Below, one piece after another: positions 1 through 48,071 of a DNA stretch of 48,071 nucleotides (position 1 is its first letter; every line of letters starts with the position of its first letter). The stretch spans positions 1 to 48,071 of the forward strand of contig JAILCB010000169.1 of the NCBI GenBank assembly GCA_024680595.1, read 5' to 3'. The stretch is from Lachnospiraceae bacterium (GTDB taxonomy: Bacteria; Bacillota; Clostridia; Lachnospirales; Lachnospiraceae). The notes beneath the pieces are model-generated. The model searched no databases. It saw nothing but the letters and a program-made list of their open reading frames with translations, and was not told the origin of the DNA. The translations under genes and the position numbers were made by a program.

Positions 1-905
1 CAGAATACTACCTCGATGTCGTTTCCGTGCTGGGAAAGAGCATTTCCTACCAGCTCCTGGCCCTTAACCTGATCCCACATACCAACCTGGTCATCTAAGC
101 AGTTAACCTCGAGGCCGGCATCGGTCAGAGCCTTAACGGAGAACTCGGTACGATACTTAGCATCAACGTTCTCAGGGTCACCCTCGATCATGATGTAGTC
201 GATCTTGCCATTGCCGTTCATATCGATCTTGTCAAGTCCGATATCAGCAATGATCTCGCCCTGGTATGTTCCGGACTGACGAGCGTCACATCCAACATAG
301 CAGACATCCCAATTGTTGTCTTTCCATCTCTTCTCCTCATCGGCATCGGGCTCACGGTTGATGTAAACCAGAGGGATGTTTGCGCCAACAACCTTGTCAG
401 TAACTGTTGCTGCAGAAGAAGAGTTAACCAGGTTGATGATGAGAACATCAACACCGTCAGCGATGAAGTTGTCAATCTGTCCAGACTGGGTAGCCTGATC
501 ATTAGCACCATCCACGATGGAGATATTAGCCTTGTCGAATCCGCATGATACCAGGTAGTTCTCAAGCTCTGTACGGAACAGGGTCATGAAGTTATCGGAG
601 AACTGATAGATGCAGACACCGACCTTCTTGCTAGCCAGTTCCGGGTTTGCTGTTACAGCGTCAACAGCGGCTGAAGCAGCTGTGTCCACAGCAGAAGCGG
701 CTGCATCGGCAGCAGAAGCAGCTGTGTCGGCAGCAGAAGCGGCTGTGTCGGCGGCAGAAGCGGCTGTATCAACAGCGGCACTAGCCTTTGCAGCAGCATC
801 AGTAGCCTTTTCGGCAGCAGTGTTAGCTCCACCGCCGCCGCAACCTGCCAGCAGAGATACAGACAAGGCTGCAGTCAGAAAGATACTAAGTACTTTTTTC
901 ATCAT
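1..905 (-). CDS. mglB: Galactose/glucose-binding lipoprotein, MglB family (partial)
   Basis: This is the amino-terminal 301 codons of a sugar ABC transporter substrate-binding protein; the 3-prime end lies outside the window. A signal peptide ends in the lipobox LLAGC, so the mature protein is a membrane-anchored lipoprotein. An Ala-rich heptad linker (about residues 30-85) follows. The sugar-binding fold then begins with VGVCIYQFSDNFM, and DNFM, DQATQSGQID, INLVNSS and the calcium-loop-like DMNGNGKID all match landmarks of E. coli MglB. The family binds D-galactose or D-glucose and hands it to MglA and MglC, whose genes would be expected off the left edge. Two ATG codons (905 and 902) follow a GGGAGG ribosome site; the first is used here. 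The family call is secure, the exact sugar is inferred. Confidence 0.88.
   Translation of the reverse strand, partial: MMKKVLSIFLTAALSVSLLAGCGGGGANTAAEKATDAAAKASAAVDTAASAADTAASAADTAASAADAAASAVDTAASAAVDAVTANPELASKKVGVCIYQFSDNFMTLFRTELENYLVSCGFDKANISIVDGANDQATQSGQIDNFIADGVDVLIINLVNSSSAATVTDKVVGANIPLVYINREPDADEEKRWKDNNWDVCYVGCDARQSGTYQGEIIADIGLDKIDMNGNGKIDYIMIEGDPENVDAKYRTEFSVKALTDAGLEVNCLDDQVGMWDQVKGQELVGNALSQHGNDIEVVF
663..800 (-). repeat. Imperfect 21-bp tandem repeat coding an Ala-rich heptad linker
   Basis: Inside the lipoprotein gene the unit encoding VDTAASA or ADTAASA is repeated about five times, with degenerate edges. Each unit is 21 bp and 7 residues, so every copy keeps the frame. 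The encoded stretch is almost pure Ala, Ser, Asp and Thr and separates the lipidated cysteine from the sugar-binding fold. Ordinary MglB proteins have a much shorter tether. Confidence 0.85.
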
Positions 906-1027
906 ATTCCTTTCCTCCCTTGGAAAAAAAATTATTAGAATCCGCATGAACTGTGTAATATCTACATAAAAGAAAGGCAGATATCAAAAATAATGATAAC
1001 TCAGTCCGCGAATTAACTACGCGTTCA

Positions 1028-1056
1028 ATTATAGTTTACAAATCAGTAAAAGTAAA
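1028..1056 (-). promoter_or_regulatory. Sigma-A promoter of the mglB-like gene
   Basis: On the minus strand TTTACT (1056-1051) and a perfect TATAAT (1033-1028) are 17 bp apart. This predicts a leader of roughly 115 nt before the start codon at 905. No clear cre site was found. The rest of the 906-1148 spacer is AT-rich and shows no other gene. Confidence 0.75.
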
Positions 1057-1148
1057 TACATAATTATGCTGAAATTCTGTGAAATTTTAACAGAGCGGTC
1101 ATAATGAAATAGTCATACTGCACGAATCACCTATCCAAAAGAAAAGCC

Positions 1149-3326
1149 TTAATCCTCTTCCTTTCTCACTCTAGAAGGAATCAGGCTGTCATCGACCTTT
1201 AAGTCTATCCGGCCATCTTTACCGGTGCCTGACAAATCCTTATTCTTATCAAAGACGCCCTTATCCTCTGTCCTCTTCTCCTCTCCGGTATCCCCCTGCC
1301 TTCTATCCGCCTGATGATCATCCTCTGTCTCCTCATCGGTAAAGGGCAGCTTTTCTAGAGATACAAGAGTCTCCTTCTCATCCCAAGGCTTCTCTGCTTT
1401 CTCTTCCGCACTATCCGGCTTCTCGATTTCCCCGTCCTTATCCTCCGGACTCTTTTCCGGAGGCTCCGGCAGACCCTTCTCCTCCCGGAAAATCTTCATA
1501 AATTCCTTTCCGGTAATGGTTTCCTTTTGAATCAGGAATTTTGCCAGCCGGTCCAAAAGGGGCCTATTCTCCTCTAACAGGCTCTTGGCCTTCTCATAGG
1601 CCTCTTTCAGGAGATTCATGATCTCTGTATCAATATCGGCCGCCGTCTCGTCTGAACAGTTCAGAATAGTCCTGCCGCTTAGGTAGCGGTCTTCCACCGA
1701 TTCCAGACTCATGAGGCCAAAGCGCTTACTCATGCCGTACTGGGTCACCATAGATCTGGCGATTTTAGTAGCCTTCTCAATATCATTAGCGGCTCCCGTA
1801 GTCACGGTATCGAATACAAGCTCTTCCGCCGCCCTGCCGGCCACCGTGGTCACCAGCATGGCCCTGAGCTCCGCCTCACTATTTAGATATTTCTCTTCCT
1901 CAGGCACATTCATGACATAGCCCAGGGCCCCCATGGTTCTGGGGACAATGGTAATCTTCTGAACGGGCTCCGTATTCTTCTGCAGGGCCGTGGCCAGGGC
2001 ATGTCCAATCTCATGATAGGACACAATTTTTCTCTCTTCCTTACTTAAAACCCTATCCTTCTTTTCCTTACCTACCAGGACAACCTCCACGGCATCCAAA
2101 AGATCCTTTTGGCCCACAAACTCCCTTCTGTCCTTCACGGCATTGATGGCGGCCTCATTCACCATATTGGCCAGGTCAGAACCCACAGCGCCGCTGGTAG
2201 CCAGGGCAACCTCCTCGAAATTCACGGTTTCATCAATCTTCACATCCTTGGCGTGAACCTTTAGGGTCTCAATTCTGCCTTTCAGATCCGGCTTGTCCAC
2301 AATAATCCGCCTGTCAAAGCGGCCCGGACGCAAAAGAGCCTTATCCAGGGTCTCTGGCCGGTTGGTGGCACCCAGAATGAGGATTCCCTTAGAGGGATCA
2401 AAGCCATCCATCTCTGACAGGAGCTGGTTTAAGGTCTGCTCCCTTTCATCATTCCCACCATATCTGGAATCCCTGCTCTTTCCAATGGCATCGATTTCAT
2501 CTATGAAGATAATGCAGGGGGCGTTCTTCTCCGCTTCCCGGAACAAATCCCGGACACGGGAGGCGCCTACACCCACAAACATCTCGACAAAATCCGAACC
2601 GGCCAGGGAAAAGAAGGGCACATGGGCCTCTCCTGCCACTGCCCGGGCCAGAAGAGTCTTGCCTGTTCCGGGAGGCCCCACCAGAAGGGCCCCCTTAGGT
2701 AATCTGGCCCCAATCTTCACATATTTCCCGGGATTATGAAGGAAATCCACCACCTCCTGCAGGGACTCCTTTGCCTCATCCTGTCCGGCCACATCCCGGA
2801 AGGTGACCCCTGTATCCTTTTGCACATAGACCTTGGCATTGTTTCTGCCCACACCCATAAGGCCGCCGCCGCCCATACGCCGCATGAGAAGCCATGTCAG
2901 ACCTACCACCAGAAGAATGGGGAATAAGTATCCCAGAATCCCCGACAGCAGGGCCCCGGACTTGTCAGGCACATTACTCTGGAAGTCCACCCCGGCATCC
3001 GTCAATTTCTCAGTCAGATTGGGATCCTCCACAATTCCTGTATAATAAGTCTTAGGCCCCGTAACACTGCTTCCCGCTTCCTTGGGATAGATGGTGATGC
3101 GATCCTCTTCAATCTCCACACTCTCCACCTTGTCCTCTTCCACAAGGGTCAGAAAGTGGTTATAAGTGATTTCCTGGGTATTATTCTTGGAAATCATATT
3201 GCTCATACTGCTCATGCAGAATAGGGTCACGGCAGTCGCTATAAGCATGGCGGCCAGGGTCTGCCTGTTCCTCTGCTTATTCGGCCCATCTCCTCCATTA
3301 TTATTCTGGTTATTGTTATTATTCAT
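1149..3326 (-). CDS. ftsH: ATP-dependent zinc metalloprotease FtsH
   Basis: Membrane-anchored AAA+ protease of 725 residues that extracts and degrades membrane and short-lived cytosolic proteins. An Asn-rich start is followed by TM1 (about 24-44), an extracytoplasmic domain, TM2 (about 126-148), Walker A GPPGTGKT (217-224), Walker B IIFIDEID (272-279), the arginine-finger region LLRPGRFDRR and the zinc site HEIGH (438-442), with a third-ligand Asp near 515. The motif is HEIGH where most family members have HEAGH; both zinc histidines and the catalytic Glu remain. The last 110 or so residues form a highly charged, low-complexity tail, longer than in B. subtilis FtsH. An AGGAGGG site lies 14 nt before the ATG. 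It is divergent from the ArsR gene and has its own promoter. Confidence 0.97.
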   Translation of the reverse strand: MNNNNNQNNNGGDGPNKQRNRQTLAAMLIATAVTLFCMSSMSNMISKNNTQEITYNHFLTLVEEDKVESVEIEEDRITIYPKEAGSSVTGPKTYYTGIVEDPNLTEKLTDAGVDFQSNVPDKSGALLSGILGYLFPILLVVGLTWLLMRRMGGGGLMGVGRNNAKVYVQKDTGVTFRDVAGQDEAKESLQEVVDFLHNPGKYVKIGARLPKGALLVGPPGTGKTLLARAVAGEAHVPFFSLAGSDFVEMFVGVGASRVRDLFREAEKNAPCIIFIDEIDAIGKSRDSRYGGNDEREQTLNQLLSEMDGFDPSKGILILGATNRPETLDKALLRPGRFDRRIIVDKPDLKGRIETLKVHAKDVKIDETVNFEEVALATSGAVGSDLANMVNEAAINAVKDRREFVGQKDLLDAVEVVLVGKEKKDRVLSKEERKIVSYHEIGHALATALQKNTEPVQKITIVPRTMGALGYVMNVPEEEKYLNSEAELRAMLVTTVAGRAAEELVFDTVTTGAANDIEKATKIARSMVTQYGMSKRFGLMSLESVEDRYLSGRTILNCSDETAADIDTEIMNLLKEAYEKAKSLLEENRPLLDRLAKFLIQKETITGKEFMKIFREEKGLPEPPEKSPEDKDGEIEKPDSAEEKAEKPWDEKETLVSLEKLPFTDEETEDDHQADRRQGDTGEEKRTEDKGVFDKNKDLSGTGKDGRIDLKVDDSLIPSRVRKEED

Positions 3327-3431
3327 ATTAAGAAAAAATCCCTCCTAAAAAAACAAAAACCATGCCCTGTCCGGACTCTTAGGCCCGACAGATGACAAAT
3401 CCTTCCAAAACAACTAATTCCAGACCGAATC

Positions 3432-3460
3432 ATTATAATAAGCCTTTCCTCAAAAGTAAA
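3432..3460 (-). promoter_or_regulatory. Sigma-A promoter of ftsH
   Basis: Minus-strand TTTACT (3460-3455) and TATAAT (3437-3432) are 17 bp apart, the same boxes and spacing as the mglB-like promoter. The leader of about 100 nt contains a hairpin built from CTGTC/GACAG near 3365-3392. Only four bases separate the -35 box from the divergent arsR -35, so a repressor bound for one gene could affect the other. Confidence 0.75.
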
Positions 3461-3464
3461 ATGA

Positions 3465-3494
3465 TTGACAAGAATTAAAAATGTATTGTATCGT
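3465..3494 (+). promoter_or_regulatory. Promoter of the arsR-like gene
   Basis: A consensus TTGACA (3465-3470) is followed after 18 bp by TATCGT (3489-3494), a weaker -10. An imperfect dyad (TTGTAT-CG-TATAAC) covers the -10, a plausible place for autorepression, though the arms are not well matched. Confidence 0.55.
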
Positions 3495-3545
3495 ATAACA
3501 GTTTAGAAGTCACGCTTTATTATTTCAGAAAGGATTTAGTTCCAG

Positions 3546-3830
3546 ATGCCCAATGATTCTGCAATTAAGGACATGGCGGATTTATTCAAGATTTTCGGAG
3601 ATTATACGCGCCTCCGAATCCTGTTTGCGCTTTTTCAGAAGGAAATCTGTGTGCGCGATTTGGCGGAGGCGCTTAATATGACCCAGTCTGCCGTCTCTCA
3701 TCAGCTCAAGATTCTAAAGCAGTCCAAGCTAGTTGACAGCAGACGGGAAGGAAAAACTGTATTCTATTATCTAATCGACGACCATGTGAGAACTATTATA
3801 GCCCAGGGCAGGGAGCATATTGAAGAATAG
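3546..3830 (+). CDS. ArsR/SmtB-family metalloregulator with an alpha-5 zinc site
   Basis: A 94-residue winged-helix repressor. The recognition helix region is LNMTQSAVSHQLKILK. The last helix carries Asp78, His80, His91 and Glu94, and the spacings D-x-H-x10-H-x2-E are exactly those of the SmtB alpha-5 zinc/cobalt site. The alpha-3 site of CadC/ArsR (CxC) is incomplete, because EICVRD has only one Cys. A zinc- or cobalt-responsive repressor is therefore the best inference. It stands alone: no cation-efflux gene is adjacent, ftsH is divergent and galE convergent. A GAAAGGA site lies 11 nt before the ATG. The family assignment is firm; metal and targets are inferred. Confidence 0.9.
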   Translation: MPNDSAIKDMADLFKIFGDYTRLRILFALFQKEICVRDLAEALNMTQSAVSHQLKILKQSKLVDSRREGKTVFYYLIDDHVRTIIAQGREHIEE

Positions 3831-3851
3831 CCCCCTGCCCCATATTAATTA

Positions 3852-3879
3852 GTTCAAACGCCTATATTGAACCCTTTTT
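3852..3879 (+). terminator. Terminator after arsR, also facing galE
   Basis: GTTCAA (3852-3857) pairs with TTGAAC (3867-3872) around a 9-nt loop, and a run of five T follows. The stem is short but well placed between two convergent genes. Confidence 0.6.
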
Positions 3880-3889
3880 CCGGCCGGTA

Positions 3890-4900
3890 TCAATATCCTT
3901 CCGGATTATTCTTCTGCCAGTTCCAGGAATCTCGGCACATATCCTCAATCCCCTTCTCCGCTACCCAATGGAGCTCTTTCTCTGCCAAGGCAGGACTGCA
4001 GTAGCAGGAGGCAATGTCTCCCTGACGCCTGGGCTTAATGCTGTAGGGGATTTTAATCCCATTCACCTTTTCAAAGGTCTTCACCAAATCCAAAACAGAA
4101 TATCCGTGGCCGGTTCCCAGATTACAGATAAAGGCCCCGGGCTTTTCTCTCAGCTTGTCAATGGCCTTGACATGGGCCTTGGCCAGGTCCACTACGTGCA
4201 GGTAGTCCCTGACACCCGTCCCGTCAGGAGTATCATAATCGTCCCCAAATACTCCCAGTTCCGGCAGCTTTCCTACCGCCACCTGGGTTATGAAAGGCAT
4301 GAGATTATTGGGTCTGCCGCTGGGATTTTCACCAATCCGGCCCGAGGGATGGGCCCCGATGGGATTAAAATAGCGGAGAATTACCACATTCCACTCGGGA
4401 TCCGCTTTCTGCATATCCAGGAGAATCTGCTCCTGCATCCACTTAGTCCAGCCATAGGGATTGGTGCAGGTGCCCTTGGGACAGGACTCCGTAATAGGAA
4501 TCTCGGCGGGATCGCCGTAAACCGTTGCAGAGGAGGAGAATACGAAATTCTTGGCCCCGTGCTTACGCATGACATCCAGCAGGGTCAAGGTGCCTCCTAT
4601 ATTATTATTATAATATTCCCAAGGCTTCTCTACCGATTCTCCCACTGCCTTTAAGGAAGCGAAATTGATAACCTCATGGATATCATTCTCCCCAAATATC
4701 TTCTCCAAATCCTCCCTGGACTGGATATCCGCCTTATACCACTTGACGCTCTTTCCTGTAAGCTCCTCTACCCTAGACAGAGCCTCCGGCGACGCATTGG
4801 AGAAATTATCCATTACAATTGCGTCATAGCCGTCATTCAGAAGCTCCACCAAGGTATGGGAACCGATAAATCCTGCACCACCTGTTAATAAAATTGCCAT
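3890..4900 (-). CDS. galE: UDP-glucose 4-epimerase GalE
   Basis: A 336-residue short-chain dehydrogenase-fold enzyme that interconverts UDP-glucose and UDP-galactose with bound NAD. The amino-terminal [13 protein letters not shown] is the NAD-binding Gly-rich loop, SSSATVYG carries the catalytic Ser/Thr, and Tyr and Lys of NPYGWTK complete the triad. The family tail [13 protein letters not shown] and RRQGDIA are present, and length is normal. AAAGGA lies 7 nt before the ATG. It is the last gene of the minus-strand run, below the sugar nucleotidyltransferase, so the pair probably supplies UDP-hexoses for surface glycans or the Leloir pathway. Confidence 0.96.
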
Positions 4901-4982
4901 TTTTCTGTCCTTTCTATGCCAAGGCAGGGAAAATTCCTTGCTTTTCCCTCCTTAGATACAAGAGCTTTTTTACTAATCCCGG

Positions 4983-5031
4983 ATTCACCCCCACCCCTGC
5001 GGGCGGAAAAGATGGTGAATTTCCTTTATAG
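4983..5031 (-). repeat. Nested hairpin upstream of galE
   Basis: On the minus strand an outer ATTCACC/GGTGAAT stem encloses an inner CCGCCC/GGGTGG stem with a GCA loop. It sits in the 252-bp spacer between the nucleotidyltransferase stop and galE, next to a copy of repeat family 2. No U-tract follows, so it is not an ordinary terminator. No known riboswitch was recognised. Confidence 0.55.
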
Positions 5032-5051
5032 TTAAAAGCCCAAGTTCCCTA

Positions 5052-5106
5052 CTCATCCGCAAGCCGCCGGTCAGCTTTAGCCGACAAATATCATCTCGGC
5101 GGCTCT
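5052..5106 (-). repeat. Intergenic repeat family 2, copy 1
   Basis: A 55-bp block matches 27800-27854 at 48 of 55 positions with no gap. Most differences are A/G transitions. An outer CCGCCG/CGGCGG stem encloses an inner GTCAGC-TTTA-GCCGAC hairpin. It lies between the nucleotidyltransferase gene and galE. Confidence 0.8.
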
Positions 5107-5152
5107 CAGATAAACAATCTGCCTGATAATTGCAATTGCCGTCATCTATTCC

Positions 5153-6085
5153 CTAGTCCCAAAGCCTGTCCGGGTAAACTCCCTCATCCTTCAGCCTGCG
5201 GATGGAATCCATGACAAAGGGCTTATCCTCCCTATAGGTCACACCGAACCACCTGTCTGTGCTGGGCAGCACATCTACCCGGGCCTTTCCCATGTGAATC
5301 AGCCTATCCACCACCCCTGGCAGATAGCATTCCGCCTTCAGAGGATTCTCTATCTCAGAAAGCCCTGCAAAGAATTCCTTTAGGGATGTCTCCAGCTCTC
5401 CCAGAATCGTGGGCTCAAATCCCCAGAAATTCATGGAAACGGTCTCATCTCCGGTTAGGGGGGTCCAGCTTTCCCCGCCATCCTCCGAATACCGGGCGGC
5501 ATTTCCCTCTCTCTCGATACAGGTGCGCTCTTCCACACCGACCAGCTCCCCATCCGGGCCAAGTGAACAGATTCCCCGGGCCACAGAACCATTGTCTGTA
5601 AGGGTATTTCGGAGCTGAAAACCGGCCATGGCATAGCGATAAGGGCCATTCTGTCCTTTCTCCGCCGTAAGAAAGCCCCCTATCTGCCGGAATGCCTCCT
5701 GTCCATAGAAGTCATCGGCATTGATGACGGCAAAAGGGCCGTCCAGGCACTCCTTTGCAGAAAGCACGGCGTGGGCCGTTCCCCAGGGCTTAACCCTGCC
5801 CTCCGGAATGACAGTTCCTTCCGGAACCGCCTCCAGAGATTGAAAGGCATACTCTACCGGAAACTTTTTCTGAATCCGGTCTCCTACCGCCTCCTGAAAA
5901 TCTGAAAGGTTTTCCTTTTTAATAATAAATACAACCTTGCCAAATCCTGCCCGGCAGGCGTCAAATACCGAAAAATCCACGATCTTGTGGCCCGCCTCAT
6001 CTACGGGGTCAATTTGCTTTAGGCCCCCGTAACGGGAGCCCATTCCCGCTGCCATAACCACCAATGTGGGCTTCACCTTTTCCAT
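5153..6085 (-). CDS. Sugar-phosphate nucleotidyltransferase
   Basis: A 310-residue protein of the GalU/RmlA nucleotidyltransferase fold, expected to join a nucleoside triphosphate and a sugar 1-phosphate into an NDP-sugar. The signature VVMAAGMGSRYGGLKQ holds the phosphate-binding loop and activator Lys, and AVINADDFYG holds the metal-binding Asp. The 3-prime part is less familiar (a domain with WGFEPTI and DRWFGVTYREDKP). An upstream GTG (6091) is in frame, but GAGG lies 5 nt before the ATG at 6085, which is preferred. The neighbour galE suggests UDP-glucose as the product; the sugar cannot be read from sequence. Confidence 0.82.
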   Translation of the reverse strand: MEKVKPTLVVMAAGMGSRYGGLKQIDPVDEAGHKIVDFSVFDACRAGFGKVVFIIKKENLSDFQEAVGDRIQKKFPVEYAFQSLEAVPEGTVIPEGRVKPWGTAHAVLSAKECLDGPFAVINADDFYGQEAFRQIGGFLTAEKGQNGPYRYAMAGFQLRNTLTDNGSVARGICSLGPDGELVGVEERTCIEREGNAARYSEDGGESWTPLTGDETVSMNFWGFEPTILGELETSLKEFFAGLSEIENPLKAECYLPGVVDRLIHMGKARVDVLPSTDRWFGVTYREDKPFVMDSIRRLKDEGVYPDRLWD

Positions 6086-6159
6086 ATCCACCTCATTCTC
6101 TATTTCTACATTCTAAGTCTTTCCCCATATGACAAAGCAAGGCCTCATCTCAGGCCCTT

Positions 6160-6240
6160 CGATGATGGGCTGTCGCCAAGACCTTCCCGGCATGTAGGCA
6201 CGCCGATGAGGCTTTGGCTCCTAGCCTACACAAAGCCCCA
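6160..6240 (-). repeat. Intergenic repeat family 1, copy B
   Basis: Read on the plus strand, this element starts with CGATGATGGGCTG, has a GGCATG/CACGCC stem-loop and ends in the conserved box CTTTGGCTCCTAGCCTACA. The end box also closes its own hairpin (GGCTTTG with CAAAGCC at the end). It lies between the FkbH-like gene and the nucleotidyltransferase. About 60 bp align directly with copy C at 11673-11733. Confidence 0.78.
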
Positions 6241-6288
6241 CCTCGCCCGGAACACGTCCCCGAAAGGCGGAAGTCCGGTCAAATAGGT

Positions 6289-6318
6289 ATTCCTGATTTC
6301 CCATGAAATTCGGAATCT
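6289..6318 (-). terminator. Hairpin just after the FkbH-like stop codon
   Basis: On the minus strand ATTCC and ATTTC pair with GAAAT and GGAAT around a 4-nt ATGG loop, with a 2-nt internal loop. It begins 5 nt past the stop. No U-tract follows, so an mRNA 3-prime stabiliser is as likely as a terminator. Confidence 0.5.
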
Positions 6319-6322
6319 ATAG

Positions 6323-8119
6323 TCAGCAGCCGTGATTATTGACCAGATAGTAATTCTCTTCCCCGATGAAGATCTCTTCCTCCGGCACTTTGGCCAGATC
6401 ATATTCATATAATACCCGTTCGGACCCGGACAGGGGAACAAAACCCAGCTTGGCAAAGAGGCCCTCTACCATACCGTTCTTCCGAGTTCTGACATATTCT
6501 CCGATAAGTCTCTTACAGCCCATGTCCCGGGCCTCACCCGCAATCTCCCGGAAAGCAAATTGCTCTACAGACCGCTTCAGGACTCGGCAGGACATACACC
6601 AATTCTCTATAAAGCAATCCGTCTTCTCAAATCCGGCCAGATCCCCTCTCTTCAATATAATACAGGATATAACCCCGTATCTGGTGAATTTGTCCGTCAG
6701 GGATACCGCAATCAGACGGAAATCGGAATCTGCCGCCATATTCCGAATCTCGCCCTCTGTGAAACGCATGGTCCTCACGTTGAATTGATTGGACTTATTG
6801 GTGAGCTGGGTAAAGCGGCCAATCTCCGCCTCAGCTACAGGAGCGGCCTTTCCTGTCATTTGCAGGGCCTTTAGGTAGTCCCGGTAGTCAGCAAAGGAAA
6901 CAGCCAGCTCTTCCCTGGCGGCATTCTCCGCATAGGAGGATGCCCGGCTCCTGTCCTCCTCGGTGATCTCTGACCACTCAAAGGGCGAGGCCTGATCCAG
7001 GGCCCTTATATAATTCTCAGGCTCCTCCGGTACATCTATGACCTGGACCTGGGGGCAGAAGGTCTCAATAATCTCCCGCTCCACAGGATTGTCGTCAAAA
7101 AATACCAAACTGTCAATACCAATATTCAGGCGCTTGGCAATATAGGCCATATTTGAGGCCTTATCAGACCAATTGGCCACGAAGCAGGCTATATCGGAAA
7201 GCTTTAATATCATATCCGGATTCTGGCTAAAGGGCTCCTTGGCGATCTCCTCGTCATTCTTGGAATTAACGGCTAGGATAACCCCTCTGTTCTTTAGGGA
7301 GAGGACATAGCGCTGGAAAGCCCTATAGGCCTCTCCAATGGGATTATGGGGATCCAGCTCAATTCCCAGAGCCCCCTCGTCTGCCACAACCCCGCCCCAG
7401 AGAGTATTATCCAAATCCAGGACCAGGCACTTTCTGACAGTTCCCAGAAGAGGCCTTATCATCTGTGTCACTTCATGGGCCACAGGTCCCAGATAATCCA
7501 TGGAAAAACCCTGTTTTGACAGATAATAGGCAGTGTCATCAAACCAGTTTTGCTTTCCATAATAGGAGGACAGGTACTCCATATCCACTATCCTCACATT
7601 GGAAGGACGATTCCTGGTCATTTCCAGATTTAATTCCTTGAAAAGGGAAAGGCGGGAATCACCATAGGCGGCCTCCAGAGAGCCGTAAGGACGCTCTAGG
7701 GGAAGGGCTATATTAGAGCACAGAATCATGACCCCGGGGATCTGGCTGATATGGACCCTAATATTTCTGAGAAAAGCCTTAGCCTTCTCCAAATCCGCCC
7801 TGGTCTCCATAGGAAAGTCCGTATATCTCAAGAGCAGAACCACGATTTCCGGGCGGAAAGAGAATAGGGGCGAATTATTGTCCAGGGCATCCATGCTGAT
7901 TCCGCCATATTCCCCTTCATAGAGCTCCCCATTAATATGGGCCCTGTCCAGAAAAAGCCTCAGCACCCTTACAAAATGCTGAATTGAATGGCTGCCCAAA
8001 ACCGCAATTCTGGCATGCTTACCGCTGTCCTTTGCCACGGAATAGGTATCCGGTTTCTTTTCCAATTGATGCGCCATCTTTAATAGCTTTGAGATTGGTT
8101 CATTCTGCAGATTGTCCAC
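6323..8119 (-). CDS. FkbH-like HAD-IIIC phosphatase with SGNH and GNAT-like domains
   Basis: A 598-residue multidomain protein. Residues 37-220 resemble an SGNH/GDSL hydrolase-type domain (GSHS motif). The HAD core follows with catalytic DLDNT (235-239), WGGVV, AVNSKN and FFDDNPVERE. From about residue 410 a GNAT-like region ends the protein. In polyketide pathways FkbH makes glyceryl-acyl carrier protein from 1,3-bisphosphoglycerate. Related proteins also occur in surface-polysaccharide loci. No acyl carrier protein or polyketide gene is near, so the acceptor is unknown. The open frame reaches an ATG at 8149, but AAGGAGGG lies 7 nt before the GTG at 8119, which is taken as the start. A perfect hairpin precedes the site. 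Confidence 0.8.
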   Translation of the reverse strand: MDNLQNEPISKLLKMAHQLEKKPDTYSVAKDSGKHARIAVLGSHSIQHFVRVLRLFLDRAHINGELYEGEYGGISMDALDNNSPLFSFRPEIVVLLLRYTDFPMETRADLEKAKAFLRNIRVHISQIPGVMILCSNIALPLERPYGSLEAAYGDSRLSLFKELNLEMTRNRPSNVRIVDMEYLSSYYGKQNWFDDTAYYLSKQGFSMDYLGPVAHEVTQMIRPLLGTVRKCLVLDLDNTLWGGVVADEGALGIELDPHNPIGEAYRAFQRYVLSLKNRGVILAVNSKNDEEIAKEPFSQNPDMILKLSDIACFVANWSDKASNMAYIAKRLNIGIDSLVFFDDNPVEREIIETFCPQVQVIDVPEEPENYIRALDQASPFEWSEITEEDRSRASSYAENAAREELAVSFADYRDYLKALQMTGKAAPVAEAEIGRFTQLTNKSNQFNVRTMRFTEGEIRNMAADSDFRLIAVSLTDKFTRYGVISCIILKRGDLAGFEKTDCFIENWCMSCRVLKRSVEQFAFREIAGEARDMGCKRLIGEYVRTRKNGMVEGLFAKLGFVPLSGSERVLYEYDLAKVPEEEIFIGEENYYLVNNHGC

Positions 8120-8138
8120 AAAAATCCCTCCTTGCGCC

Positions 8139-8161
8139 TTATGGGGCAAACCGCCCCATAA
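8139..8161 (-). repeat. Perfect 9-bp hairpin upstream of the FkbH-like ribosome site
   Basis: TTATGGGGC and GCCCCATAA pair perfectly around a 5-nt loop, about 8 nt before the AAGGAGG site. It sits in the 74-bp spacer after tadA. No U-tract follows. Confidence 0.75.
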
Positions 8162-8193
8162 CCCGGCTTCCTTTATCTCCTGCTTTCATACCG

Positions 8194-8742
8194 CTATTCC
8201 GGTATCGCCTCTCCTTCGACAGGCCCCGGCCCGGACCCTTCCTCTATGTCAGCCCTTTCCATGATCTTCAAAGCCTTTTCCCGGATGCGCAGCTCCCGGA
8301 AAAATCTCTGTAATATGGCCGCACATTCCTCCTGCAGGACCCCCCGCTCCATCTCCACCTGATGATTAAAGCGTTCTTCCTCCAAAAGATTCAAAACGGA
8401 GCCAGCGCACCCCGATTTGGGAGACATAGCTCCTATTACACAACGGTCCATTCTGGACTGGACAATGGCCCCGGCACACATGGGACAGGGCTCCAGGGTT
8501 ATATATATGGTACATCCCTCCAGCCTCCAGTCCCCTATAACCTTTACTGCCTTTCTAACGGCAGTAATCTCTGCATGGGACAGGGTGCTCTTGTCTGTAT
8601 TCCTGCGATTATAGCCTCTTCCTATAATCCTGTCCCCACAGACTATGACACAGCCTATAGGCACTTCACCTAAGGCATAGGCCTTTTCTGCCTGTTTCAG
8701 GGCGGCCCTCATATATTTTTCATCCAATTTTTCCTGCGTCAA
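8194..8742 (-). CDS. tadA: tRNA-specific adenosine deaminase TadA
   Basis: Deaminates A34 to inosine in tRNA-Arg, using a zinc-activated water. The catalytic motifs are HAEITA (His ligand and proton-shuttle Glu) and PCPMCAG (two Cys ligands). YMRAALKQAEKAY and EVPIGCVIV align with the start of E. coli TadA. An in-frame GTG at 8748 directly abuts the GGGGA site; TTG at 8742, 6 nt downstream, is better spaced and is used here. The tail of about 30 residues is acidic and Pro/Gly-rich, beyond the family core. Confidence 0.93.
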   Translation of the reverse strand: MTQEKLDEKYMRAALKQAEKAYALGEVPIGCVIVCGDRIIGRGYNRRNTDKSTLSHAEITAVRKAVKVIGDWRLEGCTIYITLEPCPMCAGAIVQSRMDRCVIGAMSPKSGCAGSVLNLLEEERFNHQVEMERGVLQEECAAILQRFFRELRIREKALKIMERADIEEGSGPGPVEGEAIPE

Positions 8743-8846
8743 TATCACTCCCCTTTATCCCAGGAGGCCATGTCCGGTTCAAACGGAAAGTAAAACGGTC
8801 ATTCGAAATCCCCGTTTCAGCAGAGTCTTCCACCCATCCTGAAACA

Positions 8847-8900
8847 GGTAAGCCGCTCCCCCGCTTAATGCTAACGCATTTGAAGCGGGGGATTGCTTAC
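8847..8900 (-). repeat. Intergenic repeat family 3, copy 1
   Basis: A long hairpin: GTAAGC/GCTTAC outside, then CCCCCGCTT/AAGCGGGGG, then AATGC/GCATT with a TAAC loop. It starts 13 nt after the dgt stop on the minus strand. The sequence recurs at 46479-46526 with paired substitutions. A second hairpin, GTTTCAG/CTGAAAC, lies next to it at 8814-8845. Confidence 0.82.
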
Positions 8901-8913
8901 ACTGGTTTCAAAC

Positions 8914-10155
8914 TCAATACTTCAATAAATCCTCATAAACTCTTATCGCGTAATTATCCGTCATTCCCGCAACATAGTCGATAACCGCCTGGGTATAGAG
9001 CTCCTCATCCCTTAGATCCCCATAAATCTTCTCATTATCGCATTCCGGCCTATAGAAGCCGTCCACGCTCAGCTTTGCCGTGGTAATGGCCACATAACGG
9101 GAAAGCCATTCCCCAAAAGGCTTCATCAAATTGGGATAGAACTTATTCAGGGCGGCAATTTCCTCAAAGGTCCGCTCTCCGTCATAGACATCATAGAGCA
9201 CCTTGAAAATCTCCTTCAGCACCAATTCCGAATAGCGGACAAAGGGCTGCAGCTTGGGATTAGAATATATATACTTGTAATTAAACTCCTTTATGCGGTT
9301 TAACTGCCGCAGGTACTTGGGGCTCAGGACAATGCCCGACTCCGGATCGGAGTTCTTGCAAATATCAATAATCAGATTGTGGGTAATAACCGTAGTATTA
9401 ATGGCCTTCTCATCATTGGTCTGGGCCAGCTCCTCCAGGGACTCGATCTGGGTCCTGTCCAGCAGTCCCAGTGTAATGGCATCCTCAATATCCCTGCCCA
9501 GATAGGCAATCTTGTCGGCAATCTTTACCACCGCCCCCTCCCAGGTAAAGGGCGCATATTGGCCGGCATATTCAAAATCCCGCTCCAGGTCAATGGCCTC
9601 CTCCCTGGGCCTGATGGCATTCTCGTCCACCTCGCCGCAATGGGAAATAATGCCGTCCCGCACTGCATAGGTCAAATCCAGATTCCTATAATGCCGGTAA
9701 TTATCCTCCAAGAGCTCCACATGGTCCACAAGCCTCAAGCCATTCTTCTCATGCCAAAAGGGCTTGCCCAGGAAGTCCTTGGAAATGGAGTCAATACACC
9801 TCTCCCCCTGATGGCCGAAAGGGGCATGGCCCAGATCATGGGCCATGGCAATAGCCTTTATCAAATCCGTATTGAGTCCCAAAAAACTCCCTATGGTTCC
9901 CGCCACGCTTTCCACATGGGCCACATGCTCTATTCTGGTACAGATATGATCATTTCCCGCCGCATTATAGAAAACCTGGGTCTTATGCTTTAGTCTGCGA
10001 TAGGCAAGACTATGCAAGATCCGGGTATAGTCCCTTGCAAACTCACTCCTTATATCATCAGAGCGCTGATATAGGCTGCTCTGACGGCGCACCATCTCAG
10101 GATAAAGCGGATTGCGCCGCGTCGCCGCTACTTTTCTAAATCTGCCTTCTTCCAT
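8914..10155 (-). CDS. dgt: Deoxyguanosinetriphosphate triphosphohydrolase-family HD protein
   Basis: A 413-residue HD-domain dNTP triphosphohydrolase, which cleaves dNTP to deoxynucleoside and triphosphate. The early YRRLKHKTQVF, RIEHVAHVESVA and AMAHDLGHAPFGHQGE motifs supply the HD metal ligands, and KIADKIAYLGRDIED gives the last Asp. It starts 2 bp after the dnaB stop, so the two are cotranscribed. A link to DNA precursor control at replication is plausible. Which dNTP is preferred cannot be told from sequence. Confidence 0.93.
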   Translation of the reverse strand: MEEGRFRKVAATRRNPLYPEMVRRQSSLYQRSDDIRSEFARDYTRILHSLAYRRLKHKTQVFYNAAGNDHICTRIEHVAHVESVAGTIGSFLGLNTDLIKAIAMAHDLGHAPFGHQGERCIDSISKDFLGKPFWHEKNGLRLVDHVELLEDNYRHYRNLDLTYAVRDGIISHCGEVDENAIRPREEAIDLERDFEYAGQYAPFTWEGAVVKIADKIAYLGRDIEDAITLGLLDRTQIESLEELAQTNDEKAINTTVITHNLIIDICKNSDPESGIVLSPKYLRQLNRIKEFNYKYIYSNPKLQPFVRYSELVLKEIFKVLYDVYDGERTFEEIAALNKFYPNLMKPFGEWLSRYVAITTAKLSVDGFYRPECDNEKIYGDLRDEELYTQAVIDYVAGMTDNYAIRVYEDLLKY

Positions 10156-10157
10156 TC

Positions 10158-11504
10158 TCAGCCTCTCTGGGGTTCTATGTCACCAAACTTAGTATATTTC
10201 GGAAGCCATCCCAGGGAAATCGTTCCAATGGCTCCATTTCTCTGCTTTGCAATAATAATATCCGCTATGTCCTTGCGCTCCGTTTCAGGGTGATAGTAGT
10301 CATCCCTATAAATAAACAGAACCACATCCGCATCCTGCTCGATGGCTCCGGACTCTCTCAAATCCGAAAGCATGGGTCTGTGATCGGATCTCTGCTCCAC
10401 CGCTCTGGAAAGCTGGGAAAGAGCCACCACCGGCACATCCAGCTCCCTGGCCAGGGCCTTTAGGGCACGGGAGATATCGGATATCTCCTGCTGCCTGCTG
10501 GCATCCCTTACCTTACTGCTCCCCGTCATTAGCTGCAGATAGTCTATAATAATCATATCCAGGCCATGCTCCAGCTTTTGGCGTCTGGCCTTGCTCCGGA
10601 GCTCTCCCACCGTAATACCCGGAGTATCGTCAATGGCAAGAGAGGACCTGCCTATGATTCCGGCTCCTTCCATAACCTTGTCCCACTCCGAATCCTCCAG
10701 GTCTCCAATTCGGATTTTGCTGGCATCCACATAGGATTCCATGGCTATAAGCCTGTTCACCAGCTGCTCCTTTGACATTTCCAGGGAGAAAATCATAACC
10801 TTTTTCCCATTCCGGAAGGCCGCATACTCTGCGATATTCAATGCAAAAGCCGTCTTTCCCATGGAGGGCCTGGCGGCGATTAAGATAAAATCCGAATTCT
10901 GAAATCCTGCCGTATCTATGTCAAGAGCCTTGAAGCCGGTCTCCAGACCTGTCACTACGCCGCCATTCTTTGCGGCCTCCTGAATCCGCTTTAGGACATT
11001 TAGGACAATTCTGTCAATGGGAACCACCGAATCACTGCCCCGCCGCTGCAGAATATCGAATATTTTCTTCTCCGTTTCATTTAATATCTCATCCGTACTG
11101 TCTTTACCCTGATAGCAGGCGTCCGCAATCTCCTCATTCACCCGGATAAGTCTGCGCTTTACCGCATTATCATGAACAATGTGGGCGTAGGACCGGATAT
11201 TGACGCTGGTGGGCACGCTATTGATGAGCTCTGCAATGAAATTGATATTTCGAATCTCCGGAGGGGCCTGCATTTCCTGCAGCTTGTCCAGGATTGTAAC
11301 GGAATCCATGTCCTTTCCCTCATTGAAAAGGGCAGTAATGGCCTCGAAGAATATGCCATACTGTCTGGCATAGAAGTCGTCCGCAGTCAGGAGCTCGGAG
11401 GCTACCGCCACAGCATCAGAATCGATCATCATGGAACCGATGACCGACCGCTCTGCCTCTATAGAGTGTGGAAGCACCCGTTTTACAACGCTATTCTCCT
11501 CCAT
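10158..11504 (-). CDS. dnaB: Replicative DNA helicase DnaB/DnaC
   Basis: A 448-residue hexameric helicase that unwinds the lagging-strand template at the fork. The amino-terminal domain begins PHSIEAERSVIGSMM. The RecA-like motor has Walker A ARPSMGKTA, MIIIDYLQLM as Walker B, and SQLSRAVEQR and LSDLRESGAIEQDADVV as later motifs. Length matches the family and no intein is present. AAAGAGGATAG precedes the ATG. The rplI-dnaB order is common in Firmicutes, here separated by a repeat element. Confidence 0.97.
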   Translation of the reverse strand: MEENSVVKRVLPHSIEAERSVIGSMMIDSDAVAVASELLTADDFYARQYGIFFEAITALFNEGKDMDSVTILDKLQEMQAPPEIRNINFIAELINSVPTSVNIRSYAHIVHDNAVKRRLIRVNEEIADACYQGKDSTDEILNETEKKIFDILQRRGSDSVVPIDRIVLNVLKRIQEAAKNGGVVTGLETGFKALDIDTAGFQNSDFILIAARPSMGKTAFALNIAEYAAFRNGKKVMIFSLEMSKEQLVNRLIAMESYVDASKIRIGDLEDSEWDKVMEGAGIIGRSSLAIDDTPGITVGELRSKARRQKLEHGLDMIIIDYLQLMTGSSKVRDASRQQEISDISRALKALARELDVPVVALSQLSRAVEQRSDHRPMLSDLRESGAIEQDADVVLFIYRDDYYHPETERKDIADIIIAKQRNGAIGTISLGWLPKYTKFGDIEPQRG

Positions 11505-11593
11505 CTATCCTCTTTCCCGAATTCCGTCCATTCCCGACCTATCTATATCTCATGAAGCGGGTAAGGGAAGGTCATCCCCATTCGCTTAGACCT

Positions 11594-11740
11594 CGGTGAT
11601 GGGCTCCGGCGTACAGCTAGGTCCACAGGTCTCCGGCTCCCTGCCTAATGAAGCCCCCTACCCGATTCGGGCCTCGCCAAGGACTCGCGCTCGTGCAAGC
11701 ACGCCGACGAGACTTTGGCTCCTAGCCTACACACAGAAAG
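11594..11740 (-). repeat. Intergenic repeat family 1, copy C (expanded)
   Basis: This copy fills most of the 256-bp rplI-dnaB spacer. The start box is CGGTGATGGGCT. Some 60-70 extra bases follow, then TCGCCAAG, a CGTGC/GCACG stem-loop and the identical end box CTTTGGCTCCTAGCCTACACA. The CTCG/CGAG outer stem matches the GTCTCG/CGAGAC stem of copy D. Confidence 0.78.
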
Positions 11741-11760
11741 CCCCTGTCAAGGGTCCTATC

Positions 11761-12207
11761 CTACTCCGCCTCTACTGTCACCTTGAGCTCTGCGCTTACC
11801 TCCGGATGAAGCCTCACCGTAACCTGATAATTTCCCAGGGCCTTAATGGGCTCCGGCAGTACCACCTTCTTCTTGTCAATCTGCAATCCGTGCTGGTCCT
11901 TGGCCGCCTCGGCTATTTCCTTGGCGGAAACCGATCCAAAGGTCCTGCCGCCCTCTCCTGCCTTTAGTCTGACCGTCACAGAAACTTCCTTCACCTTTTC
12001 CGCATAGGCCTTGGCCTCCGCGAGCTCCTCCGCCGCAATATGGGCCTGATTTGCCAGCTTCTGCTTTATCTCATTCAAGTTTTTGGGAGTCGCCTCTACC
12101 GCTAAGCCCTTGGGAAGCAGAAAATTTCTGGCATAACCGTCGCTGACATTGATAATCTCATCCTTCTTTCCCTGAGCCTTTACATCCTTTAATAAAATTA
12201 CCTTCAT
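11761..12207 (-). CDS. rplI: 50S ribosomal protein L9
   Basis: A 148-residue ribosomal protein. The amino-terminal [15 protein letters not shown] and [16 protein letters not shown] are diagnostic of L9, followed by the long connecting helix and the carboxy-terminal 23S-binding domain with GRTFGSVS. The ATG overlaps the gdpP stop by 4 bp (ATGA), which implies translational coupling. Confidence 0.98.
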
Positions 12208-14234
12208 TTCAATTCTCCCTCCGCTTCCATTTCATCCAGGGTAGTTTTCAAAATCTCCCTTGCTTCCTCCAGAGACTTGCCCGAAAGCTGGGCCCCCGCA
12301 ATATTTAAGTGACCGCCTCCGCCAATACGCTCCATCACAACCTGAACATTGACCTCATCAATGGAACGGGCGCTGACATATATGACATCCTGATAATCCG
12401 TGAGAATAAAGCTGGCCTTCACGAGATTAATATTCAGGAGCTCATTGGCCGCCTGGGCCCCCACTACAGTGGGGCTTTCCACATTATTGGGACAGACGGA
12501 AATGGCATACTTACCCTTGTAGAGCTCCGCATTCCGCACCGCCTCTGCCCGGGCCTTATAATCCGCTATGTCATTCCGGAAAAGCTTGCGGACCCGGGTC
12601 ACATCGGCACCTGAGCGCCGCAGGAAAGCCGCCGCCTCAAAGGTACGTACCCCCGCCTTGGTCATGAAATTATTGGTATCTATCATGATTCCGGCATAGA
12701 GGCTGTCCGCTTCAATACCCTTGATTCGGATATTATCCGTAATATATTGCAGAATCTCCGATATCATTTCACAGGCGCTGGAAGCATAGGACTCAATATA
12801 GGACAGGGTCACATTGGGTATCCTGTCCGTGCCCATTCTGTGGTGATCCAAGACCACAATGGTCTTGGCAATCTCCAATAGATCCGGGCACTCCGTCATA
12901 TTGGGCCTATTGGTATCCACCACCACCACTGCCGTATTCTCGTCGCAGAGCTGGACCGCCTCGCTGCTAGTCACAAAAAAGTCAGCGGCATAATCCTTAC
13001 TATTCCGAAAAGCCTCCACAAAGGGACGGATTGCGGCCGGAGCCTCATTCATGACTATATGGCATTTCTTGTGAAGGGCATCTGAGGCCCGGTAGACACC
13101 TACCGATGCACCCAGAGAATCGATATCCGTCACCTTGTGGCCCATGACCAGGATCTGGTCCTTGGACTCGATAATCTCCCTAAGGGCATTGGCCTTGACC
13201 CTGGCCTTAACCCGGGTGCTCTTCTCCACCTGCTGGCTCTTGCCCCCGAAATAGATAATCTTGTCAGGGGTTTTGACAACAGCCTGATCCCCGCCCCGTC
13301 CCAGGGCCAGATCAATGGCATTTCTAGCGTATTCGCTGTCCTGCAGGAAGGAGTCCGTTCCCATGCCAAAGCCGATAGACAGAGTTACCGACATCTGATT
13401 TCCTATATTGACATTCTTGACGTCCTCCAGGATATCAAACCTGCCGTCCCTCATCCGGTCAAAGGAAATCCGCTTCATAACAATGAAATACTTGTCCTTT
13501 TCCAGCTTCTTTACCACCGCATCCATATCGTGAAAATATTTATTTATCTTCCTGTCGATAAGGGCGGCCAAAAGGGAACGGCGCACGTCCTCCACGCTCT
13601 CCAGAGTCTCATCATAATTATCCAGATACATGAGACCGGACACCAGGGACTGCTCCCGGTTTAGACGCATGTACATATTGACATCCGTCACATCGAAAAG
13701 GAATAGGGCAATGACCTCCCCTTTGAAAGCCTCCAGTTCCCCTTCCTTTCCTTCATCCAGACTAATCCGCCTCATATCCACCCGATAGTCCCTATTATTA
13801 TAGGAAATATCCACAGAGACCGTCTTTTCGTCAGGCGGCAGGGAGTCCGCCCCAATCTCCGGGAAATAGGTGGTAATGGATTTCGAATAGATTCTTCCCT
13901 TGTGAATTACCGAAGAAAACCCGGTATTACTCCAGATAAAACGTCCGTTTTCATCTAAAAGAGCATAGGGAATAGCAAGACCCTTTAGAAGGCCCTTTTG
14001 AACCTGGCCGAACTGTGTGGCGTAGCTAACTAGATCCCTCCGGATTCCCTTCCTGCTATAAAAGAAAATCCATAATGATGCCGCCAGGTACAGTAACCAC
14101 ACAATACCCATAACCAGACAGGCCATAGGGGAAATGAAATAAATTGCCACGACCGGCACAAGCAGTAAAACAGAGAGGATCAGCGGCCAATTTCCATAGG
14201 TACGTAGGTCGCCCTTTGCTTTATTATGCTTCAT
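12204..14234 (-). CDS. gdpP: Cyclic-di-AMP phosphodiesterase GdpP
   Basis: A 676-residue membrane enzyme hydrolysing c-di-AMP to pApA. Two TM helices lie at about 14-58. A PAS-like domain ([17 protein letters not shown]) and a degenerate GGDEF domain follow. The catalytic DHH module has [25 protein letters not shown] and IMIDTNNF, and the DHHA1 module ends with [12 protein letters not shown]. All metal-binding Asp/His motifs are visible. ydjC lies upstream and rplI overlaps downstream; the gdpP-rplI-dnaB order is widespread in Firmicutes. The role in osmotic and wall homeostasis is known from the family. Confidence 0.97.
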
Positions 14235-14258
14235 ATGATGTAACTTCCTTAAAAAATA

Positions 14259-15032
14259 TCAATCATCCTTCACTACCGGATAGGCCTGAAGCTCGGCATT
14301 CAGGGATGCCAGGAGGAGGGACACCTCAGAAATCGGAGTTTTCGTGTCCATCAGCCGCCCATTCGGTCCGTACATAGGATGTAACATAATCTCAACCAGT
14401 GCATTATCCGGCAGTTCATCGCCCATTTGCAAAAGATCCTGATAAGAACCGAAATAATCCGTAGTGATTAGTCCACTTTTCTTTAAATTGCCATTAAAAT
14501 TCTTTTTGTAAACCCGTTTTAAAAAACCCATCTGCTGAAATAAGTTCCTAGTCAAACGGATGGAATGAAAATTATATTTCATTAGTAAGGGCATGAGCTC
14601 CCGCATTATAGACCGATCTGTATGTACGTGGTGATGGGAATCCAGATGCCTCTCCGGCAGTCCAAAGGATAAATACCTCCGGATTTGCGCCTCAATTTCA
14701 ATGGCAACCGCCTCCCTCTCCCGCCTGGAGATAGAGAGTCTGGTCAATGTATGCTGCTGAAAATAAGCATTGAACCTGCCGCCCTTTCTGCAAAAGCGTC
14801 TGCAGGACCGAATAGGCGTAGTTAAAGGCCGCCCGCTGGTCAGATTGAGATGGAGTCCCACCATCTCTGCAAATCCGTATCTGTGGGCCAGCTCTGCAGC
14901 CTCCCTAGCCCGGGGCATATTTACCATCAATGTAGTCCCGGTCAGAATGCGGCGCTCAAAGCACTCAGTAATGGCGCGGTTTACATTCTCATTAATTCCA
15001 AAGTCGTCTCCATTAACTATAGCTCGAATCAT
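14259..15032 (-). CDS. ChbG/YdjC-family carbohydrate deacetylase
   Basis: A 257-residue YdjC-like protein. Characteristic motifs are IVNGDDFGINENVNRAI at the start (metal Asp and catalytic Asp), GLHLNLTSGRPL, HLDSHHHVHTD with the histidine cluster, and EIMLHP near the end. E. coli ChbG deacetylates acetylated chitooligosaccharides; others act on different N-acetyl sugars, so the substrate is open. It is the first gene of the run leading to gdpP, 24 bp upstream of it. The ribosome site is weak. Confidence 0.9.
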   Translation of the reverse strand: MIRAIVNGDDFGINENVNRAITECFERRILTGTTLMVNMPRAREAAELAHRYGFAEMVGLHLNLTSGRPLTTPIRSCRRFCRKGGRFNAYFQQHTLTRLSISRREREAVAIEIEAQIRRYLSFGLPERHLDSHHHVHTDRSIMRELMPLLMKYNFHSIRLTRNLFQQMGFLKRVYKKNFNGNLKKSGLITTDYFGSYQDLLQMGDELPDNALVEIMLHPMYGPNGRLMDTKTPISEVSLLLASLNAELQAYPVVKDD

Positions 15033-15060
15033 AATATTGTTATTTTAATCTTTCTGGGCT

Positions 15061-15066
15061 ATTATA
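15061..15066 (-). promoter_or_regulatory. Promoter -10 box for the ydjC-gdpP-rplI run
   Basis: TATAAT on the minus strand lies about 28 nt before the ydjC ATG. The nearest -35 candidate TTGTCA (15086-15081) is only 14 bp away, so the -35 assignment is unsure. Confidence 0.55.
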
Positions 15067-15117
15067 TCAAGTAATTCTTATGACAAATCCTCTCTTTCTA
15101 TTTTTTACAAAATTCAG

Positions 15118-15123
15118 TATAAT
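15118..15123 (+). promoter_or_regulatory. Promoter -10 box for the dCMP deaminase gene
   Basis: A TATAAT lies about 65 nt before the deaminase ATG. The expected -35 position is AT-rich without a good match. The divergent ydjC -10 is 50 bp away. Confidence 0.5.
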
Positions 15124-15188
15124 TTTCGAGGATATTATTTTTACCGGCCATTTAAGGCGGTCCGATATACAGTTGGAAGGGAGTCCCT

Positions 15189-15728
15189 ATGGAGAGAAAG
15201 CTCTTTACGGAATGGGCAATGGATATAGCAGAGGAAAGCAAGAAACGAAGCACCTGCCTCTCTCGCCAGGTAGGGGCCGTGATTATTAGGGATAAACAGA
15301 TTATAGCCACCGGCTATAATGGGGCCCCGGCAGGGGCAATCCATTGCAGCGATATTGGCTATTGCGAGCGCAGAAAGAGGGGTTTCCCGTCCGGACAGGG
15401 GCTGGAGCTCTGTAGGGCGGGCCATGCCGAGGCCAATGCCATCGACCAATGTGCCAGGAGGGGCACCAGCTGTTTTGGCGCAACCCTCTATGTGACCACC
15501 CAGCCCTGTGTATTCTGCTGCATTCATATCATTCAGGCCGGCATCAAAAAGGTCATCTTCAAAGGCGAATATCCCACAGGCCTGGGCCTCACCCTTTTAA
15601 ATGAGTCCGGAATCGAGTATGAGAAATATGAGGATGCCTTGAAGAGGGAAGAGGCGGAACGGGTGAAAAAGCACCAGTTGGAAATGCAAAGAGTGCAGGA
15701 ATTTCTAAGTCAGCCCAAGAATTATTGA
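15189..15728 (+). CDS. dCMP deaminase family protein (ComEB-like)
   Basis: A 179-residue zinc deaminase expected to convert dCMP to dUMP for thymidylate synthesis. CLSRQVGAVIIRDKQIIATGYNGAPAG is the substrate-binding amino-terminal part, HAEANAI the His ligand and catalytic Glu, and QPCVFCCIHII the two Cys ligands. GGAAGGGAG precedes the ATG. It is convergent with pyrD. The carboxy end is a charged helix not needed for catalysis. The dCMP-type ATGYNGAP motif distinguishes it from TadA. Confidence 0.92.
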   Translation: MERKLFTEWAMDIAEESKKRSTCLSRQVGAVIIRDKQIIATGYNGAPAGAIHCSDIGYCERRKRGFPSGQGLELCRAGHAEANAIDQCARRGTSCFGATLYVTTQPCVFCCIHIIQAGIKKVIFKGEYPTGLGLTLLNESGIEYEKYEDALKREEAERVKKHQLEMQRVQEFLSQPKNY

Positions 15729-15764
15729 TATGCTCCCGCACTGACCGGGTTTGGGAAACATAGT

Positions 15765-15838
15765 AGAGCCCCTGTCAGGAGGCCTCTTCCTTCCGTTTCC
15801 GGATGGAAGAGTGAAGACGGACTTCTGTCAAGGGCTCT
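15765..15838. repeat. Large two-level hairpin between convergent genes
   Basis: AGAGCCC (15765-15771) pairs with GGGCTCT (15832-15838). Inside it CTCTTCC (15784-15790) pairs with GGAAGAG (15805-15811). It fills the gap between the deaminase and pyrD stop codons and may work as a bidirectional terminator or mRNA end, although it lacks a good U-tract. Confidence 0.65.
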
Positions 15839-15870
15839 CTCTATGCCTAAATATCCGGGCCCAAATAGGG

Positions 15871-16773
15871 TCAGACCGCCCCAATCAGTTCTTTCACGTC
15901 CTCTGTCCCGGTTTTTCTCATAAACTCCTCAATTCCCTCTATGACCTGCAGCATGGCTGTGGGCTCGTGAAAATTGTACATTCCCACGGCAACGGCACTG
16001 GCTCCTGCCATGAGGAATTCCACGGCATCTTCCCCGTTTGCAATACCGCCCATACCGATTACCGGAATATTCACGGCATGGCTTGCCTCATAGACCATCC
16101 GCACGGCCACAGGCCGGATTGCAGGTCCCGACAGGCCCCCTGTGCGGTTTGCCAGGGCAAAGCGTCTCTTGTATATATCAATTTTCATGGCGGTCAGGGT
16201 ATTAATTAGGGAAATCGCATCCGCCCCTCCGGCCTCCGCCGCCCGGGCCATATCCGAAATGCTAGTCACATTAGGGGAAAGCTTCACGATAATGGGCTGA
16301 CCGGCATGGGCCTTGATATTCCTTGTAATATCCTCCAGCTTCCCGGGATCGGTGCCAAAGGCAATGCCGCCCTCTTTTACATTAGGGCAGGAAACATTGA
16401 TTTCCAGAAAGGAAATATCCTTTTCACCCGCCAGGCGGTCCACAACATCCAAATATTCCTCTAGAGAGTGACCGCAGACATTGACAATAACATTGGTATC
16501 AAACTGCCGCAAATAGGGCAGATCCCTTTCCAGAAAAACCTCCACCCCGGGATTCTGAAGCCCGATGGCATTCATCATTCCGGAGGGAGTCTCACAAACC
16601 CGGGGAGTGGGATTCCCCTGCCAGGGCACATTGGCGACCCCCTTAGTCACCACCGCCCCCAAACGGTTCAAATCCACAAAAGCCCCGTACTCCTGCCCGC
16701 TGCCAAAGGTGCCTGACGCATCCATGACCGGGTTTTTAAAGCTTACTCCGCATATCTCCACCGCTGTATTCAT
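15871..16773 (-). CDS. pyrD: Dihydroorotate dehydrogenase B, catalytic subunit
   Basis: A 300-residue FMN enzyme that oxidises dihydroorotate to orotate, partnering PyrK to pass electrons to NAD. NPVMDASGTFGSG, NAIGLQNPGVE, INVSCPNVKEGG with the catalytic Cys of class 1B, VKLSPNV and GMGGIANGEDAVEFLMAGA identify it. A TTG is in frame at 16779, but GGAG 7 nt before the ATG at 16773 fixes the start. It is separated from pyrK by a 293-bp repeat-rich spacer, unusual for this gene pair. Confidence 0.96.
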   Translation of the reverse strand: MNTAVEICGVSFKNPVMDASGTFGSGQEYGAFVDLNRLGAVVTKGVANVPWQGNPTPRVCETPSGMMNAIGLQNPGVEVFLERDLPYLRQFDTNVIVNVCGHSLEEYLDVVDRLAGEKDISFLEINVSCPNVKEGGIAFGTDPGKLEDITRNIKAHAGQPIIVKLSPNVTSISDMARAAEAGGADAISLINTLTAMKIDIYKRRFALANRTGGLSGPAIRPVAVRMVYEASHAVNIPVIGMGGIANGEDAVEFLMAGASAVAVGMYNFHEPTAMLQVIEGIEEFMRKTGTEDVKELIGAV

Positions 16774-16796
16774 AGACAATCTCCATATTCTATATA

Positions 16797-16815
16797 GCTG
16801 TCAGGGGCTGACAGC
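16797..16815 (-). repeat. Perfect 8-bp hairpin upstream of pyrD
   Basis: GCTGTCAG and CTGACAGC pair around a GGG/CCC loop, ending about 13 nt before the pyrD ribosome site. It could set mRNA ends in the pyr operon or regulate pyrD. No U-tract follows on the minus strand. Confidence 0.75.
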
Positions 16816-16943
16816 CTCTTTTCCCTATCCCGAAGGCAAATCTCCCAATAGATACTCCGACTTGCTTAGCCGGATGCCCCCGCAAAAGGGGAAATTTCCT
16901 TTTCCCTGCAGCCCATTCCTCCCATAGAGTCATGCTATCCCTG

Positions 16944-17050
16944 CAAAAAGGGAACTCCGGGGGCTCAAGGATATCCTTCTCCTTTCATCCTTTCCGATCG
17001 GGGATCCGGCGGGACCTCCCGGGGTTCAAGGATATCCCCCTGCTGAGGAA
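16944..17050 (-). repeat. Repeat-rich pyrK-pyrD spacer
   Basis: Two copies of a unit of about 30 bp containing CAAGGATATCC with GGGACC- or GGAACTCC-type flanks occur at 16950-16976 and about 17010-17037, roughly 61 bp apart. The first holds the perfect palindrome AAGGATATCCTT. Other short motifs (GCAAAAGGGGAAAT, GCAAAAAGGGAACT) also repeat. No coding frame was recognised. Confidence 0.6.
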
Positions 17051-17066
17051 GGGATTTACCCACCTC

Positions 17067-17870
17067 TCAGATTTCCACGTCCCGGCTTAGGAAAACCGGG
17101 CCCTCCGTACATATTCTAGATAGCTTCACATGGGAATGATGGTCCTCCTTTGTGGTCTTTACCATACAGCCCAGACAGGCCCCCACTCCACAGGCCATCC
17201 TCTCCTCCAGGGAAATATAGGCATCAATTCCCTCTTTCGAGGCATATTTGCGAATGGCAGAAAGCATGGGCAGGGGACCGCAGGCATAGATAAGGTCCGG
17301 AGCCGTCCCTGCCTGACTCAGCCCATCCAGAGCTGTTCCCTTCACCCCGGCACTTCCATCATCCGTGGATACCACCACATTGGCCAGGGGCTCAAATTCA
17401 TCCTTTAGAAAGAGTCCGTCTTCCATGCTCCGGTAACCTAAATAGACACTTATCCGGGCGGAAATATCCCCCCGGTCTGCCCGGCGGCGGAGCATTCGCA
17501 GGAGATTCAAGAGGGGCGGAGCCCCGATTCCCCCACCCATAAGGGCTATATGGCTCTTCCCGGCAGCCGCCTCCAGAGGAAATCCATTGCCCAGAGGTCC
17601 CATTATGCTATAGTGGTCCCCGACCCTTGCCCTGGAAAATTCCTCCGTACCCTTGCCTGCGACCCGGAACACCAGCCTCAGCAGTCTCCTTTCCGAGTCC
17701 AGGTCGCAGATGCTAATAGGCCGCATGAGAAGTCTGGAATCCGAATGGGGACGCACCATTACAAACTGACCGGGGCCGGCCTCCCCTGCCATGGCCGCTT
17801 CAAATAGAATACCGAAAACATTCTCGGCTAATTTCCGAATATCTATAATCCTAGCATTCTCTGTTCTCAT
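17067..17870 (-). CDS. pyrK: Dihydroorotate dehydrogenase B, electron-transfer subunit PyrK
   Basis: A 267-residue FAD and 2Fe-2S subunit that lets PyrD use NAD. RPISICD is the FAD-binding motif, GGGIGAPPLLNLL the NAD loop, and the carboxy-terminal cluster Cys-x4-Cys-x2-Cys (ACGVGACLGC) plus a final Cys in RICTEGP hold the iron-sulfur cluster. The open frame starts at a GTG at 17879, but GAGGTG stands 6-7 nt before the ATG at 17870. The murF stop lies right at this site, so the two genes are tightly coupled. Confidence 0.95.
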   Translation of the reverse strand: MRTENARIIDIRKLAENVFGILFEAAMAGEAGPGQFVMVRPHSDSRLLMRPISICDLDSERRLLRLVFRVAGKGTEEFSRARVGDHYSIMGPLGNGFPLEAAAGKSHIALMGGGIGAPPLLNLLRMLRRRADRGDISARISVYLGYRSMEDGLFLKDEFEPLANVVVSTDDGSAGVKGTALDGLSQAGTAPDLIYACGPLPMLSAIRKYASKEGIDAYISLEERMACGVGACLGCMVKTTKEDHHSHVKLSRICTEGPVFLSRDVEI

Positions 17871-17880
17871 CCCATTCACC

Positions 17881-19302
17881 TCAGCAAAGTGCTTCTATAA
17901 TCTTTTCAAATCCCATGGAATGGGAAGCCTTTACGAGACAGGTGTCCCCCTCCTGCAAGAGCTCAGAGGCTTCTTTCAGAAAATCCTCCTTGGTCTCATA
18001 ATAGCGGACCCTGTCCCTGCCTAATCTCTTCCCGGCCCCCTCCGCCATAGACTTAGAGAGCTTTCCAATACAGACCACCAGGGAGGGCGACGCCAACTCT
18101 GCTCTCTCTCCCACCTCATAGTGGAGCCTGTCCTCATCCTTTCCCAATTCAAACATGTCGCCCAGAATGCAGACCCTCCTGCCCTCCGCTAAGCGGAGAA
18201 GTTCAAAGGCCGCCCCCATGGAGTCCGGACTGGCATTATAGCAGTCATCAATTAGGGTAAAGCGCTCCCCCTTTACAACGTGGGATCGGCCCGGCAGCTT
18301 TTCAATCTCCCTAAGCCCCTGCCTAATCTCCTCACTGGACAGACCCATCCGAAAACCTACCAGGGCGCCACAGAGGGCGTTCTCCACCATATGGGGGCCG
18401 GGGATAGGAATAGAGGCCGCGAAAGGCGGACCAAATATATCGTCTTTTGAGCAGACCGTGAATTCACTGCCGGAGAGGCCAAGAGACTTCTCATCCCTTA
18501 GATAAACCGTATTGTCAGGATCCCTGCCAAAGGTATCGGCTGTCATGATGAAGGATTTGCATGGGCTTTGTCCCAGATCCGTCCCCTCTTGTCCGGCCCT
18601 CCCTAATTCCTCCTTTAGGAAGGGATCCCCGCCATTTAATATGGCCTTCCCGCCACTTGGCAGGTAGTCAAAAATATGGCTTTTCTCCCGGAAAATACCC
18701 TGCTGAGAACCCAGATTCTCAATATGGGCAGTACCAATATTGGTGATAACAGCCATTTCCGGCCTGGCAATCCTAGCCATGCGCTCCATCTCATCGAAAT
18801 GGTTTACTCCCATTTCCAGCACGGCCACCTCATGATCCTCCTTTATGCGGAGCACCATCAGGGGCAGACCTATATTACTATTTAGGTTTCCCTCGGTCTT
18901 TAATACCCTGTAATGCCTGGAAAGGACAGCGGCAACAACCTCCTTGGTGCTTGTTTTTCCCACACTTCCCGTAATCCCCACAACTCTGACGGAAAGACCG
19001 CTCCTATAGTAGGATGCCATATCCTCCAGGGCCTTTAGGGAGGACTTGACCTGAATGCAGGGACCCTCCGGCTCTTCCGGCAGCTTTTCACAGATGACAG
19101 CCGCCGCTCCTTTCTGAAAAACATCCGGGATGAATCGGTGGCCGTCGGTTCTCTCCCCCACCGTTGCTATAAATATATCTCCCGGCTGAATTCTTCTGCT
19201 GTCCACCTCAGCCTTGTTAATCCGAATATTCTCCTGCCCTTCCCTGCAGAAAAGATTCCCTCCCACTGCGGAAGCAATATTCTGAAGCGTCATATCCTTC
19301 AT
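17881..19302 (-). CDS. murF: UDP-MurNAc-tripeptide--D-Ala-D-Ala ligase MurF
   Basis: A 473-residue cytosolic ligase adding D-Ala-D-Ala to the peptidoglycan precursor. The ATP loop GITGSVGKTSTKE, NLNSNIGLPL, MGVNHFDEM, ITNIGTAH and DDCYNASPDSM are Mur-ligase landmarks. The diaminopimelate or Lys specificity lies upstream in the pathway. It follows plsC by 75 bp and runs into pyrK. Placement between pyrimidine genes is unusual, though UMP ultimately feeds UDP-MurNAc. Confidence 0.97.
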   Translation of the reverse strand: MKDMTLQNIASAVGGNLFCREGQENIRINKAEVDSRRIQPGDIFIATVGERTDGHRFIPDVFQKGAAAVICEKLPEEPEGPCIQVKSSLKALEDMASYYRSGLSVRVVGITGSVGKTSTKEVVAAVLSRHYRVLKTEGNLNSNIGLPLMVLRIKEDHEVAVLEMGVNHFDEMERMARIARPEMAVITNIGTAHIENLGSQQGIFREKSHIFDYLPSGGKAILNGGDPFLKEELGRAGQEGTDLGQSPCKSFIMTADTFGRDPDNTVYLRDEKSLGLSGSEFTVCSKDDIFGPPFAASIPIPGPHMVENALCGALVGFRMGLSSEEIRQGLREIEKLPGRSHVVKGERFTLIDDCYNASPDSMGAAFELLRLAEGRRVCILGDMFELGKDEDRLHYEVGERAELASPSLVVCIGKLSKSMAEGAGKRLGRDRVRYYETKEDFLKEASELLQEGDTCLVKASHSMGFEKIIEALC

Positions 19303-19351
19303 AATAATTTCCTATCTCCCATAATAATTCTGCTTTATGTTTCAATATAGT

Positions 19352-19373
19352 CTCCTTTCTGTTTTGAAAGGAG
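19352..19373 (-). repeat. Hairpin between plsC and murF
   Basis: CTCCTTTC and GAAAGGAG pair around a 6-nt loop, starting 4 nt after the plsC stop on the minus strand. One arm is itself a GAAAGGAG ribosome-site look-alike, so the structure hides it. Confidence 0.6.
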
Positions 19374-19377
19374 GCTC

Positions 19378-20115
19378 CTAGTACATTCCTTTATGCTCCT
19401 TTAACTTTTCCACAATAATATTACCCACCAATTTGGACAGTCCCTTTCTATCCTCCCGGGACATAGCCTTTACGTCCACCGGATCACAGTACTCAATAAC
19501 CATTGTTGCACGGCAGATACGGGGAAACTGCTTCTCCATGATGGAATAACTATTGGAAATGGCAACCGGAATCAGGGGGCAGCCGCTCTTATCCGCAATC
19601 TTGAAGCTGCCCTCATGGAAGGGGAGCAGGGTTCCCTCTTCCCCCTTATTCCTTGTACCCTCCGGGAAAATAAAGATGGAGGTTCCATTCTTCACTTCCT
19701 CGATACAGTTGAGGATCATCTGCAGACCCTGGCGCATATTGGACCGATCCAGGAACTGGCAGCGAATATTTCTCATCCACAGGGAGAAAAGGGGCACCTT
19801 CCTGAACTCCACCTTGGCCACAAAGCCCGTAGGCCTGAAAGCCCGGCTATAGGTGGAGATAACGTCGAAATAACTCCTGTGGTTTCCTATGTAAAGAACC
19901 CCGCAGTCTCTGGGAATCTTTTCTTCTCCAATTACCTTGAGCCTGGTACCCGCAAAAAAGAGTACCGTCTTAAAGCCAAACTTGATAATCCCTAGGGATG
20001 CCACGTCCTTTGCATGGGGGCTCATTAATCCTACAATCCACAGAATAAGTGAAACCGGAATCAAAACGATAAGATATAGAACTACAAAGATAATAATGAA
20101 AACAAACCGTATCAT
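19378..20115 (-). CDS. plsC: 1-acyl-sn-glycerol-3-phosphate acyltransferase
   Basis: A 245-residue membrane acyltransferase making phosphatidic acid. The amino-terminal TM helix (FVFIIIFVVLYLIVLIPVSL) precedes NHRSYFD (the NHx4D catalytic motif), FLDR and the glycerol-phosphate motif FPEGTRNK. VAISNSYSI corresponds to block IV. It starts 2 bp after the pyrC stop, so it is cotranscribed. This is phospholipid synthesis at the inner face of the membrane. Confidence 0.94.
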   Translation of the reverse strand: MIRFVFIIIFVVLYLIVLIPVSLILWIVGLMSPHAKDVASLGIIKFGFKTVLFFAGTRLKVIGEEKIPRDCGVLYIGNHRSYFDVISTYSRAFRPTGFVAKVEFRKVPLFSLWMRNIRCQFLDRSNMRQGLQMILNCIEEVKNGTSIFIFPEGTRNKGEEGTLLPFHEGSFKIADKSGCPLIPVAISNSYSIMEKQFPRICRATMVIEYCDPVDVKAMSREDRKGLSKLVGNIIVEKLKEHKGMY

Positions 20116-20117
20116 GC

Positions 20118-21470
20118 CTAATTCCTGCTTTCCTTTCTATAAATGATTTCTCCGTCAGCAATCGTATAAAGCACTCTGCCGGGCAGGGTCTTTCCCCTGA
20201 AAGGAGAATTCTCGGATCTGCTTTCAAACCTGCTGTAGTCCGTGAAAGCCTTAGGATCAAATATGACCAGATCTCCCGGTCTGCCTGCTTTCAGGCTTCC
20301 TCCTTTCAGTCCCAGAAATTCAGCAGGTCCCAGGCTCATACGCTCCATGAGTTCCTGCAGAGTCAGATAGCCCGGCTCCACCAGATTTAAAAGTCCCAAA
20401 GACAAAGCCGTCTCCAGACCTATAATGCCGCTGGGGGCCTTAGGGAATTCCCTCTTCTTCTCCTCAGAGGTATGGGGGGCGTGATCCGTAACGATTAAAT
20501 CAATGGTGCCGTCAGCTATGCCCTCAATTATAGCCTGCCTGTCATCCTCTGTCCTTAAGGGGGGATTAATCTTCACCAGACTGCCATAGGCCTCCACCGC
20601 CTCCTCTGTAAGGGAGAAGTGATTGGGAGTAGCCTCCGCATGAATGAGACCCCCGCTGTCATCCCGCCTGGCCTGTCGGATGAGCTCCACCGTCTCCCTG
20701 GCGCTAATATGCTGTATATCAATTTGACAGCCGGTCTGGAATGCCAGTTCAATATCCCTGTCCACCATGGATATTTCCGCTCTTCTATCTGCTCCTTTCA
20801 GTCCCATGGCCTTAGAGACCCTTCCCTCATTGATGCCTGCCACACCCACAAAGGCCGGATCCTCCTCATGAAAGCTAATGGGCACACCCAGGGCGGCTGC
20901 CTCCCGCATGGCCTCCCTCACTAAATCCCTATCCATTAGAGGAGATCCGTCATCCGTAAATAGAAGGGCCCCGGCCTCCTTCATGGCCGCCATATCCACA
21001 AGCCTTTTCCCTGCCCTGCCCTCTGTCACGGTTGAAGCCTGATAGAGGTGAATGGGAAGCCTCTCTGTCCTATGCAGGAATTCCATGAGTCTGTCCGGTC
21101 TGTCAAAAGGGGGAATGGTATTAGCCATACATACCACAGAGGTAACCCCGCCTGCCGCAGCCGCCCCTGCCCCGGTCTCTGCAGTCTCCTTGTCAGGAAA
21201 ACCGGGATCCCTGAAATGGACATGGATATCTATGAGTCCGGGGGCCAGGCAGAGTCCCTCTGCATCAATAACCTCGGCCTCCGGATAGTCTTCTGCTTTC
21301 ACTTTCTTTCCGGATGAAAGGATACCCTTTTCATCCACCAATAGATCCGCAGGGCCGTCGCATGCTTCCTCTGACTCTAAAGGAGCCCTGACAGAAACAG
21401 GACCGGTTCCGGACTTATTAATAGGAGAAACACTAGGTTCTATGAGATAAGCATTCTTTATGAGAAGCAT
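20118..21470 (-). CDS. pyrC: Dihydroorotase PyrC
   Basis: A 450-residue class I amidohydrolase that cyclises carbamoyl-aspartate to dihydroorotate. Zinc-site motifs are GLIDIHVHFRDPGF, FTDDGSPL, ISFHEED, IQHISARE and VTDHAPHTSEEK. An insertion of about 25 residues near residue 20 (KSGTGPVSVRAPLESEE) departs from typical sequences. AGGAGG lies 9 nt before the ATG. It heads the pyrC-plsC-murF-pyrK-pyrD run. Confidence 0.95.
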   Translation of the reverse strand: MLLIKNAYLIEPSVSPINKSGTGPVSVRAPLESEEACDGPADLLVDEKGILSSGKKVKAEDYPEAEVIDAEGLCLAPGLIDIHVHFRDPGFPDKETAETGAGAAAAGGVTSVVCMANTIPPFDRPDRLMEFLHRTERLPIHLYQASTVTEGRAGKRLVDMAAMKEAGALLFTDDGSPLMDRDLVREAMREAAALGVPISFHEEDPAFVGVAGINEGRVSKAMGLKGADRRAEISMVDRDIELAFQTGCQIDIQHISARETVELIRQARRDDSGGLIHAEATPNHFSLTEEAVEAYGSLVKINPPLRTEDDRQAIIEGIADGTIDLIVTDHAPHTSEEKKREFPKAPSGIIGLETALSLGLLNLVEPGYLTLQELMERMSLGPAEFLGLKGGSLKAGRPGDLVIFDPKAFTDYSRFESRSENSPFRGKTLPGRVLYTIADGEIIYRKESRN

Positions 21471-21507
21471 ATGCTTTTTCCTCCTGTGAAATCACATAGT
21501 TTGAATT

Positions 21508-21516
21508 ATTATATCA
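21508..21516 (-). promoter_or_regulatory. Extended -10 promoter of the pyrC run
   Basis: TGATATAAT on the minus strand is a perfect extended -10; no good -35 is present, as is usual for this class. The leader is only about 35 nt and includes a small TGTGA/TCACA hairpin next to the ribosome site. No PyrR attenuator was seen. Confidence 0.65.
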
Positions 21517-21562
21517 TATAAAAGGGGAAACTCCACTGAAAAACTTCCTCAAAAATGGAAGG

Positions 21563-21591
21563 TTGATTTCTAGACCCATATTCGATACAAT
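21563..21591 (+). promoter_or_regulatory. Promoter of the phosphohexomutase gene
   Basis: TTGATT (21563-21568) and TACAAT (21586-21591) are 17 bp apart. The divergent pyrC -10 lies about 50 bp away. A leader of about 75 nt follows. Confidence 0.75.
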
Positions 21592-21627
21592 TTGTTTATA
21601 ATCGTTTGTTTAATGCACTGCAAGGTG

Positions 21628-21652
21628 GCTGTAGTCCATACCAGACTGCAGC
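21628..21652 (+). repeat. Leader hairpin before the phosphohexomutase ribosome site
   Basis: GCTGTAGTC pairs with GACTGCAGC (one G-U pair) around a 7-nt loop, ending 5 nt before AAGGAGG. It resembles the hairpins placed before the FkbH-like gene and pyrD. Confidence 0.7.
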
Positions 21653-21671
21653 AAGACAAGGAGGCACATAT

Positions 21672-23183
21672 ATGGGTGATATTAATTATGCAAAACTGCA
21701 GAACGGCAGCGATATCCGCGGGATTGCCATGGATAATGAATGGAAGGATCCCGTTAATCTCACCGATGAGGCTGTACGGCATTTAGCCGCCGCTTTTGTG
21801 GTCTGGTTAAGGGAAAAAACAGAAAAAGAGGAGCTTCGAATTGCCCTGGGCCGGGATTCCAGAATTACAGGGGAAAAGCTTTTACAAAATGCTGCAGAGG
21901 GCATTAGCAAGGAGGACGGCACACCCTTTGACTTCGGAATTGCCAGCACCCCCGCCATGTTCATGTCCACCATACTCCCGCCCTATGAATTTGACGGCAG
22001 TATCATGATTACGGCAAGCCACCTGCCCTATCACAGAAATGGAATGAAGTTTTTCACGCCTAAGGGAGGTCTGGAGAAAGAAGACATCAAAAAGATCACC
22101 ATGATTGCCTCAGAGCTCTCCTTTACCGGCCCCTATGACTCTTTCGCGGAGAAACTGGATTTCATGGATATCTACGCGGACTACCTCTGCCAGAAAATCC
22201 GGGAGGGGGCTGCAGCTGACGACAGGGACCACCCCCTTTCCGGCCTTCATATTATTGTGGACGCAGGAAACGGGGCCGGCGGCTTCTTCGAGAGTAAGGT
22301 TCTGAAGGCTCTGGGGGCGGACACCTCCGGCAGCCAGTTCCTGGAGCCGGACGGCAGATTCCCTAACCATGTGCCTAATCCCGAGGACAAAACTGCCGCG
22401 GCGGCCATCCGGGAGGCAACCCTAAGGGAGAAAGCAGACCTGGGCATCATTTTTGATACCGATGTGGACCGGGCCGGAGCAGTTCTGCCTGACGGCCGGA
22501 CCCTGACAAGAAATGTGCTCATTGCCCTTCTCTCCCGCATTGCCCTCGCGGAACATCCGGGAACCACTATTGTGACAGACTCCATCACCTCCGACGGCCT
22601 GAAGGATTTCATCCTGGCCCACGGCGGAAAGCACCGCCGTTTCAAGAGGGGCTACCGCAATGTCATAAATGAGAGTATCCGCCTCAACGAAGAGGGCACC
22701 GACAGCCAGCTCGCCATTGAAACCAGCGGCCACGGAGCCTGGAAGGAGAATTATTTCCTGGATGACGGCGCCTATCTCATGGTCAAGCTCCTAATTGAAA
22801 TGGGCAAGGGCCATCAGCTATCCGAAATGATCGCCGACTTGAAGGAACCCGCCGAAAGCGCGGAAGTCCGTTTCCCTGTCACCCGGGATAATGTGGCGGA
22901 AACTGCAGACGCAGTCCTCTCCCTCATTACCGAAGAAGGGCCTAAGCATAAGGGCTGGACATTGGAGCAGGAAAATTACGAGGGGGTCCGGATTAATTGC
23001 GGGTCTGACGCCGGAAATGGCTGGTTCCTCATGCGCAAATCCCTGCATGAGCCTATTATGCCCCTGAACCTGGAAAGCGAGGCTGAGGGCGGTGTCCAGG
23101 TCATGGCCAAGGGACTTCTGGACCTACTCAGAAAGGCAGAGGGACTGGATCTTGCCCCCCTTGAAGCCCTAGTGAAGCAATAA
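21672..23183 (+). CDS. Phosphoglucomutase/phosphomannomutase family protein
   Basis: A 503-residue alpha-D-phosphohexomutase that moves phosphate between C1 and C6 of a hexose. NGSDIRGIAMD begins domain 1. ITASHLPYHRNGMKFF has the phosphoserine Ser, FDTDVDRAG is the metal loop DxDxDR, and IETSGHGAWKEN is the sugar-recognition loop. The open frame begins at an ATG at 21606, but GGAGG lies 7 nt before the ATG at 21672. Glucose or mannose preference cannot be read. It can feed sugar 1-phosphates to the nucleotidyltransferase at 5153. Confidence 0.92.
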   Translation: MGDINYAKLQNGSDIRGIAMDNEWKDPVNLTDEAVRHLAAAFVVWLREKTEKEELRIALGRDSRITGEKLLQNAAEGISKEDGTPFDFGIASTPAMFMSTILPPYEFDGSIMITASHLPYHRNGMKFFTPKGGLEKEDIKKITMIASELSFTGPYDSFAEKLDFMDIYADYLCQKIREGAAADDRDHPLSGLHIIVDAGNGAGGFFESKVLKALGADTSGSQFLEPDGRFPNHVPNPEDKTAAAAIREATLREKADLGIIFDTDVDRAGAVLPDGRTLTRNVLIALLSRIALAEHPGTTIVTDSITSDGLKDFILAHGGKHRRFKRGYRNVINESIRLNEEGTDSQLAIETSGHGAWKENYFLDDGAYLMVKLLIEMGKGHQLSEMIADLKEPAESAEVRFPVTRDNVAETADAVLSLITEEGPKHKGWTLEQENYEGVRINCGSDAGNGWFLMRKSLHEPIMPLNLESEAEGGVQVMAKGLLDLLRKAEGLDLAPLEALVKQ

Positions 23184-23322
23184 GAATCCTTCAAAAATCC
23201 TTTGCCACAGCCGGTCCGGATCCCAGAGACCCATTTGCAGGGGAATTTGAAGAGATAGAAATATGGAAGGCCGGGATTGTACAAAATTTTATACATTCCA
23301 AACCCTATACTAATTTCACCTT

Positions 23323-23340
23323 TGTCCGATATACTATAAG
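23323..23340 (+). promoter_or_regulatory. Possible promoter of the 23504 gene (sigma-28-like -10)
   Basis: The stretch GTCCGATATACTATAAG contains CCGATAT, the core of the sigma-28/SigD -10 box, overlapping sigma-A-like TATACT. No matching -35 (TAAA at about 15 bp) was found. The remaining leader of about 160 nt is A/G-rich and gave no clear structure. This 320-bp spacer (23184-23503) has no other gene. Confidence 0.3.
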
Positions 23341-23503
23341 AAGAGGATTCTCATACTCTTTTATAGCAGTTATATTCTGCAGATGGAGAAAGGGAAGTCA
23401 CCGGATTAGGAACTAGGAAAGCCAGAACAAAGCGGAACAGGAAAGAGATCTGCAAACATTAATTCTGTCATATCTCAGTTCCGGATTTACCAAGGAGGGA
23501 AAA

Positions 23504-24145
23504 ATGAGTAATTTATCTGCAATCGGTTCCGTAGGAAATACTCCTGCAATCTACACGCAAAGTACGGATACCAAAAAAGAGGACAAGAAGGTAATTTCGG
23601 AAAAAGCGGCTGAAACCAATGAAAACGGCGTTACTTTAGAGCTTAGCAACGGAAAAAACACTGTCGATAGCGCGGCAAAGGCCGGTAATACCGACCTCAT
23701 CGCAAAGCTCAAGGCCGACGCGGATGAGCGTACGTCCCAGCTCCGCTCTATCGTTGAGCAGCTCATGTCAGGACAGGGCAAGGCCTTCGCTGTCGCCAAC
23801 AGTGAAGATCCGGATTCTATGTGGAAATTCCTGGCCGAGGGCAATTTCACGGTAGATGCCGCCACCAAGGCCCAGGCTCAGGCCGATATCGCTGAGGGCG
23901 GATATTGGAGCGTGGGGGAGACCTCTGACAGGATTCTGGATTTTGCCAAGGCTTTGGCAGGGGATGACCCTTCCAAGGCAGAGGAGCTTTTCAGCGCCTT
24001 TGAAGAGGGCTTCAAGCAGGCCACCAAGTCTTGGGGGAAAGATCTTCCTTCCATTAGCCAGGACACCTATGATGCCGTAAAGACCAAGTTTGATGAGTGG
24101 GCCAACAGCGCTTCTGCCACAGCAACAGGAGTTGCCACCCAGTAA
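23504..24145 (+). CDS. Uncharacterised protein with a conserved TSDRILDFA domain
   Basis: A 213-residue hydrophilic protein with no signal peptide, TM helix or cysteine. The first 70 residues are low-complexity and Ser/Thr/Lys-rich. The last 85 or so (GGYWSVGETSDRILDFAKAL, DDPSKAEELFSAFEEGF, WGKDLPSISQDTYDAVKTKF) look like a compact helical domain. From memory, similar carboxy-terminal domains recur in uncharacterised proteins of Firmicutes and other bacteria, but no function is known to me. A strong AAGGAGGG ribosome site precedes the ATG, so high expression is likely. A transcription terminator follows, making it monocistronic. Confidence 0.8.
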   Translation: MSNLSAIGSVGNTPAIYTQSTDTKKEDKKVISEKAAETNENGVTLELSNGKNTVDSAAKAGNTDLIAKLKADADERTSQLRSIVEQLMSGQGKAFAVANSEDPDSMWKFLAEGNFTVDAATKAQAQADIAEGGYWSVGETSDRILDFAKALAGDDPSKAEELFSAFEEGFKQATKSWGKDLPSISQDTYDAVKTKFDEWANSASATATGVATQ

Positions 24146-24170
24146 TCTGAATGAATCTAATATAGGCAGC

Positions 24171-24219
24171 AAAGGGCCGTACAGGAGGATGCTCCCTCCG
24201 GTATGGCCCTTTCTATTAT
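24171..24219 (+). terminator. Terminator after the 23504 gene
   Basis: AAAGGGCC (24171-24178) pairs with GGCCCTTT (24205-24212), extended inward by GTAC/GTAT and GGAGG/CCTCC. A U-rich TTTCTATT follows. Confidence 0.8.
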
Positions 24220-24283
24220 GGCACCTTTGTTTAATCTTTCTATTGATTTTTATCAATGTATTGATGCTATCAGAGAAGTACGG

Positions 24284-24429
24284 ATTGCGAATTTCTGATG
24301 AAATTCGCAATGCTGTGACTTTCCGGATGCGTCAGGGATTCGCATCCGGAAATCCCGCGCCCTGCGCGGGACACGCCTCTTGCTTCGCAAGAGCCGGGTC
24401 GTGTACGGATGCGTCAGGGATTCGCAATC
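24284..24429. repeat. Array of five consecutive hairpins
   Basis: Between two convergent genes, five stem-loops follow each other. H1 24284-24311 has a perfect 12-bp stem and TGAT loop. H2 24320-24352 has a perfect 12-bp stem. H3 24354-24370 is CCCGCGC/GCGCGGG. H4 24377-24393 is CTCTTGC/GCAAGAG inside ACACG/CGTGT. H5 24405-24429 is a near copy of H2, sharing GGATGCGTCAGGGATTCGCA. No coding frame crosses it. Confidence 0.85.
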
Positions 24430-25383
24430 CTACAATATAATTGATATTCCTTCTATATGCATTTTCGATATATAGTCCTCGCATCTTTCCCGGCTGAGGT
24501 TGGCATTTGTCTGAAAAATAAAGGTTTTCCCTATTTCAATCCTTTTCACATCCTTTTCGGGCACAGCAAGTATCTTGTCTACCTGACTGCCCTCAACCAG
24601 ACCATATTCCCTGGCATAGCTCAGGCGCTCCACCAATTCCCTCACAAGGACGTGATTCCTCTTATTAATGCGAATCATCCTGTCCAAATCCCTATGGTGG
24701 TTTTCCAGCCCGGCCAGGCCGGTCAAAGCCGCTTCATTGGTCTTCAATTCCACCAGGGAAAAGCCCTTAGACGACACTGCCAGATAGTCCGGCTTGCCGC
24801 AATGGGCCTTTCTGATACCCCCCTTCTTTCTCATCTCATCTCTTTCGGTCTGAGTATAATTCATTTCGAGGATACTCTGAAATTCCATATCGAATAGAAG
24901 GAGGTCTCCCAGGCCCTTACTCTTTCTCAAATCATTATAGAGGGCGACCTGCCGGCACCTCTCCTTTTCCTCATCCCCCAAAGAGCCCGCCAATTTGCCA
25001 AATTTCAGGCTTGTCGCCTTTTCGATCAGGCTCAGATAGGTCCTTAGTGATTCAAAATTATCCCTTTTCCACCTATAATTGTCTGTTTTCGCCTCATCTA
25101 TGAATTCCTCTATCTTATCATGATCCTCAGCCGAAAAGTATTTCCATTCCCCGTTCTCATCCTTCTGATCCAGATAGCTTATGGCAAAGGAGAAATCCCC
25201 TCTGGGATTCAGGGGTATCTCCATGGCCTTGCCGCCGTTCACATATACCCTTAATCTATAGGCTCTCTTTCTCAATTTGCTGCCGTATATTCCGACGACA
25301 GCTATATTAGCATGCTGACTATCCCTATATTCATCAATTACAGATATAACCTGAAGAACATAATCTTTCCAAATATCACTCAT
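24430..25383 (-). CDS. Hypothetical protein, candidate PD-(D/E)xK nuclease fold
   Basis: A 317-residue soluble protein not matching a named family I recognise. CGKPDYLAVSSKGFSLVELKT carries Pro198-Asp199 and Glu212-x-Lys214, the layout of PD-(D/E)xK nucleases, with Glu167 on a preceding helix as a possible extra ligand. The first 125 residues form a different, charged alpha/beta region (IAVVGIYGSKLRKRAYRLRVYVNGG). The carboxy end is helical, with IGKTFIFQTNANLSRERCEDYI. It might be a DNA nuclease, a defence-type effector or a nuclease-derived binding protein. It is 134 bp downstream of the channel gene, probably in the same transcript. Confidence 0.7.
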   Translation of the reverse strand: MSDIWKDYVLQVISVIDEYRDSQHANIAVVGIYGSKLRKRAYRLRVYVNGGKAMEIPLNPRGDFSFAISYLDQKDENGEWKYFSAEDHDKIEEFIDEAKTDNYRWKRDNFESLRTYLSLIEKATSLKFGKLAGSLGDEEKERCRQVALYNDLRKSKGLGDLLLFDMEFQSILEMNYTQTERDEMRKKGGIRKAHCGKPDYLAVSSKGFSLVELKTNEAALTGLAGLENHHRDLDRMIRINKRNHVLVRELVERLSYAREYGLVEGSQVDKILAVPEKDVKRIEIGKTFIFQTNANLSRERCEDYISKMHIEGISIIL

Positions 25384-25517
25384 TGCCGATTCCCCCTCCT
25401 ATTATTTGAAAAAAACTATTGAATCATAAGGCGTGAGCCGTGGTCTGCAAGCAAGCTTGCACCAGGGCTTCCAGCCCGTCGCCTGCACAAAATTATCATC
25501 CGGAAAAGCCGGGATAT

Positions 25518-27587
25518 TCAATTCTCCGCTAAAACAACCAGCAGATCATCCGGCAGCAGCTCAAACTCTACCAATTGCATTTCCGTTCCATTGCCTGTCT
25601 CCCACCGGACCGGATTCAGAACCGGCACCTCATATTCACACCGTCTGCATTCCGGATCCCGGTTCTTTAGCTTCTGGATACCGATAAGTATCTCATGTCT
25701 TCTGGCCGCGGCCTCCGCCATGGTATAGAAATCCGTCTTTATGGTTTGATCCGTAAAGTTCAGATATGTCTTGGCCTTACGCATATAGATTTCCGATCCC
25801 TCAGTCCGGAGCAGCTCATCAAAGAACTCATATAATTCAGTACATTCGGATATCTGGGTCATGATCATAGCGGTTAGATTACTGCCAACGACGAAATCAC
25901 TCTGACCGGTAAGCTTTGCCAATTGGGTATTGCTCTCCAAATTCATTTCACAGCATATATTGAATTCATAGCCGTTCCGCTCCCGAATGTCCCGGAGATA
26001 AATGAGCTGCATAAGGATACGTTCGTCCTCCTTACTTGACATACCCTTATCCTCCGTTAAGAGCATAATATTTGTCACTGTGTCATCCAAAACCCGTTCA
26101 AGCACTTCGAGACGGTAAATATCAACATTATCAATAATAGTGATATCAAGGGCATTAAATTTCTCCTGGCCCTTCAAATAATAATTATTGATGTCGATAC
26201 ATTCATCATGGGAAAGAATGACCTCCGCCCTTACATTCAAATCATTATAATAGCCGTCCAGCTCATAGAGAACCTGCTTCAGCATAGGGCTCACGCCAAT
26301 GATCATGATTTTCACCGGCTCAATTTCCAATACGCTATCCATATTGATCTGTTCCTCTTTGATCACATGGCCGCTTTTGGAAGAGGGCAATAGTTTCATG
26401 GAGCCGTCATCCTCTTCCAAAATGAAGAACTTGTCAAAATCCTTAAACTCCATTGTCTCCGGAAAGACAGGAAAGGAATAGCATTTAATATCCTCATCTA
26501 TACTATTTGCTGCGGAACCGCTTATTTCAGATAGGGGAACCTTGGGAATACCCCCCAGAATGACTGCATTTTCTACATAATGATTAATGTCATACATTTT
26601 GACCGAATCCGTCAGGGAATTCTCCGGTTTTATATGTTCACAATAAATCTCATTATCCTCATAACTGAACAGCTCTGAATATACATAGGAAAGTCCCGGC
26701 TGCCTTCCCGCCCCGGCCATAATCTTGGCCATGATACGCGAGTAAACGATTAACTTCAGCCTGTCCCCGCCTGCCAGCTTGGCTTCTATCTCGTTCTTTT
26801 CGTCTCTTATCACGGCGGTGATATATACCTTCCTTGGATTCTCCTCCTCTTCTGCTATTTGATCCAATTTTCCTTTACAGGCCAGAATAGCCTTTATGGT
26901 ATCAAAATCATTCTCCGCATTAATGATGATGGATTTGCATTCCCTCAAATTGCATATATCCAAATCGTCAAAATTATATATTTCACCGGTCCGGAAGATT
27001 AGCTTGGTATGTTTGTCTACAACCAGGCGATTCCGCACTTCAGACTCCATCTCCACCGTCTCCATGCTGTCCATTACTACAACCGGAACAAGTCTCTGAT
27101 TGCTGTTTGCCTCCATCAATTCACTTAGAAGGGAAACCGTCACGTCATTGTATCCCAGCACGACAGTGTGGCCCTGCTCCAGAACCCGGGACTTTCCCTG
27201 GGCAAGTCTTTCCATTTTTGCTTCAATACCATTATTCAAAAGGCCTATCAGGGTACCCATAAAGAGAAGGCCAAAAACGGTCAGAATCAGCATGACAAGG
27301 AGAAAGCTTATTCCCCCCTGATCTCCCGCAATGGTACCGGCATCCAGCACATGCAGGAAGCTGTCCCATACTGAACCGCCCACATCCTTTTGCCGGAAGA
27401 CCAAAGAAATGATGAAACCCGCAAGAAATACACATATTACCGTAAATCCGATTAGGAGTCCTATCTTAGCCACCATGCCCTTGGTCATGATATTGTCAAA
27501 CCAATACTTAACCTTGTCTGTAAATGACGGTTTTCCTCCTCCCCGTGAATTTCCTGAGCCTCTCGCATCGTTTGAATTTTTGTCCAT
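25518..27587 (-). CDS. CASTOR/POLLUX-type putative ion channel
   Basis: A 689-residue membrane protein. The amino end is a Gly/Ser/Asn-rich cytoplasmic tail, then TM1 (about 40-63), a short pore-like segment FLHVLDAGTIAGDQGG, TM2 (about 93-118) and a long cytoplasmic part of two Rossmann-like RCK domains (first: GHTVVLGYNDVTVSLLSELM; second: KIMIIGVSPMLKQVLYELD). This order is that of CASTOR/POLLUX channels of plant nuclei and their bacterial relatives. Cation conduction gated by a cytosolic ligand or redox state is expected from the family; the ion is unknown. It opens the transcript that includes the PD-(D/E)xK candidate. Confidence 0.85.
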   Translation of the reverse strand: MDKNSNDARGSGNSRGGGKPSFTDKVKYWFDNIMTKGMVAKIGLLIGFTVICVFLAGFIISLVFRQKDVGGSVWDSFLHVLDAGTIAGDQGGISFLLVMLILTVFGLLFMGTLIGLLNNGIEAKMERLAQGKSRVLEQGHTVVLGYNDVTVSLLSELMEANSNQRLVPVVVMDSMETVEMESEVRNRLVVDKHTKLIFRTGEIYNFDDLDICNLRECKSIIINAENDFDTIKAILACKGKLDQIAEEEENPRKVYITAVIRDEKNEIEAKLAGGDRLKLIVYSRIMAKIMAGAGRQPGLSYVYSELFSYEDNEIYCEHIKPENSLTDSVKMYDINHYVENAVILGGIPKVPLSEISGSAANSIDEDIKCYSFPVFPETMEFKDFDKFFILEEDDGSMKLLPSSKSGHVIKEEQINMDSVLEIEPVKIMIIGVSPMLKQVLYELDGYYNDLNVRAEVILSHDECIDINNYYLKGQEKFNALDITIIDNVDIYRLEVLERVLDDTVTNIMLLTEDKGMSSKEDERILMQLIYLRDIRERNGYEFNICCEMNLESNTQLAKLTGQSDFVVGSNLTAMIMTQISECTELYEFFDELLRTEGSEIYMRKAKTYLNFTDQTIKTDFYTMAEAAARRHEILIGIQKLKNRDPECRRCEYEVPVLNPVRWETGNGTEMQLVEFELLPDDLLVVLAEN

Positions 27588-27744
27588 TATAATCCCTCCA
27601 AATCAGTCTGCCTGTTTATTCCCCGGATATTCAGCGTAATATAAGGAAGCCCTTCCCCCACCATACTCCAACTATCCCGCAGCCAAAAGAAACTATCTAT
27701 ATCATAACAATATGATAGAAGTAATTCAATTGTTTTTTTCTCAT

Positions 27745-27790
27745 TCGGGACTTTGGTTTCTGGCCTACATTCGAGTAGGGAAGATGCAAA
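27745..27790. repeat. Partial copy of the family 1 end box
   Basis: GGGACTTTGGTTTCTGGCCTACA resembles the family 1 box CTTTGGCTCCTAGCCTACA, with changes on both sides of its small stem. It lies 10 to 60 bp before family 2 copy 2, in the 422-bp spacer ahead of the ion channel gene. Confidence 0.5.
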
Positions 27791-27799
27791 TCGCACCCT

Positions 27800-27854
27800 C
27801 TCGTCCGCGGGCCGCCGGTCGGCTTTAGCCGGCAAATTTCAGCTCGGCGGCTCT
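27800..27854 (-). repeat. Intergenic repeat family 2, copy 2
   Basis: Matches 5052-5106 at 48 of 55 positions without gaps. The inner GTCGGC-TTTA-GCCGGC hairpin and CCGCCG/CGGCGG outer stem are kept. Confidence 0.8.
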
Positions 27855-27861
27855 GCAATAA

Positions 27862-27894
27862 GAAAAAATGCCATTCCCTATTGAGAATAGCATT
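27862..27894 (-). terminator. Rho-independent terminator after DUF3793
   Basis: On the minus strand AATGCTATTC pairs with GAATGGCATT (10 bp, one G-U) around an 8-nt loop, directly followed by a run of six T. It lies 115 bp after the DUF3793 stop. Confidence 0.85.
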
Positions 27895-28009
27895 CTTTTC
27901 CGGTATTGGGGAACCATATCCTGTTATCACAAAGTCTTATTAAGCAGAAATGAAGCCCTATACACCAGGCTTATTCAATAGTAAGCATGGGCGGCCTTCA
28001 TCTCACCCT

Positions 28010-28564
28010 CTAGGCCGTCATTACGGTTAACTGTTCTAAGGACTTACCTTTCCTTATCATCTCCCGATATTTTTCCGTACATTTCCTGAATTTGCTAAAG
28101 GTCTTCTGGGCCTTTTCCGGTTCCGAATAAGCTTTCCAATATCCGCAGCACTTGACTCCCTCACAGGGATGCTTTATAAAGCCTTCCACATCTGAGGGGG
28201 GATATCCCAGGAAAAGACCTATCTCGTGGGGAAAACTCTCGTCAAACTTCAAATGCTTTGCCAGCTGGGCAATACAGCATTCCGGACTCAGGCAGTCATA
28301 TCCCCTGTCTCTAAGGATCTGCAGGGCCTGAGGATCCATCAGATCCCTCTTCAGATAGGCGGGGCGGTAAATATAGATTAAAGCATGGTCCGCTGTTTTC
28401 CTTAAAGGTATGACTCTTAGCCCCCTTTTTCTGAGAGCGTCATTTAATTCACGCACTTCTCTCATCAAATCCGTCTGCTCTGTGATTTTTAATGAAAACA
28501 GACTGCCTGTTTTTATCCCCGCCAATGTCGGGGAGCAGTGCTCTATTATTAATTCCTCTGACAT
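28010..28564 (-). CDS. DUF3793 family protein
   Basis: A 184-residue protein of the clostridial DUF3793 family, recognised from HCSPTLAGIKTGSLFSL at the start, YRPAYLKRDL, FLGYPPSDVEGFI and CCGYWKAYSEPEKAQ toward the end. It has no TM helix. Seven cysteines, including CC pairs, are conspicuous and could hold metal or a disulfide. Function is unknown. It is a single-gene transcript with its own promoter, two matching palindromes upstream and a terminator. The palindromes hint at metal-dependent regulation. GGAGGG precedes the ATG at good spacing. Confidence 0.88.
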   Translation of the reverse strand: MSEELIIEHCSPTLAGIKTGSLFSLKITEQTDLMREVRELNDALRKRGLRVIPLRKTADHALIYIYRPAYLKRDLMDPQALQILRDRGYDCLSPECCIAQLAKHLKFDESFPHEIGLFLGYPPSDVEGFIKHPCEGVKCCGYWKAYSEPEKAQKTFSKFRKCTEKYREMIRKGKSLEQLTVMTA

Positions 28565-28747
28565 AATTCCCTCCGGACCAAAGTGCTTCTTTCCTCACAT
28601 TCTCTTTAGAAGGCGAGGTTGTAATGTATAGACATGCTTTTCTGCAATTCCCTTATCCCAGTCCCAGGCTTACCGGGGTTTTAGACGGCATCAGGAGCGC
28701 CGCCTATCCTTGCATAATAAGCCTTTATCACATTAATCACGGAATCT

Positions 28748-28763
28748 GTTAGGTAATGCTAAC
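28748..28763. promoter_or_regulatory. Palindrome 2 upstream of DUF3793
   Basis: GTTAG-GTAATG-CTAAC has the same arms and spacing as the site overlapping the promoter 71 bp away. It lies within the transcribed leader. Between the two sites is a perfect AACTCCGC/GCGGAGTT hairpin (28779-28800). Confidence 0.6.
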
Positions 28764-28818
28764 TTCCGGCTCTTATATAACTCCGCATTTAGCGGAGTTA
28801 AAAGTAAGCTATGGGGAT

Positions 28819-28834
28819 GTTAGGCTTTGCTAAC
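28819..28834. promoter_or_regulatory. Palindrome 1 at the DUF3793 transcription start
   Basis: GTTAG-GCTTTG-CTAAC covers the predicted start site just below the -10 box. The arms TTAG and CTAA separated by six bases match the layout of DtxR/IdeR boxes (TTAGGTTAGCCTAA core). The position suits repression. Confidence 0.6.
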
Positions 28835-28835
28835 T

Positions 28836-28863
28836 ATTATAATAGCACTTATCCTTATGTATA
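28836..28863 (-). promoter_or_regulatory. Promoter of the DUF3793 gene
   Basis: Minus-strand TATACA (28863-28858) and perfect TATAAT (28841-28836) are 16 bp apart. The predicted leader is about 265 nt. It was compared by eye with cobalamin, FMN, TPP and c-di-GMP riboswitch cores and none fitted. Confidence 0.65.
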
Positions 28864-28914
28864 ATCAAGAGCAATTTATAATTTTTTTATATTTTTACTG
28901 TCCCATGGGGCTTT

Positions 28915-28985
28915 CGATGATGGGCTGTGCCTTTCGTCTCGCACCCGTGCAGGCACGGTGACGAGACTTTGGCTTTTAACCTAAC
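28915..28985 (-). repeat. Intergenic repeat family 1, copy D
   Basis: Starts CGATGATGGGCTG, then a clean two-level stem GTCTCG/CGAGAC enclosing CCGTGC/GCACGG, then the box ACTTTGGCTTTTAACCTAAC. It lies just past the rpsR terminator. A related shorter box (CGGCTTTTGGCCTAC) is at 29046-29060 between rpsR and the terminator. Confidence 0.78.
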
Positions 28986-28986
28986 T

Positions 28987-29019
28987 GAAAAGAGAGGACC
29001 AGTTTCCTGATCCTCTCTT
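28987..29019 (-). terminator. Terminator of the rpsF-ssb-rpsR operon
   Basis: A 13-bp stem (AAGAGAGGATCAG with its complement, one G-U) carries a GAAA tetraloop and is followed by TTTTC on the minus strand. Confidence 0.92.
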
Positions 29020-29075
29020 CCAATGCAACACTTCTATATACTCGTTCGGCTTTTGGCCTACTCTATCCGGTAGTA

Positions 29076-29348
29076 TTATTCTACCACATAGGGCAGAAGT
29101 GCGATATGACGGGCGCGCTTGATAGCCACAGTCAGGGCTCTCTGATGCTTTGCGCAGGTACCGGTCACACGTCTGGGTAAAATCTTGCCCCGCTCAGAAA
29201 TATACTTCTTCAGCTTCATGGCATCCTTATAATCAATTACATTATCCTTACCGCAGAAAACACATACCTTTCTCCTCCTGCGGATTCCGCCTCTTCTCCT
29301 GGGCCCGTCGCCCCTTTCACTGCTTCTATTAAATGGCATAATACTCAT
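29076..29348 (-). CDS. rpsR: 30S ribosomal protein S18
   Basis: A 90-residue ribosomal protein. [48 protein letters not shown] is typical of S18. CVFCGKDN and a later Cys could bind zinc, as in Cys-type S18 paralogues. It is the last gene of rpsF-ssb-rpsR, and S18 pairs with S6 on the platform of the 30S subunit. Confidence 0.98.
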
Positions 29349-29382
29349 CTCCTAACATCAAAGTCAATTATTATCCTTTGCC

Positions 29383-29886
29383 TTAGCTAAAAGGCAACTC
29401 TTCATCAATTGCATCCGGCACATTCATAAAACCATCATCGGCCGGACTGGGTGCGCTCTGAGCGCCGCCACTGCTATAGCCGCCGGACGGATTGTCATCA
29501 AATCCCCCGGCCCCGCCGGTATCATAGCCATAAGTCTGTCCACCGCCATTCTCGGCAGCGGCCCGCTTACTCTCCGCAAACTCAATGTCCTCTGCGACTA
29601 CATCCGTGGTATAGACCTTCACGCCATCCTTATTGATATAGCTGCCGGTCTGAATACTGCCGGTCAGGACAATCTTGGTGCCCTTATGGATGTACTTCTC
29701 CATAAACTCGGCACGCTGACGAAATGCAATACAGCTGATGAAATCAGCCTGCTGTTCAGCTCCGTTCCGCTTAAACCGTCTGTCCACAGCCAGGGTAAAT
29801 CTGGCTACTGTAAATGAATCTTCGCCCTGTGTATGACGAATATCAGGATCTCTTGCAAGGCGCCCCATTAAAATAACTTTATTCAT
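29383..29886 (-). CDS. ssb: Single-stranded DNA-binding protein
   Basis: A 167-residue SSB. The OB fold starts MNKVILMGRLARDPDIRHT and includes FTLAVDRRFKRNG, ISCIAFRQRAEFMEKYIHKGTKIVLTGSI. A Gly-rich linker follows, and the carboxy tip DEELPFS closely fits the conserved acidic interaction tip (DDDLPF). It binds ssDNA as a tetramer. Position between rpsF and rpsR is the standard Firmicute arrangement. Confidence 0.97.
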   Translation of the reverse strand: MNKVILMGRLARDPDIRHTQGEDSFTVARFTLAVDRRFKRNGAEQQADFISCIAFRQRAEFMEKYIHKGTKIVLTGSIQTGSYINKDGVKVYTTDVVAEDIEFAESKRAAAENGGGQTYGYDTGGAGGFDDNPSGGYSSGGAQSAPSPADDGFMNVPDAIDEELPFS

Positions 29887-29948
29887 CTATGCCTCACTTT
29901 CTTTCTGAACATTATCCCTGATTGTCCACGGCTTCAAATCCAAACTTC

Positions 29949-30359
29949 TTATTCTTCCTCTTCAGGCTCTTCTTCAGGCTCTTCCTCAGAAACCTCTTCC
30001 TCAGAAGCTTCTTCCTCAGCCTCGTTTTCCTTGGCGGCCTGCTCAGTCTTTCTCTCTTCGATAACCTGATCGGGCAATTCATCCGTAACAATCAGATAAC
30101 GCACGACATTTTCCATAATACGCATGCGGCTCTCAATTTCCTTGGGGGCATCGCTCTCGGCGTCAAACTTAATGAAGGTATAATAGCCATCCCTCATCTT
30201 CTGGATCTCATAGGCAAAACGCTTCTTGCCCAGATCATTCACATTCTTGACCTCTCCGCCGAAACGGGCTACCAAGTCCTTCACCTTGTCAAGGACCGCA
30301 TTCTTTGCGTCTTCTTCCAGTTTTCCGCTGACGACTACGGTCAGCTCATAATGATTCAT
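29949..30359 (-). CDS. rpsF: 30S ribosomal protein S6
   Basis: A 136-residue S6. MNHYELTVVVSG, VKNVNDLGKKRFAYEI and DGYYTFIKFDA are family motifs. About 35 carboxy-terminal residues are nearly all Glu, Ala and Pro, longer than the usual short tail. It binds 16S rRNA with S18. First gene of the operon, with promoter and S6:S18-type leader directly upstream and an AAGGAGG site. Confidence 0.97.
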   Translation of the reverse strand: MNHYELTVVVSGKLEEDAKNAVLDKVKDLVARFGGEVKNVNDLGKKRFAYEIQKMRDGYYTFIKFDAESDAPKEIESRMRIMENVVRYLIVTDELPDQVIEERKTEQAAKENEAEEEASEEEVSEEEPEEEPEEEE

Positions 30360-30377
30360 ACTTTTTCCTCCTTTTGG

Positions 30378-30422
30378 TCTTCCGGCTCATGCGCCCACAT
30401 GAGCAAGGATATATCACGAAGA
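30378..30422 (-). ncRNA. S6:S18 ribosomal leader-like RNA
   Basis: On the minus strand CTCATG and CATGAG form a stem-loop. An unpaired CCG follows on the 3-prime side, then GAAGA, which can pair with an upstream TCTTC. A CCG next to a stem ahead of rpsF is the known S6:S18 autoregulatory motif of bacteria. The outer stem begins right at the predicted start site, so it may be incomplete. Confidence 0.6.
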
Positions 30423-30425
30423 GTT

Positions 30426-30454
30426 ATCTTAACACGAAAAACCCATTCAAGCAA
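30426..30454 (-). promoter_or_regulatory. Promoter of rpsF-ssb-rpsR
   Basis: TTGCTT (30454-30449) and TAAGAT (30431-30426) are 17 bp apart on the minus strand. The predicted leader is about 60 nt. Confidence 0.75.
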
Positions 30455-30548
30455 GTGGAATTTTGATCTTTAAACAAATTATCACTAAATTCCCGCCTAA
30501 CTCAAACCATGTCCCTTTTCCCGGGGACCGCCCCACTGCCTATTCCTT

Positions 30549-32312
30549 TTAATCCCACCAATATGAGCCGAATAAGCCATCGATATGATTATTTTCACCC
30601 AGAGTGGCCTGGAAAACCCCCACCAGGGCCGGCCCCTCTTTCATATACCTGTCTGGATCCTTTTGGGCCAGGTCCATATTATAAAGGACCCACTGCAGGG
30701 GGCTATGGCCTTTCTGGTAATTCCCAAAGCTTTCCATATTGCAGGACTCATCAAATAGGGTATTCCCGTCTATGAAGAGGGTCATTGTTGTCGTTTCCCC
30801 ATCATTCAGGTCGTCCACCAATACATCCCTCAAGAGCACTCTGTCCCCGGCCTTATCATACTCATAGCCGGCGTCGCCATGTACCGTATAGAGAACTGTC
30901 TTAGTGGCCCTCTGCCCTGAATACTTGACATAGGCATCCCCGTAGCCCGCTTTCTTCACGTCCTCCACAAGGGTCTCTGCCTCCTCCTCGTCCCGGCACC
31001 TCCCCGCCGTCACACAGTAGTAGGGTTTCTGACCCAATCCGTCCCAGTCAGGGGCATAGAGAACGGACGCATCCGCCCATTGCTCCTTCAATTCCTCCCT
31101 AAGGGATTCTGCTTCATCCCTATCTGTAATAGCGGCGACCCATACTCCATAGAATGGGCCATAATTATCCGTGATTTGCGCATCATAATTCTTATCTTCA
31201 CCAAGCCCTGCCTCTTCCGCGTCCTTAAGGGAAATGACCGGCACATCCCCTTCCTTTATCCTCTCCAGCTCCAGGGCTTCTTCCGAGTCAAAAATCCCTT
31301 CCATATCCAGGTAGTCAGACCCGGGATCGATTATCAGGGAAGAGCCTTCAATTCGATAATCCACATGAAATAGCATAGGCATGGACCCGCTTCCTAAAAG
31401 GCTGTAGGTGGACTCTATCCTGGCTCCATCTATATTCTGATAGGATCCCCCTCCCAGGAAAACCTCTCTCCCGGCCTCCTTTCTATAGATGCGGAGGTTG
31501 GTCCCTCCTGTAAACTCCAGATAAAGGGGTGTTTCCCCATCCTTTTGCCGCCATAGACCGTTTAGGTCATCCTCGGCAAAAGCCGTCATATCCTCCATAT
31601 AGGGAAAGATATCCTCTACCCGGTCATCCCTTTGAAAGGCCAGGGGGCCGCCCTCATTATCGGAAAAAAGCCGGCCCTTCGGATCCTCTATCATTATCCC
31701 ATTACCAGTGTGCCGTATGGTAACCGGGGCAGGCTTACCCCAATACTTGCCCAGATTGGACATTATGGAGAAGTTCAAAACCCCCACCCTGCAGCTGTCA
31801 TCCTCCGAATACAAAAGATTATCAGCCTCTTCAGGCAGAAATTCTATGGCCCAAAAGGAATAGGCTTCCAGATATTCTGCCTCCTCCCCTGCCATGGCAA
31901 GACCGCCAAAGCCATAGAGATTGCCGCCAAATTCCGTAATGTCCAGAATGTAGCACTCTTCATCTGAGCTTTTACAGCTATACTTTCCACAAAGCTTTTT
32001 ATAAAGCGGCAAGTCCTTACTCCCCATTTCAGCCCCCTCTATTTCATCCTTTTCCGGAGATTCCGGCTTCTCTTCCCCGCTTTCCGGCTTGGCCCCCGGG
32101 TCCTCCGGTGCCGGGGATTGGGCTTCCGGCAGCTCTGCCTCCACCGTCCCCGTCTCCTGTGATAATTCCGGCGTCATCTTTTCCTGCGCCTCCCCCGAAG
32201 CGGAGGCAGGACCGGTAGCTTTAGCTGACTCTGTCCCCCCTGAACTGCAGCCGGCAAATAATAGCAGACAGATTACAGCAATCAGGCAATATCTACACTT
32301 CCCATTCTTCAT
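30549..32312 (-). CDS. Large lipoprotein with a SPOR-like region
   Basis: A 587-residue lipoprotein: signal peptide with lipobox LLFAGC, then an 80-residue Glu/Pro/Ser linker, then a folded part. Two consecutive beta-barrel-like segments (about 130-260, beginning LCGKYSCKSSDEECYILDI, and about 260-360, LNGLWRQKDGETPLYLEF) look like internal repeats. Residues 390-475 (YGVWVAAITDRDEAESLREEL, YYCVTAGRCRDEEEAETLVEDVKKAGY) resemble SPOR domains, which bind denuded peptidoglycan. No enzyme motif is seen. GGAG lies 8 nt before the ATG. It is preceded by the strong terminator at 32360, so it must have its own weak promoter or depend on readthrough. Confidence 0.75.
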   Translation of the reverse strand: MKNGKCRYCLIAVICLLLFAGCSSGGTESAKATGPASASGEAQEKMTPELSQETGTVEAELPEAQSPAPEDPGAKPESGEEKPESPEKDEIEGAEMGSKDLPLYKKLCGKYSCKSSDEECYILDITEFGGNLYGFGGLAMAGEEAEYLEAYSFWAIEFLPEEADNLLYSEDDSCRVGVLNFSIMSNLGKYWGKPAPVTIRHTGNGIMIEDPKGRLFSDNEGGPLAFQRDDRVEDIFPYMEDMTAFAEDDLNGLWRQKDGETPLYLEFTGGTNLRIYRKEAGREVFLGGGSYQNIDGARIESTYSLLGSGSMPMLFHVDYRIEGSSLIIDPGSDYLDMEGIFDSEEALELERIKEGDVPVISLKDAEEAGLGEDKNYDAQITDNYGPFYGVWVAAITDRDEAESLREELKEQWADASVLYAPDWDGLGQKPYYCVTAGRCRDEEEAETLVEDVKKAGYGDAYVKYSGQRATKTVLYTVHGDAGYEYDKAGDRVLLRDVLVDDLNDGETTTMTLFIDGNTLFDESCNMESFGNYQKGHSPLQWVLYNMDLAQKDPDRYMKEGPALVGVFQATLGENNHIDGLFGSYWWD

Positions 32313-32359
32313 ATCCTACACTCCAATCCTTGTCTCATGCATAAGCCATGCCTGCAAGT

Positions 32360-32424
32360 AAAAAAAATGCAGGATCCCTCTAACTGAAAGAATCCCCCTT
32401 TCAGCAAGGAGAAGTCCCTGCATC
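32360..32424 (-). terminator. Terminator of the larB-mscS run
   Basis: On the minus strand ATGCAGGGA pairs with TCCTGCAT at the base, and CTGAAAG pairs with CTTTCAG around a 7-nt loop at the tip. Eight T follow immediately. Confidence 0.88.
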
Positions 32425-32462
32425 TATTTATAATACTGTTTCCTTCAGAATCCGCCTTCTCT

Positions 32463-32594
32463 TTACATCAGGCTCTTTCCGCTTCCCCGGGCGGCATTCA
32501 TGGCATTGGGCTTTCCCTCCTCATCATAGGTCCCAATGATCCAGACCGGCTGGGGAAAAATAAATGGTTCTGCTCCAAAATTCTGTCTGCTCAT
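32463..32594 (-). pseudogene. Truncated flavin reductase/flavoredoxin remnant
   Basis: A 43-codon frame with a good GGAG site at 8 nt. Residues 1-35 read like the start of the flavin reductase-like (flavoredoxin) family: RQNFGAEPFIFPQPVWIIGTYDEEGKPNAMNAA. At the point where relatives continue AWGG, this frame turns to RGSGKSLM and stops. The FMN-binding barrel is absent. It sits directly after mscS and before the terminator. It could still be translated. Confidence 0.75.
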
Positions 32595-32608
32595 ACTACT
32601 AACTCCTT

Positions 32609-34066
32609 TCATTTTTCCAAATTTCTCAGGTCTTTGTATACAATTATCCGAACCTTATCATTCTGAATACTGATCTCTATGTCGTCTGAAAGCGATGTGA
32701 TAATCTTTTTATTCAAATCTACCTCCAGTAACTTCTTATTGGTATTATCCTTTTTCATAGACCAGACATACCTCTCCTTGCTATTTAAATGATGGTCAAT
32801 GACATCCTTAATTACACGGAAAAAACCCGGGAGATTGGATGTATTCTCTACCGTTGACATATCCATTAGATTCTTTCTTTGGGCGGAATCCAGCCTCATA
32901 GTTGTCTGCACCATTAGACGGACCTTGGACCGGTTGCCCTTTATCCAGAAGTAACTGCTGTCATTCTGCAGAATACTCTTGGTCATTTCCGTCAGTTCTT
33001 CTGTTAAAAGCAGGAGAGTATTGGTCTGTTTGGGATTTAGCTGGAAAAACCGGCAAAACTTCTCTGCTTCCGCCTTAATCTTTGCGGGAGATTCCCTTAA
33101 GTATACACGGCTCATTTTTATTGTACTGTTTCGCCGGCCCATCATGCTGTCCGATGGACTCTCAGGCTTCTTCTCTTCACTCTTAACCCCATCCTGCTTG
33201 ATGGCATCCATCTTACCCAAATACAGCTGACCGCCGTCTTCCATCTTCAAATCGACATGCTGATATGGGATCTCAATTCCTGCCTTGGCGAGATTTCCTA
33301 TGACGGCAATTCTCACCTCACTGCAGGCCAGAAAGTTATCCGTTTCCGGCTCCGTCCATATCGTAGTTTCCAGAACCAGGGCACTGGGATCGATCTTTAT
33401 CATATACACATCCCCATAGCCGTCCAGATCCTTGTTAGCGGGATTATTGGGACAGGTATAAGGGCTATTCTTGATAGTCTCCCGAATAATATGGATAGCC
33501 AGCCTGATATCCGCTTTGTAGCTAATGCCGAATTGCAGGAAGGTGGCTCTCAATTTCTGCCTAAAGCTGGTATTGGTAACGATCTCTTCGTTCATCACAC
33601 TATTTGGCACGATATACTTCACATTGTCCATGGTCTTTAGGACGGTATGCCGGATAGTAATATCATCCACAGTAGAAGGCTTTTCAATGTCCTTTAGCAA
33701 TACCCGGTCCCCCAGTTCAAAGGGTTTATAAATACTTATCATGAGCCCTGCCAGGATATCCTTTAATATATCCTTTCCCGCAAGACCCAGAACTCCGCCG
33801 ATAAGAACCGTACTGCCAAAGGCCATGGTCCAAAGTCTCTGGGTTCCCTCAATACCATAAAACATAAGCAAAACAGCGACTATTATCAAAAGCACCCGGA
33901 TTACCTTTTCAAAGAACCTCAAATGAATGGTCTGTTGGTTCTTTTGCAGGTGCCTAAAGATGCGCTTGTTTAGAAATAGCAGAAAAATTAAAACCACAAA
34001 AACAACTGCTCTGCCCAAAACCGCCTGAACAATATTATTATTCAAAAATGATTCAAAAGAAGTCAT
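32609..34066 (-). CDS. MscS-type mechanosensitive channel with an extra carboxy-terminal domain
   Basis: About 485 residues. Two TM helices (about 15-35 and 50-72) precede the pore helix and beta domain of MscS: LGLAGKDILKDILAGLMI, KPFELGDRVLL and VPNSVMNEEIVTN. A linker of about 50 residues leads to a further 170-residue domain that MscS lacks. Its helix LLLLTEELTEMTKSIL and the strand FWIKG recall the histidine-kinase-like ATPase domains of RsbW-type proteins, but the N-box Asn is missing, so ATP binding is doubtful. ATG codons at 34072 and 34066 both fit the AAGGGA site; the first abuts the larB stop. Turgor release is the family role. Confidence 0.82.
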   Translation of the reverse strand: MTSFESFLNNNIVQAVLGRAVVFVVLIFLLFLNKRIFRHLQKNQQTIHLRFFEKVIRVLLIIVAVLLMFYGIEGTQRLWTMAFGSTVLIGGVLGLAGKDILKDILAGLMISIYKPFELGDRVLLKDIEKPSTVDDITIRHTVLKTMDNVKYIVPNSVMNEEIVTNTSFRQKLRATFLQFGISYKADIRLAIHIIRETIKNSPYTCPNNPANKDLDGYGDVYMIKIDPSALVLETTIWTEPETDNFLACSEVRIAVIGNLAKAGIEIPYQHVDLKMEDGGQLYLGKMDAIKQDGVKSEEKKPESPSDSMMGRRNSTIKMSRVYLRESPAKIKAEAEKFCRFFQLNPKQTNTLLLLTEELTEMTKSILQNDSSYFWIKGNRSKVRLMVQTTMRLDSAQRKNLMDMSTVENTSNLPGFFRVIKDVIDHHLNSKERYVWSMKKDNTNKKLLEVDLNKKIITSLSDDIEISIQNDKVRIIVYKDLRNLEK

Positions 34067-34072
34067 TAGCAT

Positions 34073-34831
34073 CTAATCCCTTCCTACCGCAAGCCTATTA
34101 ATTTGAGTGGCAATATATCCGGCCCCATAGCCATTGTCAATATTAACAACAGAGACTCCGTTTGAACAGGAATTTATCATTGTGAGAAGAGCGGAAAGTC
34201 CCCCAAAATTTGCCCCATAGCCCACCGAGGTGGGAACCGCAATGACAGGATTGGAAATAAGGCCGCCTATGACACTGGCAAGCGCCCCCTCCATTCCGGC
34301 CACGGCAATGACGCAATTGGCTTTGCGGATGGCTCCCGTCTGGGCTAAAAGCCTATGTATTCCGCTGACCCCCACATCGTAAACCCGGGTGACCCGGCTT
34401 CCAAAGAATTCCGCGGTCTGGGCGGCCTCCTCTGCTACAGGAATATCCGCCGTCCCGGCCGTACAGACGGCCACATCTCCTATAAGCTCTTTTCCTTCTT
34501 TTTCTATCTTTAATATGTGAGAAATCTCATCATATTGGCAATTTGGAAATTTCTCACGGATTAATCCATATTGACCGGCAGAAGCCCTGGTTCCCAGAAC
34601 CTCGCCATTTCTTTGATAAAGCTCCTCAAAAATCTTTAGCAGGAATTTATCTTCCTTCCCGCTGCAGAAAACCACCTCGGCAAAACCGGACCGTTTCCTT
34701 CTGTCCGTATCCAGCTTGGCAAAGCCCAGCTCCTCATAGCCTAATGAGCTCAAGCTCCGCTCTGCCTCTTCCACAGAAATAGTGCCGGATTTCACCCCTT
34801 CCAAAAGCTGACGATATTCCATATAATCCAT
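34073..34831 (-). CDS. larB: Nickel-pincer cofactor biosynthesis protein LarB
   Basis: About 252 residues, AIR carboxylase-like. VAVCTAGTADIPVAEEA, RVYDVGVSGIHRLL, VIAVAGMEGALASVIGGL, AVPTSVGYGANFGGLSALLTMINSC and NIDNGYGAG are LarB hallmarks. LarB carboxylates and hydrolyses nicotinic acid adenine dinucleotide, the first step of the Ni-pincer cofactor used by lactate racemase-type enzymes. larC, larE and larA are not in the window. Start choice is open: TTG 34840, ATG 34831 or ATG 34822 all lie near a GAGGGG site. Its stop touches the mscS start, so they are cotranscribed. Confidence 0.9.
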   Translation of the reverse strand: MDYMEYRQLLEGVKSGTISVEEAERSLSSLGYEELGFAKLDTDRRKRSGFAEVVFCSGKEDKFLLKIFEELYQRNGEVLGTRASAGQYGLIREKFPNCQYDEISHILKIEKEGKELIGDVAVCTAGTADIPVAEEAAQTAEFFGSRVTRVYDVGVSGIHRLLAQTGAIRKANCVIAVAGMEGALASVIGGLISNPVIAVPTSVGYGANFGGLSALLTMINSCSNGVSVVNIDNGYGAGYIATQINRLAVGRD

Positions 34832-34885
34832 ACCCCTCAATAGCCAAAGAAAATGAAATTATCCTATTTCTTTTTCAATTTGATA

Positions 34886-35584
34886 TTATTTCGCAGGTAC
34901 CTTCAAGCCCTCTTCCATAAAGGCCACCAGTTCATCCGCATTCCGGAACCTGGCTATATTCCGCCGAATCCAGTCCTCATCCCGGTTCCACCACTTCAAT
35001 CGGAGAAGCTTGTCAATGGTTTCTTCCGGGAAACGGTAACGGATGGTCTTGGCAGGCACACCCACATTAACACTGTAGGGAGGCAGGTCCCAGGTCACCA
35101 CGGCCCCGGCCCCTACAACTGCCCCGTCCCCTATCCGGATACCGTCCAGGAGAACAACGTGGTTTCCGATCCAGACATCATTTCCTATCTCGATATGGGG
35201 CGTACTATCCTCAAACTCCAGCTTATCTGTATAGGAAAAGCCCAATATTTTCTCGGGATTAGTAAAGGCGGGATGCAGGGCCGCAGAGCCATTAAGGGGA
35301 TGGCTGCCTACAGCTGTGGAAACATTTGCCCCAATACAGCTATACTTCCCAATTCTGGCATGGGTAAAGTCCCCATATCGGTTGATATAGGAGCCAAAGC
35401 CCAGGACCCCGTCCCGAAAAGCCGTATTCTTCCCCAGGAAATTCCTGCCGCAGAGAATGGCATTCCTCACATAGGAACCGGGCTGCAGAATGCTATTGGT
35501 CTTCCGTTCCATAGCAAACCTCTTAAATGGATAGATAAATGTCCTATAGACCTCAGCCGCAAATTCTTCCAGATGTCTTTCCAT
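34886..35584 (-). CDS. Hexapeptide-repeat acyltransferase
   Basis: A 232-residue left-handed beta-helix transferase. Imperfect hexapeptides run from about residue 35 to 180 (IGKYSCIGANVS, IEIGNDVWIGNHVVLLDGIRIGDGAVVGAGAVVTWDLPPYSVNVGVPAKTI abbreviated landmarks). His in VGSHPLN is the likely catalytic base. Relatives O-acetylate sugars of surface polysaccharides. It ends the glycan cluster and lies 39 bp after a GT2 gene. Acetyl-CoA as donor is inferred from the family. Confidence 0.87.
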   Translation of the reverse strand: MERHLEEFAAEVYRTFIYPFKRFAMERKTNSILQPGSYVRNAILCGRNFLGKNTAFRDGVLGFGSYINRYGDFTHARIGKYSCIGANVSTAVGSHPLNGSAALHPAFTNPEKILGFSYTDKLEFEDSTPHIEIGNDVWIGNHVVLLDGIRIGDGAVVGAGAVVTWDLPPYSVNVGVPAKTIRYRFPEETIDKLLRLKWWNRDEDWIRRNIARFRNADELVAFMEEGLKVPAK

Positions 35585-35623
35585 ATCCTACTTTCCTTTT
35601 CTCTTAAAGCAATTTCACGCTGT

Positions 35624-36496
35624 CTACTCCACCCTTTTCTGCCCCCGCAGCCTTCTCTGTACCTTGCGAATCATATATTTCAGAGGTGCCGGGAAATAAT
35701 CCATTCCAAACTGCTTTATATCCATCCATAAGAGCTTTTTCCTAAGCTCTCCTCCTCCCGGCACAGTGATTCCATGGGATCTTCTGACCCGGATACTTTC
35801 CAGATAGGTATCCTTTAATCTAAGGCTGGACTTGCCTGTCTTTGTCACCACAGCCACCAGGACCCCGGTATCCGCAAATACCTTGCCCTCCTTATGCAGA
35901 GTGAGCAAAAAATCATAGTCGGCAGCGATAGGATATCGGAGCCGGAAGGGATGGGCTATCAAATGCTCTCTCCTTACAAACACGCTCTGATGGGAGAATG
36001 GCATTCTCTCCTCAATCATCTCAGGGCATTTCCTGAAATAATGGAGCTCGCCGAATTCCTCCTCCGCCGTATCCCCATAGATAAGATCCACGGCCTCCTC
36101 ACTGTCAGCTGCCTGCCTATCCGCCTCCCCCTTATGCTTCCCGGCTTTCTGAGCGCAGCCTCCCTCCTTATTGCATGTAAAGATCTGTGACAGCACATTC
36201 GGACCATAGAACCGGTCTCCGGCATTCATGAAATTAATCCAATCCCCTTTTGCCTCCCTGACGGCCAGATTCATGGCATCATAGATACCCCTGTCCGGTC
36301 CGGAGACAAGTCTCAAAGAGATGCCCTTCCTCGCAAATCTCTTCCGGTAACTCTCTATTATTTCCCTGGTTCCATCCACAGAACCCCCGTCCTTGATAAT
36401 ATACTCAAAGTCCCGATAATCCTGGGCCAGTACGGAATTCATGGTAGGCCGGATTCCCTTTTTCTCATTAAAGCAAACAGTTATTACTGTAACCAT
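35624..36496 (-). CDS. Family 2 glycosyltransferase
   Basis: A 290-residue inverting GT-A enzyme of the WcaA type. MVTVITVCFNEKKGIRPTMNSVLAQ opens the nucleotide-binding fold, IIKDGGSVDGT carries the Asp of the donor site, and FMNAGDRFYG stands in for the DxD motif. YPIAADYDFLL is the acceptor-side motif. No TM helix. GGAGGAAT precedes the ATG. A Lys/Cys-rich loop near 125-140 (GGCAQKAGKHKGE) looks like an insertion. Donor and acceptor unknown. Confidence 0.9.
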   Translation of the reverse strand: MVTVITVCFNEKKGIRPTMNSVLAQDYRDFEYIIKDGGSVDGTREIIESYRKRFARKGISLRLVSGPDRGIYDAMNLAVREAKGDWINFMNAGDRFYGPNVLSQIFTCNKEGGCAQKAGKHKGEADRQAADSEEAVDLIYGDTAEEEFGELHYFRKCPEMIEERMPFSHQSVFVRREHLIAHPFRLRYPIAADYDFLLTLHKEGKVFADTGVLVAVVTKTGKSSLRLKDTYLESIRVRRSHGITVPGGGELRKKLLWMDIKQFGMDYFPAPLKYMIRKVQRRLRGQKRVE

Positions 36497-36590
36497 ATTC
36501 CTCCACCTAATATGACATCAAGCGGGACAAGGCCCTTTTCTTGCGGGAAATCCCAATTGGAAATGGATAATGAAATCCTTTATCCTATAA

Positions 36591-37823
36591 TTAATTTCCC
36601 CCGTTCTGTATTTTCTCCGAAACTGTAGTCAGGGCATCATTTAGCTTTGCCACCACCGGCTCCCAACGGAAATCATGCCAGGTACAGTCCGCAATCTCCC
36701 GGGCCCTGGTCTCCCAGTCGGCTTTGGAATTCATAAGTCTCACAAAAGCCCCAGATAGGGCGGGAATATCGTCCGGGGGCACAATAAAGCCGAACTTTCC
36801 GTCATTATAGATGTCCCTTCCTGCGGGAACTCCCGTTGTCGTCACCAGAAAATCCCCATTGGCGGCAGCCTCTAAGAGCACAATTCCAAAGCTCTCACTC
36901 CGGGAGGGCAGGACAAAAATTTTCGCCCTCCTATAGAGCTGTGTTAATTTCTCCTTGTCCCGGATCTCCCCTGTAAAGATAATTCTTTTCCTTAAATCCG
37001 GATGGCGTTTCATGAATTTCTGCCTAAAGGGGCGGAAGGAATCCGCCACCGGCCCCACCAATACCAGCTTCCAGTCATTGCCGTCCGCAGCGCCCTCAAA
37101 GGCCTTTAGCAGGGTATCCGTAGCCTTGGGATAGGTTCCCAGGCTGCCCACGGTGAGAATCAGATTCTCCTTATGAAATTCCTTTGCCTCACCGTTCTCT
37201 GAGGCATAGAAGCCATTGGGGATATATATTACCTTTGGACCATAGCGTTTTCTCAGCTTTTCCGCCAAAAGAGTAGTTTCCACAGAAATGACGTCTGCCA
37301 GCTTCATGGTCATTCTCTTCACGGCCCCCACGGGATTCATCATGAAAAGTCTCTTATATCCCTTCAAATCCATATCCAGCTTTAGGTAGCCGATACCGCC
37401 TTTTCTCTTCCGGATGCGATAGGCCAGGAGACAGAGAAAGGAGGAAAGATTCAGGTGATATACATTTAGAACATCAATACTCCCGGCATTCCTCCAGACA
37501 TAAAGGAAAGGCCCCAGGATAGAGGACTTTTTCTCAGCCGCATAGGCATCCCCTTCCTTTCTAATAGGCCCGGGCCCTGCCTTTGCCTTCTGAAAAGAGG
37601 CCCCAGCAGACTCCTTTGAGTCCCTAACCCTTCCCTTAGAATCCAGAAACTGTAATTTCAGGCCCTTAACCTCATCCAGGAGATAGGGATAGGAATCCTC
37701 ATTCTGAAAGGAGACCACCCGGCTGTCTGCACCGAAGTCCCTATGCATAATGAAGGGGATCATTCCCACATCCTTCAAAAGATGAACATTCTTTAATCTG
37801 CTAAAAAGCGTGACAAAAACCAT
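36591..37823 (-). CDS. Family 4 glycosyltransferase
   Basis: About 410 residues, GT-B fold. The carboxy half has LTVGSLGTYPKATDTLLKAF, WKLVLVGP, IIFTGEIRDKEKLTQLYRRAKIFVLPSRSESFGIVLLEAAANG and GFIVPPDD, the retaining GT4 signature including the E-x7-E pair. The frame begins at an ATG at 37841, but AAAGGA 9 nt before the ATG at 37823, and the predicted start of transcription, favour the latter. Its promoter overlaps that of the divergent GT2 gene. Role: surface glycan assembly. Confidence 0.9.
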   Translation of the reverse strand: MVFVTLFSRLKNVHLLKDVGMIPFIMHRDFGADSRVVSFQNEDSYPYLLDEVKGLKLQFLDSKGRVRDSKESAGASFQKAKAGPGPIRKEGDAYAAEKKSSILGPFLYVWRNAGSIDVLNVYHLNLSSFLCLLAYRIRKRKGGIGYLKLDMDLKGYKRLFMMNPVGAVKRMTMKLADVISVETTLLAEKLRKRYGPKVIYIPNGFYASENGEAKEFHKENLILTVGSLGTYPKATDTLLKAFEGAADGNDWKLVLVGPVADSFRPFRQKFMKRHPDLRKRIIFTGEIRDKEKLTQLYRRAKIFVLPSRSESFGIVLLEAAANGDFLVTTTGVPAGRDIYNDGKFGFIVPPDDIPALSGAFVRLMNSKADWETRAREIADCTWHDFRWEPVVAKLNDALTTVSEKIQNGGN

Positions 37824-37851
37824 TGCCGCAAATCCTTTCATTCGATATAAT
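37823..37851 (+). promoter_or_regulatory. Promoter giving a leaderless plus-strand GT2 mRNA
   Basis: TTGCCG (37823-37828) and perfect TATAAT (37846-37851) are 17 bp apart. Only eight bases separate the -10 from the ATG at 37860, so transcription should start at or next to the start codon. No ribosome site is present. Confidence 0.65.
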
Positions 37852-37872
37852 AAATTGAAATGAAAACAGCAA
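37844..37872 (-). promoter_or_regulatory. Promoter of the minus-strand GT4 gene
   Basis: On the minus strand TTGCTG (37872-37867) and TATATC (37849-37844) are 17 bp apart. The -10 shares bases with the divergent -10. Confidence 0.55.
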
Positions 37873-38732
37873 TTATTATTCTAAACTATAATGACGCAGA
37901 ACGGACAGGGGCTCTGGTCAGAACGCTCAGGAACTATAGCTGCCCCGACCATATTATTGTGGTGGACAATTGTTCTTCCGATGATTCCTTCTCCCGGCTC
38001 TCCGCCCTATCCTCTGACAGAGTCGATTTGCTAAGGACCCGGAAAAACGGCGGCTATGCCCGGGGCAATAATGCCGGAATCCGCTATGCCATAGAAAAAT
38101 ACCGGCCGGATGTCCTTTTCGTAGCCAATCCCGATGTCTCCTTTTCCGAGGAAACCGCCACTGCCATGGCAAAGCTCATCATGGAGAATCAAGGCTCCGG
38201 GGCTTCTTGCCCCATAGGCGTCTGCGCCCCCCTAGTCAATCAAGGCTATAATGTCTGGGACCTGCCCGGCTTCCCGGGCATCATTATGAGCCTTTTTCTT
38301 GTGGCCTTCACCCTCCATAAACGCCGTATAAGGAAGAGAATCCTGTCTGATTCCCGGCCGGTGTTTCCTGTGGGTGTTGTCGAGGGCTCTTTTCTAGCTA
38401 TCTCAAGACAGGCCTATGAAAAGGCCGGCGGCTTGGATCCACGCACCTTCCTCTATGCAGAGGAAATAATCTTTGCCAAAAGACTGAAGGAAGCCGGCTT
38501 CATAGAGTGTGTCCTGAGTAATTACAGGTATGACCACCTGCATTCCGCCAGCATCAGAAAGGAGTACCACTCCTCCAAGGCGGCGGCCTTCCACCACTTC
38601 CGGGATAGCTTCCGCATATACAACCGCTATTATCTCCATACAGGCCCTGTCCGTAATTTCATTTTTGACCTGGCCTGGGGGGCGGCTTATCTGGAAAGAC
38701 GCCTCTATGATTTCCTGAAAACGATTCTATAG
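37860..38732 (+). CDS. Family 2 glycosyltransferase (rhamnosyltransferase-like)
   Basis: A 290-residue GT2 of the WbbL/rhamnosyltransferase group. MKTAIIILNYNDAERTGALVRTL, HIIVVDNCSSDDSF, RKNGGYARGNNAGIRYA and VLFVANPDVSF (N-P-D-V is the DxD position) are typical, as are GSFLAISRQAYEKAGGLD and YAEEI with the acceptor-base Glu. It is the only plus-strand gene in the glycan cluster and points away from the GT4 gene 18-36 bp upstream. No ribosome site precedes it. Its last 30 or so bases recur 72 bp further on. Confidence 0.9.
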   Translation: MKTAIIILNYNDAERTGALVRTLRNYSCPDHIIVVDNCSSDDSFSRLSALSSDRVDLLRTRKNGGYARGNNAGIRYAIEKYRPDVLFVANPDVSFSEETATAMAKLIMENQGSGASCPIGVCAPLVNQGYNVWDLPGFPGIIMSLFLVAFTLHKRRIRKRILSDSRPVFPVGVVEGSFLAISRQAYEKAGGLDPRTFLYAEEIIFAKRLKEAGFIECVLSNYRYDHLHSASIRKEYHSSKAAAFHHFRDSFRIYNRYYLHTGPVRNFIFDLAWGAAYLERRLYDFLKTIL

Positions 38733-38813
38733 TAATAAAGGCCAGAGTCGTGAGCGACTGCATGACGGGGCGCGGGCTATGATTTCCTGAAAGCAGTTCC
38801 AGAGAAATAAAGG
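38705..38813 (+). repeat. Duplicated 3-prime end of the GT2 gene
   Basis: The 37 bases at 38705-38741, covering the last codons (YDFLKTIL) and stop, recur at 38777-38813 with about 30 of 37 matches and no gaps. The offset of 72 bp is a multiple of three. The second copy would read YDFLKAVPEK. Confidence 0.8.
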
Positions 38814-38818
38814 AGAAG

Positions 38819-38851
38819 GAAAAAGGGTCTTACCATTAGGACTTTTTTCCC
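38819..38851. terminator. Bidirectional terminator between convergent GT genes
   Basis: GGAAAAAGGGTC and GACTTTTTTCC form a stem around a 10-nt loop, with A- and T-runs on either side. The GT4 stop codon (38836-38838) lies in its loop. Confidence 0.7.
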
Positions 38852-40035
38852 CTCCTGCCCATGGCCTCCAAGAGGATTTCCCCAATGGTATCCGCCATAT
38901 GATCCCAGGAGAACCGGTCCCCATCTGCCTCAATATTTCTTTGGAAATCTACCCTTCCCCTGAGGGAATAGAACCTGCGGATAGCCTCTGCCAAATCCCT
39001 TTCATCAGAGGGACTGCAAAGCACCCCGGTCTCTCCCTCTCTCACCACCTCCGGTAATCCCCCGGCCCGGGTGGCAATTACCGGTTTCCGGAAGCCGAAA
39101 GCAATCTGGGCGATTCCGCTCTGGGTCGCGTCTGTGTAGGGCAGTACCGCGGCATCACAGGCATTGAAATAGTTCTGTACCTCCCTGTCCGGTGTATAGC
39201 CGTCATGAATCTCCACCAAATCCTCAATCCCCAATTCCGCCATTTCCCGGCCATATTCAGGATAGGTTCCTCCAAAATCCCCGGCCACAGTCAGCTTCAC
39301 AGGAAAAGCCTCCTTCTTCAAAATGGCCAGGGCCCGCAATAGATAGTGAAGCCCCTTATAGGGTCTGACAAAACCAAAGAAGAGCAGCTTTCTGTCGGAC
39401 CTTCCCTCTTCAGAAGCACCGGCAGGTTCCGGAGAATCCCCCTCCCCCAAAGTCCTAAACATATCATAGGTCGGATGCATATTTATCCAATATCTGGGTG
39501 ACTTCCTGATGGTTTTCAGCTCAGACGCTTCCTTTTCCGAGTGCAGGAGATAGAAGCTGCCCTTTTTCAGGGTTAACCTGGTCAGAAAACGGTCCAGGGG
39601 AAAGCGCTCATGGGGGAATACGTTATGGCATATAAATAGGATCTTGGCGTGAATACGCATAGAAAGCAGACGGTAGCAGGGGGCAAAATAGGGATGCCAC
39701 CACTCAATAATAACCAAATCCGGTTTCCAGCGGTTCACCGCACCCCCAATCCGCAGAATATTAATGGGGTTTGCGGTATTAATGAGAAACTTGGCGTCAT
39801 CAACCCGAAAGCTGTCATTTTCATAATCCCTCTGCTCTTTATGAAAAAGGAATTTGGGGTATTGCATACTATATGATATGGTTTTTACTTGGAAGCGTTT
39901 CCTAAGGGCGGCTACCAGGAGACCCGTATAATGAGATATACCGCCCTTATAAGGATAGACGGGGCCGATTACCGCTATCCGCGGCCGCCCGGAGTCCTTT
40001 TGTCCCCCTCCTGCTTTTCCTAACGAAATGCCCAT
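38836..40035 (-). CDS. Family 4 glycosyltransferase
   Basis: A 399-residue GT-B protein. VIGPVYPYKGGISHYTGLL is the amino-terminal acceptor-domain loop. LLFFGFVRPYKGLHYLLRAL, KLTVAGDFGG, EIHDGYTPDREVQNYFNACDAAVLPYTDATQSGIAQIAFGFRKPVIATRAGGLPEVV and GVLCSPSDERDLAEAI give the GT4 donor domain. An open frame extends to 40116 through the tandem repeat, but AGGAG 10 nt before the ATG at 40035 marks the start. It probably continues the transcript of the two GT2 genes above. Sugar unknown. Confidence 0.9.
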   Translation of the reverse strand: MGISLGKAGGGQKDSGRPRIAVIGPVYPYKGGISHYTGLLVAALRKRFQVKTISYSMQYPKFLFHKEQRDYENDSFRVDDAKFLINTANPINILRIGGAVNRWKPDLVIIEWWHPYFAPCYRLLSMRIHAKILFICHNVFPHERFPLDRFLTRLTLKKGSFYLLHSEKEASELKTIRKSPRYWINMHPTYDMFRTLGEGDSPEPAGASEEGRSDRKLLFFGFVRPYKGLHYLLRALAILKKEAFPVKLTVAGDFGGTYPEYGREMAELGIEDLVEIHDGYTPDREVQNYFNACDAAVLPYTDATQSGIAQIAFGFRKPVIATRAGGLPEVVREGETGVLCSPSDERDLAEAIRRFYSLRGRVDFQRNIEADGDRFSWDHMADTIGEILLEAMGRRGKKS

Positions 40036-40058
40036 TAAATACGCACTCCTCTCTAACT

Positions 40059-40155
40059 CAGCCTCCGGACCACTGTACCCATAGCAGGGGATTAGAATTT
40101 CACAGCCTCCGGACAACTATGACCATAGCAAGGGATTAGGATTTCACAGCCTCTG
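40059..40155 (-). repeat. 44-bp tandem repeat at the GT2 stop codon
   Basis: Units start at 40059 and 40103, with a third partial unit at 40147, so the period is 44 bp. Each carries GAGGCTGTGAAAT(C/T)CTAATCCC on the minus strand, i.e. the codons EAVKS or EAVKF followed by TAA. The one nearest the gene is the real end. Confidence 0.85.
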
Positions 40156-41158
40156 CCCCATCCCCGCCCCTGGGGCCGGAATCTTCCTCAGGCTTATCCT
40201 TTACCCGGGAATTGTCCCTATCGCCGGACTCAAAGCGCCGGAGCCTGTACTGGACATCCTCCAGAATCTTCCGGTTAGCGGCAATTAGATCTGCCTGAAG
40301 ACCCATCATAAAGGTCATGAAGCCCAGCATCATTAGGGTACTGGCAAAAACCAGGGACTGGATATGGCCGTTGCCCTCTCCTGCCGCAAAGAAAAAGATA
40401 AAGCGGACCCCCAGGAAAAGGCCTATCAGGAAGGGAATCAGGCCTACAATAGTGAAAAACACCAGGGGCCTATACATCATGAAAGCCCGGATAATGGTTA
40501 GAATAGATTTCTTTATATATCCGCCCATACTGTGAAAAAGTCTGGACTTTCTGAGCTCCGGATTGGTTTGAATCGGCACGGAGGTAATGGCCATCTGATT
40601 CCGGCCCGCCTGCACAATGGTTTCCAGGGTATAGGTATAATTATTAATGACATTCAAATGCATGGCGGCATCCCGGGAGAAAGCCCGGAAACCGCTGGGA
40701 GCATCGGGAATACTGGTGGCGGAGGCCTTCCTGACCACAAAGCTGCCCAGATGCTGCAGCTTTTTCTTCAAAGGTGAAAAACCGGGAGTATCATCTATGG
40801 GCCTCTCCCCAATGACAATCTCCGCCTTTCCGTCCAGAATAGGCCTTACCAGCTTCTCGATATCCTCTCCCCGGTATTGATTATCCGCATCCGTATTGAC
40901 AATGATATCCGCACCATTGCGGATACAGGCATCCAGACCTGCCACAAACCCCTTGGCGAGACCCTTATTATTGGCAAAACTGACAATATAATTGACCCCC
41001 CAATCCCGGGCCACCTGAACGGTATTGTCGGTACTGCCGTCATTAATTATGAGATACTCTATTTCATCGATCCCCTCAATATGCTTAGGCAGGTCATCCA
41101 AAGCAATTCTCAGCGTTTCCGCCTCATTGAGGCAGGGAATTTGAATAATCAGCTTCAT
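40136..41158 (-). CDS. Family 2 glycosyltransferase with carboxy-terminal TM helices
   Basis: A 340-residue DPM1-like GT2. MKLIIQIPCLNEAETLRIAL, YLIINDGSTDNTVQVA and IIVNTDADNQY (donor DxD) form the catalytic domain, GFRAF the product-release loop, and two TM helices follow (about 230-255 and 265-290). This build transfers sugars onto lipid carriers such as undecaprenyl phosphate. A frame extends upstream to 41323, but GGAGG before the ATG at 41158 is decisive; that ATG overlaps the previous stop (TAATG). A charged tail ends at the repeat. Confidence 0.92.
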   Translation of the reverse strand: MKLIIQIPCLNEAETLRIALDDLPKHIEGIDEIEYLIINDGSTDNTVQVARDWGVNYIVSFANNKGLAKGFVAGLDACIRNGADIIVNTDADNQYRGEDIEKLVRPILDGKAEIVIGERPIDDTPGFSPLKKKLQHLGSFVVRKASATSIPDAPSGFRAFSRDAAMHLNVINNYTYTLETIVQAGRNQMAITSVPIQTNPELRKSRLFHSMGGYIKKSILTIIRAFMMYRPLVFFTIVGLIPFLIGLFLGVRFIFFFAAGEGNGHIQSLVFASTLMMLGFMTFMMGLQADLIAANRKILEDVQYRLRRFESGDRDNSRVKDKPEEDSGPRGGDGAEAVKS

Positions 41159-42096
41159 TACTCCTCCGACTTCTCTTTCACGATAAATACAGGCCGTCGT
41201 TTGGTCTCCAGATAGGTCTTGGAGAGATAGAAAGAAATAATGCCCAGGGCCAGCAGCAAAACTCCCGTGCACAAAAGGATTAAGGCGGCCAGGACCGGCT
41301 TTAGATCCCAGGCCCCACGGCAAAAGAAAACCAGGCTCACTATGAGATAGATGAAGGAGCCAAAGGAAACCGTCGCCCCAAGGCCTGCTATGATTTCCAG
41401 AGGTTTAGTGGAGAATGCCACAATCCCCTCTATGGCATAGCGAAAGAGATTCCAGAAGGACCATTTCGTTTCTCCTGCAATCCGCTCCACATTCTCAAAC
41501 TCAAACCACTTGGTCTTGAAGCCTATCCAGCCATAGATGCCCTTGGTAAAACGGCTATACTCCCCCATGGAGAGAATTGCTTCCGCCATCTGCCGGGTCA
41601 TGACCCGGTAATCACGGGCGCCATCCACTATCTCCGCCGTTGAAATCTTGTTCATGAGGCGGTAGAAACGCCGGGCAAAGAAGGACCGGATGGGCGGTTC
41701 TCCCTGTCTGGTCACCCTGCGGGTCGCGGCAGAATCATAGCCATCCACATAGACTGCCTCAAACATATCCGGTAAGAGGCTGGGCGGATCCTGCAAATCC
41801 ACATCCATACAGACCAGATAATCCCCTCTGGCATGTTCGAGCCCCGCCAAAAGCCCCGCTTCCTTACCGAAATTCCGGGAAAAGGAAACATACCGGATAG
41901 ACTTATCCTCTTTGCTTAAGTTCTTAATTAGCTCCAGGGTTTTGTCCTTAGAGCCGTCATCGATAAACAGAAGTTCAATAGAAACCTCCGGCCATCGCTC
42001 CTGAAAGGTCTTTCTAGTATCCTTAAAGGCCTCGCAAAAATATGGAATTGCCTCCTCTTCATTAAAGCAGGGGACGATTACACTGAGAAGTTTCAT
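41158..42096 (-). CDS. GtrB/YfdH-type bactoprenol glycosyltransferase
   Basis: A 312-residue membrane GT2. MKLLSVIVPCFNEEEAI, LLFIDDGSKDKTLEL, SFSRNFGKEAGLLAGLEHA and CMDVDLQDPP are landmarks of the GtrB family, which loads glucose onto undecaprenyl phosphate. RDYRVM follows, then two TM helices (about 230-255 and 268-292). TTG (42120) and GTG (42111) are alternative in-frame starts; the ATG at 42096 matches family beginnings although its ribosome site is weak. Paired with the next GT2 by a 1-nt overlap. Function in a surface glycan is inferred. Confidence 0.9.
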   Translation of the reverse strand: MKLLSVIVPCFNEEEAIPYFCEAFKDTRKTFQERWPEVSIELLFIDDGSKDKTLELIKNLSKEDKSIRYVSFSRNFGKEAGLLAGLEHARGDYLVCMDVDLQDPPSLLPDMFEAVYVDGYDSAATRRVTRQGEPPIRSFFARRFYRLMNKISTAEIVDGARDYRVMTRQMAEAILSMGEYSRFTKGIYGWIGFKTKWFEFENVERIAGETKWSFWNLFRYAIEGIVAFSTKPLEIIAGLGATVSFGSFIYLIVSLVFFCRGAWDLKPVLAALILLCTGVLLLALGIISFYLSKTYLETKRRPVFIVKEKSEE

Positions 42097-42125
42097 TCTT
42101 ATCTGTTTCACTCCATCCAATCATA

Positions 42126-43421
42126 TTAATCCTGTTTTCTAATCCGCAGCACATCGCCTATATCAATAAGCCCGGAGGACTTCCCCTGTCTGTCAAATCC
42201 GGAATCCTGCCGGAATAAAGGCTCTGATCCCTTTAGTTCGGACAGCCTGAGGAAGAGTCTCTGACCCGGATGAGGTGCACTGGGCATATTCCCCATCTCC
42301 GGATCCCTTATTTCCTCTACCCGCATGGGCACATTCTCCCCTCCGGGTTTCATTACCTCGATTTGATCTCCCACAGAAAACTTATTCTTCTGCCGGATAA
42401 CCGCCCCCCCATCCTCTGTCACATCCTCCACAATACCCAGATAGACATAATCCTGGGTATAGGTATTATTGTCATAAATCTGTGAATCCACATCGGGTTT
42501 GCCAAAATAAAAGCCTGTATAGAACTGCCGGGTGGTGCACTTACGGATCTCCTCCTCATACCGGGGAATATTGTCCCTATAGACCTGCTCGGACTCAAAG
42601 AAGTCATCAATAGCCTTCCTATAGGTGCGGGCCGTTACCGCCACATAGAGGGCGTTCTTCATCCGGCCCTCAATCTTCAGGCTATTCACCCCCGCCCGGA
42701 CCAGTTCCGGAATGTGGCTTACCATACAGAGGTCTTTGGAATTAAAGACATAGGTTCCCCGCTCATTCTCCTCCACCGGCAGATAAACACCGGGCCTTGT
42801 CTCCTCCACCAGGGAGTAGCGCCAGCGGCAGGGATGGGAACAGGCCCCCTTATTGGCATCCCGCCCTGTAAAGTAATTGGACAAAAGACATCTTCCGGAA
42901 TAGGAAATGCACATGGCTCCATGTACAAAGGCCTCAATCTCCATATCCTCCGGCAGATGCTGTCTCAACTCACTGATTTCCTGCAGGGATAATTCTCTGG
43001 CAACCACAAGCCGCCTGGCACCCAGCCTTCTCCAGAAGAGGGCCGTCCTATAATTGGTAGTATTGGCCTGGGTACTAATGTGGATATCAATCTCCGGACA
43101 AACCTCCCGGGCCAAATCAAATATTCCCGGATCTGAGATCAATAAAGCGTCGGGACGAATTTCCCTGATTTCGGAAAAATATCTCCCGGCAGCCTCCAAG
43201 TCCCCATTATGGGCAAAAATATTAGCGGTAACATAGACCTTGGCCCCCCTGCTATGGGCGAAGGAGATGGAGTCCTTCATCTCCTCCGGAGAAAAGTTTC
43301 TGGCAGAAGCCCTAAGGCTCATAAACTGACCGCCAATATATACTGCATCCGCCCCAAAGGTCACTGCAGTTTTCAGCTCCTCCGGCCCCTTGGCCGGAAG
43401 CAAAAGCTCTGGCTTCTTCAT
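42126..43421 (-). CDS. Peptidase U32 family protein, TrhP/YrrO-type
   Basis: A 431-residue U32 protein. PELLLPAKGPEELKTAVTFGADAVYIGG and the signature EAFVHGAMCISYSGRCLLSNY place it, and GACSHPCRWRYSL adds the Cys residues that may hold an iron-sulfur cluster. Members such as B. subtilis YrrO and E. coli TrhP hydroxylate tRNA wobble uridine using prephenate; others were once called collagenases. Length suits YrrO. The ATG overlaps the mini-MltG stop (ATGA), so the two are coupled. RNase J lies upstream in the same run. Confidence 0.88.
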   Translation of the reverse strand: MKKPELLLPAKGPEELKTAVTFGADAVYIGGQFMSLRASARNFSPEEMKDSISFAHSRGAKVYVTANIFAHNGDLEAAGRYFSEIREIRPDALLISDPGIFDLAREVCPEIDIHISTQANTTNYRTALFWRRLGARRLVVARELSLQEISELRQHLPEDMEIEAFVHGAMCISYSGRCLLSNYFTGRDANKGACSHPCRWRYSLVEETRPGVYLPVEENERGTYVFNSKDLCMVSHIPELVRAGVNSLKIEGRMKNALYVAVTARTYRKAIDDFFESEQVYRDNIPRYEEEIRKCTTRQFYTGFYFGKPDVDSQIYDNNTYTQDYVYLGIVEDVTEDGGAVIRQKNKFSVGDQIEVMKPGGENVPMRVEEIRDPEMGNMPSAPHPGQRLFLRLSELKGSEPLFRQDSGFDRQGKSSGLIDIGDVLRIRKQD

Positions 43422-43804
43422 TCAGACTCCTCTTCCTCCTTTTCCGCTGCCGCCATAACCGCCATCATCTCCTCTGCGGTCATAGACGTATTCAAGGTAT
43501 AGGTACCGGGCTGCAGAAGACCGTGATAGGGCGAGAGCCGCTCCTGAAAAAGGAAAAGGGTCGAATCCTCAATTAGTCCCGCGTTTTCCAGAATATCCCC
43601 AATGGCCGAGGGTCCGGCCCCCATGGGAATCACCACCTCCACATCGGCTCCCGCACCGGTCGTGATAGGAGGCTCCGAGAATACCCGGTAGCCGAAGTCA
43701 TAGGCTTTGAAAGCCGCCCGATAAATCAGCAAAAGACCTGCCAGAATCAGCATGACCCTGACCACGATTGCCAATATGGAAATTCCGGATTTCTTTAAAT
43801 TCAT
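43418..43804 (-). CDS. Short MltG-like protein (YceG amino-terminal domain only)
   Basis: 128 residues: TM helix at about 10-30, then a LysM-like domain (VEVVIPMGAGPSAIGDILENAGLI, LQPGTYTLNTSMTAEEMM) as found at the start of the MltG endolytic transglycosylase. The catalytic domain with its Glu is absent. Small versions such as this occur next to YlbF/U32 genes in clostridia. It may bind peptidoglycan without cutting it. It begins 1 bp after the YlbF-type gene and overlaps the U32 gene. Confidence 0.8.
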   Translation of the reverse strand: MNLKKSGISILAIVVRVMLILAGLLLIYRAAFKAYDFGYRVFSEPPITTGAGADVEVVIPMGAGPSAIGDILENAGLIEDSTLFLFQERLSPYHGLLQPGTYTLNTSMTAEEMMAVMAAAEKEEEESE

Positions 43805-43805
43805 A

Positions 43806-44138
43806 TCAAAAATTCAGTCCGGTCATAAGCCGGTCCATAGCCTGCCGCATTATAGCGCAAAAGGCAGCCTCTGACTGCAGAAACCCATATATCATGGGTT
43901 CCTGACAGTCTTCCTCATACCTGTCCGTAAATTCCAAAGCGGCGTCAGAAAGTTCCTCGTCAGGGGTTGATGTATACAGCCTGAAATAGTCCTCCCTAAT
44001 ATTATTAACTCTGGAGAAAAAGGCAGGATCCCCGGAAATCTCCGACTTCCACTTCATATAATCCTGATATTCCGGCGTAGAGCAAATGGAACTAATTAAA
44101 TGATCTACATCCGCCTCGATGTTATTATTCATTCTCAT
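43806..44138 (-). CDS. YlbF family regulator
   Basis: A 110-residue helical protein of the YlbF/YmcA group, recognised from VDHLISSICSTPEYQDYMKWKSEIS and VNNIREDYFRLY. In B. subtilis the YlbF-YmcA-YaaT complex guides RNase Y cleavage of operon mRNAs. Here the neighbour is RNase J, another mRNA nuclease. A frame extends to 44270, but GGGAG lies 7 nt before the ATG at 44138. Confidence 0.85.
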   Translation of the reverse strand: MRMNNNIEADVDHLISSICSTPEYQDYMKWKSEISGDPAFFSRVNNIREDYFRLYTSTPDEELSDAALEFTDRYEEDCQEPMIYGFLQSEAAFCAIMRQAMDRLMTGLNF

Positions 44139-44276
44139 ATTCCATCTCCCATCTTCCCAAGCCCATGTCCTAAGAGCAGAGAAATGACTTAATCCCGCCC
44201 TAAGGATATAGGCTATCCCCGGCTGACCTGACCCCGCAAAAGCATGAACCCGGTCAGCCGGGGCATACATAAGTCT

Positions 44277-45947
44277 CTATACTTCCATGATAATAGGAAT
44301 AATCATAGGCCGGCGTCTAGTCTCCTTCCAGAGATAGGAAGAGAGATTATCCCGAAGGGTATTCTTTATCTTGCCCCAGTCCGTAATGCCGGCATCTGCC
44401 AGACTGTCCAGGGATTCCTGGAGAATATCCGTAGAATCCTCCAAAAGCGCATCCGCCTCCCTGACATAAACAAAGCCCCGGGAGACGATATCCGGTCCCG
44501 CCAAAAGCTGGCCCGTTCCCTTTTCCAGCACCAGGACAATAATGACAATCCCGTCCTCCGCCAGGTGCTGCCTATCCCGGATTACCACATTTCCTACATC
44601 ACCCACACCCAGGCCGTCTACGAATACAGAACCCACATGGGCCCTACCCGTAACAGCGGCCCCCTTCTCGTCCAGCTCCAGAATATCTCCGGAACGAATC
44701 ATGAGAATATGCTTGCTATCATAGCCCAAAGCCCTGGCAATCTTCTCCTGGGCATGGCGGTGCCTGAATTCCCCATGAACGGGAATAGCATACTTGGGCC
44801 TAACCAGAGAATAAATCAGCTTGATTTCCTCACTGCAGGCATGACCGGATACGTGTACATCCAGAATCACCTCGGCTCCCTTGGCTTCCAGCTCATTAAT
44901 AATCTTGGAAACCGCCTTTTCATTGCCGGGAATGGGGGAAGCGCTCAGGATAATCGTATCATTTGGCTTAATTGCAATCTTTTTGTGGACACTGGTAGCC
45001 ATCCTGGACAGGGCTGCCATAGACTCGCCCTGGCTTCCCGTTGTAATAATGACGGTCTTTTCATCCGGATAATTCCTCAATTCATCCACATCAATAAGGG
45101 TATTCTCAGGAATCTGAATATAGCCCAGTTCCTGGGCAATCTCAATGACATTTGTCATGGACCGCCCTTCCAGCACCACCTTTCGCCCATACTTATAGGC
45201 AGAATTAATAATCTGCTGGACCCTGTCCACATTTGAGGCAAAGGTAGCGACCACCAGACGGTTGCTGGTATGCTCGGCAAATAGGGTATCAAAAACTACG
45301 CCAATGGTACGCTCAGACTTAGTAAAGCCCTCCCGCTCAGCGTTGGTGCTGTCGCACATTAGGGCCAAAACACCCTTTTTCCCAATCTCGCCTATCCTCT
45401 GGAGATCAATGGGGTCGCCAAATATAGGCGTATAATCCACCTTGAAGTCTCCTGTGTGCACTACTACTCCTGCCGGGCAATAGATAGCCAGGGCAGAAGC
45501 ATCCGTAATGGAATGATTGGTCTGGATGAATTCTACACGGAAATCCCCCAGGCTGACAGTCTGACCATGCTTTACCACGTTTCGCTTCGTTGTAGTCAAA
45601 AGGTTATGCTCCTGAAGCTTGCGCTCAATAAGTCCCACAGTCAGTTTAGTGGCATAAACAGGCACATTGACATCCTTTAATACATAAGGCAGGGCCCCGA
45701 TATGGTCCTCATGTCCATGCGTGATAAAAAAGCCCTTCACTTTGTCGATATGCTCAACCAGATAGGATACATCCGGAATACAGAGATCAATTCCCAACAT
45801 ATCGTCCTCAGGAAAGGCTATGCCGCAGTCCACTACAATGATACTGTCAGCGTATTCAAAGGCCGTGATATTCATTCCTATCTGTTCCAATCCTCCCAGC
45901 GGAATGATTTTCAACTTTGAATGCGTTTCACTATTCAGTTTGCTCAC
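44277..45947 (-). CDS. rnj: Ribonuclease J
   Basis: A 556-residue metallo-beta-lactamase/beta-CASP nuclease with endo- and 5-prime exonuclease activity in mRNA decay. HGHEDHIGALPY (77-84) gives the zinc ligands. SITDASALAIYCPAG, VHTGDFKVD, LMCDSTNAEREGFTKSE, VVLEGRSM, TGSQGE and VHVSGHACSEEI are canonical. Length is standard. J1 or J2 paralogy cannot be settled. It heads the run rnj, ylbF-like, mini-mltG, U32. Confidence 0.96.
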   Translation of the reverse strand: MSKLNSETHSKLKIIPLGGLEQIGMNITAFEYADSIIVVDCGIAFPEDDMLGIDLCIPDVSYLVEHIDKVKGFFITHGHEDHIGALPYVLKDVNVPVYATKLTVGLIERKLQEHNLLTTTKRNVVKHGQTVSLGDFRVEFIQTNHSITDASALAIYCPAGVVVHTGDFKVDYTPIFGDPIDLQRIGEIGKKGVLALMCDSTNAEREGFTKSERTIGVVFDTLFAEHTSNRLVVATFASNVDRVQQIINSAYKYGRKVVLEGRSMTNVIEIAQELGYIQIPENTLIDVDELRNYPDEKTVIITTGSQGESMAALSRMATSVHKKIAIKPNDTIILSASPIPGNEKAVSKIINELEAKGAEVILDVHVSGHACSEEIKLIYSLVRPKYAIPVHGEFRHRHAQEKIARALGYDSKHILMIRSGDILELDEKGAAVTGRAHVGSVFVDGLGVGDVGNVVIRDRQHLAEDGIVIIVLVLEKGTGQLLAGPDIVSRGFVYVREADALLEDSTDILQESLDSLADAGITDWGKIKNTLRDNLSSYLWKETRRRPMIIPIIMEV

Positions 45948-45972
45948 TCTTCCTCTCTTTCTCCTTAAAATA

Positions 45973-46233
45973 TTATATTTCTATAGATACATCCTCTAAA
46001 ACGGTATGCAGTGCCGCTATAGCCCGCTGCAGCTCCCGTTCATCGTCCACCATCTCATAGACAGCCTCTTCGCTGGTTTTGTCCCGGGATACATCCTTCA
46101 GAATAAGGGCATCCGAATCACCCTCCTCCTCTTCTGCAACAAGAATATAGGATACATCCTCCACATCAGCCTTGCCAATCACATAGAAGTCTTGCTCTTC
46201 CCCATTATCCAGCGTAAAAGCCACCTTATCCAA
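45973..46233 (-). CDS. DUF1292 family protein
   Basis: An 86-residue acidic protein (VAFTLDNGEEQDFYVIGKADVEDVSYILVAEEEEGDSDALILK). This family (YrzB) follows ireB-ruvX in many Firmicutes and has no known function. TTG at 46239 abuts the GGGGGG site; TTG at 46233, 6 nt away, is better. RuvX ends 289 bp upstream beyond repeat elements. Confidence 0.88.
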   Translation of the reverse strand: MDKVAFTLDNGEEQDFYVIGKADVEDVSYILVAEEEEGDSDALILKDVSRDKTSEEAVYEMVDDERELQRAIAALHTVLEDVSIEI

Positions 46234-46413
46234 AATCAACCCCCCTGTATACTAAGGTCATATAAACTGTCATTCGCAATCCGCTTTTCTCCCTGCCCAT
46301 AAAGGCAGGACACCTCCTGTCCCCCTTCGGGAACCCTTGAGCCCTCCTGAAATCGAGTAGACTGACACCTGCTCGATTCGGCTAAGCCCGTCATCCCAAG
46401 TCCCTGGGACTCT

Positions 46414-46475
46414 CGATGAGGGCTGGAGCCAAAGCCCCGCCTGTGCGCCGGCGCCCCGATGAGGCCGCAGCCTGC
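46414..46475 (-). repeat. Intergenic repeat family 1, diverged copy F
   Basis: CGATGAGGGCTGGAGCCAAAGCCCCG, then a GCGCC/GGCGC palindrome and CCGATGAGGC, follow the order seen in copy B (start box, GCCAAG, stem, GATGAGGC). The end box is degenerate. Confidence 0.5.
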
Positions 46476-46478
46476 AGA

Positions 46479-46526
46479 GGTAAGCCCCGTCCCCGCTCAA
46501 GGCAAAGGCACTTGAGGCGGGGGATT
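46479..46526 (-). repeat. Intergenic repeat family 3, copy 2
   Basis: Begins 3 nt after the ruvX stop. GGTAAGCC, CCCCGCTCAAG and CTTGAGGCGGGGGATT align with copy 1 at 8847-8900. T-A pairs there are C-G and G-C pairs here. Confidence 0.8.
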
Positions 46527-46528
46527 TC

Positions 46529-46948
46529 TCATAATGTATTCAAATAGTCCTCTAATATAACCGCGGCAGCCACATTGTCAATGCGCTCTTTACGCTCCCT
46601 GCGGCCATTTACCCCGTTCAGCTCCAATATTTCCCCGGCCTCCACGGTGGACAGTCTCTCGTCCTGATAATAGACGGGCAGGCCGGTCCTCCTGGCAAGA
46701 GCCTGGCCAAAATCCCTGGCCTTCTCCGCCCTCTCCCCTTCACTTCCGTCCATATTTAGGGGTAATCCCACAACAAGGGCCCCGGCCCCGGATTCCACAA
46801 TTATCTCCTCAATCCGGCGCAGGGTTTTGCGAAGCCTCTTCTCACTATCCCGAAAAACCGTTTCCACCCCCCGGGCCAGAGTTCCGGTCTCGTCTGTCAG
46901 GGCAATTCCCACTGACTTTGCCCCATAATCTAATCCTATATATTTCAC
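46529..46948 (-). CDS. ruvX: RuvX/YqgF Holliday-junction resolvase-like protein
   Basis: A 139-residue RNase H-fold protein. MKYIGLDYGAKSVGIALTDETG, LVVGLPLNMDGSEGERA and YYQDERLSTVEA hold the acidic residues, and DNVAAAVILEDYL ends the domain. Roles in pre-16S rRNA maturation and junction resolution are described for homologues. The GTG start directly follows the ireB stop, with GGAG 6 nt before it. Confidence 0.95.
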   Translation of the reverse strand: MKYIGLDYGAKSVGIALTDETGTLARGVETVFRDSEKRLRKTLRRIEEIIVESGAGALVVGLPLNMDGSEGERAEKARDFGQALARRTGLPVYYQDERLSTVEAGEILELNGVNGRRERKERIDNVAAAVILEDYLNTL

Positions 46949-47236
46949 TTATGACTCCGTCCAGCCATTGCTCCTAATATATTCCTTGAGAAGCTCCTCT
47001 ACCAGCTCATCCCGCTCTACCTTCATAATGAGACTCCTGGCATTATTATGGCTTGTAATATAGGTCGGATCCCCTGACATGACATATCCGACAATCTGAC
47101 TGATTGGATTGTAGCCTTTCTCAGTCAAAGCCTCATATACTGTGGAAAGCACCACTTTTACGCCAGTCTCCGGCTCCTTATCCACCTTAAATGTCTGCGT
47201 ACTGTCTAAGCTTTTCATCACTGATTTTAGTTCCAT
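46949..47236 (-). CDS. ireB: IreB family regulatory phosphoprotein
   Basis: A 95-residue protein. Family pattern: [54 protein letters not shown]. In Enterococcus IreB is a substrate of the PASTA kinase IreK, phosphorylated on N-terminal Thr; here Thr of STQTF is the equivalent candidate. It couples wall stress to resistance. ATG 47236 is preferred over TTG 47242. Order ireB-ruvX-DUF1292 is conserved in Firmicutes; alaS, usual upstream neighbour, is replaced by DUF4956. Confidence 0.93.
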
Positions 47237-47323
47237 GTCCAATATATCCTTCCCTATAAAACATATATTTGGTTTATTTTATCTCATATACGGGAAAATT
47301 ACAATGCATAGGGAGAACTGCCC

Positions 47324-48007
47324 CTATCCGTGATATTCTCCATTATATTGAATCAGGGTAAGATCCTGCACTCCGTCCAGCCCCCTTAGCTCATCCACCC
47401 TGCCCAGCTCCTCCTCCGGCAAATCCAGAGATATGGTAATCTCCGCAGTCTCACCCCGGAAAACCTTGGACTTCACGGAATGGGGAATCCCGGAGAGACG
47501 GCTTAGGGCCTCTTTCTCAGCCTCCCCGCCGCCACAGTGGAGAATCATTACATAGGACAGGGCCCTTCTCTGCTTCCTGTGCATAATCATAACTAGGACA
47601 AGCATAAAGGCCATGCCGATAGCGGCCAAAACATACATGCTTGCCCCCACCGTTATTCCCATGGTAATGGCCCAGAAGAGGTACATGATATCCAGGGGCT
47701 CCTTGACTGCAGTCCGAAAACGCACAATGGAAAGGGCTCCTACCATACCCAGGGAAATCACGATATTAGTACTAATTGCCAATGTGACCATACAGGTCAG
47801 TACCGTCATCCCTATCAAGGTCAGGGCAAAGGTCCTGCTGTATACCACACCGCTAAAGAATTTCTTGTATATTTCATAGATTAGAAGTCCAATAAGCAAA
47901 GCCACAAGCATGTCACAGAGAATCGTGACGATAAGTCCGGGAGAAACATTCTGCTGAAAGAGATCGGACTCTAATATGGACTTTTTTATCATGGAACGTA
48001 CACTCAT
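47324..48007 (-). CDS. DUF4956 membrane protein
   Basis: A 227-residue membrane protein with four TM helices (about 25-45, 60-82, 85-100 and 110-140) and a soluble carboxy end. LGMVGALSIVRFRTAVKEPLDIMYLFWAITMGI is the DUF4956 signature. Members often sit beside VTC-domain polyphosphate polymerases and CotH-like proteins. CGGAG lies 6 nt before the ATG at 48007; the frame stays open upstream but a stop of another gene overlaps there. Confidence 0.88.
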   Translation of the reverse strand: MSVRSMIKKSILESDLFQQNVSPGLIVTILCDMLVALLIGLLIYEIYKKFFSGVVYSRTFALTLIGMTVLTCMVTLAISTNIVISLGMVGALSIVRFRTAVKEPLDIMYLFWAITMGITVGASMYVLAAIGMAFMLVLVMIMHRKQRRALSYVMILHCGGGEAEKEALSRLSGIPHSVKSKVFRGETAEITISLDLPEEELGRVDELRGLDGVQDLTLIQYNGEYHG

Positions 48008-48042
48008 ATTTATCTCCGGTAACGAATCATTCTCAAAAGGGC

Positions 48043-48071
48043 TTATCCCATTATCGGTTTTAACCTGCCTA
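48043..48071 (-). CDS. Carboxy tail of an upstream gene (partial)
   Basis: A frame entering from the right edge ends GRLKPIMG and TAA, 35 bp before the DUF4956 start. The short tail and neighbour make a VTC-domain protein the likeliest candidate, but nine codons cannot prove it. Confidence 0.3.

Follow-up and report, generated by a model that had tools for sequence, protein, structure and literature searches.

BOX, ERIC and RUP are modular, structured intergenic repeats of 100-150 nt, and the non-autonomous derivatives of IS200/IS605 elements (PATE-like) have folded ends, a target sequence on one side only and no inverted-repeat ends. The features that define single-strand systems of the REP and IS200/IS605 type are set out in the parts of three articles drawn on here (PMC6006769, PMC8266576, PMC3733652). 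The portion of PMC2864571 used for this work lists Clostridiales-1 (RF01699) as a probable RNA that is probably not cis-regulatory, and gives no role for it. In the titles and abstract openings of the open-licence literature searched the repeat family presented below is undescribed, and Clostridiales-1 is nowhere treated as mobile.

This family was recognized in a window of 48,071 nt, the whole stretch of DNA that was analysed, which is contig C185 of the genome of a gut or rumen Lachnospiraceae (G000; 3.2 Mb in 318 contigs, 85% complete). The reading favoured here, to which we give about even chances, takes the family to be a dispersing DNA repeat without coding capacity, probably mobile but non-autonomous, that spreads by strand transfer of the single-stranded-DNA type.

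Like the REP and BIME sequences of the GTAG superfamily, the new family is intergenic, present in high copy, arranged in mosaics and lineage-specific, and as in REP a GTAG lies 0-2 nt 5' of the stem, at the foot of the folded unit. It differs from REP in forming a three-way junction of about 100 nt and not a single palindrome of 20-40 nt, and from REP/RAYT systems in its head-to-tail tandems and in the Y1 genes found in its genome, which look IS200/IS605-like and in no case RAYT-like. With the PATE-like derivatives it shares the lack of inverted-repeat ends, the folded ends and the one-sided target; however, no parent element with these ends was found among 35 Y1 loci. Structure, intergenic location, a length of 100-150 nt and modular build are common to it and to BOX, ERIC and RUP, and these three are not known to be placed beside terminators.

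Architecture of the unit and its copies in the window

The full unit measures about 137 nt and consists of a hairpin H1 (AATCGAGTAGGGG...CCCCTACTCGATT; AATCGAG...CTCGATT) followed by a three-way junction, which is made up of a closing stem P0 (GGC.. paired with ..GCC) and the hairpins H2 (CATCTC-stem-TCGATG) and H3 (apex GCAAGC) and ends in TACA. This ending, which reads GTAG at the foot of the stem on the opposite strand, was present in 93 of 140 copies, and TGCA (GCAG on the opposite strand) in 18 of the 140. The short length, high copy number, intergenic location and modularity of the unit would agree with a repeat of the MITE, BOX or ERIC kind mobilized by an ordinary DDE transposase, but the two ends of the unit, AATCGAG and TGTAGGC, differ and are not inverted repeats of each other, and no target duplication was noticed by eye; we consider this explanation very unlikely.

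Two covariance models were used: R1, built from 26 copies, covers the right part of the unit, and R2 was trained on A-type, C-type and relatives' sequences without B-type units or Clostridiales-1. The features of the window are collected in Table 1. The R1 scores given there were computed with filters off, and only the matches at 11656 and 46393 are independent, since the copies at 6154-6231 and 28910-28986 are part of the R1 training alignment.

Table 1. Repeat copies, modules and an adjoining terminator-like hairpin in the window.
Feature	Position	Strand	Evidence
A-type copy 1	6147-6230	+	R1 81.9 bits (training copy); R2, minus strand, 73.7 bits
A-type copy 2, rplI-dnaB spacer	11656-11731	+	R1 52.6 bits, E 1e-10; R2 51.4 bits, minus strand
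Further copy, possible relic	11574-11649	+	R1 13.6 bits, E 0.17 (weak)
A-type copy 3, left-truncated, end box diverged	28900-28985	+	R1 60.2 bits (training copy); R2, minus strand, 18.4 bits
ssb hairpin resembling an intrinsic terminator	28990-29019	-	Read directly; directly adjoins copy 3
Diverged copy 4	46351-46476	+	R1 41.1 bits, E 5e-8 (46393-46476); R2 44.7 bits, minus strand
3' part of a C-type copy (H3, CGCCTGCACAAAA end)	25432-25492	+	blastn against C consensus, 90%, E 3e-19
A-type 3' end, short (GACTTTGG...GGCCTACA)	27749-27769	+	Read directly; R2 10.9 bits, E 0.06 (weak)
D-type module	27771-27864	+	blastn 94% to D consensus, E 2e-36
D-type module, partial	5047-5114	+	blastn 90% to D consensus, E 1e-20

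An earlier note made from the letters of the window had described four copies sharing a start box, a stem-loop and an end box. R1 places the element at all four sites on the plus strand and the inner stems quoted in the note are present, whereas the boxes do not occur in all four. The end box is found in copy 1 (as ...TAGCCTACA) and, intact, in copy 2, while copy 3 ends in CTTTGGCTTTTAACCTAAC and copy 4 has none. What had been called the start box proved to be one half of H2, its 3' arm, and the 5' arm lies upstream of the start assigned by the note; the box given for copy 2 near 11595 (here CGGTGATGGGCT) belongs to the weak relic, and copy 2 itself has lost most of H2 and keeps H3. In copy 1, H2 is shortened, H3 is present and no H1 was seen; its minus strand is the one that resembles Clostridiales-1, and CAAA follows on its right at 6231-6234. 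Copy 4 opens with an H1 read directly at 46351-46378, followed by remnants of H2 and H3.

The C-type copy, absent from the earlier list, was also matched by R2 (31.7 bits at 25389-25487, minus strand). The D-type module at 27771-27864 is joined head-to-tail to the short A-type 3' end that precedes it. D-type modules combine an H1-like hairpin with a different long hairpin, and what they have in common with A is H1 and the arrays in which both stand, not the three-way fold. By eye, a terminator-like hairpin is seen 3' of position 27864. The ssb gene whose terminator-like hairpin adjoins copy 3 was identified as SSB by Pfam and occupies 29383-29886 on the minus strand. Two further features were observed in the window: the 67-nt stretches 8846-8912 and 46478-46544, 78% alike around a GC-rich hairpin (AGGTAAGCC...GCGGGGGATT), are possibly another repeat or similar terminators, and 646-820 holds a 21-nt tandem repeat (GCAGCAGAAGCGGCTGTGTCG-like) in six copies in register.

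RNA fold z-scores of copies 1 to 4 were modest on the plus strand (-1.8, -1.4, -1.4 and +0.2) and amounted to -3.3, -0.5, -3.9 and -0.2 on the other; two near-consensus copies reached -6 to -9 on either strand. The alignment used to assess the fold, a structure of 37 pairs, comprised 66 sequences: five came from relatives and 61 from G000, including one of C type. In this alignment 84.2% of cells were paired, P0 being the weakest helix (69%), and 148 cells were doubly changed against a shuffled mean of 54 (0 of 500 shuffles as high) and at most 63 when the structure was slid. A smaller set of 18 sequences, drawn from A, C and the types of relatives, had 54 doubly changed cells against 17 shuffled (0/500); the number of pairs with a double change (53/500) and that of further pair types (348/500) were unremarkable among the shuffles. 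RNAalifold predicted 9 of the 37 pairs on the 66-sequence alignment (A3), all in H2. The compensatory changes reported for the window copies, on which the earlier note had staked its reading, hold in both of these wider sets.

The fold is retained in subfamilies of different sequence. In C the H2 stem reads GCAAGC/GCTTGC and B consists almost entirely of other letters; the consensus sequences of A, B, C and the version found in genome G010 all fold as H1 plus three-way junction, and that of D does not. R2 recovered all seven B copies picked by pattern, each in its correct position and on its correct strand (E 8e-7 to 0.017).

Abundance and position beside terminators

The genome G000 contains at least 148 R1 matches at E<=0.1 (150 candidates were scored), so that the further copies on which the earlier note also depended do exist. 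With up to three mismatches, the end box CTTTGGCTCCTAGCCTA occurs at 137 places against 10 for the reversed pattern, and the H2 pattern CATCTC-stem-TCGATGATG at 115 against none in the control; chance resemblance is ruled out by these two comparisons. None of the other genomes among the 48 of the genus has the H2 pattern more than three times. Of 60 other genomes, 36 of them congeners, searched with R1 under stricter filters than G000 and with up to 70 candidates scored in each, five had matches (1, 4, 2, 2 and 2), all of the same genus. Among 111 of the approximately 150 copies, the identity to the nearest copy has a median of 0.96.

In the genome contig collection, from which the genome of the window may be absent, the exact end box was found in one contig of a Lachnospiraceae MAG, the congener G014, and in one cyanobacterium, which is about the number expected by chance for a 19-mer; from the first of these G000 is taken to be a Lachnospiraceae. 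In the portions searched, the exact A end box was not found in viral contigs, nor the A unit in plasmids; a B unit occurs in one unverified phage record (80%) and the B pattern in one viral contig. The B-type units observed outside the genome lie in another Lachnospiraceae genus (L268:2999-3092), on a viral contig that also encodes glycosyl hydrolase 25 and RVT_1 proteins by Pfam (L296, near 3410-3510) and in an unverified faecal phage record (L297:1475-1563). In all three loci the B unit follows a T-run and a G, and an H1-like hairpin comes next.

Presence and absence could be compared at the site of copy 2, where the genes rplI and dnaB (by Pfam) are separated by a spacer of 256 nt in G000. 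The corresponding loci of 11 relatives were examined, and in all nine that had both anchors the two genes lie close together without the element, R1 giving nothing at E<=1 in these nine loci; at about 70% identity the comparison shows presence or absence and not the exact insertion point. The contig G014:C54 was tried as a within-species empty site and led nowhere.

Flanks were analysed for 140 of the 148 copies, that is, without the four window copies and four others at contig ends or in unfetched stretches. By a loose pattern, 104 right edges were free, 33 were followed by the next unit and 3 were too short, a split in which 3 of the 33 followers start without H1 and some of the 104 (e.g., TAAT/CGAG, the slash marking the edge) are really followed by a unit. 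At the free right edges (n = 104) the first four bases are C in 86, A in 85, A in 79 and A in 84, mostly giving CAAAA. A strong hairpin comes after 52 of these 104 edges, compared with 4 of 99 at +200 and 0 of 104 when shuffled, and is 3-11 nt away in 49 of the 52; the other 52 flanks are below the hairpin threshold, and several of them still show a T-run. Read on the other strand, the right flank is a terminator hairpin followed by TTTTTG/TGTAGGC, and the copies are placed in one orientation beside the T-tract of the terminator of the right-hand neighbour. With gene direction taken from the longest ORF near each edge and not from called genes, the gene on the right is directed towards the element in 94 of 122 classified cases (p 2e-9) and the left-hand gene in 57 of 112 (p 0.92).

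Between a quarter and a third of the copies have another unit next to them (33 of 140 by the loose pattern, 45 of 140 by a second one). The head-to-tail joints read CTCGAT/TGTAGGC or CTCGAT/TAGCAC on the other strand. They resemble the right end-left end (circle) junction of IS200/IS605-type systems.

The suggestion of a mobile element made in the earlier note is well supported by the copy number relative to congeners, the rplI-dnaB loci of relatives, the fixed terminator-side orientation and the compensatory changes.

Relation to Clostridiales-1

No Rfam family reached its threshold in the window. The remark in the earlier note that the element is in none of the families known to its author has to be qualified, since at relaxed thresholds RF01699 matched C, B and G010-type units (E 5e-7 to 1e-3). 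The gathering score of this model is 48 bits and the new units reach 32-44 bits: 44.1 for C, 39.7 and 31.7 for the G010 type, and 38.1, 36.3 and, at C102, 39.9 for B. No A copy was among the RF01699 matches at E<=1 in the five loci tested. In the reciprocal search of 26 Clostridiales-1 loci with R2, the best 13 matches were 12 at Clostridiales-1 sites on the right strand and one B element; the 12 are weak (E 2e-4 to 0.6), and off-site positions account for many of the matches among the 75 listed up to E 10. On these results we class the new family as distantly related to Clostridiales-1 and not as a member, its fold being related by descent or convergence.

Both families have a closing stem with two arms, a long hairpin with apical GCUUGC and a second hairpin with GAGCA..UGCGA arms; both lie 3' of a same-strand gene (at most loci) and are multi-copy and sometimes tandem in the genomes searched. 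They differ in that A, B and C are below the gathering score, in that H1 is outside P0 (consensus of A, B, C and G010) whereas the third hairpin of Clostridiales-1 is inside the closing stem, and in that the new family sits after terminator T-tracts and Clostridiales-1 mostly at stop codons. Clostridiales-1 was found in 17 of 392 genomes of the class, in 14 of them over the cut-off, with up to at least seven matches per genome (seven were scored for each); neighbouring copies occur in G052, G369, G417 and, below the cut-off, G274. G000 has one separate true copy (C182:1205-1372, locus L279; 93.4 bits), after which an apparent second partial copy was observed.

This relationship bears on the possibility that the element is a functional small RNA or 3' UTR structure, Clostridiales-1-like, transcribed by terminator read-through and kept for regulation or mRNA stability, which we regard as rather unlikely. 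In agreement with it, the sub-threshold RF01699 matches fall on the terminator read-through strand, true Clostridiales-1 lies at gene 3' ends (a long same-strand ORF is upstream in 19 of 24 loci and ends -10 to +5 nt from the match start in 14 of these 19) and the apical GCUUGC is conserved in the new family, with a few rows of alignment A4 varying. The stem changes, however, show no clear strand preference: with one consensus-G.T pair set aside, G.T changes number 135 and A.C changes 128 (p = 0.71), as expected on the whole from insertions free to drift; including that pair there is a slight excess (169 vs. 133, p = 0.04), which would favour the plus strand and not the read-through strand. 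Copies that are truncated and, by eye, chimeric, and the presence of few or none in congeners, also argue against such a function. The regulatory RNA-like character proposed in the earlier note is not clearly supported for single copies, since the stem changes do not prefer G.U over A.C with the consensus-G.T pair set aside.

Mode of spread and implications

The two ends of the unit behave differently. The right end is at most 4 positions from the model end in 130 of 140 copies, a figure in which right-truncated copies are under-counted since R1 covers the right part; the left (H1) end is truncated at scattered positions in 54 of 140, a few of these being cut by contig ends. Nearest-copy identity has a median of 0.957 in both truncated (37) and full (74) copies (p = 0.35). 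A two-ended single-stranded-DNA transposon would not be expected to leave left-truncated copies whose nearest-copy identity equals that of full ones.

Near-fixed right ends, variable left truncation and the equal divergence of truncated copies would suit spread through RNA, in which a plus-strand transcript, fixed at its 3' end (TACACAAAA) and truncated to varying degrees at its 5' end, would be reverse-transcribed at T-tracts in the manner of a bacterial SINE; the A-run at the fixed end and the RVT_1 protein encoded by one viral contig with a B unit point the same way. On the other hand, RVT_1 (PF00078) had no match in the 85%-complete assembly of G000, tandem copies join at TACA without an A-run, and the constancy of the right end is affected by the under-counting noted above. 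Hairpin repeats also shorten through replication slippage, which offers another explanation of the truncation. We judge this route unlikely. Nor was any RT that could belong to a group II intron or retron partner found in this assembly. A broader version, in which the family and Clostridiales-1 would be branches of a bacterial SINE-like or structure-driven mobile RNA/DNA element with a fixed 3' end, variable 5' truncation and terminator T-tracts, and subfamilies would change nearly all letters and keep the fold, appears distinctly unlikely.

For transfer as single-stranded DNA, the layout is what we read as REP-like, with a GTAG foot, a one-sided target, no inverted-repeat ends and junction-like tandem joints. 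A strand-transferring enzyme would recognize the fold of the single strand by way of its GTAG foot, much as enzymes of the TnpA-REP/RAYT and IS200/IS605 types recognize their own folds, and would join the GTAG-foot end 3' of a TTTTG-like target, the H1 end being joined to whatever comes next. Provided that TTTTG is the target and that insertions within genes do not persist, most of the sites that survive would be terminators, and this would explain the location and orientation of the copies.

The search for such an enzyme covered 35 Y1 loci, among them the four of G000 (91 Y1 matches were listed in the genus), and none contained units of the family at E<=0.1. The four IS200/IS605-like loci of G000 were rejected as partner, the units not being found there, and so were the RAYT-like genes of G024 and G001, which are accompanied by other repeats (by eye, two genes). 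The single IS605 end that was located seems to be at TTAC, not TTTTG (one example, by eye). RAYT-like Y1 genes were observed in two congeners at L199:1465-2244 and L200:1453-1698; the flanks of the latter carry GGGACA..GTCCC palindromes, with TTTTTTTGTG before them on the other strand. The mobility of the element is held firmly, and the single-stranded-DNA step, as the best-fitting mechanism, loosely, because no units occur in the 35 Y1 loci, the truncations fit poorly and the unit is much larger than REP.

The family suggests terminators as a genome-wide landing place, and its parallel subfamilies of one fold constitute a clean system for testing which features are read by a strand-transfer enzyme. 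Should the relatives of Clostridiales-1 be mobile repeats, this orphan family would have to be reread as a mobile element too, and other orphan 'sRNA' motifs may be likewise mobile.
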